Part shown: positions 1 to 42,995 of the stretch, piece by piece
Position numbering within the stretch: position 1 is the first letter of the stretch
How the letters are laid out: each line of letters starts with the position of its first letter
From: an uncultured Acetobacteraceae bacterium
GTDB lineage: Bacteria > Pseudomonadota > Alphaproteobacteria > Acetobacterales > Acetobacteraceae
Reading direction: 5' to 3'
Length of the DNA stretch: 42,995 bases
Assembly: GCA_903895595.1 (NCBI GenBank)
Contig: CAITUP010000047.1
Span: 1-42,995, forward strand
Position numbers and translations under genes: made by a program
Notes under the pieces: model-generated
The model's database searches: none
The model's input: only the letters and a program-made list of their open reading frames with translations
What the model was told of the DNA's origin: nothing

Positions 1-91
1 GCCTTGGTAAGGCATCTGGCAAAGCGCACTCATCTTCAACCACTCAAAAATACAGAAGGAAATACTACGCTGAAAATCCAGCCCTAGGTCT

Positions 92-113
92 TATCGGCGC
101 ATGAGGGCCGATA
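92..113 (-). terminator. Hairpin downstream of tRNA-Glu
   Basis: A 7-bp perfect stem (TATCGGC/GCCGATA) with an 8-base loop lies 13 bases beyond the encoded CCA end of the tRNA, in the direction of its transcription. There is no T-run after the stem, so an intrinsic terminator is possible but not clear. Confidence 0.35.
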
Positions 114-126
114 CGGGAAATGGCTT

Positions 127-202
127 TGGCGTCCCGTAGGGGATTCGAACCCCTGTTGGTGCCGTGAGAGGGCACTGTCCTGGGCCTCTAGACGAACGGG
201 AC
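127..202 (-). tRNA. tRNA-Glu, anticodon CTC
   Basis: Read on the minus strand, a 7-bp acceptor stem (GTCCCGT/ACGGGAC) encloses a D-arm. The 5-bp anticodon stem (GTGCC/GGCAC) carries loop CTCTCAC, giving anticodon CTC for codon GAG. The T-arm contains GGTTCGAATCC. A discriminator G and an encoded CCA follow the acceptor stem. All cloverleaf parts are present and no intron is seen. It stands alone, with a small membrane-protein gene just upstream on the same strand. Confidence 0.95.
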
Positions 203-250
203 ATCGGCCAAGGCGCGCGTTCTAGCCCCGAACGCCGGGAACCTCAACCC

Positions 251-538
251 CTAACGGGCCAAAGAAATCCGCCCGGCCACCGTCGCCGTCCGGGGATCGA
301 CGAACACCACCCGGTCCGGCCCGCCGCCGTGCAGTTGCACCGCCAGCCGGTCGCCCGCCGCGGCGATGCCAATTATCCCCGTCCCCGCCGGCTCATCCAT
401 GACCGCCACCGCGGACGCCGTCATGACCGCCGGCGCCACGGGGTTGGACGCGCGTTTGAACAGCGCGACGATCAGCACCGTCGTGCCCAGCACGATCAGC
501 ACCGCCATCGCCGCCGCCGCGATCTTCACCGCCCGCAT
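251..538 (-). CDS. Small single-pass membrane protein (DUF6476-like), 95 aa
   Basis: The protein starts MRAVKIAAAAMAVLIVLGTT: a short basic N-terminus followed by one hydrophobic helix (about residues 5-27). A soluble C-terminal part of about 65 residues (containing VQLHGGGPDRVVFVDPRT) would lie in the periplasm. The start at 538 is chosen because AAGGA lies 7 bases upstream; the longer reading from 556 would include the ribosome binding site. It is divergent from the pseudouridine synthase, 48 bp apart. Length and layout resemble the alphaproteobacterial DUF6476 family often found near RluA-type genes, but that family name is recalled and not checked. No function is known to me. Confidence 0.72.
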   Translation of the reverse strand: MRAVKIAAAAMAVLIVLGTTVLIVALFKRASNPVAPAVMTASAVAVMDEPAGTGIIGIAAAGDRLAVQLHGGGPDRVVFVDPRTATVAGRISLAR

Positions 539-586
539 ACCCAAATCCTTTCCCAACGCCGCCGAAGCGCGTTAAGCCAAGCGGGC

Positions 587-1561
587 ATGACAGACCAGCC
601 CCCTCCGACCGTACTGACCGTCCCGCCCGAAGATGCCGGCAAGCGCATCGACGCTTGGCTGGCGGAGGCTTTGGGGACGCTCTCCCGCTCCCGCGTCAAA
701 ACATTGATCGAGGAAAAGCGGCTGCGGCGCGACGGAATCCTGGTGACCGCCCCGGCGGATCCCGCGAAAGCGGGCGCCACTTATACATTGGACATTCCGC
801 CGCCGACGCCAGCGCGGCCGCAACCGCAGGACATCCCGTTCGCGATCCTGTTCGAGGACAAGGACCTGATCGTCCTCGATAAACCGGCAGGGCTGGTGGT
901 GCATCCGGCACCGGGGAACCTGGACGGGACGCTGGTCAACGCGCTGCTGGCGCATTGCGGGCCTGGGTTTACCGGGATCGGCGCCGAGAAACGGCCGGGC
1001 ATCGTGCACCGGCTGGACAAGGACACCTCCGGCGTCATGGTCGTGGCCAAAACCCAGCTCGCCAACGACGCCCTCACCGCCGCCTTTGCCGCACGGGATT
1101 TGGACCGAGCGTATTTGGCGCTGTGCTGGGGGCTGCCGGCGGCGACGGGGGAGATCGAGGGCGATATCGGCCGCGACAAGCGGGATCGCAAGCGCATGGC
1201 GGTGGTTGGGCATGGCGGAAAATACGCGCTGACGCGGTACCGGACGGTGAAGGCGTTCGGGACGGCGGCTTCGCTGCTGGAATGCCGGTTGGCGACCGGG
1301 CGGACGCATCAGATCCGGGTGCACCTGACGCATATCGGGCATCCGCTGGTGGGCGATCCCGTCTATCTCCGGCGCATTCCCGCCCAGGCCAAGCTGCTGC
1401 GCGAACCGACCAAGGGGTTGCTGCTGGATTTCCCGCGCCAAGCCCTGCACGCTGCTCGGCTGGGGTTCAAGCATCCGCGCAGCGGCGCGGTTATCAGCTT
1501 CGAGACGCCGGTTCCGCCGGATATGCAGGCCATCCTGGATGAACTCGCGGCCATTGCGTAG
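587..1561 (+). CDS. rluD: RluA-family 23S rRNA pseudouridine synthase, RluD type
   Basis: This 324-residue enzyme converts uridines of the large-subunit rRNA to pseudouridine. An S4 RNA-binding domain spans about residues 17-70 (RIDAWLAEALGTLSRSRVKTL). The catalytic domain has the family signature HRLDKDTSG at 141-149, where D144 is the catalytic aspartate. Later come the RTHQIRVH motif and a GDPVY segment. An S4 domain plus this length fits RluD/RluC rather than RluA. The frame is open far upstream through the tRNA, but residue similarity begins only at ATG 587, so that start is used. RluD modifies helix 69 in known cases; the exact target here is inferred. It lies upstream of rplY, so this is a translation-related block. 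Confidence 0.9.
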   Translation: MTDQPPPTVLTVPPEDAGKRIDAWLAEALGTLSRSRVKTLIEEKRLRRDGILVTAPADPAKAGATYTLDIPPPTPARPQPQDIPFAILFEDKDLIVLDKPAGLVVHPAPGNLDGTLVNALLAHCGPGFTGIGAEKRPGIVHRLDKDTSGVMVVAKTQLANDALTAAFAARDLDRAYLALCWGLPAATGEIEGDIGRDKRDRKRMAVVGHGGKYALTRYRTVKAFGTAASLLECRLATGRTHQIRVHLTHIGHPLVGDPVYLRRIPAQAKLLREPTKGLLLDFPRQALHAARLGFKHPRSGAVISFETPVPPDMQAILDELAAIA

Positions 1562-1669
1562 GCCAGCGAACGCGCAAATCCGCCATTGCCCCCACGGACG
1601 ACCTGGGCTAAACGCCTCCGCTCGCCGGCACCCCTGGAGGCCGGCGTTCGTTCATTCAAGGAGTGTCAC

Positions 1670-2329
1670 ATGGCCAACATCGTCACGATCGAGGCCGAGT
1701 CACGTTCGCGAGCCGGTAAGGGGGCGGCGCGGGCGACTCGGAGGGATGGTAAAGTCCCAGCTGTTGTTTATGGCGGTCATCAGGAACCCACCCTGATCTC
1801 GCTGGATCCCCGCGTGGTGATCCGCGAATTGCACCGCGGTGGCTGGCAGTCCCGCCAGTACGAGATCCAGTCCGGCGGCGAGCCAATCCGGGCGCTGATC
1901 CGCGGCGTGCAGTTCCATCCGGTGACGGATGCGCCGCAGCACGTGGATTTCCAGCGCCTGATCTCCGGTGAGCGCATCCGCGTCACGGTGCCGGTGCATT
2001 TCGAGGGCGAGGCGGTCAGCCCCGGCCTGAAGCGCGGCGGCAACATGAACGTCGTGCTGCACGCGGTCGAGGTCATGTGCGACCCCGACCAGATCCCCGA
2101 TCAGTTCACCGCCGACCTCAGCGAAAAGGACTTCAACGACAACGTCCGTTGGCACGATCTGAAGGGCACCGAACACTCCCGTCCGGTTTCCACGCAGGAT
2201 TTCGTCGTCGCGACTGTCGCACCGCCGACCAAGCAGGAAGCCGCTGCCGCCGAGGCCGCCGCTGGCGGTGCCGCACCGGCGAAGGGTGGCACGCGTGCGC
2301 CTGGCAAGGCCGCCGCGAAGAAGAAGTAA
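1670..2329 (+). CDS. rplY: 50S ribosomal protein L25, general stress protein Ctc type
   Basis: This 219-residue protein is the long L25 form. The N-terminal 5S-rRNA-binding L25 domain (about 1-95) is followed by the TL5/Ctc C-terminal domain (about 100-185). It ends in an Ala/Gly/Lys-rich disordered tail (about 190-219). Start ATG 1670 has a strong AAGGAG six bases upstream. L25 binds 5S rRNA in the central protuberance of the large subunit. The pairing rplY-pth-ychF is a classic bacterial gene order and supports all three calls. A 116-bp gap holding a palindromic repeat separates it from pth, so the two may be expressed unequally. Confidence 0.95.
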   Translation: MANIVTIEAESRSRAGKGAARATRRDGKVPAVVYGGHQEPTLISLDPRVVIRELHRGGWQSRQYEIQSGGEPIRALIRGVQFHPVTDAPQHVDFQRLISGERIRVTVPVHFEGEAVSPGLKRGGNMNVVLHAVEVMCDPDQIPDQFTADLSEKDFNDNVRWHDLKGTEHSRPVSTQDFVVATVAPPTKQEAAAAEAAAGGAAPAKGGTRAPGKAAAKKK

Positions 2330-2346
2330 CGCCAGTCCGCTTTCAT

Positions 2347-2429
2347 CGTCATGGTCGGGATTGACCCGACCACCTTTCGAGAAGGTGCCCCACTGGCATG
2401 GGTTGGTCGGGTCAAGCCCGACCATGACG
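2347..2429. repeat. Palindromic intergenic repeat, family A, copy 1
   Basis: The element begins CGTCATGGTCGGG and ends with the near inverted complement CCCGACCATGACG. Each arm also contains a small internal palindrome (GGTCGGG...CCCGACC), so it can fold as a long stem or as two hairpins. The middle is variable. Related copies lie at 4129-4202 and 34671-34744, always between genes. It fills most of the rplY-pth gap and could act as a transcriptional or RNA-stability element. Confidence 0.85.
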
Positions 2430-2445
2430 GATGGAAAGGTTGTCC

Positions 2446-3024
2446 ATGCTGCTCTGGGTCGGCCTCGGCAATCCCGAACCCTCAATGGCTCGGAATCGCC
2501 ACAACATCGGCTTCATGGCGCTGGACGTCATCGCTTCCCGCCACGGGTTCTCCCCGTGGCGGCAACGATTCAAGGGTCTGACGGCGGAAGGCAATATCGG
2601 CGGCCAAAAAATTCTGTTGTTGAAACCCATGACCTACATGAACTCGTCCGGCGAGTCCGTGCAGGCGGCGGCGGCTTTCTTCAAATTGCCGGTGTCCGAT
2701 ATCGCGGCGTTTCACGACGAACTCGATCTCGCCCCTGGCAAGATGCGGGTAAAGCAAGGTGGCGGCGCGGCCGGGCATAACGGGTTGCGCAGCATGGACC
2801 GGATGCTGGGCGATCCGAACTACTGGCGGGTGCGGCTGGGCATCGGCCACCCCGGTTCCAAGGAACGCGTTTTGGGCTATGTCCTCGGCGATTTCGGCAA
2901 GGAAGACCGGGATTGGCTGGTGGCGTTGCTCGACGCCGTGGCGGACTCGGCGGCGCTGCTGGCAACCGATAAAAAACCGGATTTCATGAGCAAGGTCGCT
3001 CTCCTGACACAGGAACCTTCGTGA
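2446..3024 (+). CDS. pth: Peptidyl-tRNA hydrolase
   Basis: This cytoplasmic esterase releases tRNA from peptidyl-tRNAs dropped by the ribosome. The 192-residue protein opens [11 protein letters not shown] and shows the known active-site set by position: N9, H19 (RNRHNIGF), N66 (MTYMNSSG) and D91 (FHDELDL). The length is normal for the family. Start ATG 2446 is preferred over the upstream in-frame ATG 2431 because GGAAAGG lies 6 bases before it. It is separated by one base from ychF (TGA then ATG), so the two are co-translated. Confidence 0.96.
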
Positions 3025-3025
3025 T

Positions 3026-4120
3026 ATGGGCTTCAACTGCGGTATCGTCGGGCTGCCCAATGTCGGCAAATCGACCCTGTTCAACGCGCTGACGGCCACG
3101 GCGGCGGCGCAGGCGGCGAATTATCCGTTCTGCACCATCGAGCCGAATGTCGGGCGCGTCGGCGTGCCCGATCCGCGCCTGGCGGTGCTGGCGGAGATCG
3201 GGAAGTCGATCAAGGTCGTGCCGACGACGCTGGAATTCGTGGATATCGCGGGTTTGGTGCGCGGCGCGTCCAAGGGCGAAGGCCTCGGCAACCAGTTTCT
3301 GGCGAATATCCGGGAGGTGGACGCCATCATCCACGTGCTGCGCTGCTTCGAAGACAGCGACATCACGCATGTGGAGGGCAATATAGATCCCGTCCGCGAT
3401 GCCGATGTGGTCGAAACCGAGCTGATGCTGTCGGATTTGGACAGTTTGGAACGGCGGTTGGTGCAGGCGCAAAAGCGCGCCCGTGGCGGCGACAAGGAGA
3501 GCATCGCGCTGGCGGCGTTGATGGAACCGCTTGTGGCGGCGTTGCAGGACGGTAAAGCGGCGCGGACCGCCATTCCCCCGGGGCAGGAAGATGCCGTGCG
3601 GCAGCTGAATCTGCTGACGTCCAAGCCCGTGCTGTATGTTTGCAACGTGGAAGAAGCCTCGGCCGCGACCGGCAACAAGTTCTCCGACGCGGTGATGGCG
3701 CACGCCAAAGCGACCGGCGCCCGCGCGGTGATCGTGTCGGCTGCCATCGAGGCGGAGGTGTCGCAGCTGCCGGAAGAGGAACGGGCGGAATTCCTGGATG
3801 GCCTCGGACTGTCCGACAGCGGCTTGGATCGCGTCATTCGCGCCGGGTACGAGCTGCTCGGCTTGCTGACCTATTTCACCTGCGGTCCGAAAGAAACGCA
3901 TGCCTGGACGATCGTGAAGGGCACTTTGGCGCCTCAGGCCGCCGCGGTGATCCATAAGGATTTCGAGCGCGGGTTCATCGCCTGCGAAACCATCGGCTAC
4001 GACGATTACGTGGTTTGCCGGGGGGAGGCGAAAGCCAAGGAAACCGGCAAGATGCGGATCGAGGGCAAGACCTATCCGGTCAAGGACGGAGACGTGCTGC
4101 TGTTCCGGTTCAATGTTTAG
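3026..4120 (+). CDS. ychF: Redox-regulated ribosome-associated ATPase YchF
   Basis: A 364-residue Obg-family P-loop protein. It has a Walker A motif GLPNVGKST (8-16), the switch segment NYPFCTIEPN, and DIAGLVRGAS as the G3 region. The C-terminal TGS domain (about 280-364) ends VKDGDVLLFRFNV. YchF proteins prefer ATP over GTP, bind ribosomes and are linked to stress responses and translation start control. It begins one base after the pth stop. It is followed by a family A repeat, which probably marks the end of the rplY-pth-ychF unit. Confidence 0.96.
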   Translation: MGFNCGIVGLPNVGKSTLFNALTATAAAQAANYPFCTIEPNVGRVGVPDPRLAVLAEIGKSIKVVPTTLEFVDIAGLVRGASKGEGLGNQFLANIREVDAIIHVLRCFEDSDITHVEGNIDPVRDADVVETELMLSDLDSLERRLVQAQKRARGGDKESIALAALMEPLVAALQDGKAARTAIPPGQEDAVRQLNLLTSKPVLYVCNVEEASAATGNKFSDAVMAHAKATGARAVIVSAAIEAEVSQLPEEERAEFLDGLGLSDSGLDRVIRAGYELLGLLTYFTCGPKETHAWTIVKGTLAPQAAAVIHKDFERGFIACETIGYDDYVVCRGEAKAKETGKMRIEGKTYPVKDGDVLLFRFNV

Positions 4121-4128
4121 TGCGACCC

Positions 4129-4202
4129 CGTCATGGTCTGGCTTGGCCCGACCAACTTGTTCCAATGGGCCTGATTTGGTCGGGTCGGGCCCGACCATAA
4201 CG
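4129..4202. repeat. Palindromic intergenic repeat, family A, copy 2
   Basis: It starts CGTCATGGTCTGG and ends CCCGACCATAACG, with the same arms as the copy at 2347-2429 but with several point differences. Its central part (CCAACTTGTTCCAATGGGCC) is closer to the copy at 34671. It fills the 90-bp gap between ychF and queE and ends just before the queE ribosome binding site GGGGAAAAG. Confidence 0.85.
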
Positions 4203-4210
4203 GGGAAAAG

Positions 4211-4843
4211 ATGTCGTACGCGGTCAAAGAAATCTTCCTGACTCTGCAGGGCGAAGGCGGACAGGCCGGGCGCGCCTCGGTGTTTTGCCGGTTCGCCGGC
4301 TGCAATCTCTGGTCGGGGCGGGAGGAAGATCGTGCCTCGGCGGTCTGCCAGTTTTGCGATACCGATTTCGTGGGCATGGACGGGGAAGGCGGCGGGCGGT
4401 TCGCTTCGGCCGCCGATCTGACCGCCGCCATCGTTGCCTGCTGGGGCGACGGGCACGACCGCCGGCATGTGGTGTTCACCGGCGGAGAGCCGTTGTTGCA
4501 GCTCGATCCGCCGCTGATCGCCGCGATCCATGCGGCGGGGTTCGAGATTTCCATCGAAACGAACGGCACGCTGCCTGTGCCCGATGGGATCGATTGGATT
4601 TGCGTCAGCCCCAAAGCCGGCGCGGAATTCGTCCAGCGGTCCGGCACTGAGTTGAAACTGATTTTTCCGCAGCCGGGGATCGACCCGCGGGATTTTCTGT
4701 CGTTGCCGTTCCGCCACTTCTTCCTGCAGGCCATGGACGGGCCGAACCGCGCGGCGAATACGGCGGCGGCGGTTGAGTATTGTTTGCGGAATCCTCGGTG
4801 GCGGCTGAGTGTACAGACGCACAAATATATCGGGATTTCCTAA
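4211..4843 (+). CDS. queE: 7-carboxy-7-deazaguanine synthase QueE (radical SAM)
   Basis: QueE performs the radical-SAM ring contraction of 6-carboxy-tetrahydropterin to 7-carboxy-7-deazaguanine on the way to queuosine. The 210-residue protein starts MSYAVKEIFLTLQGEGGQAG. The iron-sulfur ligands are C31, C46 and C49, a CX14CX2C spacing as described for Burkholderia-type QueE rather than the classic CX3CX2C. SAM-binding GGEP is at 92-94 and IETNGT follows. The other queuosine precursor genes (queC, queD, queF) are not in the window. Its TAA overlaps the TAG of the convergent peroxiredoxin-like gene. Confidence 0.93.
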   Translation: MSYAVKEIFLTLQGEGGQAGRASVFCRFAGCNLWSGREEDRASAVCQFCDTDFVGMDGEGGGRFASAADLTAAIVACWGDGHDRRHVVFTGGEPLLQLDPPLIAAIHAAGFEISIETNGTLPVPDGIDWICVSPKAGAEFVQRSGTELKLIFPQPGIDPRDFLSLPFRHFFLQAMDGPNRAANTAAAVEYCLRNPRWRLSVQTHKYIGIS

Positions 4844-5475
4844 CCGCCGATCGCCCGCAGTGCCTTCAAAATCGCTTCCGGCTCGGTGCGCTCCGTCACG
4901 TCGCCGCTGACCTGGGCGAAGCGAATCACGCCGGTTCGGTCGGCCACGAACAGGCCCGGCATCGGCAGCAGCCCGCTCGCGTCGCCGTGACGCGCGTCCA
5001 GATCGACACCGCCATTTTTGTAAAAATACCGCAACGTGTCGGGCAGCCGGTAGACCACGCCGAACTGCATCGCGACGGCGGAATCGACGTCGCACAGGAC
5101 CGGAAACCGCAACGACAGGCCTGTGACGGCGGACAGCGCGGGCGCACCGATGTCGGGGGTAATGGCGATCAGCCGGCCGCCGAGCGCCGCGATCTCCGGC
5201 ACGATGTCGTTGTAGGCGGTGAGGGTTTCCTTGCAGAAGGGGCACCAATCGCCGCGGAAAAACATCGCCGCGACCGGACCCGCGGCGAGCAATTCGTCGG
5301 ACGAAACCAGGTCCCCGTCCGCGGTTGGCAGCACGAAATCCGGCATGGGGTCACCGGGCTTCAGCACGCCGTCCCCCGTTGTCCGCGACAGGCGCGCGGC
5401 AAGTTCGTCGAGCATGGCGCGATAATGCGCGGGCCGTAGGCTCATCATCGCGCGCAGGCGGTCTCGCAGGCTCAT
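4840..5475 (-). CDS. Peroxiredoxin-like AhpC/TSA-family protein, Cys form
   Basis: A thioredoxin-fold protein of 211 residues. The N-terminal helical part (1-38) is followed by KPGDPMPDFVLP (39-50) and FFRGDWCPFCKETL. This carries the redox motif C78-x-x-C81, then a thioredoxin-like core ending near VSGDVTERTEP. It probably reduces peroxides or disulfides in the cytoplasm, as no signal peptide is seen. Start ATG 5475 sits one base after the LysR stop (TGACATG), so translation is probably coupled to the regulator; a longer reading from 5502 would overlap LysR. The paralogue at 37006-37677 has TGA in place of the first active-site Cys. Peroxiredoxin-like is sure; substrate unknown. Confidence 0.88.
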   Translation of the reverse strand: MSLRDRLRAMMSLRPAHYRAMLDELAARLSRTTGDGVLKPGDPMPDFVLPTADGDLVSSDELLAAGPVAAMFFRGDWCPFCKETLTAYNDIVPEIAALGGRLIAITPDIGAPALSAVTGLSLRFPVLCDVDSAVAMQFGVVYRLPDTLRYFYKNGGVDLDARHGDASGLLPMPGLFVADRTGVIRFAQVSGDVTERTEPEAILKALRAIGG

Positions 5476-5476
5476 G

Positions 5477-6385
5477 TCACGCTGCCGCGGCTTCGGCCGC
5501 ATCCAGACTCCAGGCGCGGGCGCGCAGCATTTTCAGGAACAAGGCCGGTGTCGGTCCCAGCGGCCGGCCGGCGACCGCGCCGAGGACGATATTCCGTCCG
5601 CTTGGTTCGGCGACGATAGGCCGGCGCAGCATGGGGGCCATCGTCGTCATCCGCTCCCCAGCCAGGGAAATGCCCAAAGACGCCTGCACCATTTCCAGAA
5701 TTTGCTCGAAATTATTGGCGAAATGCTGCCGGCGCGGCTTGGTGTCGGCGGTTTCGCACAGCGCGCCGATGAAGCGGCGCACCGGGCATGCGGCGTCTTC
5801 ATTCAGCAGCAGGCATTCCTCGGCGATATCGCGGATACCGATGGTTTCGCGATCCTGGAAGCGGTGGCCGGGCGGGCAGATGACCATGTAGCGTTCGTAA
5901 AACAGCGGCCAGCGATGCATTCGTTCCGGCAGCGTGGGGCTGTCGACCAGCAGGGCCAAATCGATCTCGCTGCCGAGCATGCGGTCGCAAAGGTCGGTTT
6001 GGGATCCTTGGCGGAGGGAGAGGGAAATGTCCTGATTGTGCCGCCGCAGCGTCGCCATGGCTTGGGTCAGTAAAGACGCCGGCACGGAATATTCCAGCCC
6101 GATCCGCAGCGGGGAGGTTTCGCGCCGGCCGAACGCTTGCGCCTCGGTCCGGGCTTCGCGCACGGATTCCATGGTGCGTTCCAGCGCCGGGCGGACGGTG
6201 CGGCCGAGATCGGTCAACTGGGTGTGACCGCGTTCGCGATGAAACAGCGGACCGCCGAGCTCTTCTTCCAGCTTTTGGATAGCGCGGGTCAGCGCCGGCT
6301 GGGATACCGCGCATTCTTCGGCAGCCCGCGTGAAGTGCAGCGTGCGGGCGAGAACGGTAAAATACCTGATCTGACTAAGTTCCAT
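5477..6385 (-). CDS. LysR-family transcriptional regulator
   Basis: A 302-residue regulator with an N-terminal winged helix-turn-helix (about 1-60: MELSQIRYFTVLARTLHFTR, then SQPALTRAIQKLEEELG). It has the linker helix and a periplasmic-binding-like effector domain (about 90-295). Start ATG 6385 matches the conserved LysR opening; the frame extends to 6433 without similarity. It forms a tight unit with the downstream peroxiredoxin-like gene, so that gene is its likeliest target. It is also divergent from bdhA 193 bp away, a common arrangement for LysR targets. The effector cannot be told; the cysteines present are not enough to call it OxyR. Confidence 0.92.
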   Translation of the reverse strand: MELSQIRYFTVLARTLHFTRAAEECAVSQPALTRAIQKLEEELGGPLFHRERGHTQLTDLGRTVRPALERTMESVREARTEAQAFGRRETSPLRIGLEYSVPASLLTQAMATLRRHNQDISLSLRQGSQTDLCDRMLGSEIDLALLVDSPTLPERMHRWPLFYERYMVICPPGHRFQDRETIGIRDIAEECLLLNEDAACPVRRFIGALCETADTKPRRQHFANNFEQILEMVQASLGISLAGERMTTMAPMLRRPIVAEPSGRNIVLGAVAGRPLGPTPALFLKMLRARAWSLDAAEAAAA

Positions 6386-6388
6386 GGC

Positions 6389-6404
6389 GCCTCGCTTGCG
6401 AGGC
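6389..6404. promoter_or_regulatory. Perfect 16-bp palindrome just upstream of the LysR gene
   Basis: GCCTCGCTTGCGAGGC is a perfect inverted repeat ending 4 bases before the LysR start codon, at the edge of the divergent LysR/bdhA intergenic region. It could be an autoregulatory operator or a hairpin in the leader that hides the start. It does not match the textbook T-N11-A core well. Confidence 0.35.
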
Positions 6405-6578
6405 ACGTTACCGCCGGCCGGTGGCCTCAACAAGCACGAACACGATAACCACCGCGCATCGACTCCATAACCGTATCAAACGCCGGAATCCGTGGTCATC
6501 AACACGACCGCCGCAAACGAACGACGCCGCGCGCCGGACGTTGCGGTGGTCGTCAACCTTGGATCACGGAGCATCGCC

Positions 6579-7409
6579 ATGGAAACCGCCAACGCCTCCC
6601 CCACTCCCGCGCCCCCTTCCGCTCGGCCCTTGGACGGGCGGGTCGCGATCGTCACCGGCTCCACCAGCGGCATCGGGCTGGGCATCGCGTCGGGTCTCGC
6701 CGAGGCCGGGGCGACGATCGTCCTGAACGGCTTCGGTGACGCGGCGGAGATTCAAACCCTCTGCCACGAACTGGCCGCGCGTCACGATGTCGCCGTTCGC
6801 TACGACGACGCCAATATGACCGATCCCGCCGCGATCGCGGCCATGGTCGAGCGTACCGAACGCCTGTTCGGGCCGGTGGATATTCTGGTGAACAACGCCG
6901 GCATTCAGCACGTCGCGCCGATCGAGGAATTTCCGCTTGAGAAGTGGGACGCGATCATGGCCATCAACCTGTCGGCGGTGTTTCACACCACGCGGGCGGT
7001 GCTGCCGGAGATGAAACGGCGCGGCTGGGGGCGGATCGTCAATATCGCCTCGGCACACGGGCTGATCGGCTCGCCGTTCAAAAGTGCCTATGTCGCGGCG
7101 AAGCACGGGGTTGTCGGTTTCACCAAAGTCACGGCCCTGGAAACCGCCGAAAACGGCATCACCTGCAACGCGGTGTGCCCCGGCTATGTCTGGACGCCGC
7201 TGGTGGAAAAACAGGTGGCGCAGCAGGCCGCCGCGCACGGATTGCCGGAAGACGAAGTCGTGCAAAAGGTTTTTCTGCACGATCAGCCGAACCGGAAATT
7301 CGCGACCGTCGCCGAAATCGCCGGCACCGTGACGTTTCTGTGCGGTCCGGCGGCGGGTTCCATCACCGGCACGTCGATCTCGGTCGACGGCGGCTGGACG
7401 GCGCACTGA
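6579..7409 (+). CDS. bdhA: D-3-hydroxybutyrate dehydrogenase (SDR family)
   Basis: It oxidises D-3-hydroxybutyrate to acetoacetate with NAD+, a step in use of stored polyhydroxybutyrate. The 276-residue protein has the classical SDR cofactor motif TGSTSGIG (26-33), NNAG (105-108) and catalytic S158, Y171 and K175. The segments NIASAHGLIGSPFKSAYVAA and ITCNAVCPGYVWTPLV are characteristic of bacterial 3-hydroxybutyrate dehydrogenases. ATG 6579 is chosen because GGAG stands 7 bases upstream, although the frame opens earlier at 6492. About 18 N-terminal residues (Pro/Ala-rich) precede the fold and are unusual. It starts a forward run with cupin, MFS and patatin genes. Confidence 0.9.
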   Translation: METANASPTPAPPSARPLDGRVAIVTGSTSGIGLGIASGLAEAGATIVLNGFGDAAEIQTLCHELAARHDVAVRYDDANMTDPAAIAAMVERTERLFGPVDILVNNAGIQHVAPIEEFPLEKWDAIMAINLSAVFHTTRAVLPEMKRRGWGRIVNIASAHGLIGSPFKSAYVAAKHGVVGFTKVTALETAENGITCNAVCPGYVWTPLVEKQVAQQAAAHGLPEDEVVQKVFLHDQPNRKFATVAEIAGTVTFLCGPAAGSITGTSISVDGGWTAH

Positions 7410-7525
7410 TCCATCATAACCCGCATGCATACGGTCCAGAGCCAATCGGTATTTTACCGGAATCCATGGACCGGCCATTTACCCCACGAACGGCAAATAT
7501 GTCGTTCCCCATGAAGGAAAGCACC

Positions 7526-8002
7526 ATGACCCGTTTCCCTCTCGCATTCGCCGCTACCGCGTTGGTTGGCTGCCTCGCCGCCGGATCGGCGTTCGCCGGC
7601 AGTTGCCCGGCCGATAAGATCGTCGCCGATGACGCCGGTCAGCCGAAATCGTCGCTGCCCGCGTCGGGCGTGACCGATACCGTGATCGCGTCCACCGATC
7701 TGGCCAAGGAAAGCATCGGCATCAACGACCGGCTGTTCCGGTTGCGTAAGCTGGTGATTCAGCCCGGCGGCGTCGTGCCGTGGCACAGCCATGGCGATCG
7801 TCCCGCGATCATCTACATGATTGCGGGCGAAATCGTCGAATACGCAAGCAACTGCGCTGTGCCGATCGTGCACAAGGCCGGCGAGCCGCGAGTGGAGACG
7901 CATGCGACGTCCCATTGGTGGAAAAACATGGGTAAGGAAACCGTCGTACTTCTGTCGGCCGATCTGTTCCATAAGACCGGTCCGGACGACCACATGATGT
8001 AA
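7526..8002 (+). CDS. Secreted cupin-domain protein
   Basis: 158 residues with a clear Sec signal peptide (MTRFPLAFAATALVGCLAAG, cleavage near AFA-GSC). A single small beta-barrel cupin domain follows: LVIQPGGVVPWHSHGDRPAI supplies the His pair of cupin motif 1 and ETHATSHWWKNMGKE resembles motif 2. Two cysteines (SCPA and SNCAV) could form a periplasmic disulfide. ATG 7526 has AAGGAA 6 bases upstream. The role is unknown; metal binding is likely from the His-x-His. It lies between bdhA and the MFS gene on the same strand, 116 bp and 64 bp apart. Confidence 0.82.
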   Translation: MTRFPLAFAATALVGCLAAGSAFAGSCPADKIVADDAGQPKSSLPASGVTDTVIASTDLAKESIGINDRLFRLRKLVIQPGGVVPWHSHGDRPAIIYMIAGEIVEYASNCAVPIVHKAGEPRVETHATSHWWKNMGKETVVLLSADLFHKTGPDDHMM

Positions 8003-8066
8003 CGCGAGCGCGGGGCGGCGCAGGCGCGTCGCTCCGCACTTTCATGCAGTTAAGGAATCCCGACCG

Positions 8067-9260
8067 ATGGCACGCGCCAACACCCAAGGGGCGGCATTTC
8101 GTTTCGAGATCGTCGCCACCACCGCTTTCCTCACCTTGGTCGATCTGTTCGCCGCGCAGGCCATTCTGCCGGCGTTGACCCAAGCCTACCGCGCCAGCCC
8201 CGCGGCGATGAGTTTCGCGGTCAACGCCAGCACCATCGGCATGGCGGCAGGCGGTTTGGGCGTCGCCATTTTCGGCCAGCGGATCGACCGGCGTATTGGC
8301 ATTTTCATGAGCCTCGGGCTGCTGTGCATTCCGACGCTGGCGTTGTCGACATTGCCGCCGCTGCCGCTGTTCACGCTGCTGCGGATCGTGCAGGGCGTGT
8401 GCATGTCCTCGGCCTTCGCGCTGACCTTGGCCTATTTGGGGGAGCGTCTGGATGGGCGAAACGCGGCGGTGGCCTTCGCAGCCTATATCACCGGCAATGT
8501 CGCCAGCAATCTGATCGGACGCCTGCTGTCCGCGGGCGTGGCCGACCATTTGGGATTGTCGGCGAATTTCGAGGTTTTCGCAGCGCTGAATATCGCCGGC
8601 GCGCTGTTGGTTTATTGCACGGTGCCGTCGACGCCGCGGAAGATGGACGCGGCACCGACGATGACCGGCGGGCGGCTGCTGGCACATTGGCGCGATCCCC
8701 GACAGGTCGCGGGGTTCGCCATCGGGTTCTGCATTCTGTTCGCCTTTATCGGCACCTTCACCTTCGTGAATTTCGTGCTGGCCCGCCCGCCGCTCGGGTT
8801 TACGATGATGCAGATAGGCACGAGCTATTTCGTGTTTCTGCCAGCGATTTTCACCACGCCTTTGGCCGGCAACGCCGCACGTCGTTTCGGTACGCGTCCG
8901 GCGATGTGGGCGGGATTGTCGGTCGCGCTGCTGGGCCTGCCGTTGCTGCTGGCCGAGACCGCGCATGCGGTGCAGGCGGGCATGGTGCTTGTCGCCGCAG
9001 GAACTTTTTTCGTCCAGGCCATCGCGACCGGTTACGTTAGCCGTGTCGCGGAGTCCGATAGAGGGGGAGCGAGCGGAATTTATCTCGCAAGCTATTTCCT
9101 GGGCGGTATGACGGGCAGCATCGTTCTCGGTCAGTTGTTCGACCGTATCGGCTGGTCCGCCTGCGTCATGGGGATCGGCGGTGCACTGCTCGCCGCCTGC
9201 GTTCTGACCCGGCTGCTGCGCCCGATCGCGCCGCCGCCGATTTTCACTGCAACCACTTGA
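8067..9260 (+). CDS. MFS transporter
   Basis: A 397-residue inner-membrane protein with about 12 hydrophobic helices. After the second helix comes the MFS loop motif in the form GQRIDRRIG (near 71-79), and a related loop RRFGTRP follows the seventh or eighth helix. The fold is that of proton-linked major facilitator carriers such as the MdtL/YnfM-like efflux group. The substrate cannot be told. It sits in a forward run with bdhA and the patatin-like gene, 16 bp upstream of the latter, so a small organic acid or a storage-polymer product is one possibility (inference only). Confidence 0.88.
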   Translation: MARANTQGAAFRFEIVATTAFLTLVDLFAAQAILPALTQAYRASPAAMSFAVNASTIGMAAGGLGVAIFGQRIDRRIGIFMSLGLLCIPTLALSTLPPLPLFTLLRIVQGVCMSSAFALTLAYLGERLDGRNAAVAFAAYITGNVASNLIGRLLSAGVADHLGLSANFEVFAALNIAGALLVYCTVPSTPRKMDAAPTMTGGRLLAHWRDPRQVAGFAIGFCILFAFIGTFTFVNFVLARPPLGFTMMQIGTSYFVFLPAIFTTPLAGNAARRFGTRPAMWAGLSVALLGLPLLLAETAHAVQAGMVLVAAGTFFVQAIATGYVSRVAESDRGGASGIYLASYFLGGMTGSIVLGQLFDRIGWSACVMGIGGALLAACVLTRLLRPIAPPPIFTATT

Positions 9261-9276
9261 AAAGGGAATGACTCCG

Positions 9277-10404
9277 ATGGCCAAGCCCGCCACGACCCCG
9301 GCGACCGTCGCCAAGCACATTGTTTCCACCGGCACCCCGCCGCGTATCGTTCTCGTCCTGCAAGGCGGCGGCGCGCTGGGCGCCTACCAGGCCGGGGTTT
9401 ACGAGGCCCTGCATGAGGCCGGCATGCGCCCGGATTGGGTGATCGGCACGTCGATCGGGGCGATCAACGCCGCGCTGATCGCGGGCAACAAGCCCGAGGA
9501 CCGGCTGGACAGGCTCAAAGCATTCTGGAAGCGGGTGGAACACAAGCTGCCGGTCAATCTGCCGGCGATCGGCAACCAGTTCGCGAATTTCATGACCATG
9601 GCCAGCGGGTTGGACGGGTTTTTCACACCCAATCCGCTTGCCCACGCCAGCCAGAGCTGGCCTCTGGGTCCCGAAAATGTTGGATATTACAAGACCGATC
9701 CATTACGTAAAACCCTGTCCGGGCTGATCGATTTCGGGCTGACGAACAACGGCGGCTGCCGGTTGACCGTGGGCGCGGCGAATGTCCGCACCGCCGAGAT
9801 GTGCTATTTCGACAGTCGCGATATGGCATTGGACGTGCGCCATGTGATGGCGTCGGGCGCGCTGCCCCCGGCATTTCCACCAATCCTCATCAACGACGAA
9901 TATTATTGGGATGGCGGCATTCTGTCGAACACGCCGGTGGAGGCCGTGTTCGACGATTATCCGCGGCGCAGCGCGCTGGTATTCGCCGTGCATATCTGGA
10001 ACCCCAGTGGCCCAGCGCCGAATACGATGGCGGCGGTGATGCACCGCCAGAAGGATGTGCAATACGCCAGCCGAGCGCACTCGCATATTTTGCGGCAGCA
10101 GCAGTTGCATCGGTTGCGGCATATTGTTTCGGAACTGGCTGCCCGTCTGCCGCCGGAAGAGCGGGCGAAGGCGGAAGTCGAGGAGATGGCGGGCTATGGG
10201 TGCCTGACGCAGATGCATGTCGTGCGGCTGCTGGCGCCGCCTTTGGACGGCGAGGATCAGAGCAAGGACATCGATTTCAGCGCCAAGGGGATCGCGGCGC
10301 GCTGGCGGGCGGGGTACGAAAATACCAAGGCCACGCTCGCTCGGGCGCCGTGGACCGATTCGGTCGACCCGTTGGCGGGTTTCGTACTGCACGACGCGGC
10401 TTAG
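9277..10404 (+). CDS. Patatin-like phospholipase with DUF3734 C-terminus
   Basis: A 375-residue acyl hydrolase. The patatin oxyanion motif GGGALGAY is near 30-37. The nucleophile elbow is GTSIG (57-61, S59) and the catalytic aspartate is D212 in WDGG. The C-terminal half (about 235-350, with MHRQKDVQYASRAHSHILRQ) matches my memory of the DUF3734 extension. ATG 9277 is preferred because AAAGGGA directly abuts the first ATG at 9268 but is well spaced from this one. In alphaproteobacteria such genes often accompany bdhA, suggesting a link to polyhydroxybutyrate or lipid turnover; the actual substrate is unproven. Confidence 0.87.
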   Translation: MAKPATTPATVAKHIVSTGTPPRIVLVLQGGGALGAYQAGVYEALHEAGMRPDWVIGTSIGAINAALIAGNKPEDRLDRLKAFWKRVEHKLPVNLPAIGNQFANFMTMASGLDGFFTPNPLAHASQSWPLGPENVGYYKTDPLRKTLSGLIDFGLTNNGGCRLTVGAANVRTAEMCYFDSRDMALDVRHVMASGALPPAFPPILINDEYYWDGGILSNTPVEAVFDDYPRRSALVFAVHIWNPSGPAPNTMAAVMHRQKDVQYASRAHSHILRQQQLHRLRHIVSELAARLPPEERAKAEVEEMAGYGCLTQMHVVRLLAPPLDGEDQSKDIDFSAKGIAARWRAGYENTKATLARAPWTDSVDPLAGFVLHDAA

Positions 10405-10412
10405 GACGCCCC

Positions 10413-10440
10413 GGGGCACGAGGTTTATGCCTCGCGCCCC
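10413..10440. terminator. Bidirectional hairpin between convergent genes
   Basis: GGGGC-A-CGAGG pairs with CCTCG-C-GCCCC around a 6-base loop, with one mismatch. It lies between the patatin-like stop and the stop of the minus-strand binding-protein gene. Position and strength fit a shared terminator, though T-runs are weak on both sides. Confidence 0.6.
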
Positions 10441-10455
10441 AAGGTTTCGCTTCGG

Positions 10456-12132
10456 TCAGGCCTTGTCCAACCAGTGCGTATCGAACCGCACGGTATCGTA
10501 GATCCCAAAATTATCCTTCGGGTTGTGGCCTTTCACATAGTTGTACCAGGCATCGACGATATTCTCCCAGGCAACGGGCAGCACAGGCGGATCGTTCTCC
10601 ATGATCATTTCCGCCTTGCGAATCAGCGCCAGCCGTTTCGCGGTATCGATTTCCACGTCGATTTGATCGAGTAGCTTGTCGAACTCGGCGTTGCTCCAAA
10701 ACGAGTAGTTCTGCGGCCCGCCGGTGCGATACCAGGCGTTGAAATAATCCGACGGATCGAGCAGCGTCGAAACCACGGCGCCGATCGCCAGATCGTAATT
10801 GCCGGACTTCACGTCGTCGAACCACACGGATTCCACCACCGTGCGGAGGTTGCAGGTGATGTTCAGCTCCGCCAGCATCGCCTGAATGGCCTGCGCCCAC
10901 AGCTTGAAGCTGGCGATATCGCGCACCAGGAAGTCCAGCGGACGCATGCCCGACCCGACACCGGCCGCCGCCAAGAGGGATTTCGCTTCCTTCAGCGCCG
11001 CCGTAGAATCGGTCTGGTAACCAACCCGCTTGAACAATTCCTCGGGCGGCGTCGCGACGTCGGAGAACGGGTAGATAAAGCCGCCGACGCGCATGGGCGT
11101 CACGTCCTTCACCACGTCCACCAGCACGTGCTTGTCGAACGCCAGATGCAGCGCGCGCCGCACCCGCGGATCGTCCAACGGTTTTTTCTTGTTGTTGACC
11201 CAGGTGCCCTGAATGACGCTCTGGTTGAACTGCAACGACGTCATGCCGGGCGTCGCCTTGGCCTTGCGGCCGGTGACGGGATCCAGGATGCGGGCATAGT
11301 CCACGCGGCCCGACAGGATTGCCGATCCGAGCTCGGGGGAGAACGGGATCAGGTTGTAAAACTCGATCCCGTCGAGGTACGGCAAGCCCTTGTTCCAGTA
11401 GTTGGCGTTCTTTTCCATCACCCAGATTTCGTTCTCGACGCGCCGCTGCGTCTTGAACGGGCCGGTGCCGGGGATCATGAACACCTTACGAAGGTTGTAG
11501 TTATTCTCCTCAAGCGTCTTCTTGCTGAAGATCACGTTCCAGCCGCTGGCGAAGGCCGACATCATGAAATTGGTGGACCGCGGTGCGGACAGCTTGAACT
11601 GGATGGTCTTCTTGTCCAGCGCGTTGATCTCGCTGACCGCGGTAAACAGGGTGCTGCGCGGGATGCTGACGCCGGAAGGGGGATTGCGGATGCGATCGTA
11701 GGTCGCCTTCACGTCGGCCGAGGTGAAATCCGTCCCGTCGTGGAACTGCACCCCCTCCCGCAGATGGAACGTATAGGTTTTGCCGTCCTTCGAAATCTCC
11801 CAGCTATGGGCCAGATCGGGCACGATGGTTTTGCCGCTGTCGCGGGGGTCGCGACGGATCAGGTTGTCGAAATTGCAGCCCTGCGTGCCCAGGCTGCCGA
11901 TGGTGCCGGACTGATGCACGTCGAAATGCGGCGGGCGGTTGAGGATACCGAACCGCAGCACACCGCCCCGCTTGGGGTTCGGCTCCGGCGGTGCCATCTG
12001 GAACTTGGACCCGTCGAACTCATAGGGCACATCGGCCGCGAGGCCGTAGCGCGGGCCCATCGCGTAGGCCCCCATCAACGCCGCCGCGCTGCCGCGCATC
12101 ACGGATCGCCGTGTAGGTGTCAGGCTTTTCAT
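10456..12132 (-). CDS. Peptide/nickel-type ABC transporter substrate-binding protein (SBP_bac_5)
   Basis: A 558-residue periplasmic solute receptor of the DppA/OppA family. The N-terminus has a Tat-like or Sec signal (TPTRRSVMRGSAAALMGAYA). The mature domain shows the family hallmarks LAHSWEISKDGKTYTFHLRE and GVQFHDGTDFTSADV, then the long C-terminal lobe. It delivers peptides or other solutes to the permease pair at 16698-18523, powered by the ATPases at 12260-14301. It is transcribed divergently from those ATPases across a 127-bp region. The start has AGGGAG upstream. The solute is not predictable; the neighbouring amidohydrolase and oxygenases hint at an organic substrate. Confidence 0.92.
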   Translation of the reverse strand: MKSLTPTRRSVMRGSAAALMGAYAMGPRYGLAADVPYEFDGSKFQMAPPEPNPKRGGVLRFGILNRPPHFDVHQSGTIGSLGTQGCNFDNLIRRDPRDSGKTIVPDLAHSWEISKDGKTYTFHLREGVQFHDGTDFTSADVKATYDRIRNPPSGVSIPRSTLFTAVSEINALDKKTIQFKLSAPRSTNFMMSAFASGWNVIFSKKTLEENNYNLRKVFMIPGTGPFKTQRRVENEIWVMEKNANYWNKGLPYLDGIEFYNLIPFSPELGSAILSGRVDYARILDPVTGRKAKATPGMTSLQFNQSVIQGTWVNNKKKPLDDPRVRRALHLAFDKHVLVDVVKDVTPMRVGGFIYPFSDVATPPEELFKRVGYQTDSTAALKEAKSLLAAAGVGSGMRPLDFLVRDIASFKLWAQAIQAMLAELNITCNLRTVVESVWFDDVKSGNYDLAIGAVVSTLLDPSDYFNAWYRTGGPQNYSFWSNAEFDKLLDQIDVEIDTAKRLALIRKAEMIMENDPPVLPVAWENIVDAWYNYVKGHNPKDNFGIYDTVRFDTHWLDKA

Positions 12133-12207
12133 CGTTTGAGTGCTCCCTATGGTCTTTTGTGGCCCCGGCCTTTCGATGGACGCGGCATGGCATCTTCTGA
12201 TAGTCCT

Positions 12208-12220
12208 TGGCGTAACGCCA
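12208..12220. promoter_or_regulatory. Palindrome in the divergent transporter promoter region
   Basis: TGGCGT-A-ACGCCA is a perfect 13-base inverted repeat about 76 bp upstream of the binding-protein start and 40 bp upstream of the first ATPase start. It is placed where a dimeric regulator could control both directions. No regulator gene is adjacent, so this is only a candidate operator. Confidence 0.3.
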
Positions 12221-12259
12221 GATGGCCAAAATACACAACGAAAATCAGGGAGTCACTCA

Positions 12260-13273
12260 TTGAGTGAGCAGCAGCCGGTTCTGGAGATCGAGAACCTCCA
12301 GACGCACTTTTTTACGCCGGGCGGCGTGGTACGGGCGGTCGATGGCGTGTCCTACTCCGTGCGGGCCGGCGAAACCCTGGGGGTGGTGGGGGAATCGGGC
12401 TGCGGCAAAAGCGTCACGGCGCTGTCGGTCCTGCGGCTGGTGACGGCCCCGCCCGGCCGCATCGTCGGCGGCGCGATCCGGTTCGAGGGCCGGGATCTGC
12501 TGCGCGTGCCGGAAAACGAGATGGAGCGCATTCGCGGCAACGACATCTCCATGATTTTCCAGGAACCGATGACGTCCCTGAACCCGCTGTACAAAGTGGG
12601 CGATCAGATCAGCGAGGCCATTGCCCTGCATAAAGGCCTGTCCAAGAAGCAGGCGATGGATCACGCGATCGATATGCTGCGGCGCGTGGCAATCCCGGAA
12701 CCGGAACGCCGCGTCCACGCCTACCCGCACCAAATGTCGGGCGGGATGCGCCAGCGGGTGATGATCGCCATGGCGCTGTCGTGCGACCCCAAGGTGCTGA
12801 TCGCCGACGAACCCACGACGGCGCTGGATGTGACGATCCAGGCCCAGATCCTCGATCTGATGCGCGATCTGCGCGAAAGCTTCGGCACCGCCATCGTGCT
12901 GATCACCCACGACATGGGCGTCGTGGCGGAAAACGCCGACCGAGTCGTGGTCATGTATGCCGGCCGCAAGGTGGAAGAGGCCGATGTCGACGACCTCTTT
13001 GACTCCCCGGCCCATCCCTACACCAAGGGCCTGCTCGCCGCCATTCCGCATCTGGACGACGCCGCGCGCGCCGATACAGCTCGGTCCCGCTTGAACGAAA
13101 TCAAAGGCATGGTGCCGTCGTTGGCGCGTCTGCCCGCCGGATGCAGCTTTGCCCCACGCTGCGGCTTCGCGTCCGACCGTTGCCGGGAAGCCTATCCGCC
13201 GCTCGATGAAATACGCCCGCGCCATTGGGTCGCCTGCTGGCACGCCGCCGCGTTGATGGGAGAGGCGCCATGA
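12260..13273 (+). CDS. ABC transporter ATP-binding protein, DppD/OppD type
   Basis: A 337-residue ATPase. Walker A is GESGCGKS (44-51), Q-loop [10 protein letters not shown], signature MSGGMRQR and Walker [13 protein letters not shown], followed by the H-loop THDMG. The C-terminal oligopeptide-transporter domain has [14 protein letters not shown], whose cysteines fit the iron-sulfur or structural Cys motif known in DppD-type proteins. The start is set at TTG 12260: GGGAG lies 7 bases upstream, the fold begins at once, and no in-frame ATG is near; the frame itself runs back to 12140. It overlaps the next ATPase gene by ATGA, so the two are made together. Confidence 0.92.
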
Positions 13274-14301
13274 CCCCGGAACCCGTTCTGCGCGTGGAAG
13301 GGCTGAAAAAGCATTTTCCGATTTTCAAAGGCATCATTCCCCGCCCCGCCGGCTTCGTTTACGCCGTCGACGGCGTTTCCTTCGAAATCGGGCGCGGCGA
13401 GACGCTCGGGTTGGTCGGCGAAAGCGGCTGCGGCAAGTCCACGGCCGGACGGACGCTGCTGAAACTGTTGGAGCCGACGGCCGGGCGCGTCTGGCTGAAC
13501 GGGGAAGACATCACCGACCTGGACCGCACCGCGATGCTGCCGTACCGGCAGAAGATGCAGATGATCTATCAGGACCCCTACGCGTCCCTGAACCCGCGCA
13601 TGACGGCGGGCGATGTGGTGGGGGAGCCATTGATTATCCATAACGTCGCCACCGGGCAGGACCGTCGGGACCGGGTGGCATCCTTGTTCGACCGCGTCGG
13701 TTTGCGGGCGGACCAGATGGCGCTGTACCCGCACGAATTCTCCGGCGGGCAGCGCCAGCGGATCGGCATCGCGCGGGCATTGGCGCTCAGTCCGGCGCTG
13801 ATCGTGGGCGACGAACCCGTTTCGGCCTTGGACGTGTCGATCCAGGCGCAGATCATCAATCTGATGATGGATCTGCAGGAAGAATTTCAGCTTTCGTATT
13901 TGTTCGTCGCGCACGATCTGGCGGTGGTGGAGCATATCAGCCACCGCGTGGCGGTGATGTATCTCGGGCGAATCGTGGAAATGACGGACAAGCGGTCGCT
14001 GTTCGAAATGCCGTTGCATCCCTACACGGAAGCGCTTCTGTCGGCGGTGCCGATCCCCAAATCGGGGGCACGCGGGCGGCGGCGGGTGATCGTGAAGGGC
14101 GATGTGCCGAGCCCGATCAATCCGCCATCGGGGTGCCATTTCCATACACGGTGCGGCTACGCAACGGCGCGGTGCAGGGCAGAGGCGCCTGTGTTGCGGG
14201 AGGTGACGGCGGGGCATTTGGCGGCGTGCCATTTGCACGACGGCGGGGTTCGGTTTCCATTGGGGACTGGGGCGGATTATACTAGCGGACTTAACCATTG
14301 A
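13270..14301 (+). CDS. ABC transporter ATP-binding protein, DppF/OppF type
   Basis: A 343-residue partner ATPase. Walker A is GESGCGKS (50-57), with Q-loop [10 protein letters not shown], signature FSGGQRQR, Walker [13 protein letters not shown] and H-loop AHDLAV. The C-terminal oligopeptide domain with [14 protein letters not shown] follows. ATG 13270 overlaps the TGA of the previous ATPase, showing translational coupling. Together they make the heterodimeric motor for the importer. It is followed by a family B palindromic repeat and by a convergent nuclease-like gene. Confidence 0.93.
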
Positions 14302-14321
14302 CACATCGGCGCGTGGTAAAT

Positions 14322-14404
14322 CGTCATGCCGACGCAGGTCGGCATCCACGACTTGCTGGCCTTTTCCAAGAAAATCGTGGATGCTGACCTTCGTCAGCAT
14401 GACG
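14322..14404. repeat. Palindromic intergenic repeat, family B
   Basis: Two 30-base arms (CGTCATGCCGACGCAGGTCG... and ...CTTCGTCAGCATGACG) are inverted complements with three differences, separated by about 23 bases. Each arm also holds a short inner palindrome. This is the layout of the RIME-like elements widespread in alphaproteobacterial gaps. It lies between convergent genes (ATPase stop 14301, nuclease-like stop 14498) and may end transcription from either side. The rest of the gap, 14405-14497, shows nothing else. Confidence 0.8.
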
Positions 14405-14497
14405 ACGTGGCGAATTCCAGTGCGTCAGCGGTTAGTTCGGTTGGTATTAGTTCATTCGGCGTTCACAATGACGCCGATGCCCGGTCGCGGTGCCCAT

Positions 14498-16384
14498 TTA
14501 GCGGGGCGTCGCCGATACGGCATAGACATAGACTGTGTTGCGTGCGCCGACATGTTTCAGACCGATGGCCGGGTCGCCGCATTGTTCCAAGATCGTACGA
14601 AGGCTTTGGCCCTCGGGCCACCCTTCGATACCGATCGCCGGTATACGTTCGCGTATAGCCTTGCTCAATTGCGAAAGGTGTACGTCCTTGGGTTGTTCGG
14701 CGAGGATCGCATGGACCGTATTCAGAATGTCGGCGTGCAATGTATGGGCCCACTCCAAGGATGTCGAAGCATCGGGTGCACTCTCAAAAGGCTCGGCCTG
14801 CACCTCCGCAGGGGCACCGTTCAGGTCCGGCGCGGCGACTTCGATTGCCGGCGATCGATCCCCTTCGGCCAAGAATTCCGTATCCCTGGCGAAAACCGTG
14901 GTGCCGTCCTCACCGATCCGCAGCCATATCCGAGGTTCTCCACTGGATTCCAGTATGGCTCTCAGGCCGGGACGGGGAAATTTTCCAGTCGGCAAAGTAA
15001 TGCGCTTTCGCACTTCGCTACCGATCACGGCCAGATTGACCTCGCTACCGCGTTCCCGCAGCACATCGCGAACAGCCTTCAGAATATCCGCATGGGGCGG
15101 CACAACACCCACCGGTTCGGCGGAAGCTGCCGACTCGATCGACGACACCTGAACCAATGAGTCCTGACCCTCCGATGCCGGGACATCGGCCTGCTTGATC
15201 GCTTCATCCACTTGGTCATGATGCGATACATCGTCGCGATATGAAGCGTAAATAGACGAGAGTGTCGCGCCTTGGCGCAGGACGATCCTGGGTTCGCCGC
15301 CATCGGCCAGGATTTGCCTCAATCCTCCCGACCCCGGCCACTTCCGATCGCCCAGTTCCGGTAAGCGCTTGCGCACGTCTTTGGCCAGGTTGGACAGATG
15401 GCATTCGGCTCCACGCTCCCGCAGGATATCCATTGTTTTACCAACGATTTTGGCAATCAGTGCCTTGTCGGTTCCGACCCGGTATAGCCTCCCCGGTTCG
15501 CCTAAAAATTCAAGCCCTGATTCAAGACGCACAATGGCCTGCGCAACCGCTTGCGCGGAGCCCAAACCGAACCAACGACCTGTATCGAGCGGTTGAGGGG
15601 TCACAAACTGGGGGAAACGACGATACACCGCGCCTGTCAGTTCCGGGAGATCGGCGCAATCGCGGTCGGCCATGAAGGCGACAACCTCGGCGGCCAGGGC
15701 TGACAGCAGCGCTTCTCCCAACAGTCCCGCAAATTTCGGATCCTCCGCGTTCGTGGGCTGCATGGGCACAACGGGTCCCGCGACAGCGGTTTTGGGCGGC
15801 GGCGCGGCCGGCGCGGGTTTGTCGGTAATACCGAGAGCCCTGGCGATAAAAATGTCCTGTGGCACAACAATGTCGGCTGCTGCTCGGTAAGCACGGGCAA
15901 TCGACGTCGGGGTTACCACCGAGATACGCCGATTATGGGCTCGCAGGCGCAGCAGCACCGGCGTGAAATCGGCATCGCCAGACATGACAACAAACTCGCC
16001 GAAGCGGGTTTCGTGCCGCAAACCATCCATGATATCCATGATCATGACCGTATCGGCGGCACTTTTTCCTGCTTGCGTTAGCGACGGGCAGTCGACCACC
16101 GAGAACGCCGCGTTCGCGAAATGACGCCGATAATCGCTGAACCACAAAGTTTGGCCTTGCCGTCGAAGCGCACCCGCCGGATTAAGATAGCAGCGGCGAA
16201 CCAGGATACTTCGCGGGCGTCCGCTACCTTGTACACCCGCGTGCATGCCATCTTCGAAAAATTTCAACCATTCCTGCGGTTTTGTCGCGAACGACAGTCC
16301 AGCACGCGGATCGATGTCATAAAGGTTGCCAAAGACGTTGTCGAAATCCACGTATAGTGCTGTTGGAATTGGTTCATCGGTCAT
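14498..16384 (-). CDS. NYN-domain (LabA/MARF1-like) protein with tandem LOTUS/OST-HTH-like repeats
   Basis: 628 residues. The N-terminal NYN (PIN-like) nuclease domain spans about 7-180 and has the expected acidic residues: YVDFDN (D13, D15), D111, D117 and D120 in AADTVMIMDIMDG, and SGDADF (D137, D139). An Ala/Pro-rich linker (about 187-210) leads to a degenerate helical module (about 222-305). Three similar modules follow, about 308-382, 430-500 and 549-622. Each reads roughly helix - VHLSxLxKxVRKR - GLRxILEx-G-PRI-L, the pattern of LOTUS/OST-HTH RNA-binding domains. It probably binds and perhaps cuts RNA. It sits alone between blocks of the ABC transporter and has no partner gene. Domain calls are by eye; the function is inferred. 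Confidence 0.82.
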   Translation of the reverse strand: MTDEPIPTALYVDFDNVFGNLYDIDPRAGLSFATKPQEWLKFFEDGMHAGVQGSGRPRSILVRRCYLNPAGALRRQGQTLWFSDYRRHFANAAFSVVDCPSLTQAGKSAADTVMIMDIMDGLRHETRFGEFVVMSGDADFTPVLLRLRAHNRRISVVTPTSIARAYRAAADIVVPQDIFIARALGITDKPAPAAPPPKTAVAGPVVPMQPTNAEDPKFAGLLGEALLSALAAEVVAFMADRDCADLPELTGAVYRRFPQFVTPQPLDTGRWFGLGSAQAVAQAIVRLESGLEFLGEPGRLYRVGTDKALIAKIVGKTMDILRERGAECHLSNLAKDVRKRLPELGDRKWPGSGGLRQILADGGEPRIVLRQGATLSSIYASYRDDVSHHDQVDEAIKQADVPASEGQDSLVQVSSIESAASAEPVGVVPPHADILKAVRDVLRERGSEVNLAVIGSEVRKRITLPTGKFPRPGLRAILESSGEPRIWLRIGEDGTTVFARDTEFLAEGDRSPAIEVAAPDLNGAPAEVQAEPFESAPDASTSLEWAHTLHADILNTVHAILAEQPKDVHLSQLSKAIRERIPAIGIEGWPEGQSLRTILEQCGDPAIGLKHVGARNTVYVYAVSATPR

Positions 16385-16697
16385 ATCGGTACCTTGCCTA
16401 AACGGTTGTCTTTAGCGCCACCATCGGGCCACAATTTACTCAGGCGTCGCCCAGTTGGGCAAGAAGAACCGTCCTTCATCCGATTTATCGCAGGCCGGCT
16501 TTTCGCCGTCGCGTTACCGCTGTCGGCAAGTGACGTTAGGCATTATTCTTCGCAACAACGTTGATTCGCCCCGCATCTTTCAGCATGCGGCAAGGCGATC
16601 GGGCTCGCGGTCGTGTTTCAGGAGCGCGAACCAAAGATGAAATGCGATACACGACGCCGCCCGGTCCTGCGGGTCACACGTGCTACCTATAGTACCG
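16385..16697. other. 313-bp gap with no recognisable gene
   Basis: This stretch lies between the permease stop and the NYN gene start, both on minus. It should hold the NYN promoter at its left end. I see no open frame with coding character, no RNA gene and no copy of the intergenic repeats. It is somewhat less GC-rich than its neighbours. Confidence 0.5.
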
Positions 16698-17570
16698 CTA
16701 CACCGCGCCCCGCAACCTCGGGTCCAGCACGTCCCGGATCCCATCGCCCAGCAGATTAAACGCCAGCACGGTGATGGAAATCGCCAGACCGGGGAACAGC
16801 ACCAACCACCACGGCGGGATCAGTCCGGCGTTCAGCGCATCGGCCAGCATGTTGCCCCAGGTCGGCGTGGGCGGCGGAATGCCCACGCCCAGGAAGCCGA
16901 GCGAGGCCTCGATAATGATGGCGACGCCAAGGTGGGTGGTGGCCAGGATCAGATAGGGGGCGACGCATTGCGGAAGGATGTGGCGCAGCATCATCCGCAT
17001 ATGCGACGCACCCAGGCCGCGCGCGGCTTCGACGTATTGCAGTTCCTTCAGCGATAGGACGACGGCACGGATGACCCGGCCGCCGAACGGTATTCGGGTG
17101 ATGGCGATCGCGACGATCACCGTTCCGGTGCCGGCCCCCAGTGCCATGGCGATGGCCATCGCCAAAATCAAATCCGGAAACGATTGCAGAAACTCGAGGA
17201 TTCGTTGGCTGAAGATGTCGAACCGGCCGCCGAAGTAGCCGCTCGCCATGCCCCAGAGCGCGCCGACCGTCGTCCCCAGCAGCACCGCCGAAATCGCCAC
17301 CGTCAACGATGCTCGGCTGCCGTGGATGACGCGGCTGAGCGTATCGCGGCCGATCTGATCGGTGCCGAACACGTGCTTTTCGTAGGGCGGCTTCGACATC
17401 GCGCGGAAGTCGGATTTTACCGGGGAATACGGCGCGATATCCGACGCGGTAATGGCCATGACCAGAATTGCCGCCGCGACCACGCCCCAGAACGCCGACA
17501 TTGGGGCGCGACGGGCGAAACGCCACAGGACGCGGCCGATCTTGCCGGGAATTGCGATCAGGGCCGTCAT
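16698..17570 (-). CDS. ABC transporter permease, DppC/OppC type
   Basis: A 290-residue inner-membrane protein with about six helices. The N-terminal DppC/OppC signature region is VFGTDQIGRDTLSRVIHGSR. The permease EAA loop (EAARGLGASHMRMMLRHILP) contacts the ATPase, and the end is the typical LLGDGIRDVLDPRLRG. ATG 17570 overlaps the TGA of the DppB-type gene (ATGA). The frame continues upstream to 18098, but that part only reads through the other permease gene out of frame. It pairs with the DppB-type permease to form the channel. Confidence 0.93.
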   Translation of the reverse strand: MTALIAIPGKIGRVLWRFARRAPMSAFWGVVAAAILVMAITASDIAPYSPVKSDFRAMSKPPYEKHVFGTDQIGRDTLSRVIHGSRASLTVAISAVLLGTTVGALWGMASGYFGGRFDIFSQRILEFLQSFPDLILAMAIAMALGAGTGTVIVAIAITRIPFGGRVIRAVVLSLKELQYVEAARGLGASHMRMMLRHILPQCVAPYLILATTHLGVAIIIEASLGFLGVGIPPPTPTWGNMLADALNAGLIPPWWLVLFPGLAISITVLAFNLLGDGIRDVLDPRLRGAV

Positions 17571-18523
17571 GAATAGCGGATCCTCGGGTCGAGCCAGGCG
17601 ATGATCAGGTCGACGCAGATGTTCAGCACGACGAACACCACGGCATATAGAAACACGAGGTTCTGCATGACGAACACATCGCGCTCCCCGACGGCGGAGA
17701 ACATGGCGGAGCCGAGGCCGGGCGTGCCGAACGCGCGCTCCACCGGAATGGATCCCGCGAGAACGAAGCCCAACAGAATGCCCGACAGCGTGATCACCGG
17801 CAGCAATGCGTTCGGCAGCGCGTGCCAGACGATAACCAGACGGGCATTCAACCCTTTGGCGCGGGCGGTGCGGACGTAATCCTCCCGAATGACCTCCAGC
17901 AACGACGACCGAGCCATCCGGGCAATGTAGGCCGCTTGGCCGAGGCCGAGGACGACGGCGGGTCCGATGACGATCTGGAAATTGCTCCAGGGATCGGTGA
18001 ACAACGACGCACCGGTCAGCGGCGCGCGGTAGCCGAACCAGAACAGGCAAGCGAGCACGATCAGCATGCCGACCCAAAAACCCGGAACGGCCAGACACAG
18101 AATACTGACGAAACGGGCGACATTATCGGCGATGCTGTTCGGCCGCAGGGCCGAGACGATGGCCACCGGAATGCCGACGAGCCAGGAAAACGCAACCGCC
18201 AGAATGCCGATCTCGGCGGTCAGCGGTCCGCGCCGGCCGATCATCTCGGCCACGCTTTCGGAACGGAAAAACGAATGTCCGAAGCTGCCGTTGGCGATAT
18301 CCAGCATCCAGTGCCAGTACTGGACATACAGCGGGTCGCTGAGGCCGAGCTGCTTCATGTAGCCGGCGCGGTCGGCTTCGCTGAGTTTGGTGTAGCCCTC
18401 CGGCCCGAAAATCGCGACCAGCGGGTCGCCGGGCAGGATGCGCATCACCACGAAGACAATAATGGACACACCGAGGATGGTGAGAAGCCCAAAGCCGAGT
18501 CGTCGGATAATGTAATGATACAA
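17567..18523 (-). CDS. ABC transporter permease, DppB/OppB type
   Basis: A 318-residue permease starting (with TTG read as Met) YHYIIRRLGFGLLTILGVS, the standard DppB opening. It has the large periplasmic loop with LPGDPLVAIFGPEG, about six membrane helices, the EAA loop (VRTARAKGLNARLVIVWHAL) and ending VDLIIAWLDPRIRYS. TTG 18523 is preferred: GGGA lies 7 bases upstream and similarity begins there. The only upstream ATG, at 18568, is inside a perfect hairpin and would add 15 unrelated residues. It overlaps the DppC-type gene by ATGA and lies 55 bp below the amidohydrolase stop. Confidence 0.88.
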   Translation of the reverse strand: MYHYIIRRLGFGLLTILGVSIIVFVVMRILPGDPLVAIFGPEGYTKLSEADRAGYMKQLGLSDPLYVQYWHWMLDIANGSFGHSFFRSESVAEMIGRRGPLTAEIGILAVAFSWLVGIPVAIVSALRPNSIADNVARFVSILCLAVPGFWVGMLIVLACLFWFGYRAPLTGASLFTDPWSNFQIVIGPAVVLGLGQAAYIARMARSSLLEVIREDYVRTARAKGLNARLVIVWHALPNALLPVITLSGILLGFVLAGSIPVERAFGTPGLGSAMFSAVGERDVFVMQNLVFLYAVVFVVLNICVDLIIAWLDPRIRYS

Positions 18524-18535
18524 TGGGCGATCCCG

Positions 18536-18569
18536 GATGCTTTCTCCCCCTTCCGGGGAAGAAAGCATC
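18536..18569 (-). terminator. Strong hairpin between amidohydrolase and permease genes
   Basis: GATGCTTTCT and AGAAAGCATC form a perfect 10-bp stem, extended by CCCC/GGGG with a single bulged A and a small loop. It begins 9 bases after the amidohydrolase stop and ends 13 bases before the permease start. There is no T-run on the minus strand, so it may act as a partial terminator or an mRNA-end protector. That would let the enzyme be made in excess over the membrane proteins. Confidence 0.55.
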
Positions 18570-18578
18570 GTTCCATCG

Positions 18579-19748
18579 TCAGTTGGTCAGGTTGTAGAAC
18601 TTCGCGGCGTTGTCGCAGGTGATCTTGCGGATCTGGTCCTGCGTCAGGCCGGCGAATTGCTCGTCGATGTACTTGGTGGATTCAGGCCAGATCCCGTCGG
18701 TGTGCGGGTAGTCGGAGCCCCACATCAACGTGTCTTCCGTCATAAGGTTGTTGGTGTTCAGCAGTTTCGGCCCGATCGGGTCGTACTGGAACGTCGCCTT
18801 GCACTGGCGCTGCCAGTATTCGGACGGCTTCAGCTTCATCAGATCGCGGAAGCGGTCTTCGAACTCGAAATCCATCCGGTCGAGCGCGTAGGGAATCCAG
18901 CCGATGCCGCTTTCGCCGAAGGACACGCGCAGGTTCGGATAACGCTCGAACACGCCGGCGCCCATCAGGGCCGCGAGGATGTGGATCAGGCCCATCTGGA
19001 AGGCCGACACGCCGGTGAACATCGCGGCGCGACGCACCTGGACGTTCATCTGCTCCCGCGCTTGCGGCGCGGTGGTCGGGAAGGTGTGGAAATGCAGCGG
19101 CAGCTGCACGTCGTTGACGGCTTTCCATAGCGGTTCCCAGATCGGGTCCCACATCGGCTGCATGTCCCAGGAGCAGGACACTTCCACGCCCTTCAGGCCC
19201 ATTTTCGCGCAGCGGTAGACTTCCATCGCCGCCACTTCCGGGTCGCCGTAGGGAATGCAGCCCAGGCCGATCATCCGGTCCGGGTACGGCTTCACGAAAT
19301 CCACCAGCCAGTCGTTGTAGATTTCCAGCATGTGGTTGGCGGCCTCGACGTCCTGCATCTTCGACGCACCGCCGAGGATGCCGAAGATCACTTCGGCGTC
19401 GACACCGTCGCGCTCCATTTCCTTGACGCGCAGATGCGGGTCGGAGGGGCGCTGAATGGCGGTCCGGGCTTCGGCGCGGCCGATCTTGCCGTCTTCGAAC
19501 ATGCCGGTCTTGGCCATGATGTCGACGCGCTTGTTCTGGCCGGGGACCAGCTTCGCGCCGCCGGGGCCGACGCCGTTCAGCAGACCGAAATTCGCGCCGG
19601 ACTTGGTGGTCCAGAACGGGCCGTCCGGGCCGTCCGCCACGAAGGGCATGCGGTCGCGAAGTTCGCTTTTCGAGTTTTCGGTAAAGACGGTGGGCGGCAT
19701 CCACGGCATATCGAGGTGGCAGTCCGCCGAGATTCTGTTGTACTTCAT
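18579..19748 (-). CDS. Amidohydrolase family 2 (ACMSD-like) metal-dependent hydrolase
   Basis: A 389-residue TIM-barrel enzyme. It shows ISADCHLDMP near the start, a form of the metal-binding D/H-x-H strand. LHFHTFP in the middle and a late MWGSDYPHTDG carry the catalytic Asp of the amidohydrolase-2 group. Members decarboxylate or hydrolyse aromatic and carboxylated substrates. The start has AGGAA just upstream. It is followed by a hairpin and then the two permease genes, so it may act on the imported solute. No signal peptide is seen, so it is cytoplasmic. The exact substrate is unknown. Confidence 0.9.
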   Translation of the reverse strand: MKYNRISADCHLDMPWMPPTVFTENSKSELRDRMPFVADGPDGPFWTTKSGANFGLLNGVGPGGAKLVPGQNKRVDIMAKTGMFEDGKIGRAEARTAIQRPSDPHLRVKEMERDGVDAEVIFGILGGASKMQDVEAANHMLEIYNDWLVDFVKPYPDRMIGLGCIPYGDPEVAAMEVYRCAKMGLKGVEVSCSWDMQPMWDPIWEPLWKAVNDVQLPLHFHTFPTTAPQAREQMNVQVRRAAMFTGVSAFQMGLIHILAALMGAGVFERYPNLRVSFGESGIGWIPYALDRMDFEFEDRFRDLMKLKPSEYWQRQCKATFQYDPIGPKLLNTNNLMTEDTLMWGSDYPHTDGIWPESTKYIDEQFAGLTQDQIRKITCDNAAKFYNLTN

Positions 19749-19876
19749 GGCGTTCCTAGTGCTCCTTGCTGGCGAAGGGTTACTCGCCCGCGTAGCCTAA
19801 GCCGAAACTGCGGAGGATCGCAAATCGGCGCGGAGTCCCTCTTGCGTTTCCGCACCGGGCATCCGACATCGCTTGT

Positions 19877-20053
19877 ATGAAAGCGCCGCGCCGCCTGCCC
19901 AAACGGGGTAACCCGCAACGACCAACCGCGCTGACGGTGCCGGAATTCGTTGCCGGTCCCGCAGCCGTCGCGCCGCCAGCCGAGGCGAAATCGGCCGCGG
20001 ACATCCAACGGGACGAGGAAATCCGCCGAATGCTGGAAGCCGCTTATACCTGA
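19877..20053 (+). CDS. Small hypothetical protein, 58 aa
   Basis: Starts MKAPRRLPKRGNPQRPTALT and ends with a charged amphipathic helix (DIQRDEEIRRMLEAAYT). The basic, proline-rich N-terminus, Ala/Pro middle and acidic-basic helix look like a real short protein. The ORF stops at TGA 20053, overlapping by 10 bases the 3' end of the convergent TauD-type gene. No Shine-Dalgarno of note is seen. It lies alone on plus within a 295-bp gap of the minus-strand cluster. The family is not recognised; the rest of the gap (19749-19876) would hold the amidohydrolase promoter. Confidence 0.5.
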   Translation: MKAPRRLPKRGNPQRPTALTVPEFVAGPAAVAPPAEAKSAADIQRDEEIRRMLEAAYT

Positions 20054-20934
20054 GACGCGCCGATCGGGACCTCGCCCCGCACGGTGACGCGATAGCCGGA
20101 ACGTGTGTTCGGCCAGTAATCCCACATCGCGCGATGCTGGACGCAGCGATTGTCCCAAAAGGCGATGGAATTTTCCCGCCACTGGAACCGGCACTGGAAC
20201 AGCGGGTTGGCCATGTGGTCGTACAGGAATCGCAGCACGCCCTCGCTTTCGTCGCGTGGCAGGCCGACGATGCGGCGGGTGAAGCCCTTGTTTACATATA
20301 GGCATTTCCGTCCGGTCATCGGGTGGACGCGCACCACCGGGTGCACCGCGCTGGGACTGGTGTCTTTGTCCTTCACCCCGTGATGCGCGTAGACGCCGCG
20401 GTAATCGCCGACATGCAGAGCCGTCAGTCCCTCCAGATAGGTTTTCATCCGGTCGGATAATGTTTCGTAAGCGGCGTACATGCTGGCGAACAGCGTGTCG
20501 CCGCCCAGGTCCGGGCAGGTGCGGATATACAGGATGCTACCCAGCGGCGGGACCGGATCGCAGGATACGTCGGAGTGCCAGCCCTCGCCGTCGGCGCGGG
20601 GGCTGTCCTTGTCGGCGTGGATCAGCATCATCCCGGGATGGCCGGGGGCCGAGGGGGCGGCGGGGTGTTCGTGCAGCTCTCCGAACAGACGCCCGAAGGC
20701 GTCGTGCCGGTCCATCGTGAGATGCTGATCGCGGAAGAAAATCACCTGATTTTCCGCCAACGCTCGGCTGACCTCGGCGAATTGCGCGTCGGTCAGCGGT
20801 TGCGACAGGTCGATGTTCCCGATTTCCGCGCCGATCACTGGGGTGAGCTTGCGGACGGTCATCAGCTCGTAGGGCGCGGCATTGGTGCCGGCGTGCTTGT
20901 AGGTTGGGCCTTGCAGTCTTCCGGCGGTGTCCAT
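20044..20934 (-). CDS. TauD/TfdA-family Fe(II)/2-oxoglutarate dioxygenase (1)
   Basis: A 296-residue oxygenase that couples 2-oxoglutarate decarboxylation to hydroxylation of an organic substrate, often releasing sulfite or a carboxylated side chain. The iron triad is H120-x-D122 (GEGWHSDVSCD) and H267 (DNRCVQHRAMWDY), and the 2-oxoglutarate-binding arginine is R282, 15 residues later, as in TauD. ATG 20934 is chosen because AGGAG precedes it; the frame runs to 20967 but that part overlaps the hydrolase gene. It lies 11 bp after the alpha/beta hydrolase. The substrate is unknown. Confidence 0.91.
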   Translation of the reverse strand: MDTAGRLQGPTYKHAGTNAAPYELMTVRKLTPVIGAEIGNIDLSQPLTDAQFAEVSRALAENQVIFFRDQHLTMDRHDAFGRLFGELHEHPAAPSAPGHPGMMLIHADKDSPRADGEGWHSDVSCDPVPPLGSILYIRTCPDLGGDTLFASMYAAYETLSDRMKTYLEGLTALHVGDYRGVYAHHGVKDKDTSPSAVHPVVRVHPMTGRKCLYVNKGFTRRIVGLPRDESEGVLRFLYDHMANPLFQCRFQWRENSIAFWDNRCVQHRAMWDYWPNTRSGYRVTVRGEVPIGASQV

Positions 20935-20945
20935 GGTTGGCTCTC

Positions 20946-21896
20946 CTATCCCACGCGTCGCATCCATGCGCCCGCCGCGGCAACCGCGTCACGCGCTTTC
21001 TGCACATCGCCGGTGGCGCGCAGGAAGCCGTGCACGACTCCGGTAAACGTTCGGGTTTCCACTGGGTTGCCGGCGGTGCGGAGTTTTTCGACCAGGACCT
21101 CGCCCTCGCTGCGGAGCACGTCCAGCTCCGCCAGCAGCACGCAGACCGGCGGCAGGCCACGCAGGTCGGCCCGTAATGGCGCCGCCAGCGGGTTCAGGCG
21201 GTCGGCGTCATGCGCGACGTAGACATCCCAATAAAACGACATCCGTTGCGTGTTCAGCCCGTAGCCTCCGGCCCCGAACTCCTTGTAGCTGTCCGTATCG
21301 AAACGGCTGTCGGACACCGGATAATTCGCCAAAATCCCCCGCAGCGCCGGCCCGCCGGTGTCGCGCAGCAGCAGGCCGGTCGCCAGTGCCAGATTGCCGC
21401 CGGCCGAGTCGCCGCCGAGCAGAAGGCGGGAACCGTCGAGGCCCCATTGGGCGCCGTTTTCGGCGATCCAGCGGACGACGGCGGCGCATTCCTCCAGCGC
21501 CTGGGGGAATTTGGCCTCGGGCGACAAAGCATAGTCCACGCTGACAACGTTGACGGGGCCAGAGGCGGCGTATTCGCGGGTCATTCGGTCGTGCGTGTCC
21601 ACGTTCGCCCAGACCCAGCCGCCGCCGTGGAAATAGATCAGCGTGGGCAGTTCGGAGTCCAGCATCGGCTTGAACACGCGGCAGAAAATGCGGCGTCCGC
21701 GGGCGGAGATCCAGCGATCGGTCCGCTCCGCCATTTCCGGCCCGCCGTGGGCGGTGCGCATGCCCAGCAGGTCGTTGACGCGGCGGTGCGGTTCGAGCGG
21801 GAGTTCGGCTCTGACCGGCGGGTATTTGGCGGCTTCGGCCTCGGCGGCGGCCGTGAAGGCGGCCATTTCCGGGTCCCAGCGTGCGCGATCCGACAT
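20946..21896 (-). CDS. Alpha/beta hydrolase, hormone-sensitive-lipase group
   Basis: A 316-residue esterase. It has the oxyanion motif HGGGW (90-94) and nucleophile elbow GDSAG (162-166, S164). An acidic residue lies in LAELDVLRSEG and the catalytic His in GVVHGF near the C-terminus. It probably cleaves small esters or lactones in the cytoplasm. ATG 21896 has a GGGGATGGAAG ribosome-binding tract just upstream. It is followed at 11 bp by the TauD-type gene, so the two probably act on the same compound class. Confidence 0.9.
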   Translation of the reverse strand: MSDRARWDPEMAAFTAAAEAEAAKYPPVRAELPLEPHRRVNDLLGMRTAHGGPEMAERTDRWISARGRRIFCRVFKPMLDSELPTLIYFHGGGWVWANVDTHDRMTREYAASGPVNVVSVDYALSPEAKFPQALEECAAVVRWIAENGAQWGLDGSRLLLGGDSAGGNLALATGLLLRDTGGPALRGILANYPVSDSRFDTDSYKEFGAGGYGLNTQRMSFYWDVYVAHDADRLNPLAAPLRADLRGLPPVCVLLAELDVLRSEGEVLVEKLRTAGNPVETRTFTGVVHGFLRATGDVQKARDAVAAAGAWMRRVG

Positions 21897-21965
21897 TTTC
21901 TTCCATCCCCTGCGATTGTCGCCGCCATGCAATCTCAGGGGAGCGGGGAACGCAACTCCGGTGGA

Positions 21966-22409
21966 CTAGCCGAGCGCGCCGACGACGATGGTGATCAGCC
22001 CCAGGATCAGGTTCACGCCGATCAGCTTGCGGATCGTGTCCAGCGAGGCCACCATCGCGGCCTTATCGGTGGTGCGTTGGAAGCGCTTGTAGGGGCCGAA
22101 GAAAATATACAGGAACAGCGCGCTCATGATCAGGCCGAGGCCGAGCATGGCGTGGATGCGGGGGGTTTGGTGCTCCATGCCGCCGAGGAAGACGAAGATC
22201 ATGCCGAACCCGGTGATGAGGATCAGCGGCATGGCGTGCCAGACCGCTCGGAAGAAGCGGCGGAAGACCTGGGTGTGCAAAAGCAGCCGCTGGTTCGGCT
22301 CCAGGACGATCAGGCTGGGGCGCAGGACGAGATAGGCGAAGAACATGCCGCCGACCCACACGACCGCCGCCAGCAAATGCAGGGCTTTCACCACCAAAAA
22401 CAAGTTCAT
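21966..22409 (-). CDS. CopD-like small integral membrane protein, 147 aa
   Basis: Four hydrophobic helices: about 5-28, 55-77, 85-107 and 125-146. The opening KALHLLAAVVWVGGMFFAYL with its conserved His and Trp is the pattern of the CopD/YhcC-like membrane family; His in RIHAMLGLG in the third helix may be a second heme or metal ligand. Known relatives are linked to copper handling or to heme-containing membrane proteins, but the function is uncertain. ATG 22409 overlaps the TGA of the ParA-like gene, so the two are coupled. Confidence 0.82.
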   Translation of the reverse strand: MNLFLVVKALHLLAAVVWVGGMFFAYLVLRPSLIVLEPNQRLLLHTQVFRRFFRAVWHAMPLILITGFGMIFVFLGGMEHQTPRIHAMLGLGLIMSALFLYIFFGPYKRFQRTTDKAAMVASLDTIRKLIGVNLILGLITIVVGALG

Positions 22410-23032
22410 TTTAGGGACTCCATGATCTCCCGCATCAATGCCCGAACTTCCTGGGCGGCGGAAGACCTTGGCGCGGATTCGGTGACCCCGAGGCCGGCGG
22501 CGAAGGCGTCGACGAAGGCGGTGCGGTTGCCGATGGTGGCTTGCAGCAGCGGCAGGTTCCGTTCGGTCAGGCCGGCGATGACGGTGTCCTTTTGGCGGGA
22601 CGCCGAAGGCACGCGGTTGAGCACGATGGCGGCTTTGCGGCGTTCGTCGGATGCCAGTTTCAGCGTGCCCTCGGCGGCCCAGACGTCGGGCGGGCTGGGC
22701 TGCACGGGGATCAGGACCAGCGTGGCGCCCCGGACCGCGAGCCTGGCGTCGGTGTCGATCTGGGGCGGACTGTCGATGACGATCACATCATGGTCGCGCT
22801 TGAGGCGGTCGAGTTCCAGCGACAGGCGCCAGCCGGCGGGGTTGGCGAAAGAAATCGGGGCGGCGTTCGGGTGTTTCAGGCGCAGCTCGTGCCAGCGGGT
22901 CAGGCTGCCTTGTGGATCGGTGTCCAGCAAAGCGACCTTTTTCGTGGCCGCGAGGGCGGCGGCGAGGTTGGCCGCGAGGGTGGTTTTGCCGGTGCCCCCT
23001 TTCCGCTGTGCCACCGTGATGACGACCGCCAT
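22406..23032 (-). CDS. ParA/MinD-type ATPase (orphan)
   Basis: 208 residues starting MAVVITVAQRKGGTGKTTLA. The deviant Walker A KGGTGKT carries the signature lysine of ParA/MinD ATPases, and LLDTDPQGSLTRW and VIVIDSPPQID are the other nucleotide motifs. No ParB or DNA-binding domain is present, so it is not a plasmid partition gene in a standard pair. Such short orphan ParA proteins can place cargo in the cell. ATG 23032 starts the fold; the frame runs to 23056. It overlaps the CopD-like gene by ATGA. The cargo is unknown. Confidence 0.88.
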   Translation of the reverse strand: MAVVITVAQRKGGTGKTTLAANLAAALAATKKVALLDTDPQGSLTRWHELRLKHPNAAPISFANPAGWRLSLELDRLKRDHDVIVIDSPPQIDTDARLAVRGATLVLIPVQPSPPDVWAAEGTLKLASDERRKAAIVLNRVPSASRQKDTVIAGLTERNLPLLQATIGNRTAFVDAFAAGLGVTESAPRSSAAQEVRALMREIMESLK

Positions 23033-23142
23033 GGCGCGACTCCGTTTGCTGCACACGCGAAGGGGATCATGTCGGGGCGGGGAATGGAAGGGGGATGTTG
23101 TTTTGGTGGCAACCGGCGGCGTTTTCGGCTATTAGGGCGGAC

Positions 23143-23343
23143 ATGGCACAACCTGTCGTTCCGCTCGTTCCTCGCACCATGACCACCGCCGCGATGGCCG
23201 AAGCCATTGAAGCGGGGTTTCAGGCGGCTGCCGCACAGGCGATTCAGGAGGCACACAACGCTGGCCTCTCGGTTCCGGTTTTAGGCATGGTCGACGAAGT
23301 GGCATGGCTGCCGCCGGACAATGCCTTGGCGAAGCGCGCCTAA
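23143..23343 (+). CDS. Small protein upstream of Zeta-like kinase, possible antitoxin, 66 aa
   Basis: Begins MAQPVVPLVPRTMTTAAMAE, with a predicted helix over about 13-43 (AMAEAIEAGFQAAAAQAIQEA). It ends VDEVAWLPPDNALAKRA. AGGGCG stands 6 bases before ATG 23143. It ends 12 bp before the Zeta-like kinase gene on the same strand, the usual antitoxin-toxin order. It is not an epsilon-type antitoxin that I recognise. Function is inferred from position only. Confidence 0.6.
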   Translation: MAQPVVPLVPRTMTTAAMAEAIEAGFQAAAAQAIQEAHNAGLSVPVLGMVDEVAWLPPDNALAKRA

Positions 23344-23355
23344 GCCAAGACAACC

Positions 23356-23946
23356 ATGCCGACGCTTGTGATCGTCGCGGGTCCGAATGGATCGGGTAAA
23401 ACCACCCTCGTCAGACGCGGCGTGCTGTCTCGGGTTCTGGATGTCCCAGCAAAATCCATCAACGCCGACGATTTCGCCAAGGAGCTTGCCATCGGCGGAC
23501 AACCGACGGACGAGCAAAGCCTGCAAGCTGCACAGGTCAGCGACGCTCGGGTCGACGCGGAGATCGCCGCCGGCCGATCGGTCATGGTCGAAACGGTTCT
23601 GTCGTCGGATAAATACAAAAGCCGCGTGCTCACGGCTCACGCGGCTGGATATCACGTTGTTCTCGTTTACGTATCGATGAAAACAGCGGAACTCAATATC
23701 GAGCGCGTGGGCGTCCGTTTCGCTTTGGGCGGACACGACGTTCCGCGCGAACGCATATTGGCCCGGCGAACGCGCTCGCACCGGATGTTCGGGTGGTTCG
23801 CGGAACAGGCCGACCAAGTTTTCGTATTCGATAACAGCACGTCAACACCGGCGCTCGCGGCCTTCAAGGACCAGGACGGCTGGACGTTGCGGAACCTCGG
23901 CTTGCTGGCGACCGACCTTGCGTTGGAAATTTCAACCCTTGCCTGA
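23356..23946 (+). CDS. Zeta-toxin-like P-loop kinase
   Basis: 196 residues. Walker A is GPNGSGKTT (9-17). INADDFAKEL resembles the Zeta substrate Asp region, and MVETVLSS resembles the conserved E-T region. A late lid region RILARRTRSHRMF (Arg-rich) follows. Zeta toxins phosphorylate UDP-N-acetylglucosamine or related sugars; many chromosomal relatives have unknown targets. The length is shorter than classical Zeta (about 280), close to the short chromosomal group. It is paired with the 66-residue ORF upstream, so a toxin-antitoxin module is likely but unproven. Confidence 0.8.
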   Translation: MPTLVIVAGPNGSGKTTLVRRGVLSRVLDVPAKSINADDFAKELAIGGQPTDEQSLQAAQVSDARVDAEIAAGRSVMVETVLSSDKYKSRVLTAHAAGYHVVLVYVSMKTAELNIERVGVRFALGGHDVPRERILARRTRSHRMFGWFAEQADQVFVFDNSTSTPALAAFKDQDGWTLRNLGLLATDLALEISTLA

Positions 23947-24036
23947 TTCGCCGTATCCTGTCTGGTCGCGACATTGACCCCACCCTGCTCCAACGGCACC
24001 CTCCCCCCGGCTTAGAAACTCCAGGAAAGCACCCCC

Positions 24037-24828
24037 ATGTCCGCCTCGGCGCAAATCACCAACCTGCATCCCCCCAAACACGGCTACTCCCCCGAGGAAT
24101 GGGAGGCGCGGCTGGAACTCGCCGCCGCCTATCGCCTCGCCGCGCGCTTCGGCTGGCACGATATGCTCGGCAACCATTTTTCGCTGCGCGTGCCGGGGAC
24201 GACAGATCAGTATCTGATCAACCCGCTCGGGCTGTTTTTCGAGGAAATCACCGCATCGTCGCTGGTGAAGCTCGACACCAGGGGCAACGTCCTCAGCGAC
24301 GCTCCGCACGGCATCAACAAGGCCGGCGAGGTCATCCATGGCGGCATCTACGCGGCGCGGCCGGATGTGAACGCGGCCATGCATTTGCACTCCGCGGTCG
24401 GGGCCGGCGTGTCGGCGCAGAAGGACGGGCTGCTGCCGATCTCGCAGAACGCGCTTATTTTGATGAGCCGCATCCGCTACCACGAGTACGGGGGCCCCGC
24501 GAACAATGCCGAGGAGGAACGCACCGCTCTGGCGCGCGATCTCGCCGACGGCAGCATCCTGTTCCTGCGCAACCACGGCACCCTCACCGCCGCCCGTTCC
24601 ATGGGCGAGGCGTTCGTGCTGCTCGGCCGCATCGAACGTGCGTGCGAGATCCAACTGGCGGCGCAAGCCGGGTCGGCGGTGCATTTCCCGACGCAGGACG
24701 CGATCGACCGCACCATCGCGATCGGCGCGCGGATGTATGCGGACAGCAGCCACTCCCCGCGCGCGGCGCTGGAATGGGCCGCGTTCCGCCGGAAGATTGA
24801 TCGCGAAGACCCCGGTTACGCGGTTTAG
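24037..24828 (+). CDS. Class II aldolase/adducin-family protein
   Basis: A 263-residue member of the fuculose-phosphate-aldolase fold. The metal-binding His pair is in AAMHLHSAVGAG and a third His is in LRNHGTLTAARS, with GNHFSLRVPG in the phosphate-binding part. The acidic catalytic residue seen in true aldolases cannot be placed by eye, so decarboxylase, aldolase or another carbon-carbon lyase role is open. The start has CCAGGAAAG upstream. It lies 28 bp before the CoA-transferase gene, so they may act on linked steps of an organic-acid pathway. Confidence 0.87.
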   Translation: MSASAQITNLHPPKHGYSPEEWEARLELAAAYRLAARFGWHDMLGNHFSLRVPGTTDQYLINPLGLFFEEITASSLVKLDTRGNVLSDAPHGINKAGEVIHGGIYAARPDVNAAMHLHSAVGAGVSAQKDGLLPISQNALILMSRIRYHEYGGPANNAEEERTALARDLADGSILFLRNHGTLTAARSMGEAFVLLGRIERACEIQLAAQAGSAVHFPTQDAIDRTIAIGARMYADSSHSPRAALEWAAFRRKIDREDPGYAV

Positions 24829-24856
24829 TCCACAACTCCGACTGTATGAGGCCTTC

Positions 24857-26050
24857 ATGTCCACCCCGCTCGCCGGTATTACCGTTCTCGACTTCGGCCA
24901 GATTTACCAAGGCCCTTATGCCACCATGCTGATGGCCAAGGGTGGGGCCAACGTCATCAAGATCGAACCGCCGGGCGGGGAGCCTTTGCGCAAGCGTATC
25001 ATCGCGCAAGGCGGGGAAACGACGCTGCCGATGGCGATGCTGAACGCCAACAAGCGGGCGGTGACGTTGAATTTGAAAACCGATCGCGGGCGCGAACTTC
25101 TGAAGCAGATGGTCGCCAAGGCCGACGTGCTGCTGGAGAATTTCGCGCCGGGTGCGATGGACAGAATCGGCGTGGGATACAAGGTGCTACAGCCGGTGAA
25201 CCCCCGATTGATTTACGCGACCGGCACCGGGTTCGGGATTTCAGGGCCGGATCGCGACAATCTGGCGATGGATTTCACCATTCAGGCGGCGTCGGGGATC
25301 ATGAGCGTCACCGGCGACCCGGAGGGACCGCCGATGAAGGCCGGCCCGACGCTGGTGGATTTCATGGGCGGCATTCACCTGTATGGCGCTGTCATGACGG
25401 CGCTGTTCCACCGGACTCAGACCGGTCTGGGCCAACTGGTGGAAGTCGCGATGCAGGAGACGGTGTATCCGACCCTGGCCTCGTCGTACGATTATTACGT
25501 CCGCACCGGGAAGACGCCGCCGCGGGCGGGCAACCGGCAGGCGGGGTTGGGCAGCGCGCCCTATAACGCCTTCCGCACCAAGGACGGCTGGGTCGCGATC
25601 CATGTCGTGACGGAAGCGCATTGGCAGAACCTGCTGGTCGCGATGGGGCGCGAAGACCTGAAAGGCAATCCCGATTTCGAAACCAACCCCGAACGCACCA
25701 AGCGCATGGTGGAAACCGAGGCGATGGTGACCGCCTGGACCAGCACCCTGACCAAGAATGAGGTCGCGGCGATCGCCAAACGGCTGAGAATCCCCTCGGC
25801 GCCGGTGCGCGATGCGGTGGAGGTGATGAACGATGCGCATATGCACGAACGCGGTATGTTGCAGCATGTAAACCATCCATCTTTGGGGGATGTGATTCTG
25901 CCGAATTCTCCGTTGCGGCTGCACGGGGCGGACCGGGTCGATCCGGTGCCGAGCCCGCTGCTGGGGCAGCATAATATGGATGTTTATGGGGAATGGTTGG
26001 GGCTGGGTTCGGACGCGGTGGCGACGTTGACGCGGGATGGGGTTATTTAA
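24857..26050 (+). CDS. CaiB/BaiF (family III) CoA-transferase
   Basis: A 397-residue enzyme moving CoA between acyl carriers. It opens LAGITVLDFGQIYQGPYATM, followed by IKIEPPGGEPLR. The catalytic aspartate of the family is D168 in LVDFMGG. Further family segments are AGNRQAGLGSAPYNAFRTKD and the C-terminal VMNDAHMHERGML. It probably follows the class II aldolase in one operon. The last 8 bases overlap the end of the convergent nucleotidyltransferase gene. Substrate not predictable. Confidence 0.93.
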   Translation: MSTPLAGITVLDFGQIYQGPYATMLMAKGGANVIKIEPPGGEPLRKRIIAQGGETTLPMAMLNANKRAVTLNLKTDRGRELLKQMVAKADVLLENFAPGAMDRIGVGYKVLQPVNPRLIYATGTGFGISGPDRDNLAMDFTIQAASGIMSVTGDPEGPPMKAGPTLVDFMGGIHLYGAVMTALFHRTQTGLGQLVEVAMQETVYPTLASSYDYYVRTGKTPPRAGNRQAGLGSAPYNAFRTKDGWVAIHVVTEAHWQNLLVAMGREDLKGNPDFETNPERTKRMVETEAMVTAWTSTLTKNEVAAIAKRLRIPSAPVRDAVEVMNDAHMHERGMLQHVNHPSLGDVILPNSPLRLHGADRVDPVPSPLLGQHNMDVYGEWLGLGSDAVATLTRDGVI

Positions 26051-26357
26051 CCGGCGGAAATCCTATCGCTCCGACCATGATCCGTTCCCGGAAGGCCGGT
26101 TCAACGGTTGCCAAATCCACCAAATCGACCTTGTAGGGCAAATCGGATTCCGACAGCGCCTCGCCCATTTGCCCCAGCAGATCCAGGCCGAGGGGGTGGT
26201 CCCAGGTCAACGCCAAGTCGAGATCGGAATATTTCCGCGCGCCGCCATGCGCGCGGGAGCCGAAGACGAAAGCCCGGGCGCCGTCAGGCAAGTACGTGCG
26301 CAAAATATCGCGGACAATCGCTGCATGAGGCTCGGCGATGTTCAGCACCGCGGTCAT
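26043..26357 (-). CDS. Minimal nucleotidyltransferase (MNT, HI0073-like)
   Basis: 104 residues. The polymerase-beta-type motif is GSRAHGGARKYSDLDLAL, with G33-S34 and metal aspartates D45 and D47; the third acid is in VDLVDL. MNT proteins paired with a HEPN partner act as antitoxins, in known cases by modifying the partner with nucleotides. ATG 26357 overlaps the TGA of the upstream HEPN-like gene. The 3' end overlaps the CoA-transferase stop by 8 bases. A longer reading to 26504 is only shadow. Confidence 0.87.
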   Translation of the reverse strand: MTAVLNIAEPHAAIVRDILRTYLPDGARAFVFGSRAHGGARKYSDLDLALTWDHPLGLDLLGQMGEALSESDLPYKVDLVDLATVEPAFRERIMVGAIGFPPVK

Positions 26358-26812
26358 GTCAGCCGCCCGGCCAGCGCATCGCGTAGATGGACAACCTCGG
26401 CCAGAAACGCCGGAATGCCGGTTACGACGTCCACGGCGATTTTCGCGGCGTAGGCGTGGCTCGTGCGCGACCCCATATCGCGGTAGCGCCGCCATGCGGA
26501 CCAATCGCCCAGCAAAAGGGCGTGCTCATTACCGGTTCGAATCAGGTCCTGGAAGGGCATCTGATCGAACGCATCGGGGTTGGGCGATATCGAGCGCAGA
26601 TACCGGCGGAGCATGCGATGCGCGCGTTCGTAGGTGAACTCGAAACGCTGAATCAAGCCGTCGCGGAGTTGGTCGTCCGCGGGCTCGCGTTCGTGGCGGG
26701 CAAGCCCTTCCCGCAGCCGTTCGACCGCGTTGACGAGTGGCGTTATGTCGAGCTGTCCCGTGTCGCCTGTGTCGCTCAACTGCGTTACTCCGGTTCCCCA
26801 TTGGGATCGCAT
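26354..26812 (-). CDS. HEPN-like partner of MNT (HI0074-type substrate-binding protein)
   Basis: An all-helical protein of up to 152 residues. FEFTYERAHRMLRRYL and the late MGSRTSHAYAAKIA match the HI0074 layout, whose R-x-x-H (R116-H119) resembles the HEPN ribonuclease motif. ATG 26812 is used; TTG 26779 with GGAG 8 bases before it is an equally good start and would give 141 residues. It lies 36 bp after the thioesterase gene on the same strand and overlaps the MNT by ATGA. It is probably a toxin-antitoxin-like pair. Confidence 0.78.
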   Translation of the reverse strand: MRSQWGTGVTQLSDTGDTGQLDITPLVNAVERLREGLARHEREPADDQLRDGLIQRFEFTYERAHRMLRRYLRSISPNPDAFDQMPFQDLIRTGNEHALLLGDWSAWRRYRDMGSRTSHAYAAKIAVDVVTGIPAFLAEVVHLRDALAGRLT

Positions 26813-26847
26813 CGCGCCCAGGTGGAGGCAAGGCCGATGAAGCCCTC

Positions 26848-27315
26848 CTACGCCTCGAAAATCAAGCACGTCGTGGTGCCGTGGGCGAGCAACCGCCCCG
26901 CGGCATCGGTGATCCGCCCCTCGGCCGTGCCGATCCGGCGGCCACTGGTCAGCACCTTGCCCTCGGCCTTGATCGGCCCCGTTTCCGGCGTGATGGCGCG
27001 CAGGAGCGACACTTTGAACTCCAGCGTCGTCTGGCCGAAGCCCTTTTCCAGCAAGGTCTGCAGCGCCAGCCCCATGCAGCTGTCCAGCAGGGCGCCCGCG
27101 AAGCCGCCGTGGACGGTGCCGGCGGGGTTCAACAGGCCTTCGTGCGGTGTGGCGGTGACGACGACGCGGCCGGATTCGGCCTCGGCGATGTCGTAGCCCA
27201 GGGTCCGAGCCATGGTGTTCAGCGGGAATGTGCCGTCGGCGAGGCCTTGGATGAAGGCGAGCCCGGTCAGCGCCTCCCGCACTTCGGGGCTGACGGTTCC
27301 GTAAATTTTGGTCAT
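26848..27315 (-). CDS. PaaI-family hotdog thioesterase
   Basis: 155 residues forming one hotdog fold that hydrolyses acyl-CoA thioesters. The key segment is NPAGTVHGGFAGALLDSCMG, with the catalytic-type Asn/His/Gly run and Asp in the helix. LEFKVSLLRAITPETGP and GTTTCLIFEA complete the fold. ATG 27315 has GGAG 9 bases upstream; the longer reading to 27390 runs through a hairpin. It probably acts on aromatic or short-chain acyl-CoA, consistent with nearby CoA-dependent genes. Confidence 0.88.
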   Translation of the reverse strand: MTKIYGTVSPEVREALTGLAFIQGLADGTFPLNTMARTLGYDIAEAESGRVVVTATPHEGLLNPAGTVHGGFAGALLDSCMGLALQTLLEKGFGQTTLEFKVSLLRAITPETGPIKAEGKVLTSGRRIGTAEGRITDAAGRLLAHGTTTCLIFEA

Positions 27316-27339
27316 GAGGTCGGGCTCCGGCGGTGTTGG

Positions 27340-27388
27340 GGCCGCAATACCGGGATCGAGCGCGCGCGCCCATCCCGATATTGCGGCC
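27340..27388 (-). terminator. Hairpin terminator after the PstS-like gene
   Basis: Two 17-base arms (GGCCGCAATACCGGGAT and ATCCCGATATTGCGGCC) pair with one mismatch around a GC-rich loop. The hairpin begins 12 bases after the PstS-like stop and lies just upstream of the thioesterase start. No T-run follows. Confidence 0.6.
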
Positions 27389-27400
27389 ATCGCCGGACGG

Positions 27401-28480
27401 TCAGTTCGTCGTCTGCGCCAACATTGCCAGAACGGCGCTGCGCACCGCTTCGGTTTTCGCCGTCCGCTGCCCCTCGGAGAGGAGCGGCGTCAATGCGATG
27501 GAGGCGTATTTCGCGGCCGATTCGGCCCCGTGTACGACGAAGAAATTTATCAGGCGCCGCACCGCCTCCCCCCGTGCCGCGTCCTTGGGGTGGCGTTGCA
27601 GCAGGACATAGGTGGGCAGCACCAGCGGCCAGGTCCCCTCCCCTTCCAGGTCGAGCAGGCTGGGCACCATGTCGGGCGTCTTGCTCCAATCCACACGATC
27701 GACGGCGGCGCGCAACGATTCCATGCTGGCGGCAACGGCACGGCCGGACTTGTTGCGCAGTTTCACGGTCGTGGCACCGCTCGCCATGGCCGCGCCCAAG
27801 GCCATATAACCGATGCTGCCGGGAACGACTTTGAGCGTTTCGGCTAAAGCCTCCGACCCGTCGGTCATCGAGCCGACGGCCCAGCGCCGGGGCACTTCGG
27901 CGCCATACTTGGCTCGCCAATCCGGGTTGGTCGCCAACAAATATTGGGTGAACGTGTAGGTCGTGCTGAACACCGTTCCGGCGGGCGTGTCCAGACGGAG
28001 CGGCGCGATCGCCAGATTCGGCAGTGTCACGCCCGGGTTGACGGCGGCGATTTTGGGATCGTCCCAGGTCTTGATCGTGCCGCTGTAGATGGCCCCCAGC
28101 AGTTGGCCGGTCAGTTGCAGTTGGTCGCGCCCGATTCCGGGAAGGTTCACCACGCAGACCAGAGCGCCGAACGCCACCGGGAACTGCATCAAATCGCCAT
28201 CGGCCAGCGCTTTCGCAGGCAGCGGCAGCTCGATCGCCGCGAAATCGATTTCGCCGGCCATGACCGCGGACTGCGCCACGCTGGTTCCCACGGCCTTGTA
28301 AGCGGCGGAAATACCGGCGGCTTCCGGAAGCGATGCTACCCAGCGTTGCATGACCGGGCGTATGAAGCTGGAGCCGGCCCCTTGCAGGGTAATGGTTTCG
28401 GCGGATTTCGCCATTCGCGGCACGAAAGACCATCCGGCGACGGCACCCAAGAAGGTACGCCTTGCAATATGAGTTCGCAT
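27401..28480 (-). CDS. pstS: Phosphate-type ABC substrate-binding protein, PstS family (orphan)
   Basis: A 359-residue periplasmic protein. The signal has a Tat-like RRTFLGAVAG. The mature part begins ITLQGAGSSFIRPVMQRW, the PstS phosphate-contact segment. Other PstS features are IDFAAIELPLP (in place of the usual DFGASD), IYSGTIKTWDDPKI, and GSIGYMALGAAM. No pstC, pstA, pstB or phoU gene is nearby. It may serve a distant transporter or a non-phosphate ligand; the altered DFAAIE site favours some caution. A hairpin follows the stop. Confidence 0.85.
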   Translation of the reverse strand: MRTHIARRTFLGAVAGWSFVPRMAKSAETITLQGAGSSFIRPVMQRWVASLPEAAGISAAYKAVGTSVAQSAVMAGEIDFAAIELPLPAKALADGDLMQFPVAFGALVCVVNLPGIGRDQLQLTGQLLGAIYSGTIKTWDDPKIAAVNPGVTLPNLAIAPLRLDTPAGTVFSTTYTFTQYLLATNPDWRAKYGAEVPRRWAVGSMTDGSEALAETLKVVPGSIGYMALGAAMASGATTVKLRNKSGRAVAASMESLRAAVDRVDWSKTPDMVPSLLDLEGEGTWPLVLPTYVLLQRHPKDAARGEAVRRLINFFVVHGAESAAKYASIALTPLLSEGQRTAKTEAVRSAVLAMLAQTTN

Positions 28481-28790
28481 ATATATTCACATATTTCGTT
28501 CGAATTGTGCGGCGCCGAACCTGATTGGCCCGATCGTTGAGGATTGCCGGTGGATATTTCCATCCGGAACGGTTGTTTACCCCAAGCTATGCACATGCCC
28601 GGCAACACCACCCGGACGCGCACTTCTTAACGCGATTCGTCGCGATGTCACGCGCAATTTTGCATAAAATACAAAAAAAGACATGGGTTTTCCGATGCGC
28701 ATACGAGAATATGTCTTGCTGGCGCCTACAAATGCCTGGCGCACGGCATTTCGTGATACATTGTTTCAAACGCGCCTTCTGGATTTCCCC
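28481..28790. other. 310-bp divergent region with AT-rich tracts
   Basis: This gap separates the PstS-like start (minus) and the Nnr start (plus). It is clearly more AT-rich than its surroundings, with CATATATATTCACATATTTC next to the PstS start and a TAAAATACAAAAAAAGACAT tract near 28670. Promoters for both genes are expected here. I cannot fix -35/-10 boxes with confidence and see no RNA gene. Confidence 0.45.
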
Positions 28791-30260
28791 ATGGCATTCG
28801 ACCCAGATCGTCTCCGACCGCTGCGCCACCGGCCGGAGCTCCTTACGCCCGCCGAGATGGGGCGGGCCGACGCCGCCGCTCCGTCCTTCGGGGTCGCGAC
28901 ACCGACTCTCATGGAAAGCGCCGGCCGAGCGGTGGCGCGGGCGATCATGGCGCGGGTACGGCCGTGCCGGACGCTGGTGCTGGCGGGACCGGGCAACAAC
29001 GGCGGGGACGGGTATGCGGTGGCGCGGCTGCTCGCCGAGCAGGGGTGGCCGATCGTGGTCGCCGCGTTGGCGCCGCCTCGGCCCGGATCGGACGCCGCGG
29101 GGGCCGCCGCGCAATGGAAGGGGCGCATGGCGCCGTTCGCGCCGGATGAAGCGGCGCGGGCCGAACTGGCGATCGACGCGGTGTTCGGCGCCGGGCTATC
29201 CCGCGATGTCGGCGGGCTGGTGGCCGAGACGCTGCGGGCCGCGCGCCGGATCGTGGCGGTGGATGTGCCGAGCGGGCTGGATGGGGAGACGGGGGCGGTA
29301 AGGGGGGAGGCAGCGGCGGCGGAGCTGACAGTGACGTTTTTCCGCCTGAAGCCGGGGCATCTGCTGCTGCCGGGACGCGATCTGTGCGGGGAGACGGTGC
29401 TGGCGGATATCGGCATGCCCCAGGGGGTGTTGAACGCCATCGCGCCGAAGACGTTCGCGAACGTCCCCGGCCTGTGGACGCTGCCGTCGCTGGCGACCGG
29501 GTCGCATAAATACACGCGTGGGCACGTCACTGTCCTCGGCGGCGCCGCCATGACTGGGGCCGCATCTTTGGCGGCCGACGCCGCTCGGCATGCCGGGGCG
29601 GGCCTCGTCACGATCGCAGCGCTCGGGCGGGCGGACGTTTACCGGACCGGCGCACCCGGCACGATCGTCAGCGAGGCACCTTTGACGGAATTACTGACCG
29701 ACCGGCGCCGGATGGTCTGGGTGTGCGGTCCGGGGCTGGGCGCCGAAGCCGCGCGCGAGACGCTGCCGGTACTGCTGGCGGCGGGACGGACAGTGGTGGG
29801 CGACGCGGACGTGTTCTCCGCCTTCGCCGGCCACCCCGAGGGGCTGCGCGGGGCGGCGGTGTTAACGCCGCACGCGGGGGAGTTCTCGCGGGTGTTCGGT
29901 GCCCCTGGGGCGGATCGGATCGCGGCGGTGCGGGCGGCTTCGGTGCGGACCAACGCGGTCGTGCTGTTGAAGGGCGCGGATACGATCGTCGCCGCGCCGG
30001 ACGGGCGGGTAGCGATCAATGCGTCCGCCCCACCGTGGCTGGGAACGGCCGGGGCCGGGGACGTGCTGGCAGGCATCGTCGCCGGGCTGCTGGCGCAGGG
30101 GATGCCGGCGTGGGAGGCCGCGGCCGCGGGAGCCTACGTCCATGGGCGGGCGGCGGAGATAGCCGGAGAAGGGATGGTGGTGGAAGACCTGCTACCCGCG
30201 TTGCGGCGCGCGCTCGACTTGCGTGAAATTCACGCCTCGTTCGGGTTGGGGCCGCTATAA
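28791..30260 (+). CDS. nnr: Bifunctional NAD(P)H-hydrate epimerase / ADP-dependent dehydratase
   Basis: Repairs damaged (hydrated) NADH and NADPH. The 489-residue protein has the N-terminal YjeF epimerase domain (about 1-215) with GPGNNGGDGY (66-75) and VDVPSGLDGETG. The C-terminal ribokinase-like dehydratase has GSHKYTRGHVTVLGG and the nucleotide-site GTAGAGDVLAGIVAG. Both halves look intact. ATG 28791 begins the conserved part (RLRPLRHRPELLTPAEM); the frame runs to 28683 without similarity. It is followed 27 bp later by malonyl-CoA decarboxylase. Confidence 0.94.
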   Translation: MAFDPDRLRPLRHRPELLTPAEMGRADAAAPSFGVATPTLMESAGRAVARAIMARVRPCRTLVLAGPGNNGGDGYAVARLLAEQGWPIVVAALAPPRPGSDAAGAAAQWKGRMAPFAPDEAARAELAIDAVFGAGLSRDVGGLVAETLRAARRIVAVDVPSGLDGETGAVRGEAAAAELTVTFFRLKPGHLLLPGRDLCGETVLADIGMPQGVLNAIAPKTFANVPGLWTLPSLATGSHKYTRGHVTVLGGAAMTGAASLAADAARHAGAGLVTIAALGRADVYRTGAPGTIVSEAPLTELLTDRRRMVWVCGPGLGAEAARETLPVLLAAGRTVVGDADVFSAFAGHPEGLRGAAVLTPHAGEFSRVFGAPGADRIAAVRAASVRTNAVVLLKGADTIVAAPDGRVAINASAPPWLGTAGAGDVLAGIVAGLLAQGMPAWEAAAAGAYVHGRAAEIAGEGMVVEDLLPALRRALDLREIHASFGLGPL

Positions 30261-30287
30261 GCGGTTCCACGATACTCGGAGTCCTCC

Positions 30288-31670
30288 ATGAGCGAAGCCA
30301 CCGCCGGTCTGATCGACCGCGCCTTGTCCCGGATTTCTGCCGTATGGCGCGACATGGCGTCCAGTGTGACGGGGGAGGAGGATCAGTCACTCGAAGCGCA
30401 GATGCGCGCGTGCCTCGACGGGCGCGGTGGCGAGGTCAGCGCCCGCAACCGGTCCGCCAAACTGGCACAAGCGTATCAGGCGCTGGATGAGGCCGGACGG
30501 CTGGATTTTTTGCGCGTTTTGGCCGGATTCGATGCCGATGCGGCGGCCGTTGCCAAAGCATACGACGGGGTTCGGACCGCAGGCGATGCCATGGTGCGGG
30601 CTTCGGCGACGGCGGAATTGCGGCGGGCGCTGGAACCGCCTCGGGTCCGTTTGCTGACGCAGTTCACGTCGATCCCGGACGGCTGCAAGTTCCTGGTCGA
30701 CCTGCGAGCGCTGCTGACGAAAGCGCGCGGCGCGGACAAGCTACTGGCGGCGCTGGAATCCGATCTGCGCGGGCTGCTCGGCGCCTGGTTCGATATCGGG
30801 TTTCTGGAGATGCACCGGATCGACTGGAACAGCCCCGCCGCGTTGCTGGAAAAGCTGGTCGATTATGAGGCCGTGCATGCGATCACGTCGTGGCGCGACC
30901 TAAAGAACCGGCTGGACTCGGACCGCCGCTGCTATGCGTTCTTCCACCCCCGCATGCCCGGCGAGCCTTTGATCTTCGTCGAAGTGGCCCTGGTGCGCGG
31001 CCTGTCCGACAGCGTGCAGAAGCTGCTGGATGAGGACGCGCCGGTGCAGGACCCGCGGGAGGCCGATACCGCGATTTTCTATTCCATCAGCAACTGCCAG
31101 CCGGGGTTGGCGGGGATCAGCTTCGGCAATTTCCTTATTAAGCGCGTGGTGGCCGAGCTGTCGGCGGAGTTCCGCAATCTGAAGACGTTCGCGACATTGT
31201 CGCCCATTCCGGGGTTTCGGCGGTGGCTGGATCAGACTCTGGCGGCGGCGGCACACGATCTGCTTAGCCCCGAGGAAAATGCCAGCCTGGGGTCCGCCTA
31301 TCCGGCGGAGACCGGCGCGGCGTCGCTGGCGGGGATCGTGGGGACCCAGGGCTGGTGGGGGGAGCCGGGGCTGCGGAAGACGGCCGAACCCATTTTGACG
31401 CGGCTATGCGCGCGCTATCTGCTGAACGAGGGCCGAGGCAAGCGGGCGCTGGACCCGGTGGCGCATTTCCATCTGTCCAATGGGGCACGGGTCGAACGGC
31501 TGAACCTGGCGGCGGATACGTCGGACAAGGGGGCGAAAGAAAGCGCTACCCTGATGGTCAATTACCTTTACGATCCCGCGAAGATCGAGGACTGGCACGA
31601 GGATTACGCCGGGGAAGGGAAGCGGAACGCCTCCACGGCGGTGCGCAAGCTGGCGCGGGGTTGGGGTTAG
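30288..31670 (+). CDS. Malonyl-CoA decarboxylase
   Basis: Converts malonyl-CoA to acetyl-CoA and CO2. The 460-residue protein has a helical N-terminal oligomerisation part (about 1-170) and the catalytic acetyltransferase-like domain (about 175-455). Visible there are FFHPRMPGEPLIFVEVAL, AIFYSISNCQPGLAGISFGN, FATLSPIPGFRRWL and VAHFHLSNGA, whose Ser and His are the usual active-site pair. GGAG lies 6 bases before the start. It ends 10 bp before the Uma2 gene. No other malonate genes are seen here. Confidence 0.95.
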   Translation: MSEATAGLIDRALSRISAVWRDMASSVTGEEDQSLEAQMRACLDGRGGEVSARNRSAKLAQAYQALDEAGRLDFLRVLAGFDADAAAVAKAYDGVRTAGDAMVRASATAELRRALEPPRVRLLTQFTSIPDGCKFLVDLRALLTKARGADKLLAALESDLRGLLGAWFDIGFLEMHRIDWNSPAALLEKLVDYEAVHAITSWRDLKNRLDSDRRCYAFFHPRMPGEPLIFVEVALVRGLSDSVQKLLDEDAPVQDPREADTAIFYSISNCQPGLAGISFGNFLIKRVVAELSAEFRNLKTFATLSPIPGFRRWLDQTLAAAAHDLLSPEENASLGSAYPAETGAASLAGIVGTQGWWGEPGLRKTAEPILTRLCARYLLNEGRGKRALDPVAHFHLSNGARVERLNLAADTSDKGAKESATLMVNYLYDPAKIEDWHEDYAGEGKRNASTAVRKLARGWG

Positions 31671-31680
31671 GAGGGTAGAA

Positions 31681-32295
31681 ATGTCTGAGGCGAGACGCAT
31701 CGACCGGCCGGTAACCGTCACCGATTTCGACGTGTTTCTGGATGCTCAGCGCGACGACATTCGATACGAGTTGATCGCCGGCCGCATCGTGGCGATGACG
31801 AACCCGACCGAGGTGCACGAGCAGATCGCCAGCAACGTCGGTGCGCCCTTGAAAATCGAAATGGATGCGGTCGGATGCCGCACCTATCAGGGCGGGATCG
31901 GCGTTCAAAATTCCTCCGACCGGCGCGACCAAAACCGGGTGCGGCCGGATGTCGTGGTGCGCTGCGGTTCGGTCGGCAGCGGCAATTTCATCGTGGACCC
32001 GCTGGTGGTGGTGGAAATTCTGTCGCCGACCACGATGGACCTTGATCGTGGGGAAAAGTTGGATTTCTACAAGCGCCTGCCGACGCTGCGGCATATCGTC
32101 CTCGTTTATCAGGACCAGATGCGGGTCGAGCATTATCGCAAGATGGACGTTGGCTGGGAGATGGAAGTCTTGACCCATCCGGCCGACCCGCTGACGTTCG
32201 AGGCGATACGCTTCACGATAACCCTCGAACGCGTGTATTTCGGGGTCGCCCTTACCAACGTGCGTCCCATTCGCCGGCGTGGAAGAACACAATGA
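31681..32295 (+). CDS. Uma2-family (DUF820) restriction-endonuclease-like protein
   Basis: 204 residues with the PD-(D/E)xK layout of the Uma2 family. Visible residues are E30 in IRYELIAGRIV, D90 in RVRPDVVVRC, E112 in VVVEILSP and K126 in GEKLDFYKRLP. YELI-GRI and VEILSP-T are the family hallmarks. Function of Uma2 is largely unknown; a nuclease fold is established. GGAGGG precedes ATG 31681. Its TGA overlaps the ATG of the AceE-like gene, so it is translated together with central-metabolism enzymes, an odd setting. A broken relative lies at 42481-42783. Confidence 0.88.
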   Translation: MSEARRIDRPVTVTDFDVFLDAQRDDIRYELIAGRIVAMTNPTEVHEQIASNVGAPLKIEMDAVGCRTYQGGIGVQNSSDRRDQNRVRPDVVVRCGSVGSGNFIVDPLVVVEILSPTTMDLDRGEKLDFYKRLPTLRHIVLVYQDQMRVEHYRKMDVGWEMEVLTHPADPLTFEAIRFTITLERVYFGVALTNVRPIRRRGRTQ

Positions 32296-34661
32296 ACGAC
32301 ATGCTCCCGACCTCGATCGCGCAGGACCGCAAGATCGCCATCCTGAAACAGATCGAGAAGAAACTGCTCTGGCTGTCCGCGTGGACGATCCATAACGCCA
32401 ACCATATCCGGCCCAACCGGGACGGGTTGAAGGTGGGCGGGCATCAGGCGTCGTGCGCGTCCTCGATCTCGATCCTGACGGCGCTGTATATGCAGATCGC
32501 GCGGCCGCAGGACCGGATCGCGGTGAAGCCGCATGCCGGGCCGGTGTTCCATGCCATCAACTATTTGTTCGGGCGGCAGACCGCCGAGAAGCTGAAAGGG
32601 CTGCGCCAGATGGGGGGCATTCAGCCCTACCCGTCGCGGGTGAAGGACGGGGGCGAGGTCGATTTCTCCACCGGGTCGGTCGGGCTGGGCGTTGCGATGA
32701 CCAGTTTCTCGGCGCTGATGGCCGATTACGTGCGGCTGCACGGGCTGGGGCGGTCGGACCTGCCGGCCGGGCGGCACATCGCCATCGCCGGCGACGCCGA
32801 ACTGGATGAGGGCAACATCTACGAGGCCCTATTGGAAGGCTGGAAGCACGATGTCCGCAACGTCTGGTGGGTGATCGACTACAACCGCCAGAGTTTGGAT
32901 TCCGTCGTCCCCGACCGGTTGTTCGGCCGGATCGAGGGCCTGTTCCGCGACATGGGCTGGCACTGCGTCACCATCAAATACGGCCGCAAGCTGGAAGCGG
33001 CGTTCCAGCGCGACGGCGGCGAGCTGTTGCAACGCTGGATCGAGGATTGCCCCAACAGCCTGTATTCCGCGCTGACCTTCCAGGGCGGCGCGGCGTGGCG
33101 GCAGACTCTGCTGGCGGAACTGGGGCGGACTCCGGCGCGCGGCATTATCGACTCGTTCGACGATGCGGGGCTGGCGGAGTTGATGACGAACCTCGGCGGG
33201 CACGATGTCGATGTCATGATCGAGGCCATGCGGGAAGCCGATGCGGATGGCGATCAACCGACCTGTTTCATTGCGTACACGATCAAAGGCATGGGCCTGC
33301 CCTTCGCCGGGCATAAGGACAATCATGCCGGGCTGATGAGCAAGGAGCAGATGGAACAATTCCGTCGCGACATGAACATCCGGCCCGGGCACGAGTGGGA
33401 TTTGGCGGAAGGTCTGGAACTTTCCGAAGCCGATCTGCGGGAATTCCTGGCGGCCTGCCCGTTCGCGACGCCATTGACGCCGGAAGGGCGCTTCCTCAGC
33501 GCGCCGATGGTGCATGTGCCGGCGACGCTGCCGGTGCAGAAACTGGCCGGGCGGAAAATGTCCACGCAAGGCGGGTTCGGCGATATTCTGGCGGAGATCG
33601 GGCGCGGCCAGGGGGATTTGAAGGACCTCGCGGCGCATATCATGACGACCAGCCCGGATGTGACGGTTTCGACCAACCTCGGGCCGTGGGTGAACCGGCG
33701 GGGGATTTTCGACCGGCATACCCGCAACGATGTTTTCCGGGACGCGAAGCTGGCCTCGGCGCAGCGGTGGGGGATGTCGCCGGCGGGGCAACATATCGAA
33801 CTCGGCATCGCGGAGCAGAACCTTTTCCTCCTGCTGGGTGCGGCTGGTTTGGCGCCTTCGATGACGGGGGCGCGGGTTTTACCGATCGGAACGGTGTACG
33901 ATCCGTTCGTCAATCGCGGGTTGGATGCGCTGCTGTACGCCTGTTACCAGGATGCGCGGTTTTTGCTCGTTTCGACGCCGTCGGGGATTACCCTGGCGCC
34001 GGAGGGCGGGCAGCATCAGTCCATCAACACGCCGCTGATCGGAATGAGTACGGATCGGTTGGCGAGCTTCGAACCGACATATGTCGACGAACTGGCGATC
34101 CTGATGCGCCATGCGTTCGATCATATGCAACGGCCGGACGGATCGGCGGTTTGGCTGCGGTTGTCGACGCGGACGCTGGATCAAAAGGACCGGGTTTTGG
34201 ACCCCGCGGCCGTCATTGCTGGTGCGCACTGGATCGTTCCCCCGGCGGAGGGTGCTCGCATTGCCCTGGCCTATCAGGGGCCGATCGCGCCGGAGGTGGA
34301 AGCGGCGTTTACCGAAGTCGTGGCCGAGGAACCGGGGGCCGGGCTGCTGGCGGTGACATCGCCGGATCGGTTGCACGCGGGGTGGCTCGGGGCGATGCGC
34401 GGGCGGCGGACGGGTTCGCCGGGGGCCGTGTCGCATATCGAGCGGTTGCTGGCGCCTCTGGCCCCCGGCGCGGCGCTGGTGACGGTGCTGGACGGGCATC
34501 CGGCGGCGCATGCGTGGCTGGGATCGGTGCGGGGGCAGCGGGTCGTGCCGCTGGGGCCGGACCGGTTCGGGCAGACCGGGGATTTGCCGGATTTATATGC
34601 GGAATATGGGGTGGATACGGACGCGATTTTGGATGCTTGCGCGCAGGCGTTGCTGGGGTGA
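32292..34661 (+). CDS. AceE-like homodimeric 2-oxoacid dehydrogenase E1 / transketolase-family protein
   Basis: 789 residues. The thiamine-diphosphate domain (about 30-330) has GGHQASCASSISILTALYMQ and GDAELDEGNIYEALLEGWKH with ...NRQSLDS, the GDG...N cofactor motif in AceE form. The pyrimidine domain (about 440-620) has ELGIAEQNLFLLLGAAGL. A transketolase C-terminal domain follows. It is about 100 residues shorter than E. coli AceE, as in alphaproteobacterial relatives usually labelled transketolase. No E2 or E3 gene is adjacent, so the true substrate is uncertain. It starts with ATGA overlapping the Uma2 stop and is followed by a family A repeat. Confidence 0.86.
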   Translation: MNDMLPTSIAQDRKIAILKQIEKKLLWLSAWTIHNANHIRPNRDGLKVGGHQASCASSISILTALYMQIARPQDRIAVKPHAGPVFHAINYLFGRQTAEKLKGLRQMGGIQPYPSRVKDGGEVDFSTGSVGLGVAMTSFSALMADYVRLHGLGRSDLPAGRHIAIAGDAELDEGNIYEALLEGWKHDVRNVWWVIDYNRQSLDSVVPDRLFGRIEGLFRDMGWHCVTIKYGRKLEAAFQRDGGELLQRWIEDCPNSLYSALTFQGGAAWRQTLLAELGRTPARGIIDSFDDAGLAELMTNLGGHDVDVMIEAMREADADGDQPTCFIAYTIKGMGLPFAGHKDNHAGLMSKEQMEQFRRDMNIRPGHEWDLAEGLELSEADLREFLAACPFATPLTPEGRFLSAPMVHVPATLPVQKLAGRKMSTQGGFGDILAEIGRGQGDLKDLAAHIMTTSPDVTVSTNLGPWVNRRGIFDRHTRNDVFRDAKLASAQRWGMSPAGQHIELGIAEQNLFLLLGAAGLAPSMTGARVLPIGTVYDPFVNRGLDALLYACYQDARFLLVSTPSGITLAPEGGQHQSINTPLIGMSTDRLASFEPTYVDELAILMRHAFDHMQRPDGSAVWLRLSTRTLDQKDRVLDPAAVIAGAHWIVPPAEGARIALAYQGPIAPEVEAAFTEVVAEEPGAGLLAVTSPDRLHAGWLGAMRGRRTGSPGAVSHIERLLAPLAPGAALVTVLDGHPAAHAWLGSVRGQRVVPLGPDRFGQTGDLPDLYAEYGVDTDAILDACAQALLG

Positions 34662-34670
34662 TTGCACCAT

Positions 34671-34744
34671 CGTCATGGTTGGGCTTGACCCGGCCAACTT
34701 TATCCCATTGGCCTGAGGTGGTCGGGTCAAGCCCGACCATGACG
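34671..34744. repeat. Palindromic intergenic repeat, family A, copy 3
   Basis: Starts CGTCATGGTTGGGC and ends CCCGACCATGACG, with the central segment CCAACTTTATCCCATTGGCC close to copy 2 at 4129. It lies between the convergent AceE-like and SDR genes and fills nearly all the gap, so it probably also ends transcription. Confidence 0.85.
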
Positions 34745-34748
34745 GTTG

Positions 34749-35489
34749 CTACAGAAAACTCATCCCACCGTTCAACTGAATTGTCTGCCCGGTCATATAT
34801 CCGTTCCCCATGACCATCAGTACCGCCTGCGCCACTTCCTCGCTGGTGCCGAAACGGCCCATGGGGATGCGCGCGGGGGACGATGCGACACCCGACCGGA
34901 CCATGTCGGTTTCGATCAGCGACGGCGACACCGCGTTCACCGTGACACCTTCCTTGACCAAACGCGCGGCGTAGCCTCGGGTGAGGCCCTCCATCCCGGC
35001 TTTCGACGCGTTGTAGTGCAGGCCGACGCCCCCTGCCCCGCGCGCGGCGCCCGACGAAATATTGACGATCCGGCCCCATTTCTGCGCCCGCATGTGCGGC
35101 AGCACCGCTTTCGTGCACAGAAACGCGGATTTTAAATTCACCGCGATGGTGGTGTCGAACTCTTCCTCGGTCAGATCGTCGATGCCGCGAATAATCGCCA
35201 AACCGGCATTATTCACCAACACATCGATCGGACCGAGTTCGGCGGACACGCGCGTCACCATATCGGTAACCTCCGCCGAAACCGAAACATCCGCGCGGAC
35301 CGCGACGGCGCGGCGGCCCATCGCCTGGATATCGGTGACGACGGACAGAGCTTCGACGACGCGTTCGCGGTAATTCACCGCCACCGACGCCCCGGCCTCG
35401 GCCAGCGCAACCGCAATCGCTCGGCCGATACCCCGCGACGCCCCGGTAACCAGGGCGACGCGGTTGTTCAGATCGGGCAGCAAACTCAC
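34749..35489 (-). CDS. Short-chain dehydrogenase/reductase, FabG-like
   Basis: A 246-residue SDR. Cofactor motif TGASRGIG is near 15-22, with NNAG at about 93-96, catalytic Ser in IVNISSGAA, and the Y-x-x-x-K pair in HYNASKAGMEG. The late PMGRFGTSEEVAQAVLMVM and LNGGMSFL are typical of FabG-like 3-oxoacyl reductases. It lies 6 bp downstream of the luciferase-like gene on minus, so probably in one operon. The substrate is not known, and FabG proper is usually in a fatty-acid cluster, so a catabolic role is likelier. Confidence 0.91.
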   Translation of the reverse strand: MSLLPDLNNRVALVTGASRGIGRAIAVALAEAGASVAVNYRERVVEALSVVTDIQAMGRRAVAVRADVSVSAEVTDMVTRVSAELGPIDVLVNNAGLAIIRGIDDLTEEEFDTTIAVNLKSAFLCTKAVLPHMRAQKWGRIVNISSGAARGAGGVGLHYNASKAGMEGLTRGYAARLVKEGVTVNAVSPSLIETDMVRSGVASSPARIPMGRFGTSEEVAQAVLMVMGNGYMTGQTIQLNGGMSFL

Positions 35490-35495
35490 CCGGCG

Positions 35496-36740
35496 TTATT
35501 CCGCCGCCGCGCGTTGAGCCTGCATATTGTGCGGCATGTAATTGACGCTGACGGGCTGGTTCGTTTCGAACGGGCTCTTCAGGTCCATTTCCTTGGCCAT
35601 TTCGCGCACGGCCGGGAAGACTTCCTCGCCCAGCAGGCGGATGCAGGTCTTCGCGTCCTGGTGCGACACGGTGCCGTCGTTGCCCCAGAAGGCCAGAATG
35701 CCCGGACGGGTTTCTTCCAGAAGCAGGCGCAGCTTGGCGATGACCTGCTTGGGCGTGCCGGCGATGATCATCAGTTCGTCCATCTGCTTTTCCAGCGCCG
35801 GGCGGTAGCGCGGGCTGGTGGAGCGGCCGGTGGCGAATTCCACGAAGGCGCGGCGATTTTCCGGGCTGCCGTAGCCGGCCGGCGTGCTCCACACCGGATG
35901 CGCGAGGCCAGTGAACTCGCCCTGCATCCACATGAACTGGCGGGCGTTTTCGATGGCTTTTTCTTCGGTCTCCGCCACATGGATCTGCTTCAGCAGGCCG
36001 TGATAGTCGGGGCCGCCTTTGTAACCGGCTTCCAGCGCGTGCTTGTCATACAGGTCCCAAATCTGGCGGGTACGCTCGACCGGGGTGTTCAGCGCGATGT
36101 AGGGATAGCCGTGCTGCGCGGCCCAGACGATGGTTTCCTTGCTGATGACGCCGGGAATCCAGATGCGGGGGTGCGGCTTCTGCAGCGGCACGGTCCAGGG
36201 GTTCACAACGCGGTTTTGATAGTGCGTGCCCTCCCACCGGAACGGGCCGGGGGTGGTCCAGGACTTCACGATGAGGTCGTGCGCTTCCTGGAAACGCTCC
36301 CGGTTGAAAGCGGGGTTGATGCCGCCGGCCAGCTGTTCCTGGCCGCCGCCGCGGACGAAGCCGGACACCAGACGGCCCTTCGACAGCATGTCGATCATCG
36401 ACAGCTCTTCCGACAACTGCACCGGGTTGTCCCACGCCGGCAGCGGATTGCCAAGCATGACGATTTTGCAATTTTTGGTGGCGGCGGCGAGGGCGGAGGC
36501 GAAAATATTCGCGCGGGCCTGCATGCAGAACGGGGCATTATGATGCTCGTTCAGCATAATGCCGTCGATGCCGAGCTCATCGGCGAGGATGTAGTGTTCG
36601 AGGTACTCGTTATAAAGGCGACTGCCCTGGACGGGGTCGAAGTGCTTGTTGGAGAACATCAGCGCGGTCGCGCCGTAATCGAGGCCGGCTTTGGCGTCGT
36701 AGGCCGACATCGGCTGTTCGGTGAAATACATCAGATGCAT
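35496..36740 (-). CDS. Luciferase-like (LLM-class) flavin-dependent oxidoreductase
   Basis: A 414-residue TIM-barrel flavoenzyme. LADELGIDGIMLNEHHNAPF, LGNPLPAWDNPVQLSEELSMIDMLSKGRLVSGF and VRGGGQEQLAGGIN carry the luciferase-family pattern. It probably oxidises a substrate with FMNH2 and oxygen supplied by a separate reductase; none is adjacent. AAAGGAG lies 8 bases before ATG 36740; the frame runs on to 37094 as shadow. It heads a unit with the SDR gene. Confidence 0.91.
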   Translation of the reverse strand: MHLMYFTEQPMSAYDAKAGLDYGATALMFSNKHFDPVQGSRLYNEYLEHYILADELGIDGIMLNEHHNAPFCMQARANIFASALAAATKNCKIVMLGNPLPAWDNPVQLSEELSMIDMLSKGRLVSGFVRGGGQEQLAGGINPAFNRERFQEAHDLIVKSWTTPGPFRWEGTHYQNRVVNPWTVPLQKPHPRIWIPGVISKETIVWAAQHGYPYIALNTPVERTRQIWDLYDKHALEAGYKGGPDYHGLLKQIHVAETEEKAIENARQFMWMQGEFTGLAHPVWSTPAGYGSPENRRAFVEFATGRSTSPRYRPALEKQMDELMIIAGTPKQVIAKLRLLLEETRPGILAFWGNDGTVSHQDAKTCIRLLGEEVFPAVREMAKEMDLKSPFETNQPVSVNYMPHNMQAQRAAAE

Positions 36741-36916
36741 GGCGGTCTCCTTTAGCTTTCCCAGGGGGCGTTCCGGATTGGGCGGCGTTTGGAGGGATGG
36801 TAGACCCCGGTCGGCCAAGGGGCAAGTTTGGTTCGGCGGCGCGCCGCTTAGGTTACCGAACGCGTGAGACACCCCGCCCGTCGAGTGCCGCATACCCCGA
36901 GGCAACCTTGCTTTAC

Positions 36917-37010
36917 CGTCATGGTCCGCGAATGCGGACCACCCACGACCCGCGGTTCGGGGCTCGATAAAGTCGTGGGTGGCGGGCCTTCGCCCTCCCA
37001 GACGATTACG
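36917..37010. repeat. Palindromic intergenic repeat, family C
   Basis: Begins CGTCATGGTCCGCGAATGCG, with arms CCACCCACGAC and GTCGTGGGTGG enclosing a loop of about 22 bases. It ends in a degenerate ACGATTACGG-like arm. It shares the outer CGTCATGG end with family A but has different inner arms. It lies in the gap between the luciferase-like start (36740) and the peroxiredoxin-like stop (37006), touching that stop. The rest of the gap, 36741-36916, should hold the promoter of the luciferase-like gene. Confidence 0.7.
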
Positions 37011-37677
37011 GCGAAAGGCGGCGCAGGGCGTCCAGGGTCGTCTCCGGCTCCGGCCGTGTCGTATAATCCGGATCGGCATCGACCGATCGGACAATACCCT
37101 CTTTATCGAGGACGAACCGGGACGGCACCGGCAGGCGCCACAGATCGTCGCCGTTGAATTTCACCAGATCGACACCGATCTTTTTGTAGACCTCGATCAG
37201 TTCGTCCGGCAACGGCATCGCGACTCCGAAACTTTCCGCGACACCGTTGCCGGCGTCGTGAAGAATGTCGAAATCCAGTTTCAGTTTTGCCTTCAAGTCC
37301 GCCAAAAACACCGGCAATTGCGGCGAAACGACGATCAATTCGGCTCCGAGCGCGCGGATGGATGGTAGCACTGCATTCAAAGCATACAGCTCTGATCTAC
37401 AGTACGGTCACCATTGGCCCCGGAAATACGACACGACCAGCGGCCCGCGCGCCAGCAATCCGGCGGACGCGACGATCGCACCGTCCTGATTGGGCAAGGA
37501 GAACGCGGGCGCCGCCGTACCGACGGCGGGCATGCGTGTGCGAAAATCCGATTCCTGCTGCGCTTTGGTGACCTTGTGCATGACCGCCAGCAGTGGCGGC
37601 GGGATACGGCCGGGCTTGGTGCCGTCCCCCTCCGCGCCCAGGCGGATTGCCGCCAGTTCTTCGGTTAGCGTTGCCAT
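37006..37677 (-). CDS. Candidate selenoprotein: peroxiredoxin-like AhpC/TSA protein with in-frame TGA (Sec90)
   Basis: A 223-codon gene interrupted only by TGA at 37410-37408, codon 90. Upstream: MATLTEELAAIRLGAEG... then VVSYFRGQW. Downstream: PYCRSELYALNAVLPSIRAL through ...LDALRRLSP. The paralogue at 4840-5475 reads FFRGDWCPFCKETL, so TGA falls exactly on the first active-site Cys, giving W-U-P-Y-C (C93 intact). The frame has no other stop, ends normally at TAA, and begins with AGGAGG before ATG 37677. A hairpin follows the TGA at SECIS distance. Without Sec insertion the product stops at 89 residues, before the redox motif. A nonsense mutation or sequencing error is the alternative. The selA, selB, selC and selD genes are not in this window. 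It is probably a thiol or peroxide reductase. Confidence 0.75.
37365..37400 (-). promoter_or_regulatory. SECIS-like hairpin downstream of the in-frame TGA
   Basis: On the minus strand, CTGTAT pairs with ATGCAG (6 bp with one G-T pair) around loop GCTTTGA. An outer GTAG/CTAC stem closes it across an uneven internal loop. The apical loop starts 24 bases after the TGA and has a G at its first position. Bacterial SECIS elements have their loop about 16-37 bases after UGA with a G in the first two loop bases. It lies wholly inside the coding frame, as bacterial SECIS do. It is folded by eye only. Confidence 0.5.
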
Positions 37678-37772
37678 TCGACCTCCTGTTGTTGCAAGCG
37701 CCGGCGTCGATGGGTGCGCGGCGCTGTCGCTACCCTGACCGAGGCCGGCATGCGGCGCAATCGTTATGTCGC

Positions 37773-38555
37773 TTACGCGATGAGCGCCGACAATGCCGGC
37801 CAAGCGGCTGCGCCATTGACGCGAAAGGTTTCGACGACGGCGGGCGGGATAAAGGCGGTCACCGCGCGCTTAAACGCCGGGCGGGCCTGGATTTTCTCCA
37901 GCCAGGCTTTGGCGCGCGGCCGGGCGGCGATGAGCGGGCCCATGCCGAGGTGGTCGATACGGGTCAAGAATGGGACGACGGCGGTGTCGGCGGTGCTGAA
38001 CGACGCGCCCGCCAGGTACGGGGTTTCCGCCAGTTGCGCCTCCATTTCGTCCAGCAGACGGACGTAGCACCCGACGGCGGCTTTCATCTCCGGCGCCGCC
38101 ACGCCGTGATCCAGCACGCTCTGCCGCAGCGCTCGGCGGGCCGGATCGGCGATGGCGGCGACGAGGGCGGCCAGCTCCTCCTTCGGCTTTTGCAACAGTG
38201 CCGGCCGGAACGCGATCGCATAGGTCAGAACGCCGGTGAAGGGATGCACCTCATCGATCGTCTTGTCCCACAGGCGCGCGCGGGCGCGGTCGCGCGGGGC
38301 GGCGGGACGCAGCGGGGATTCGGGAAAAACCTCATCCAGATATTCCGCGATGACACTGGATTCGCGCAACGCGAACCCGTCGTGCACCAAGGTCGGCACC
38401 TGCCCCATGCGATTGAGCGCGCGGTACTCCGGCCGGTGCTGCCCGCCGTTGAACAGGTCGACGGGATGGCTGGTCCAGGTCAGGCCCTTTTCCTCCAGCA
38501 CGAGGCGGGCGCGTTCGGACGCGGTGGAGACGGGGCCGTGATGGAGTTCGAGCAT
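37773..38555 (-). CDS. Glutathione S-transferase
   Basis: A 260-residue cytoplasmic protein. The thioredoxin-like N-domain (about 1-80) has GPVSTASERARLVLEEKGL, where S10 or a nearby Ser is the likely thiolate-activating residue. VPTLVHDGFALRESSVIAEYLDE supplies the cis-Pro and the glutathione-contact ES pair. An all-helical C-domain (about 90-250) follows with FSTADTAVVPFLTRID, the N-capping Asp motif. It conjugates or isomerises electrophiles with glutathione. It is 95 bp upstream of the candidate selenoprotein on the same strand, so a shared redox role is possible. Confidence 0.9.
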   Translation of the reverse strand: MLELHHGPVSTASERARLVLEEKGLTWTSHPVDLFNGGQHRPEYRALNRMGQVPTLVHDGFALRESSVIAEYLDEVFPESPLRPAAPRDRARARLWDKTIDEVHPFTGVLTYAIAFRPALLQKPKEELAALVAAIADPARRALRQSVLDHGVAAPEMKAAVGCYVRLLDEMEAQLAETPYLAGASFSTADTAVVPFLTRIDHLGMGPLIAARPRAKAWLEKIQARPAFKRAVTAFIPPAVVETFRVNGAAAWPALSALIA

Positions 38556-38579
38556 TCGTTGTGTCTCCGTTCGATGGCG

Positions 38580-39035
38580 TCAGGCCAGGTTTCGCATCAG
38601 TGCCGCGACGGCTTCGGGCGAGGCGCCGGCAATGCGGGCGTTGGGGCGCGGCGCGTCGGGGATGGAAATGGTCATGCTGTCCATGGCGTTGTAATCCCAG
38701 GCATCGTGCATGCCGCCGAAGATAATGTCGATCGGTGCTCCGGCGGCGCCGACCTTTGCGTTACCGGGGATCAGGGCCGGTCCGGCGCCAGCGCCTTTGC
38801 GCATGGCCAGACCGATACGGACATGGATCATCGCCGCGCCGTGTTCCAGGTCTCCATCGGTTCCGACCAGGGCTGCTTTGCCGTAGCCGATGGGTTTCGC
38901 GTCGCCGAGCGCGTTCATAACCCGAGCGGTCAGGATTTCCCCCACGGCCACGGACAGGTCCACGAGATCGGTGAAATCGTCGATGGCGGGTTTACCGGCG
39001 TGCGGTTTTATCCGCCCTTGATCGACACCCGCCAA
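38580..39035 (-). pseudogene. N-terminally truncated DUF1185 (amino-acid-synthesis family) remnant
   Basis: The frame carries the family core: AIDDFTDLVDLSVAVGEIL, IGYGKAALVGTDGDLEHGAA, GPALIPGNAKVGAAGAPIDI and SISIPDAPRPNARIAG-like end segments. As I recall, whole members are about 190 residues and have some 45 more residues at the N-terminus (VRKIVTIVEE-like). Here similarity begins where the TauD-type gene stops (39008), and the missing part would have to lie inside that gene. No ATG is in place; TTG 39035 is the best start and has no ribosome binding site. It is either a remnant from a deletion or a shortened gene still read through from TauD. Confidence 0.55.
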
Positions 39036-39817
39036 TGAATTCTGTCCTGTTCGGGCGGGTAATCGCCGGCGGCCTTGTGATAGGAACAGCGGTTGTCCCA
39101 GATCACCACATCGCCTTTGTTCCACTTGTGCCGATATTGGGCATCCGGCTGGATCATGCAGGTTTCCAGTTCCGCGATCAGATCGGCGCTTTCCTGGGGT
39201 TCGGCGCCGACGATAAAGCGAATTTTCCGCGGGTCGAAATAGAGCGATTTGCGGCCGGTTTCCGGGTGGGTGCGGACGATGGGATGCTCGACCGGGGGTT
39301 TGCCGCGATCTTCCGGGTTCAGCAGCGCGGGGTTGCCGCCGAAGGCGCCGTTGACGCCCTCCATCCGTTGTTTCAGCCGTTGCGGCATGGCGTCGTAAGC
39401 GGCGTAGCCGTTGGCGAAGAACGTGTCGCCGCCTTGGTCCGGGATCGCCAGCGCGTAGAGCTGGGTGGCCTTGAAGGGGACGGCGTCGTAGGCGCCATCG
39501 GTGTGCCAGCCCTCGGCGCCTCGGCCGTAAATGTCCATGTTCAGGCTGCCGTCGGGGCGGAATTTGTTGACGCCGAGCAGGGTTATTTCGGGATGGTTTG
39601 GGTGGCGGGTGGATTTGGAGGGGTGGGGGACGATGGTGCCGAAACGTTCGCTGTATTTTACGAACTCGGGGATGGTCAGGTCCTGGCCGGTGACGACCAG
39701 GACGTTGTGGTCCAGCCATGCCCGGTAGATTTTGGCGAATTGTTCGTCGGTCAAGGCTTTGACGTCCACGTCGGAGATTTTCACGCCGATCCGGGGGCCT
39801 TGGGGCTGGATTTTCAT
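39008..39817 (-). CDS. TauD/TfdA-family Fe(II)/2-oxoglutarate dioxygenase (2)
   Basis: A 269-residue oxygenase. Iron ligands are H105 and D107 (AEGWHTDGAYD) and H247 (DNRCSYHKAAGDYP), with 2-oxoglutarate arginine R263 in IHWRVSIKGG. RFGTIVPHPS and the GGDTFFANGYAAYDAMP strand fit the fold. It is shorter than the oxygenase at 20044 and only distantly similar. AAGGAG lies before ATG 39817. It sits 10 bp after a VOC protein and directly ahead of the DUF1185 remnant, pointing to an organic-compound degradation operon. Substrate unknown. Confidence 0.91.
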   Translation of the reverse strand: MKIQPQGPRIGVKISDVDVKALTDEQFAKIYRAWLDHNVLVVTGQDLTIPEFVKYSERFGTIVPHPSKSTRHPNHPEITLLGVNKFRPDGSLNMDIYGRGAEGWHTDGAYDAVPFKATQLYALAIPDQGGDTFFANGYAAYDAMPQRLKQRMEGVNGAFGGNPALLNPEDRGKPPVEHPIVRTHPETGRKSLYFDPRKIRFIVGAEPQESADLIAELETCMIQPDAQYRHKWNKGDVVIWDNRCSYHKAAGDYPPEQDRIHWRVSIKGG

Positions 39818-39827
39818 GGGACGCTCC

Positions 39828-40391
39828 TTACGGCCGCCGCAGCAGCTCTTCCTCGGGCACCCCGGCTTCGAACGCGGCGGCGAGTTCGGCGGGGTCGAAC
39901 GGCACGCCCACCGGGTTCTGCCGGAACGCTGCCGTGTCGAAGAAGCCGGCGGCGAGGTCCTTGGTGGGGTACGCGTCCACCTGCAATTCCACCGCGTTGC
40001 CGTCGGGGTCCTTGTAATACATCGACACCGTCGGGCCGTGGTTGATGGGCCGGTACGGTTCGATCCCGTGGTCCTTCAGACGGCGCCAAGTGGACAGCAG
40101 ATCGCGCAGGGTCGCGTAGCTGTAGGCGACGTGCGCCAGTCCCCAGGCTTTTTCGGCCGGCGCCTCCAGCCCTGGGACGGTAATCAGCGCCAAGCGGTGA
40201 TGTTCGTCGTCGTAGGTGAGGAAACACAGTCTTTCGTCCTCGAACACGATTCGGGCCGCGAGGACAGTCTTGTACCAATCGCGCATCGGGGCGGGGTTCG
40301 ACGTCCGCAGCACGAAATGGGCGAAGCGTTCGGGGACGACCGGATCGGTGGAAAGGGGTTGGCGGCGGGCGTGGACGGCGACGGCATCCAT
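39828..40391 (-). CDS. VOC-superfamily (extradiol dioxygenase/glyoxalase-like) protein
   Basis: 187 residues with two beta-alpha-beta-beta-beta modules. Possible metal ligands are H25 in ERFAHFVLRT, H97-region in GLAHVAYSY and E in YKDPDGNAVELQVD, the usual His-His-Glu facial set of catechol 2,3-dioxygenase-like and glyoxalase-like proteins. AGGAGG precedes ATG 40391. It heads the unit with TauD-type gene 2. Substrate unknown; the C-terminal 35 residues (about 150-187) extend past the VOC fold. Confidence 0.86.
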   Translation of the reverse strand: MDAVAVHARRQPLSTDPVVPERFAHFVLRTSNPAPMRDWYKTVLAARIVFEDERLCFLTYDDEHHRLALITVPGLEAPAEKAWGLAHVAYSYATLRDLLSTWRRLKDHGIEPYRPINHGPTVSMYYKDPDGNAVELQVDAYPTKDLAAGFFDTAAFRQNPVGVPFDPAELAAAFEAGVPEEELLRRP

Positions 40392-40513
40392 GGCGTATCC
40401 TCCTGTTATGGCCGGATGGTAGCACGGGCTGTTCGGGTGTCACATACTGGGGCCTTGCACCCTCCGGCGGACGTTCTTAATCTGCCTTCCATCAAATCCC
40501 AAAAGGAACAACA

Positions 40514-40984
40514 ATGTCCCGTTTTGCCCTCCGTTTTACCTTGCCCCTGTTGGCGATCGCATTCGCGGCCGGTGCCGCGCAGGCGCAGACGCGCACGATC
40601 AAGAACGCCAGCGTGCAGTTCATCACCGGCGACGACGGCAAGGACGATACGGATGTGCTGACCATCACGGTATCCAACGGCGCGGGCAAATTCCTGGAAC
40701 GGGTGTTCGACGCGAAGCAGGAGATCAAGCCAGGGACGACCTTCAACCTGTGGCTGAACAAGGTGCGCGCGGAAGCACCCGAGGCGGTGAAGGACGGCAA
40801 GATCGTCTTCCGTATCGCGCCGCAGGGCGACGACCATTGGGTGATCAAAGACGCGCAGCTGATCGTCAATTACGACAGCGGCCCGGCGGACAAATGGCAC
40901 TGGGGGCCGTTCGTCATGGAAACGAAGGCGTCCAAGCCGTTCGACGCGGAGTTCAAACTCAGCGACGACCGCCGCGTAAAATAA
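40514..40984 (+). CDS. Secreted hypothetical protein, 156 aa
   Basis: A strong Sec signal peptide (MSRFALRFTLPLLAIAFAAG, cleavage near AQA-QTR) is followed by about 130 residues of mostly beta structure. Visible are TIKNASVQFITGDDGKDDTD, VSNGAGKFLERVFDA and WHWGPFVMETK. The acidic GDDGKDDTDVL run could bind calcium, recalling PLAT-like domains, but I do not recognise a family with certainty. AAAGGAAC lies before the start. It is 31 bp upstream of the OprB porin on the same strand. Confidence 0.78.
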   Translation: MSRFALRFTLPLLAIAFAAGAAQAQTRTIKNASVQFITGDDGKDDTDVLTITVSNGAGKFLERVFDAKQEIKPGTTFNLWLNKVRAEAPEAVKDGKIVFRIAPQGDDHWVIKDAQLIVNYDSGPADKWHWGPFVMETKASKPFDAEFKLSDDRRVK

Positions 40985-41015
40985 TCCATCGTCCGAGCGA
41001 TAGGGGAGCCGGAAC

Positions 41016-42392
41016 ATGATCGCTGCAACCATGCGTCGCGCGGCGCGCATATTGGCCGTTTCGGCCGCCTTCGCCGCCGGTGTCGCACAGGCGCAGCCGG
41101 CCGATGGCTACATCGATATCTGGCACCGCGACACGCTGACCGGCAATTGGGGCGGGGTGCGCGACGATCTCGCGGACAAGGGCGTGACCGTGACCGCCAC
41201 CTACACCGCGGAGGTGTTCGGCAACGTGCAGGGTGGGATCCATCGCGGTGCGACCTACGACGGGCTGTTCCTGCCCCAACTCGACGCCGACCTGGAGCGT
41301 CTGATCGGGTGGACCGGCGGCAGTTTCCGAGCATCGATGGTGCAAGGGCATGGGCCGTCCTTGTCCGGCACCATGATCGGCAACCTGATGATCCATTCCG
41401 GCACATTGGCGGTGCCGCCCGCGACGCGGCTTTACAATCTGTGGCTGCAACAGAACCTGTTCGGCGATGTGCTGTCCATTCGTGCCGGCATGATGAATGT
41501 CGACGCCGAATTCATGACCAGCGCGACCGCCGGATTGTTCGCGAACACGACCTTCGGCTGGACGGCCTGGACGGGTTTCGACCTGCCAGCGGGCGGGCCG
41601 GCCTATCCACTGTCCGCGCCGGGCATTCGCGTCCGGGTGCGGCCGAATGCCGATGGCCCCTACGTCATGGTTGCCGGTTTCAGCGGCGACCCGAGCGGAC
41701 ATAATGGCTCGAACAGTCTTTCGACGGGGATTCCGGCGGGGACGGTGGTCAGCTTTACCGGCGGCACGTTCCTGATCGGGGAGGTCGGGTATGCCGTCAA
41801 TCAAGCCAAGGACGCGAAGGGCCGGCCATTGGCGCTGAAACTAGGCGGTTGGTACCATACGAGCTCTCGGTTCGGGGATCAGCGCTACGGCACCGATGGG
41901 CTGTCGCTGGCCAATCCGGCCTCCAACGGGCGGCCGCTGCTGCATAACGGCAACTGGGGTGTTTACGGGGTGGCCGATGTTCGGCTGTTCGATACCGAGG
42001 ACGGCGGCGCTGTGTCGGGCTTTACCCGCGTGGGCGGTAGCCCGTCCGACCGTAATCTGGTCAGCTTCTACCTCGACGCCGGCTTGGCGTATCAGGGCCT
42101 GATCCCGACGCGGGACGCCGATACGGTCGGCGTCTCCGTCGCCTACACGCGCATCTCTGACCGGGCGCGCGGCCTCGACCGGGATGTCGCGCTATTCAGC
42201 AATCCGGCGAATCCGGCCCGGACAGGCGAGGTGGTCTTCGAGCTGACGTATCAGGCACAATTGACGCCATGGCTGACCTTCCAGCCGGACGTGCAATACA
42301 TCCTCAATCCGGGGGGTACCGTGTTGAACGCGGATGGGCGGCCGCGACGGGATGCGATGGCGATCGGGCTGCGGTCGGCGGTGACGTTTTAG
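41016..42392 (+). CDS. OprB-type carbohydrate-selective outer-membrane porin
   Basis: 458 residues with a signal peptide (about 1-27, ending AQA-QPA) and the OprB opening TLTGNWGGVRDDLADKGVTV. Amphipathic beta strands follow, with the family segment LKLGGWYHTSSRFGDQRYG. The last residue is Phe (SAVTF), as needed for outer-membrane assembly. It lets sugars or similar solutes cross the outer membrane. GGGGAGCCGGAAC before ATG 41016 supports this start. With the upstream secreted protein it forms a cell-envelope pair. Confidence 0.9.
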   Translation: MIAATMRRAARILAVSAAFAAGVAQAQPADGYIDIWHRDTLTGNWGGVRDDLADKGVTVTATYTAEVFGNVQGGIHRGATYDGLFLPQLDADLERLIGWTGGSFRASMVQGHGPSLSGTMIGNLMIHSGTLAVPPATRLYNLWLQQNLFGDVLSIRAGMMNVDAEFMTSATAGLFANTTFGWTAWTGFDLPAGGPAYPLSAPGIRVRVRPNADGPYVMVAGFSGDPSGHNGSNSLSTGIPAGTVVSFTGGTFLIGEVGYAVNQAKDAKGRPLALKLGGWYHTSSRFGDQRYGTDGLSLANPASNGRPLLHNGNWGVYGVADVRLFDTEDGGAVSGFTRVGGSPSDRNLVSFYLDAGLAYQGLIPTRDADTVGVSVAYTRISDRARGLDRDVALFSNPANPARTGEVVFELTYQAQLTPWLTFQPDVQYILNPGGTVLNADGRPRRDAMAIGLRSAVTF

Positions 42393-42480
42393 CGCGGCGG
42401 ATCGCGATTACGACGACAAGCCGCCGCAACCCTGCTAACGTCCAACCCATGGTCGCACTCCGCCAGTGCCCTTTACCCGG

Positions 42481-42783
42481 ATGACCCTCGACGCGTTCCT
42501 GACATGGGACCCGGGCGATCCGACAGGCGTGCCATAGCGACGGGGATCCCGTCGCTATGGCGCCTGCCAGTGCGACACACGGCGCCATTCAAGGAGAACT
42601 GGCGCGGCTGCTGATCGAAATTGTCTCCCCTTCCAACGAAATCGAGACCGACGCCAATATCTGGGCCTACACGACAATTCCATCCCGCTCGGTGCCAACG
42701 ACCCCCTGACGCTGGCAAGCATCGGTTTTACCGTCCCTCTCCGAGCCTGCTACCGCACAACGGTGTTGGCCGACGCTCGCTGA
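42481..42783 (+). pseudogene. Degraded Uma2-family gene
   Basis: Pieces of a Uma2 protein lie in order but in broken frames. MTLDAFLTWDPGDPTG starts at 42481 and runs into TAG. DGDPVAMAPASATHGAIQGE and LARLLIEIVSPSNEIETDAN lie in another frame at about 42540-42690. A third frame gives PLGANDPLTLASIGFTVPLR up to TGA 42783. The segment between IQGELARLL and IEIVSPSN and the middle after AYTTIPS are missing, so at least two deletions and a palindrome have struck it. A living relative is at 31681. Confidence 0.72.
42525..42565. repeat. Perfect 14-bp inverted repeat with 3-base loop inside the Uma2 remnant
   Basis: GCCATAGCGACGGG (42531-42544) and CCCGTCGCTATGGC (42548-42561) are exact inverted copies around GAT, extended by AGGC/GCCT with a two-base bulge. 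The right arm is native Uma2 coding sequence (PVAM); the left arm is its inverted copy and breaks the frame. Confidence 0.85.
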
Positions 42784-42967
42784 CCATCGGCGGCGCGCTC
42801 CGTCTGCGCAGGGCAATCGCTTGAACGCCGTCATTCGCCCCATCCGTCATCCCAAGGCTTGTCCCTACCGGATTCACACATCCCGCGAACGAATTCCCGA
42901 TCGTCTGCGCGGCGCGCGCGTCCCGGAAAAATCCGCATGGACGTGCCGGTGGCGATCATGTCTTCAA

Positions 42968-42994
42968 CCCAGAGGTCCCAGAGGTCCCAGAGAC
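42968..42994. repeat. Short 9-base tandem repeat at the window edge
   Basis: CCCAGAGGT occurs twice and is followed by CCCAGAGAC. The array may continue past the window end. The 184 bp before it (42784-42967) show no gene or other feature. Confidence 0.6.
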
Positions 42995-42995
42995 C

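Follow-up and report, generated by a model that had tools for sequence, protein, structure and literature searches.

The minus-strand gene at positions 37006..37677 of the window, the whole 42,995-nt stretch of Acetobacteraceae DNA analysed here, very probably encodes a peroxiredoxin-like selenoprotein of 223 residues with a single selenocysteine (Sec) at codon 90. We give this reading a probability of about 0.96, actual insertion of Sec being what we infer from the genomic evidence set out below. The sequence-only reading had described one frame open on both sides of a single TGA, with an AGGAGG start signal and a TAA end, and the gene has this form: the ATG lies at 37675-37677, a Shine–Dalgarno AGGAGG at 37682..37687 is separated from it by a 4-nt spacer, the TGA occupies 37408..37410 and the TAA stop 37006-37008, all on the minus strand. 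Conceptual translation with the TGA taken as a residue gives the active-site sequence F-R-G-Q-W-U-P-Y-C, comprising U90 and C93, in agreement with the proposed W-U-P-Y-C site with its second Cys retained. Cys93, which completes the UxxC redox pair (codon TGT, 37399..37401, minus strand), is invariant among 83 aligned homologues.

The codon at the Sec90 column was read in 89 distinct homologue rows, which are the loci examined (no more than 30 per genome search) after matches missing residue 90 and four duplicates had been left out. It is TGA in 25 rows, the window gene included, TGC or TGT in 61, and a Thr codon in three distant Bcp-type rows. Exactly one internal in-frame TGA is present in every one of the 25 TGA genes. 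The column check named beforehand, asking for TGA or Cys in homologues, therefore did not refute the Sec reading, and the view that a chance stop at this codon is unlikely is supported by the 25 distinct loci and by the finding that, among seven AhpC-TSA matches in the genome, the gene at 37006-37677 alone has an internal stop.

The TGA form was found in 6 of 59 related genomes (the window's own included), in 2 of 398 genomes of the phylum and in 13 of 397 genomes of the family. The 13 are the best-scoring rows of the family search, and the lower rows among the matches listed are without an internal stop; the query of the phylum and family searches was an alignment whose first row has no initial Met, and this alignment was later rebuilt with the full protein. 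A contig scan gave 11 relatives, ten of them with TGA: an Acetobacteraceae metagenome-assembled genome (MAG; 80% identity), one alphaproteobacterium, one gammaproteobacterium, one member of the Reyranellaceae and six Rokuibacteriota. The last 150 residues of a protein in one genome of the family (G612) are identical to those of the Acetobacteraceae MAG record. Relatives in 115 plasmid records are all below 60% identity, and those whose type was examined are Cys-type. One Cys-type homologue (L082, genome G244) is listed with an internal TAG, and the first Cys is replaced by Tyr or Asp (WYPYC, WDPFC) in database homologues P0021 and P0063.

The sequence-only reading held that the organism must have selABCD, and selA, selB, selD and tRNA-Sec are all present in the assembly (5.46 Mb in 170 contigs, 99.6% complete), so that this check, also named beforehand, was not refuting. 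The tRNA-Sec scores 75 bits with the Rfam model and is called tRNA-SeC with anticodon tca (UCA) by ARAGORN. Because the Rfam model also matches ordinary tRNAs (one tRNA-Ser barely above the cut-off in this genome; matches in 14 of 14 control genomes, five over the cut-off), the call rests on score and anticodon together. The selA gene (552 bits), the sole match in the genome, adjoins tRNA-Sec; selB (369 bits; of nine matches, the only one over the cut-off) is on a separate contig and its product contains SelB winged-helix domains; and selD scores 306 bits (of three matches, the only one over the cut-off). SelD is part of a 710-residue frame with a fused N-terminal pyridine-nucleotide oxidoreductase domain (NADH dehydrogenase-SelD; G000:C52, L018:382-2511), and resembles the Ndh-SelD fusion reported in the available text of PMC2398784. 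A search of the genome for the formate dehydrogenase alpha subunit gave no match at the cut-off and no internal stop in the 11 matched stretches; the Sec system is complete, yet this search yielded no TGA-bearing client.

A frame open through TGA would also be seen if TGA coded genome-wide for another amino acid such as Trp. Such a reassignment is very improbable: the relatives have Cys at the residue, not Trp, a tRNA-Sec with anticodon tca is present, and 17 of the 25 TGA genes, though not the window gene with its TAA, terminate at TGA, which therefore keeps its stop meaning there.

A SECIS-type hairpin lies immediately downstream of the TGA (37368..37405, minus strand), with a basal stem pairing 37398-37405 with 37368-37375, an apical stem pairing 37389-37395 with 37377-37383, and the loop UGUAU at 37384-37388. 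Counted from the UGA, a 48-nt segment has a folding energy of −20.5 kcal/mol (z of −5.18; equalled by 0 of 200 shuffles). The bacterial SECIS model in the legend to Fig. 2 of PMC13188914 specifies 3-9 nt for the loop, 4-16 bp for the upper stem, a G within the first two loop positions, a UGA-to-loop distance of 16-37 nt and an energy of −7.5 kcal/mol or lower; the window hairpin lies within each of these ranges (loop of 5 nt with G as its second base, stem of 7 bp, distance of 19 nt, −20.5 kcal/mol). An Rfam scan returned no SECIS match at the site, only two unrelated matches, both below their family cut-offs. When the genome was searched with a model of this SECIS, the site of the gene matched with an E value of 1.7e-18 and the next match had 0.094, so that no second gene with this element was found there.

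Comparison with 60 of the 61 Cys rows, one partial row being left out, shows that TGA and Cys genes are separated by a conserved register rather than by generic SECIS criteria. Of the 60 Cys genes, 42 also contain a generic hairpin with a stem of at least 4 bp, and 47 reach the energy limit, as do all 25 TGA genes. The 4-bp core together with the loop G, however, is found in 25 of 25 TGA genes versus 0 of 60 Cys genes (the core stem alone is possible in two), and codons 96, 97 and 99 are GAG, CTG and GCT in every TGA gene and mixed in the Cys genes. Hairpin z averages −2.45 in the TGA genes, of which 13 of 25 reach −2 or below, and +0.17 in the Cys genes, of which 1 of 60 does. The RNAalifold consensus contains the 4-bp core pairs only; a lower stem is not a general feature. 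Covariation in the hairpin is weak, and compensatory changes form no part of the published SECIS model. The covariation score lies above all 500 shuffles and above slid versions (0.154 versus 0.130 for the nearest); the number of pairs changed on both sides is three, versus 2.8 in shuffles, of which 326 of 500 reach three.

Purifying selection acts on both sides of the TGA. The ratio dN/dS is below 0.5 before and after it in all 12 TGA-gene pairs compared, which were picked by hand and have some sequences in common, and in nine of the 12 the 14 codons of the hairpin differ less at synonymous sites than either flank does. Decay of this copy, looked for as the sequence-only reading had suggested, is thus not seen. 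These results bear on the proposal that the gene is a pseudogene, or that a Cys codon was mutated or misread to TGA. TGC and TGT are one base from TGA, and the genome is a draft of 170 contigs; against this stand the same TGA codon in 25 distinct loci, with records from Pseudomonadota and Rokuibacteriota among them, the constraint on both sides of the codon and a hairpin core with loop G that is missing from 60 of 60 Cys genes. We consider the chance of such an error or lesion minimal, and rejected it along with genome-wide reassignment of TGA. Sec recoding, which had been offered as the simplest reading, is supported jointly by the machinery, the 25 TGA loci, the SECIS-type hairpin and the selection on both sides.

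A tree built from protein sequences, 25 with Sec and 58 with Cys, places the Sec rows on one side of one branch (support of 96/86; 98% of 200 bootstrap trees). The window paralogue was added to this set, and the rows omitted from it were L040, L082, L087, the partial one and the three with Thr. The tree fits a Sec form that arose once and then reached two phyla, whether by descent or by transfer; since the tree is unrooted, replacement of an ancient Sec form by Cys may explain it too. The Cys paralogue used for comparison (WCPFC; 4840..5502, minus strand) is 43% identical over residues 53-221, and the first Cys of its motif is residue 78 when counted from the ATG at 5475, as the sequence-only reading had it. 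Given this identity and its position in another Cys branch of the tree, the paralogue is not the closest relative.

The TGA form occurs together with selA. The TGA form was seen in 16 distinct genomes (six related genomes and ten others), every one of which has selA over the cut-off, and none of the 46 examined genomes without it (29 of the 59 relatives and 17 of 27 others) has the TGA form. A weak match in one selA-less genome (G044; E value of 1.9e-4), crossing three TGA and four TAG codons, was taken as chance and not counted. Fisher's test gives p = 6.5e-7 for the pooled genomes and, when restricted to the 59 relatives, 0.024, figures that overstate the strength of the association because the genomes are related and the 17 Cys-only genomes were drawn from the best Cys matches of the family search, not at random. 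In a further 24 of the 59 related genomes selA is present but the TGA form is not; there, Sec presumably serves other clients.

The full protein, with TGA read as a residue, matches PF00578 (AhpC-TSA) at 81.2 bits (cut-off of 26) and, less strongly, PF08534 at 54.6 bits (cut-off of 26.6). An AlphaFold2 model, computed with Cys for Sec, has a pLDDT of 97 and a pTM of 0.93, and Foldseek places Bcp, PrxQ, AhpE and ResA among the nearest solved folds. Residue 90 is predicted to immediately precede the active-site helix (residues 91-102), and in the model its position would match the place of thioredoxin-type CxxC sites. The classical peroxiredoxin signature is PxxxTxxC. It is absent here, Arg86 being at the place of the Pro and Sec90 at that of the Thr, so the earlier label 'peroxiredoxin-like' stands for the AhpC/TSA fold and fails if taken to mean a peroxiredoxin. 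In the three Bcp-type rows, Thr occupies the Sec90 column and Cys, which we take to be peroxidatic, the Cys93 column; this Thr, together with Arg86 for the Pro, makes the site one of thioredoxin type.

At the level of mechanism, SelB and Sec-tRNA would recode the UGA at codon 90 with the aid of the SECIS hairpin, which starts 2 nt 3′ of it. In the resulting enzyme, Sec90 would attack a peroxide or disulfide substrate, Cys93 would then resolve it by forming a selenenylsulfide, and the protein would be re-reduced by a donor of thioredoxin or glutathione type. To judge from fold and motif, the enzyme is most likely a thioredoxin-type UxxC reductase (thiol:disulfide or peroxide reductase), with Sec90 as the probable attacking residue. 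A modified peroxiredoxin, in which Sec is inserted but Cys93 attacks and Sec90 resolves, is the less likely assignment of roles, at odds that are appreciable all the same. Cys93 aligns with the Cys of the Bcp-type proteins, which have Thr at the Sec column, and Bcp, PrxQ and AhpE are among the nearest solved folds; the Pro and Thr of the signature are missing, however, and Sec usually occupies the attacking position.

Prx-like UxxC selenoproteins are already known. They date at the latest from the Sargasso Sea study (PMC1088965), where 'Prx-like' denotes UXXC in place of the TXXU of Prx; PMC2398784 uses the name 'Prx-like 1', and the legend to Fig. 3 of PMC1914089 describes the same positional difference between Prx (TXXU) and a UXXC family. 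Table 1 of PMC13188914 has entries for PF00578 (UxxC/UxxU), PF08534 (UxxC) and cd02970 (UxxS), PMC9312934 is similar, and both assign proteins that share a domain but differ in Sec motif to separate subfamilies. The Prx-like thiol:disulfide oxidoreductases (PF00578, UxxC/UxxU) share with the window protein the AhpC/TSA domain, the UxxC motif and the thioredoxin-type Sec position. This likeness to the group, whose representative is WP_010940744.1, is one of domain and motif; the sources reported for the group are metagenomes of aquatic, mainly marine, origin and Deltaproteobacteria, most of them anaerobic. The redoxin family selenoprotein (PF08534, HEU0032618.1, PMC13188914), compared by description, has both PF08534 and UxxC in common with the window protein, for which PF00578 is the higher match. 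Sec peroxiredoxins, with the signature PxxxTxxU (PMC13188914), belong to the same fold superfamily; their Sec is at the peroxidatic Cys, whereas here it is at the Thr column of a site without PxxxT.

Some relatives of the window protein are named 'peroxiredoxin-like family protein', as is the cd02970 group (MDX2448127.1, PMC13188914), whose published motif is UxxS rather than UxxC with its invariant Cys93. PMC9312934 calls the UxxS family the AhpC/TSA family, pfam13911; PF13911 does not match the window protein at an E value of 0.001, and the SelL-related redox protein model NF040769 gives 19.8 bits against an NCBIfam cut-off of 120. Among papers retrieved on selenoproteins in connection with UPYC, Rokubacteria, Methylomirabilota, cd02970 or Acetobacteraceae, none, judged by its listing, describes this protein, and a search within PMC12013277 for six terms gave no hit. 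By domain and motif, the gene is a further member of the known Prx-like UxxC selenoproteins, perhaps of an unlisted subfamily when set against the listed ones by description; as the reviews split subfamilies by Sec motif, a UxxC form of cd02970 type would be unlisted. A more specific proposal, to which we give somewhat less than an even chance, is a WUPYC selenoprotein subfamily of the 'peroxiredoxin-like' family that is of single origin, has a near-fixed SECIS (GAGCUGnnnGCUyUG), extends across Acetobacteraceae-type Alphaproteobacteria, a gammaproteobacterium and Rokuibacteriota, and has no published listing as such, its members often being cut short in protein databases.

The neighbourhood of the gene is not generally conserved. 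Genes for a glutathione S-transferase (GST), a luciferase-like monooxygenase, an EamA transporter and an enoyl-CoA hydratase recur in some loci only, in a scan that took in 30 of the 100 flanking ORFs given by a crude caller, none of the 30 being from L101, L102, L054, L056 and L058. A luciferase-like monooxygenase or GST lies near the Sec gene in the window (35499-36740 and 37776-38555, both minus strand), in L055, L057 and L060, and in L024, L059 and L063 (for L063 the GST was found by tblastn only); most scanned neighbourhoods differ from that of the window.

A gene caller blind to Sec would be expected to report, in place of the gene, a 124-residue ORF starting at a TTG (Leu100; 37006..37380, minus strand), and the nearest database entry is 124 residues long and 98% identical. 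In the protein database, 83 of 109 matches start after residue 90, the pattern that would arise if callers took the first start codon past the TGA; proteins were admitted to this search only at 0.55 to 1.75 times the query length, which shut out N-terminal halves. From these start positions, relatives seem often to be recorded as truncated halves, their Sec codon taken as a stop. The 124-residue ORF, present in both the ORF list and database entries, would also fit two separate functional proteins, the second starting from the TTG at 37380; this is extremely unlikely, for the TTG lies within the conserved hairpin and within the predicted active-site helix, and the Cys relatives are one chain.

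On the reading that a single selenoprotein is made, the late starts of the database matches point to annotation error. The matched Sec and Cys branches, with a hairpin core that in the genes examined is seen in the Sec branch alone, offer a clean case in which to study how Sec and its RNA signal arise within one redox family. This lineage very probably uses selenocysteine, and the gene supplies a client where the formate dehydrogenase search gave none with a TGA.
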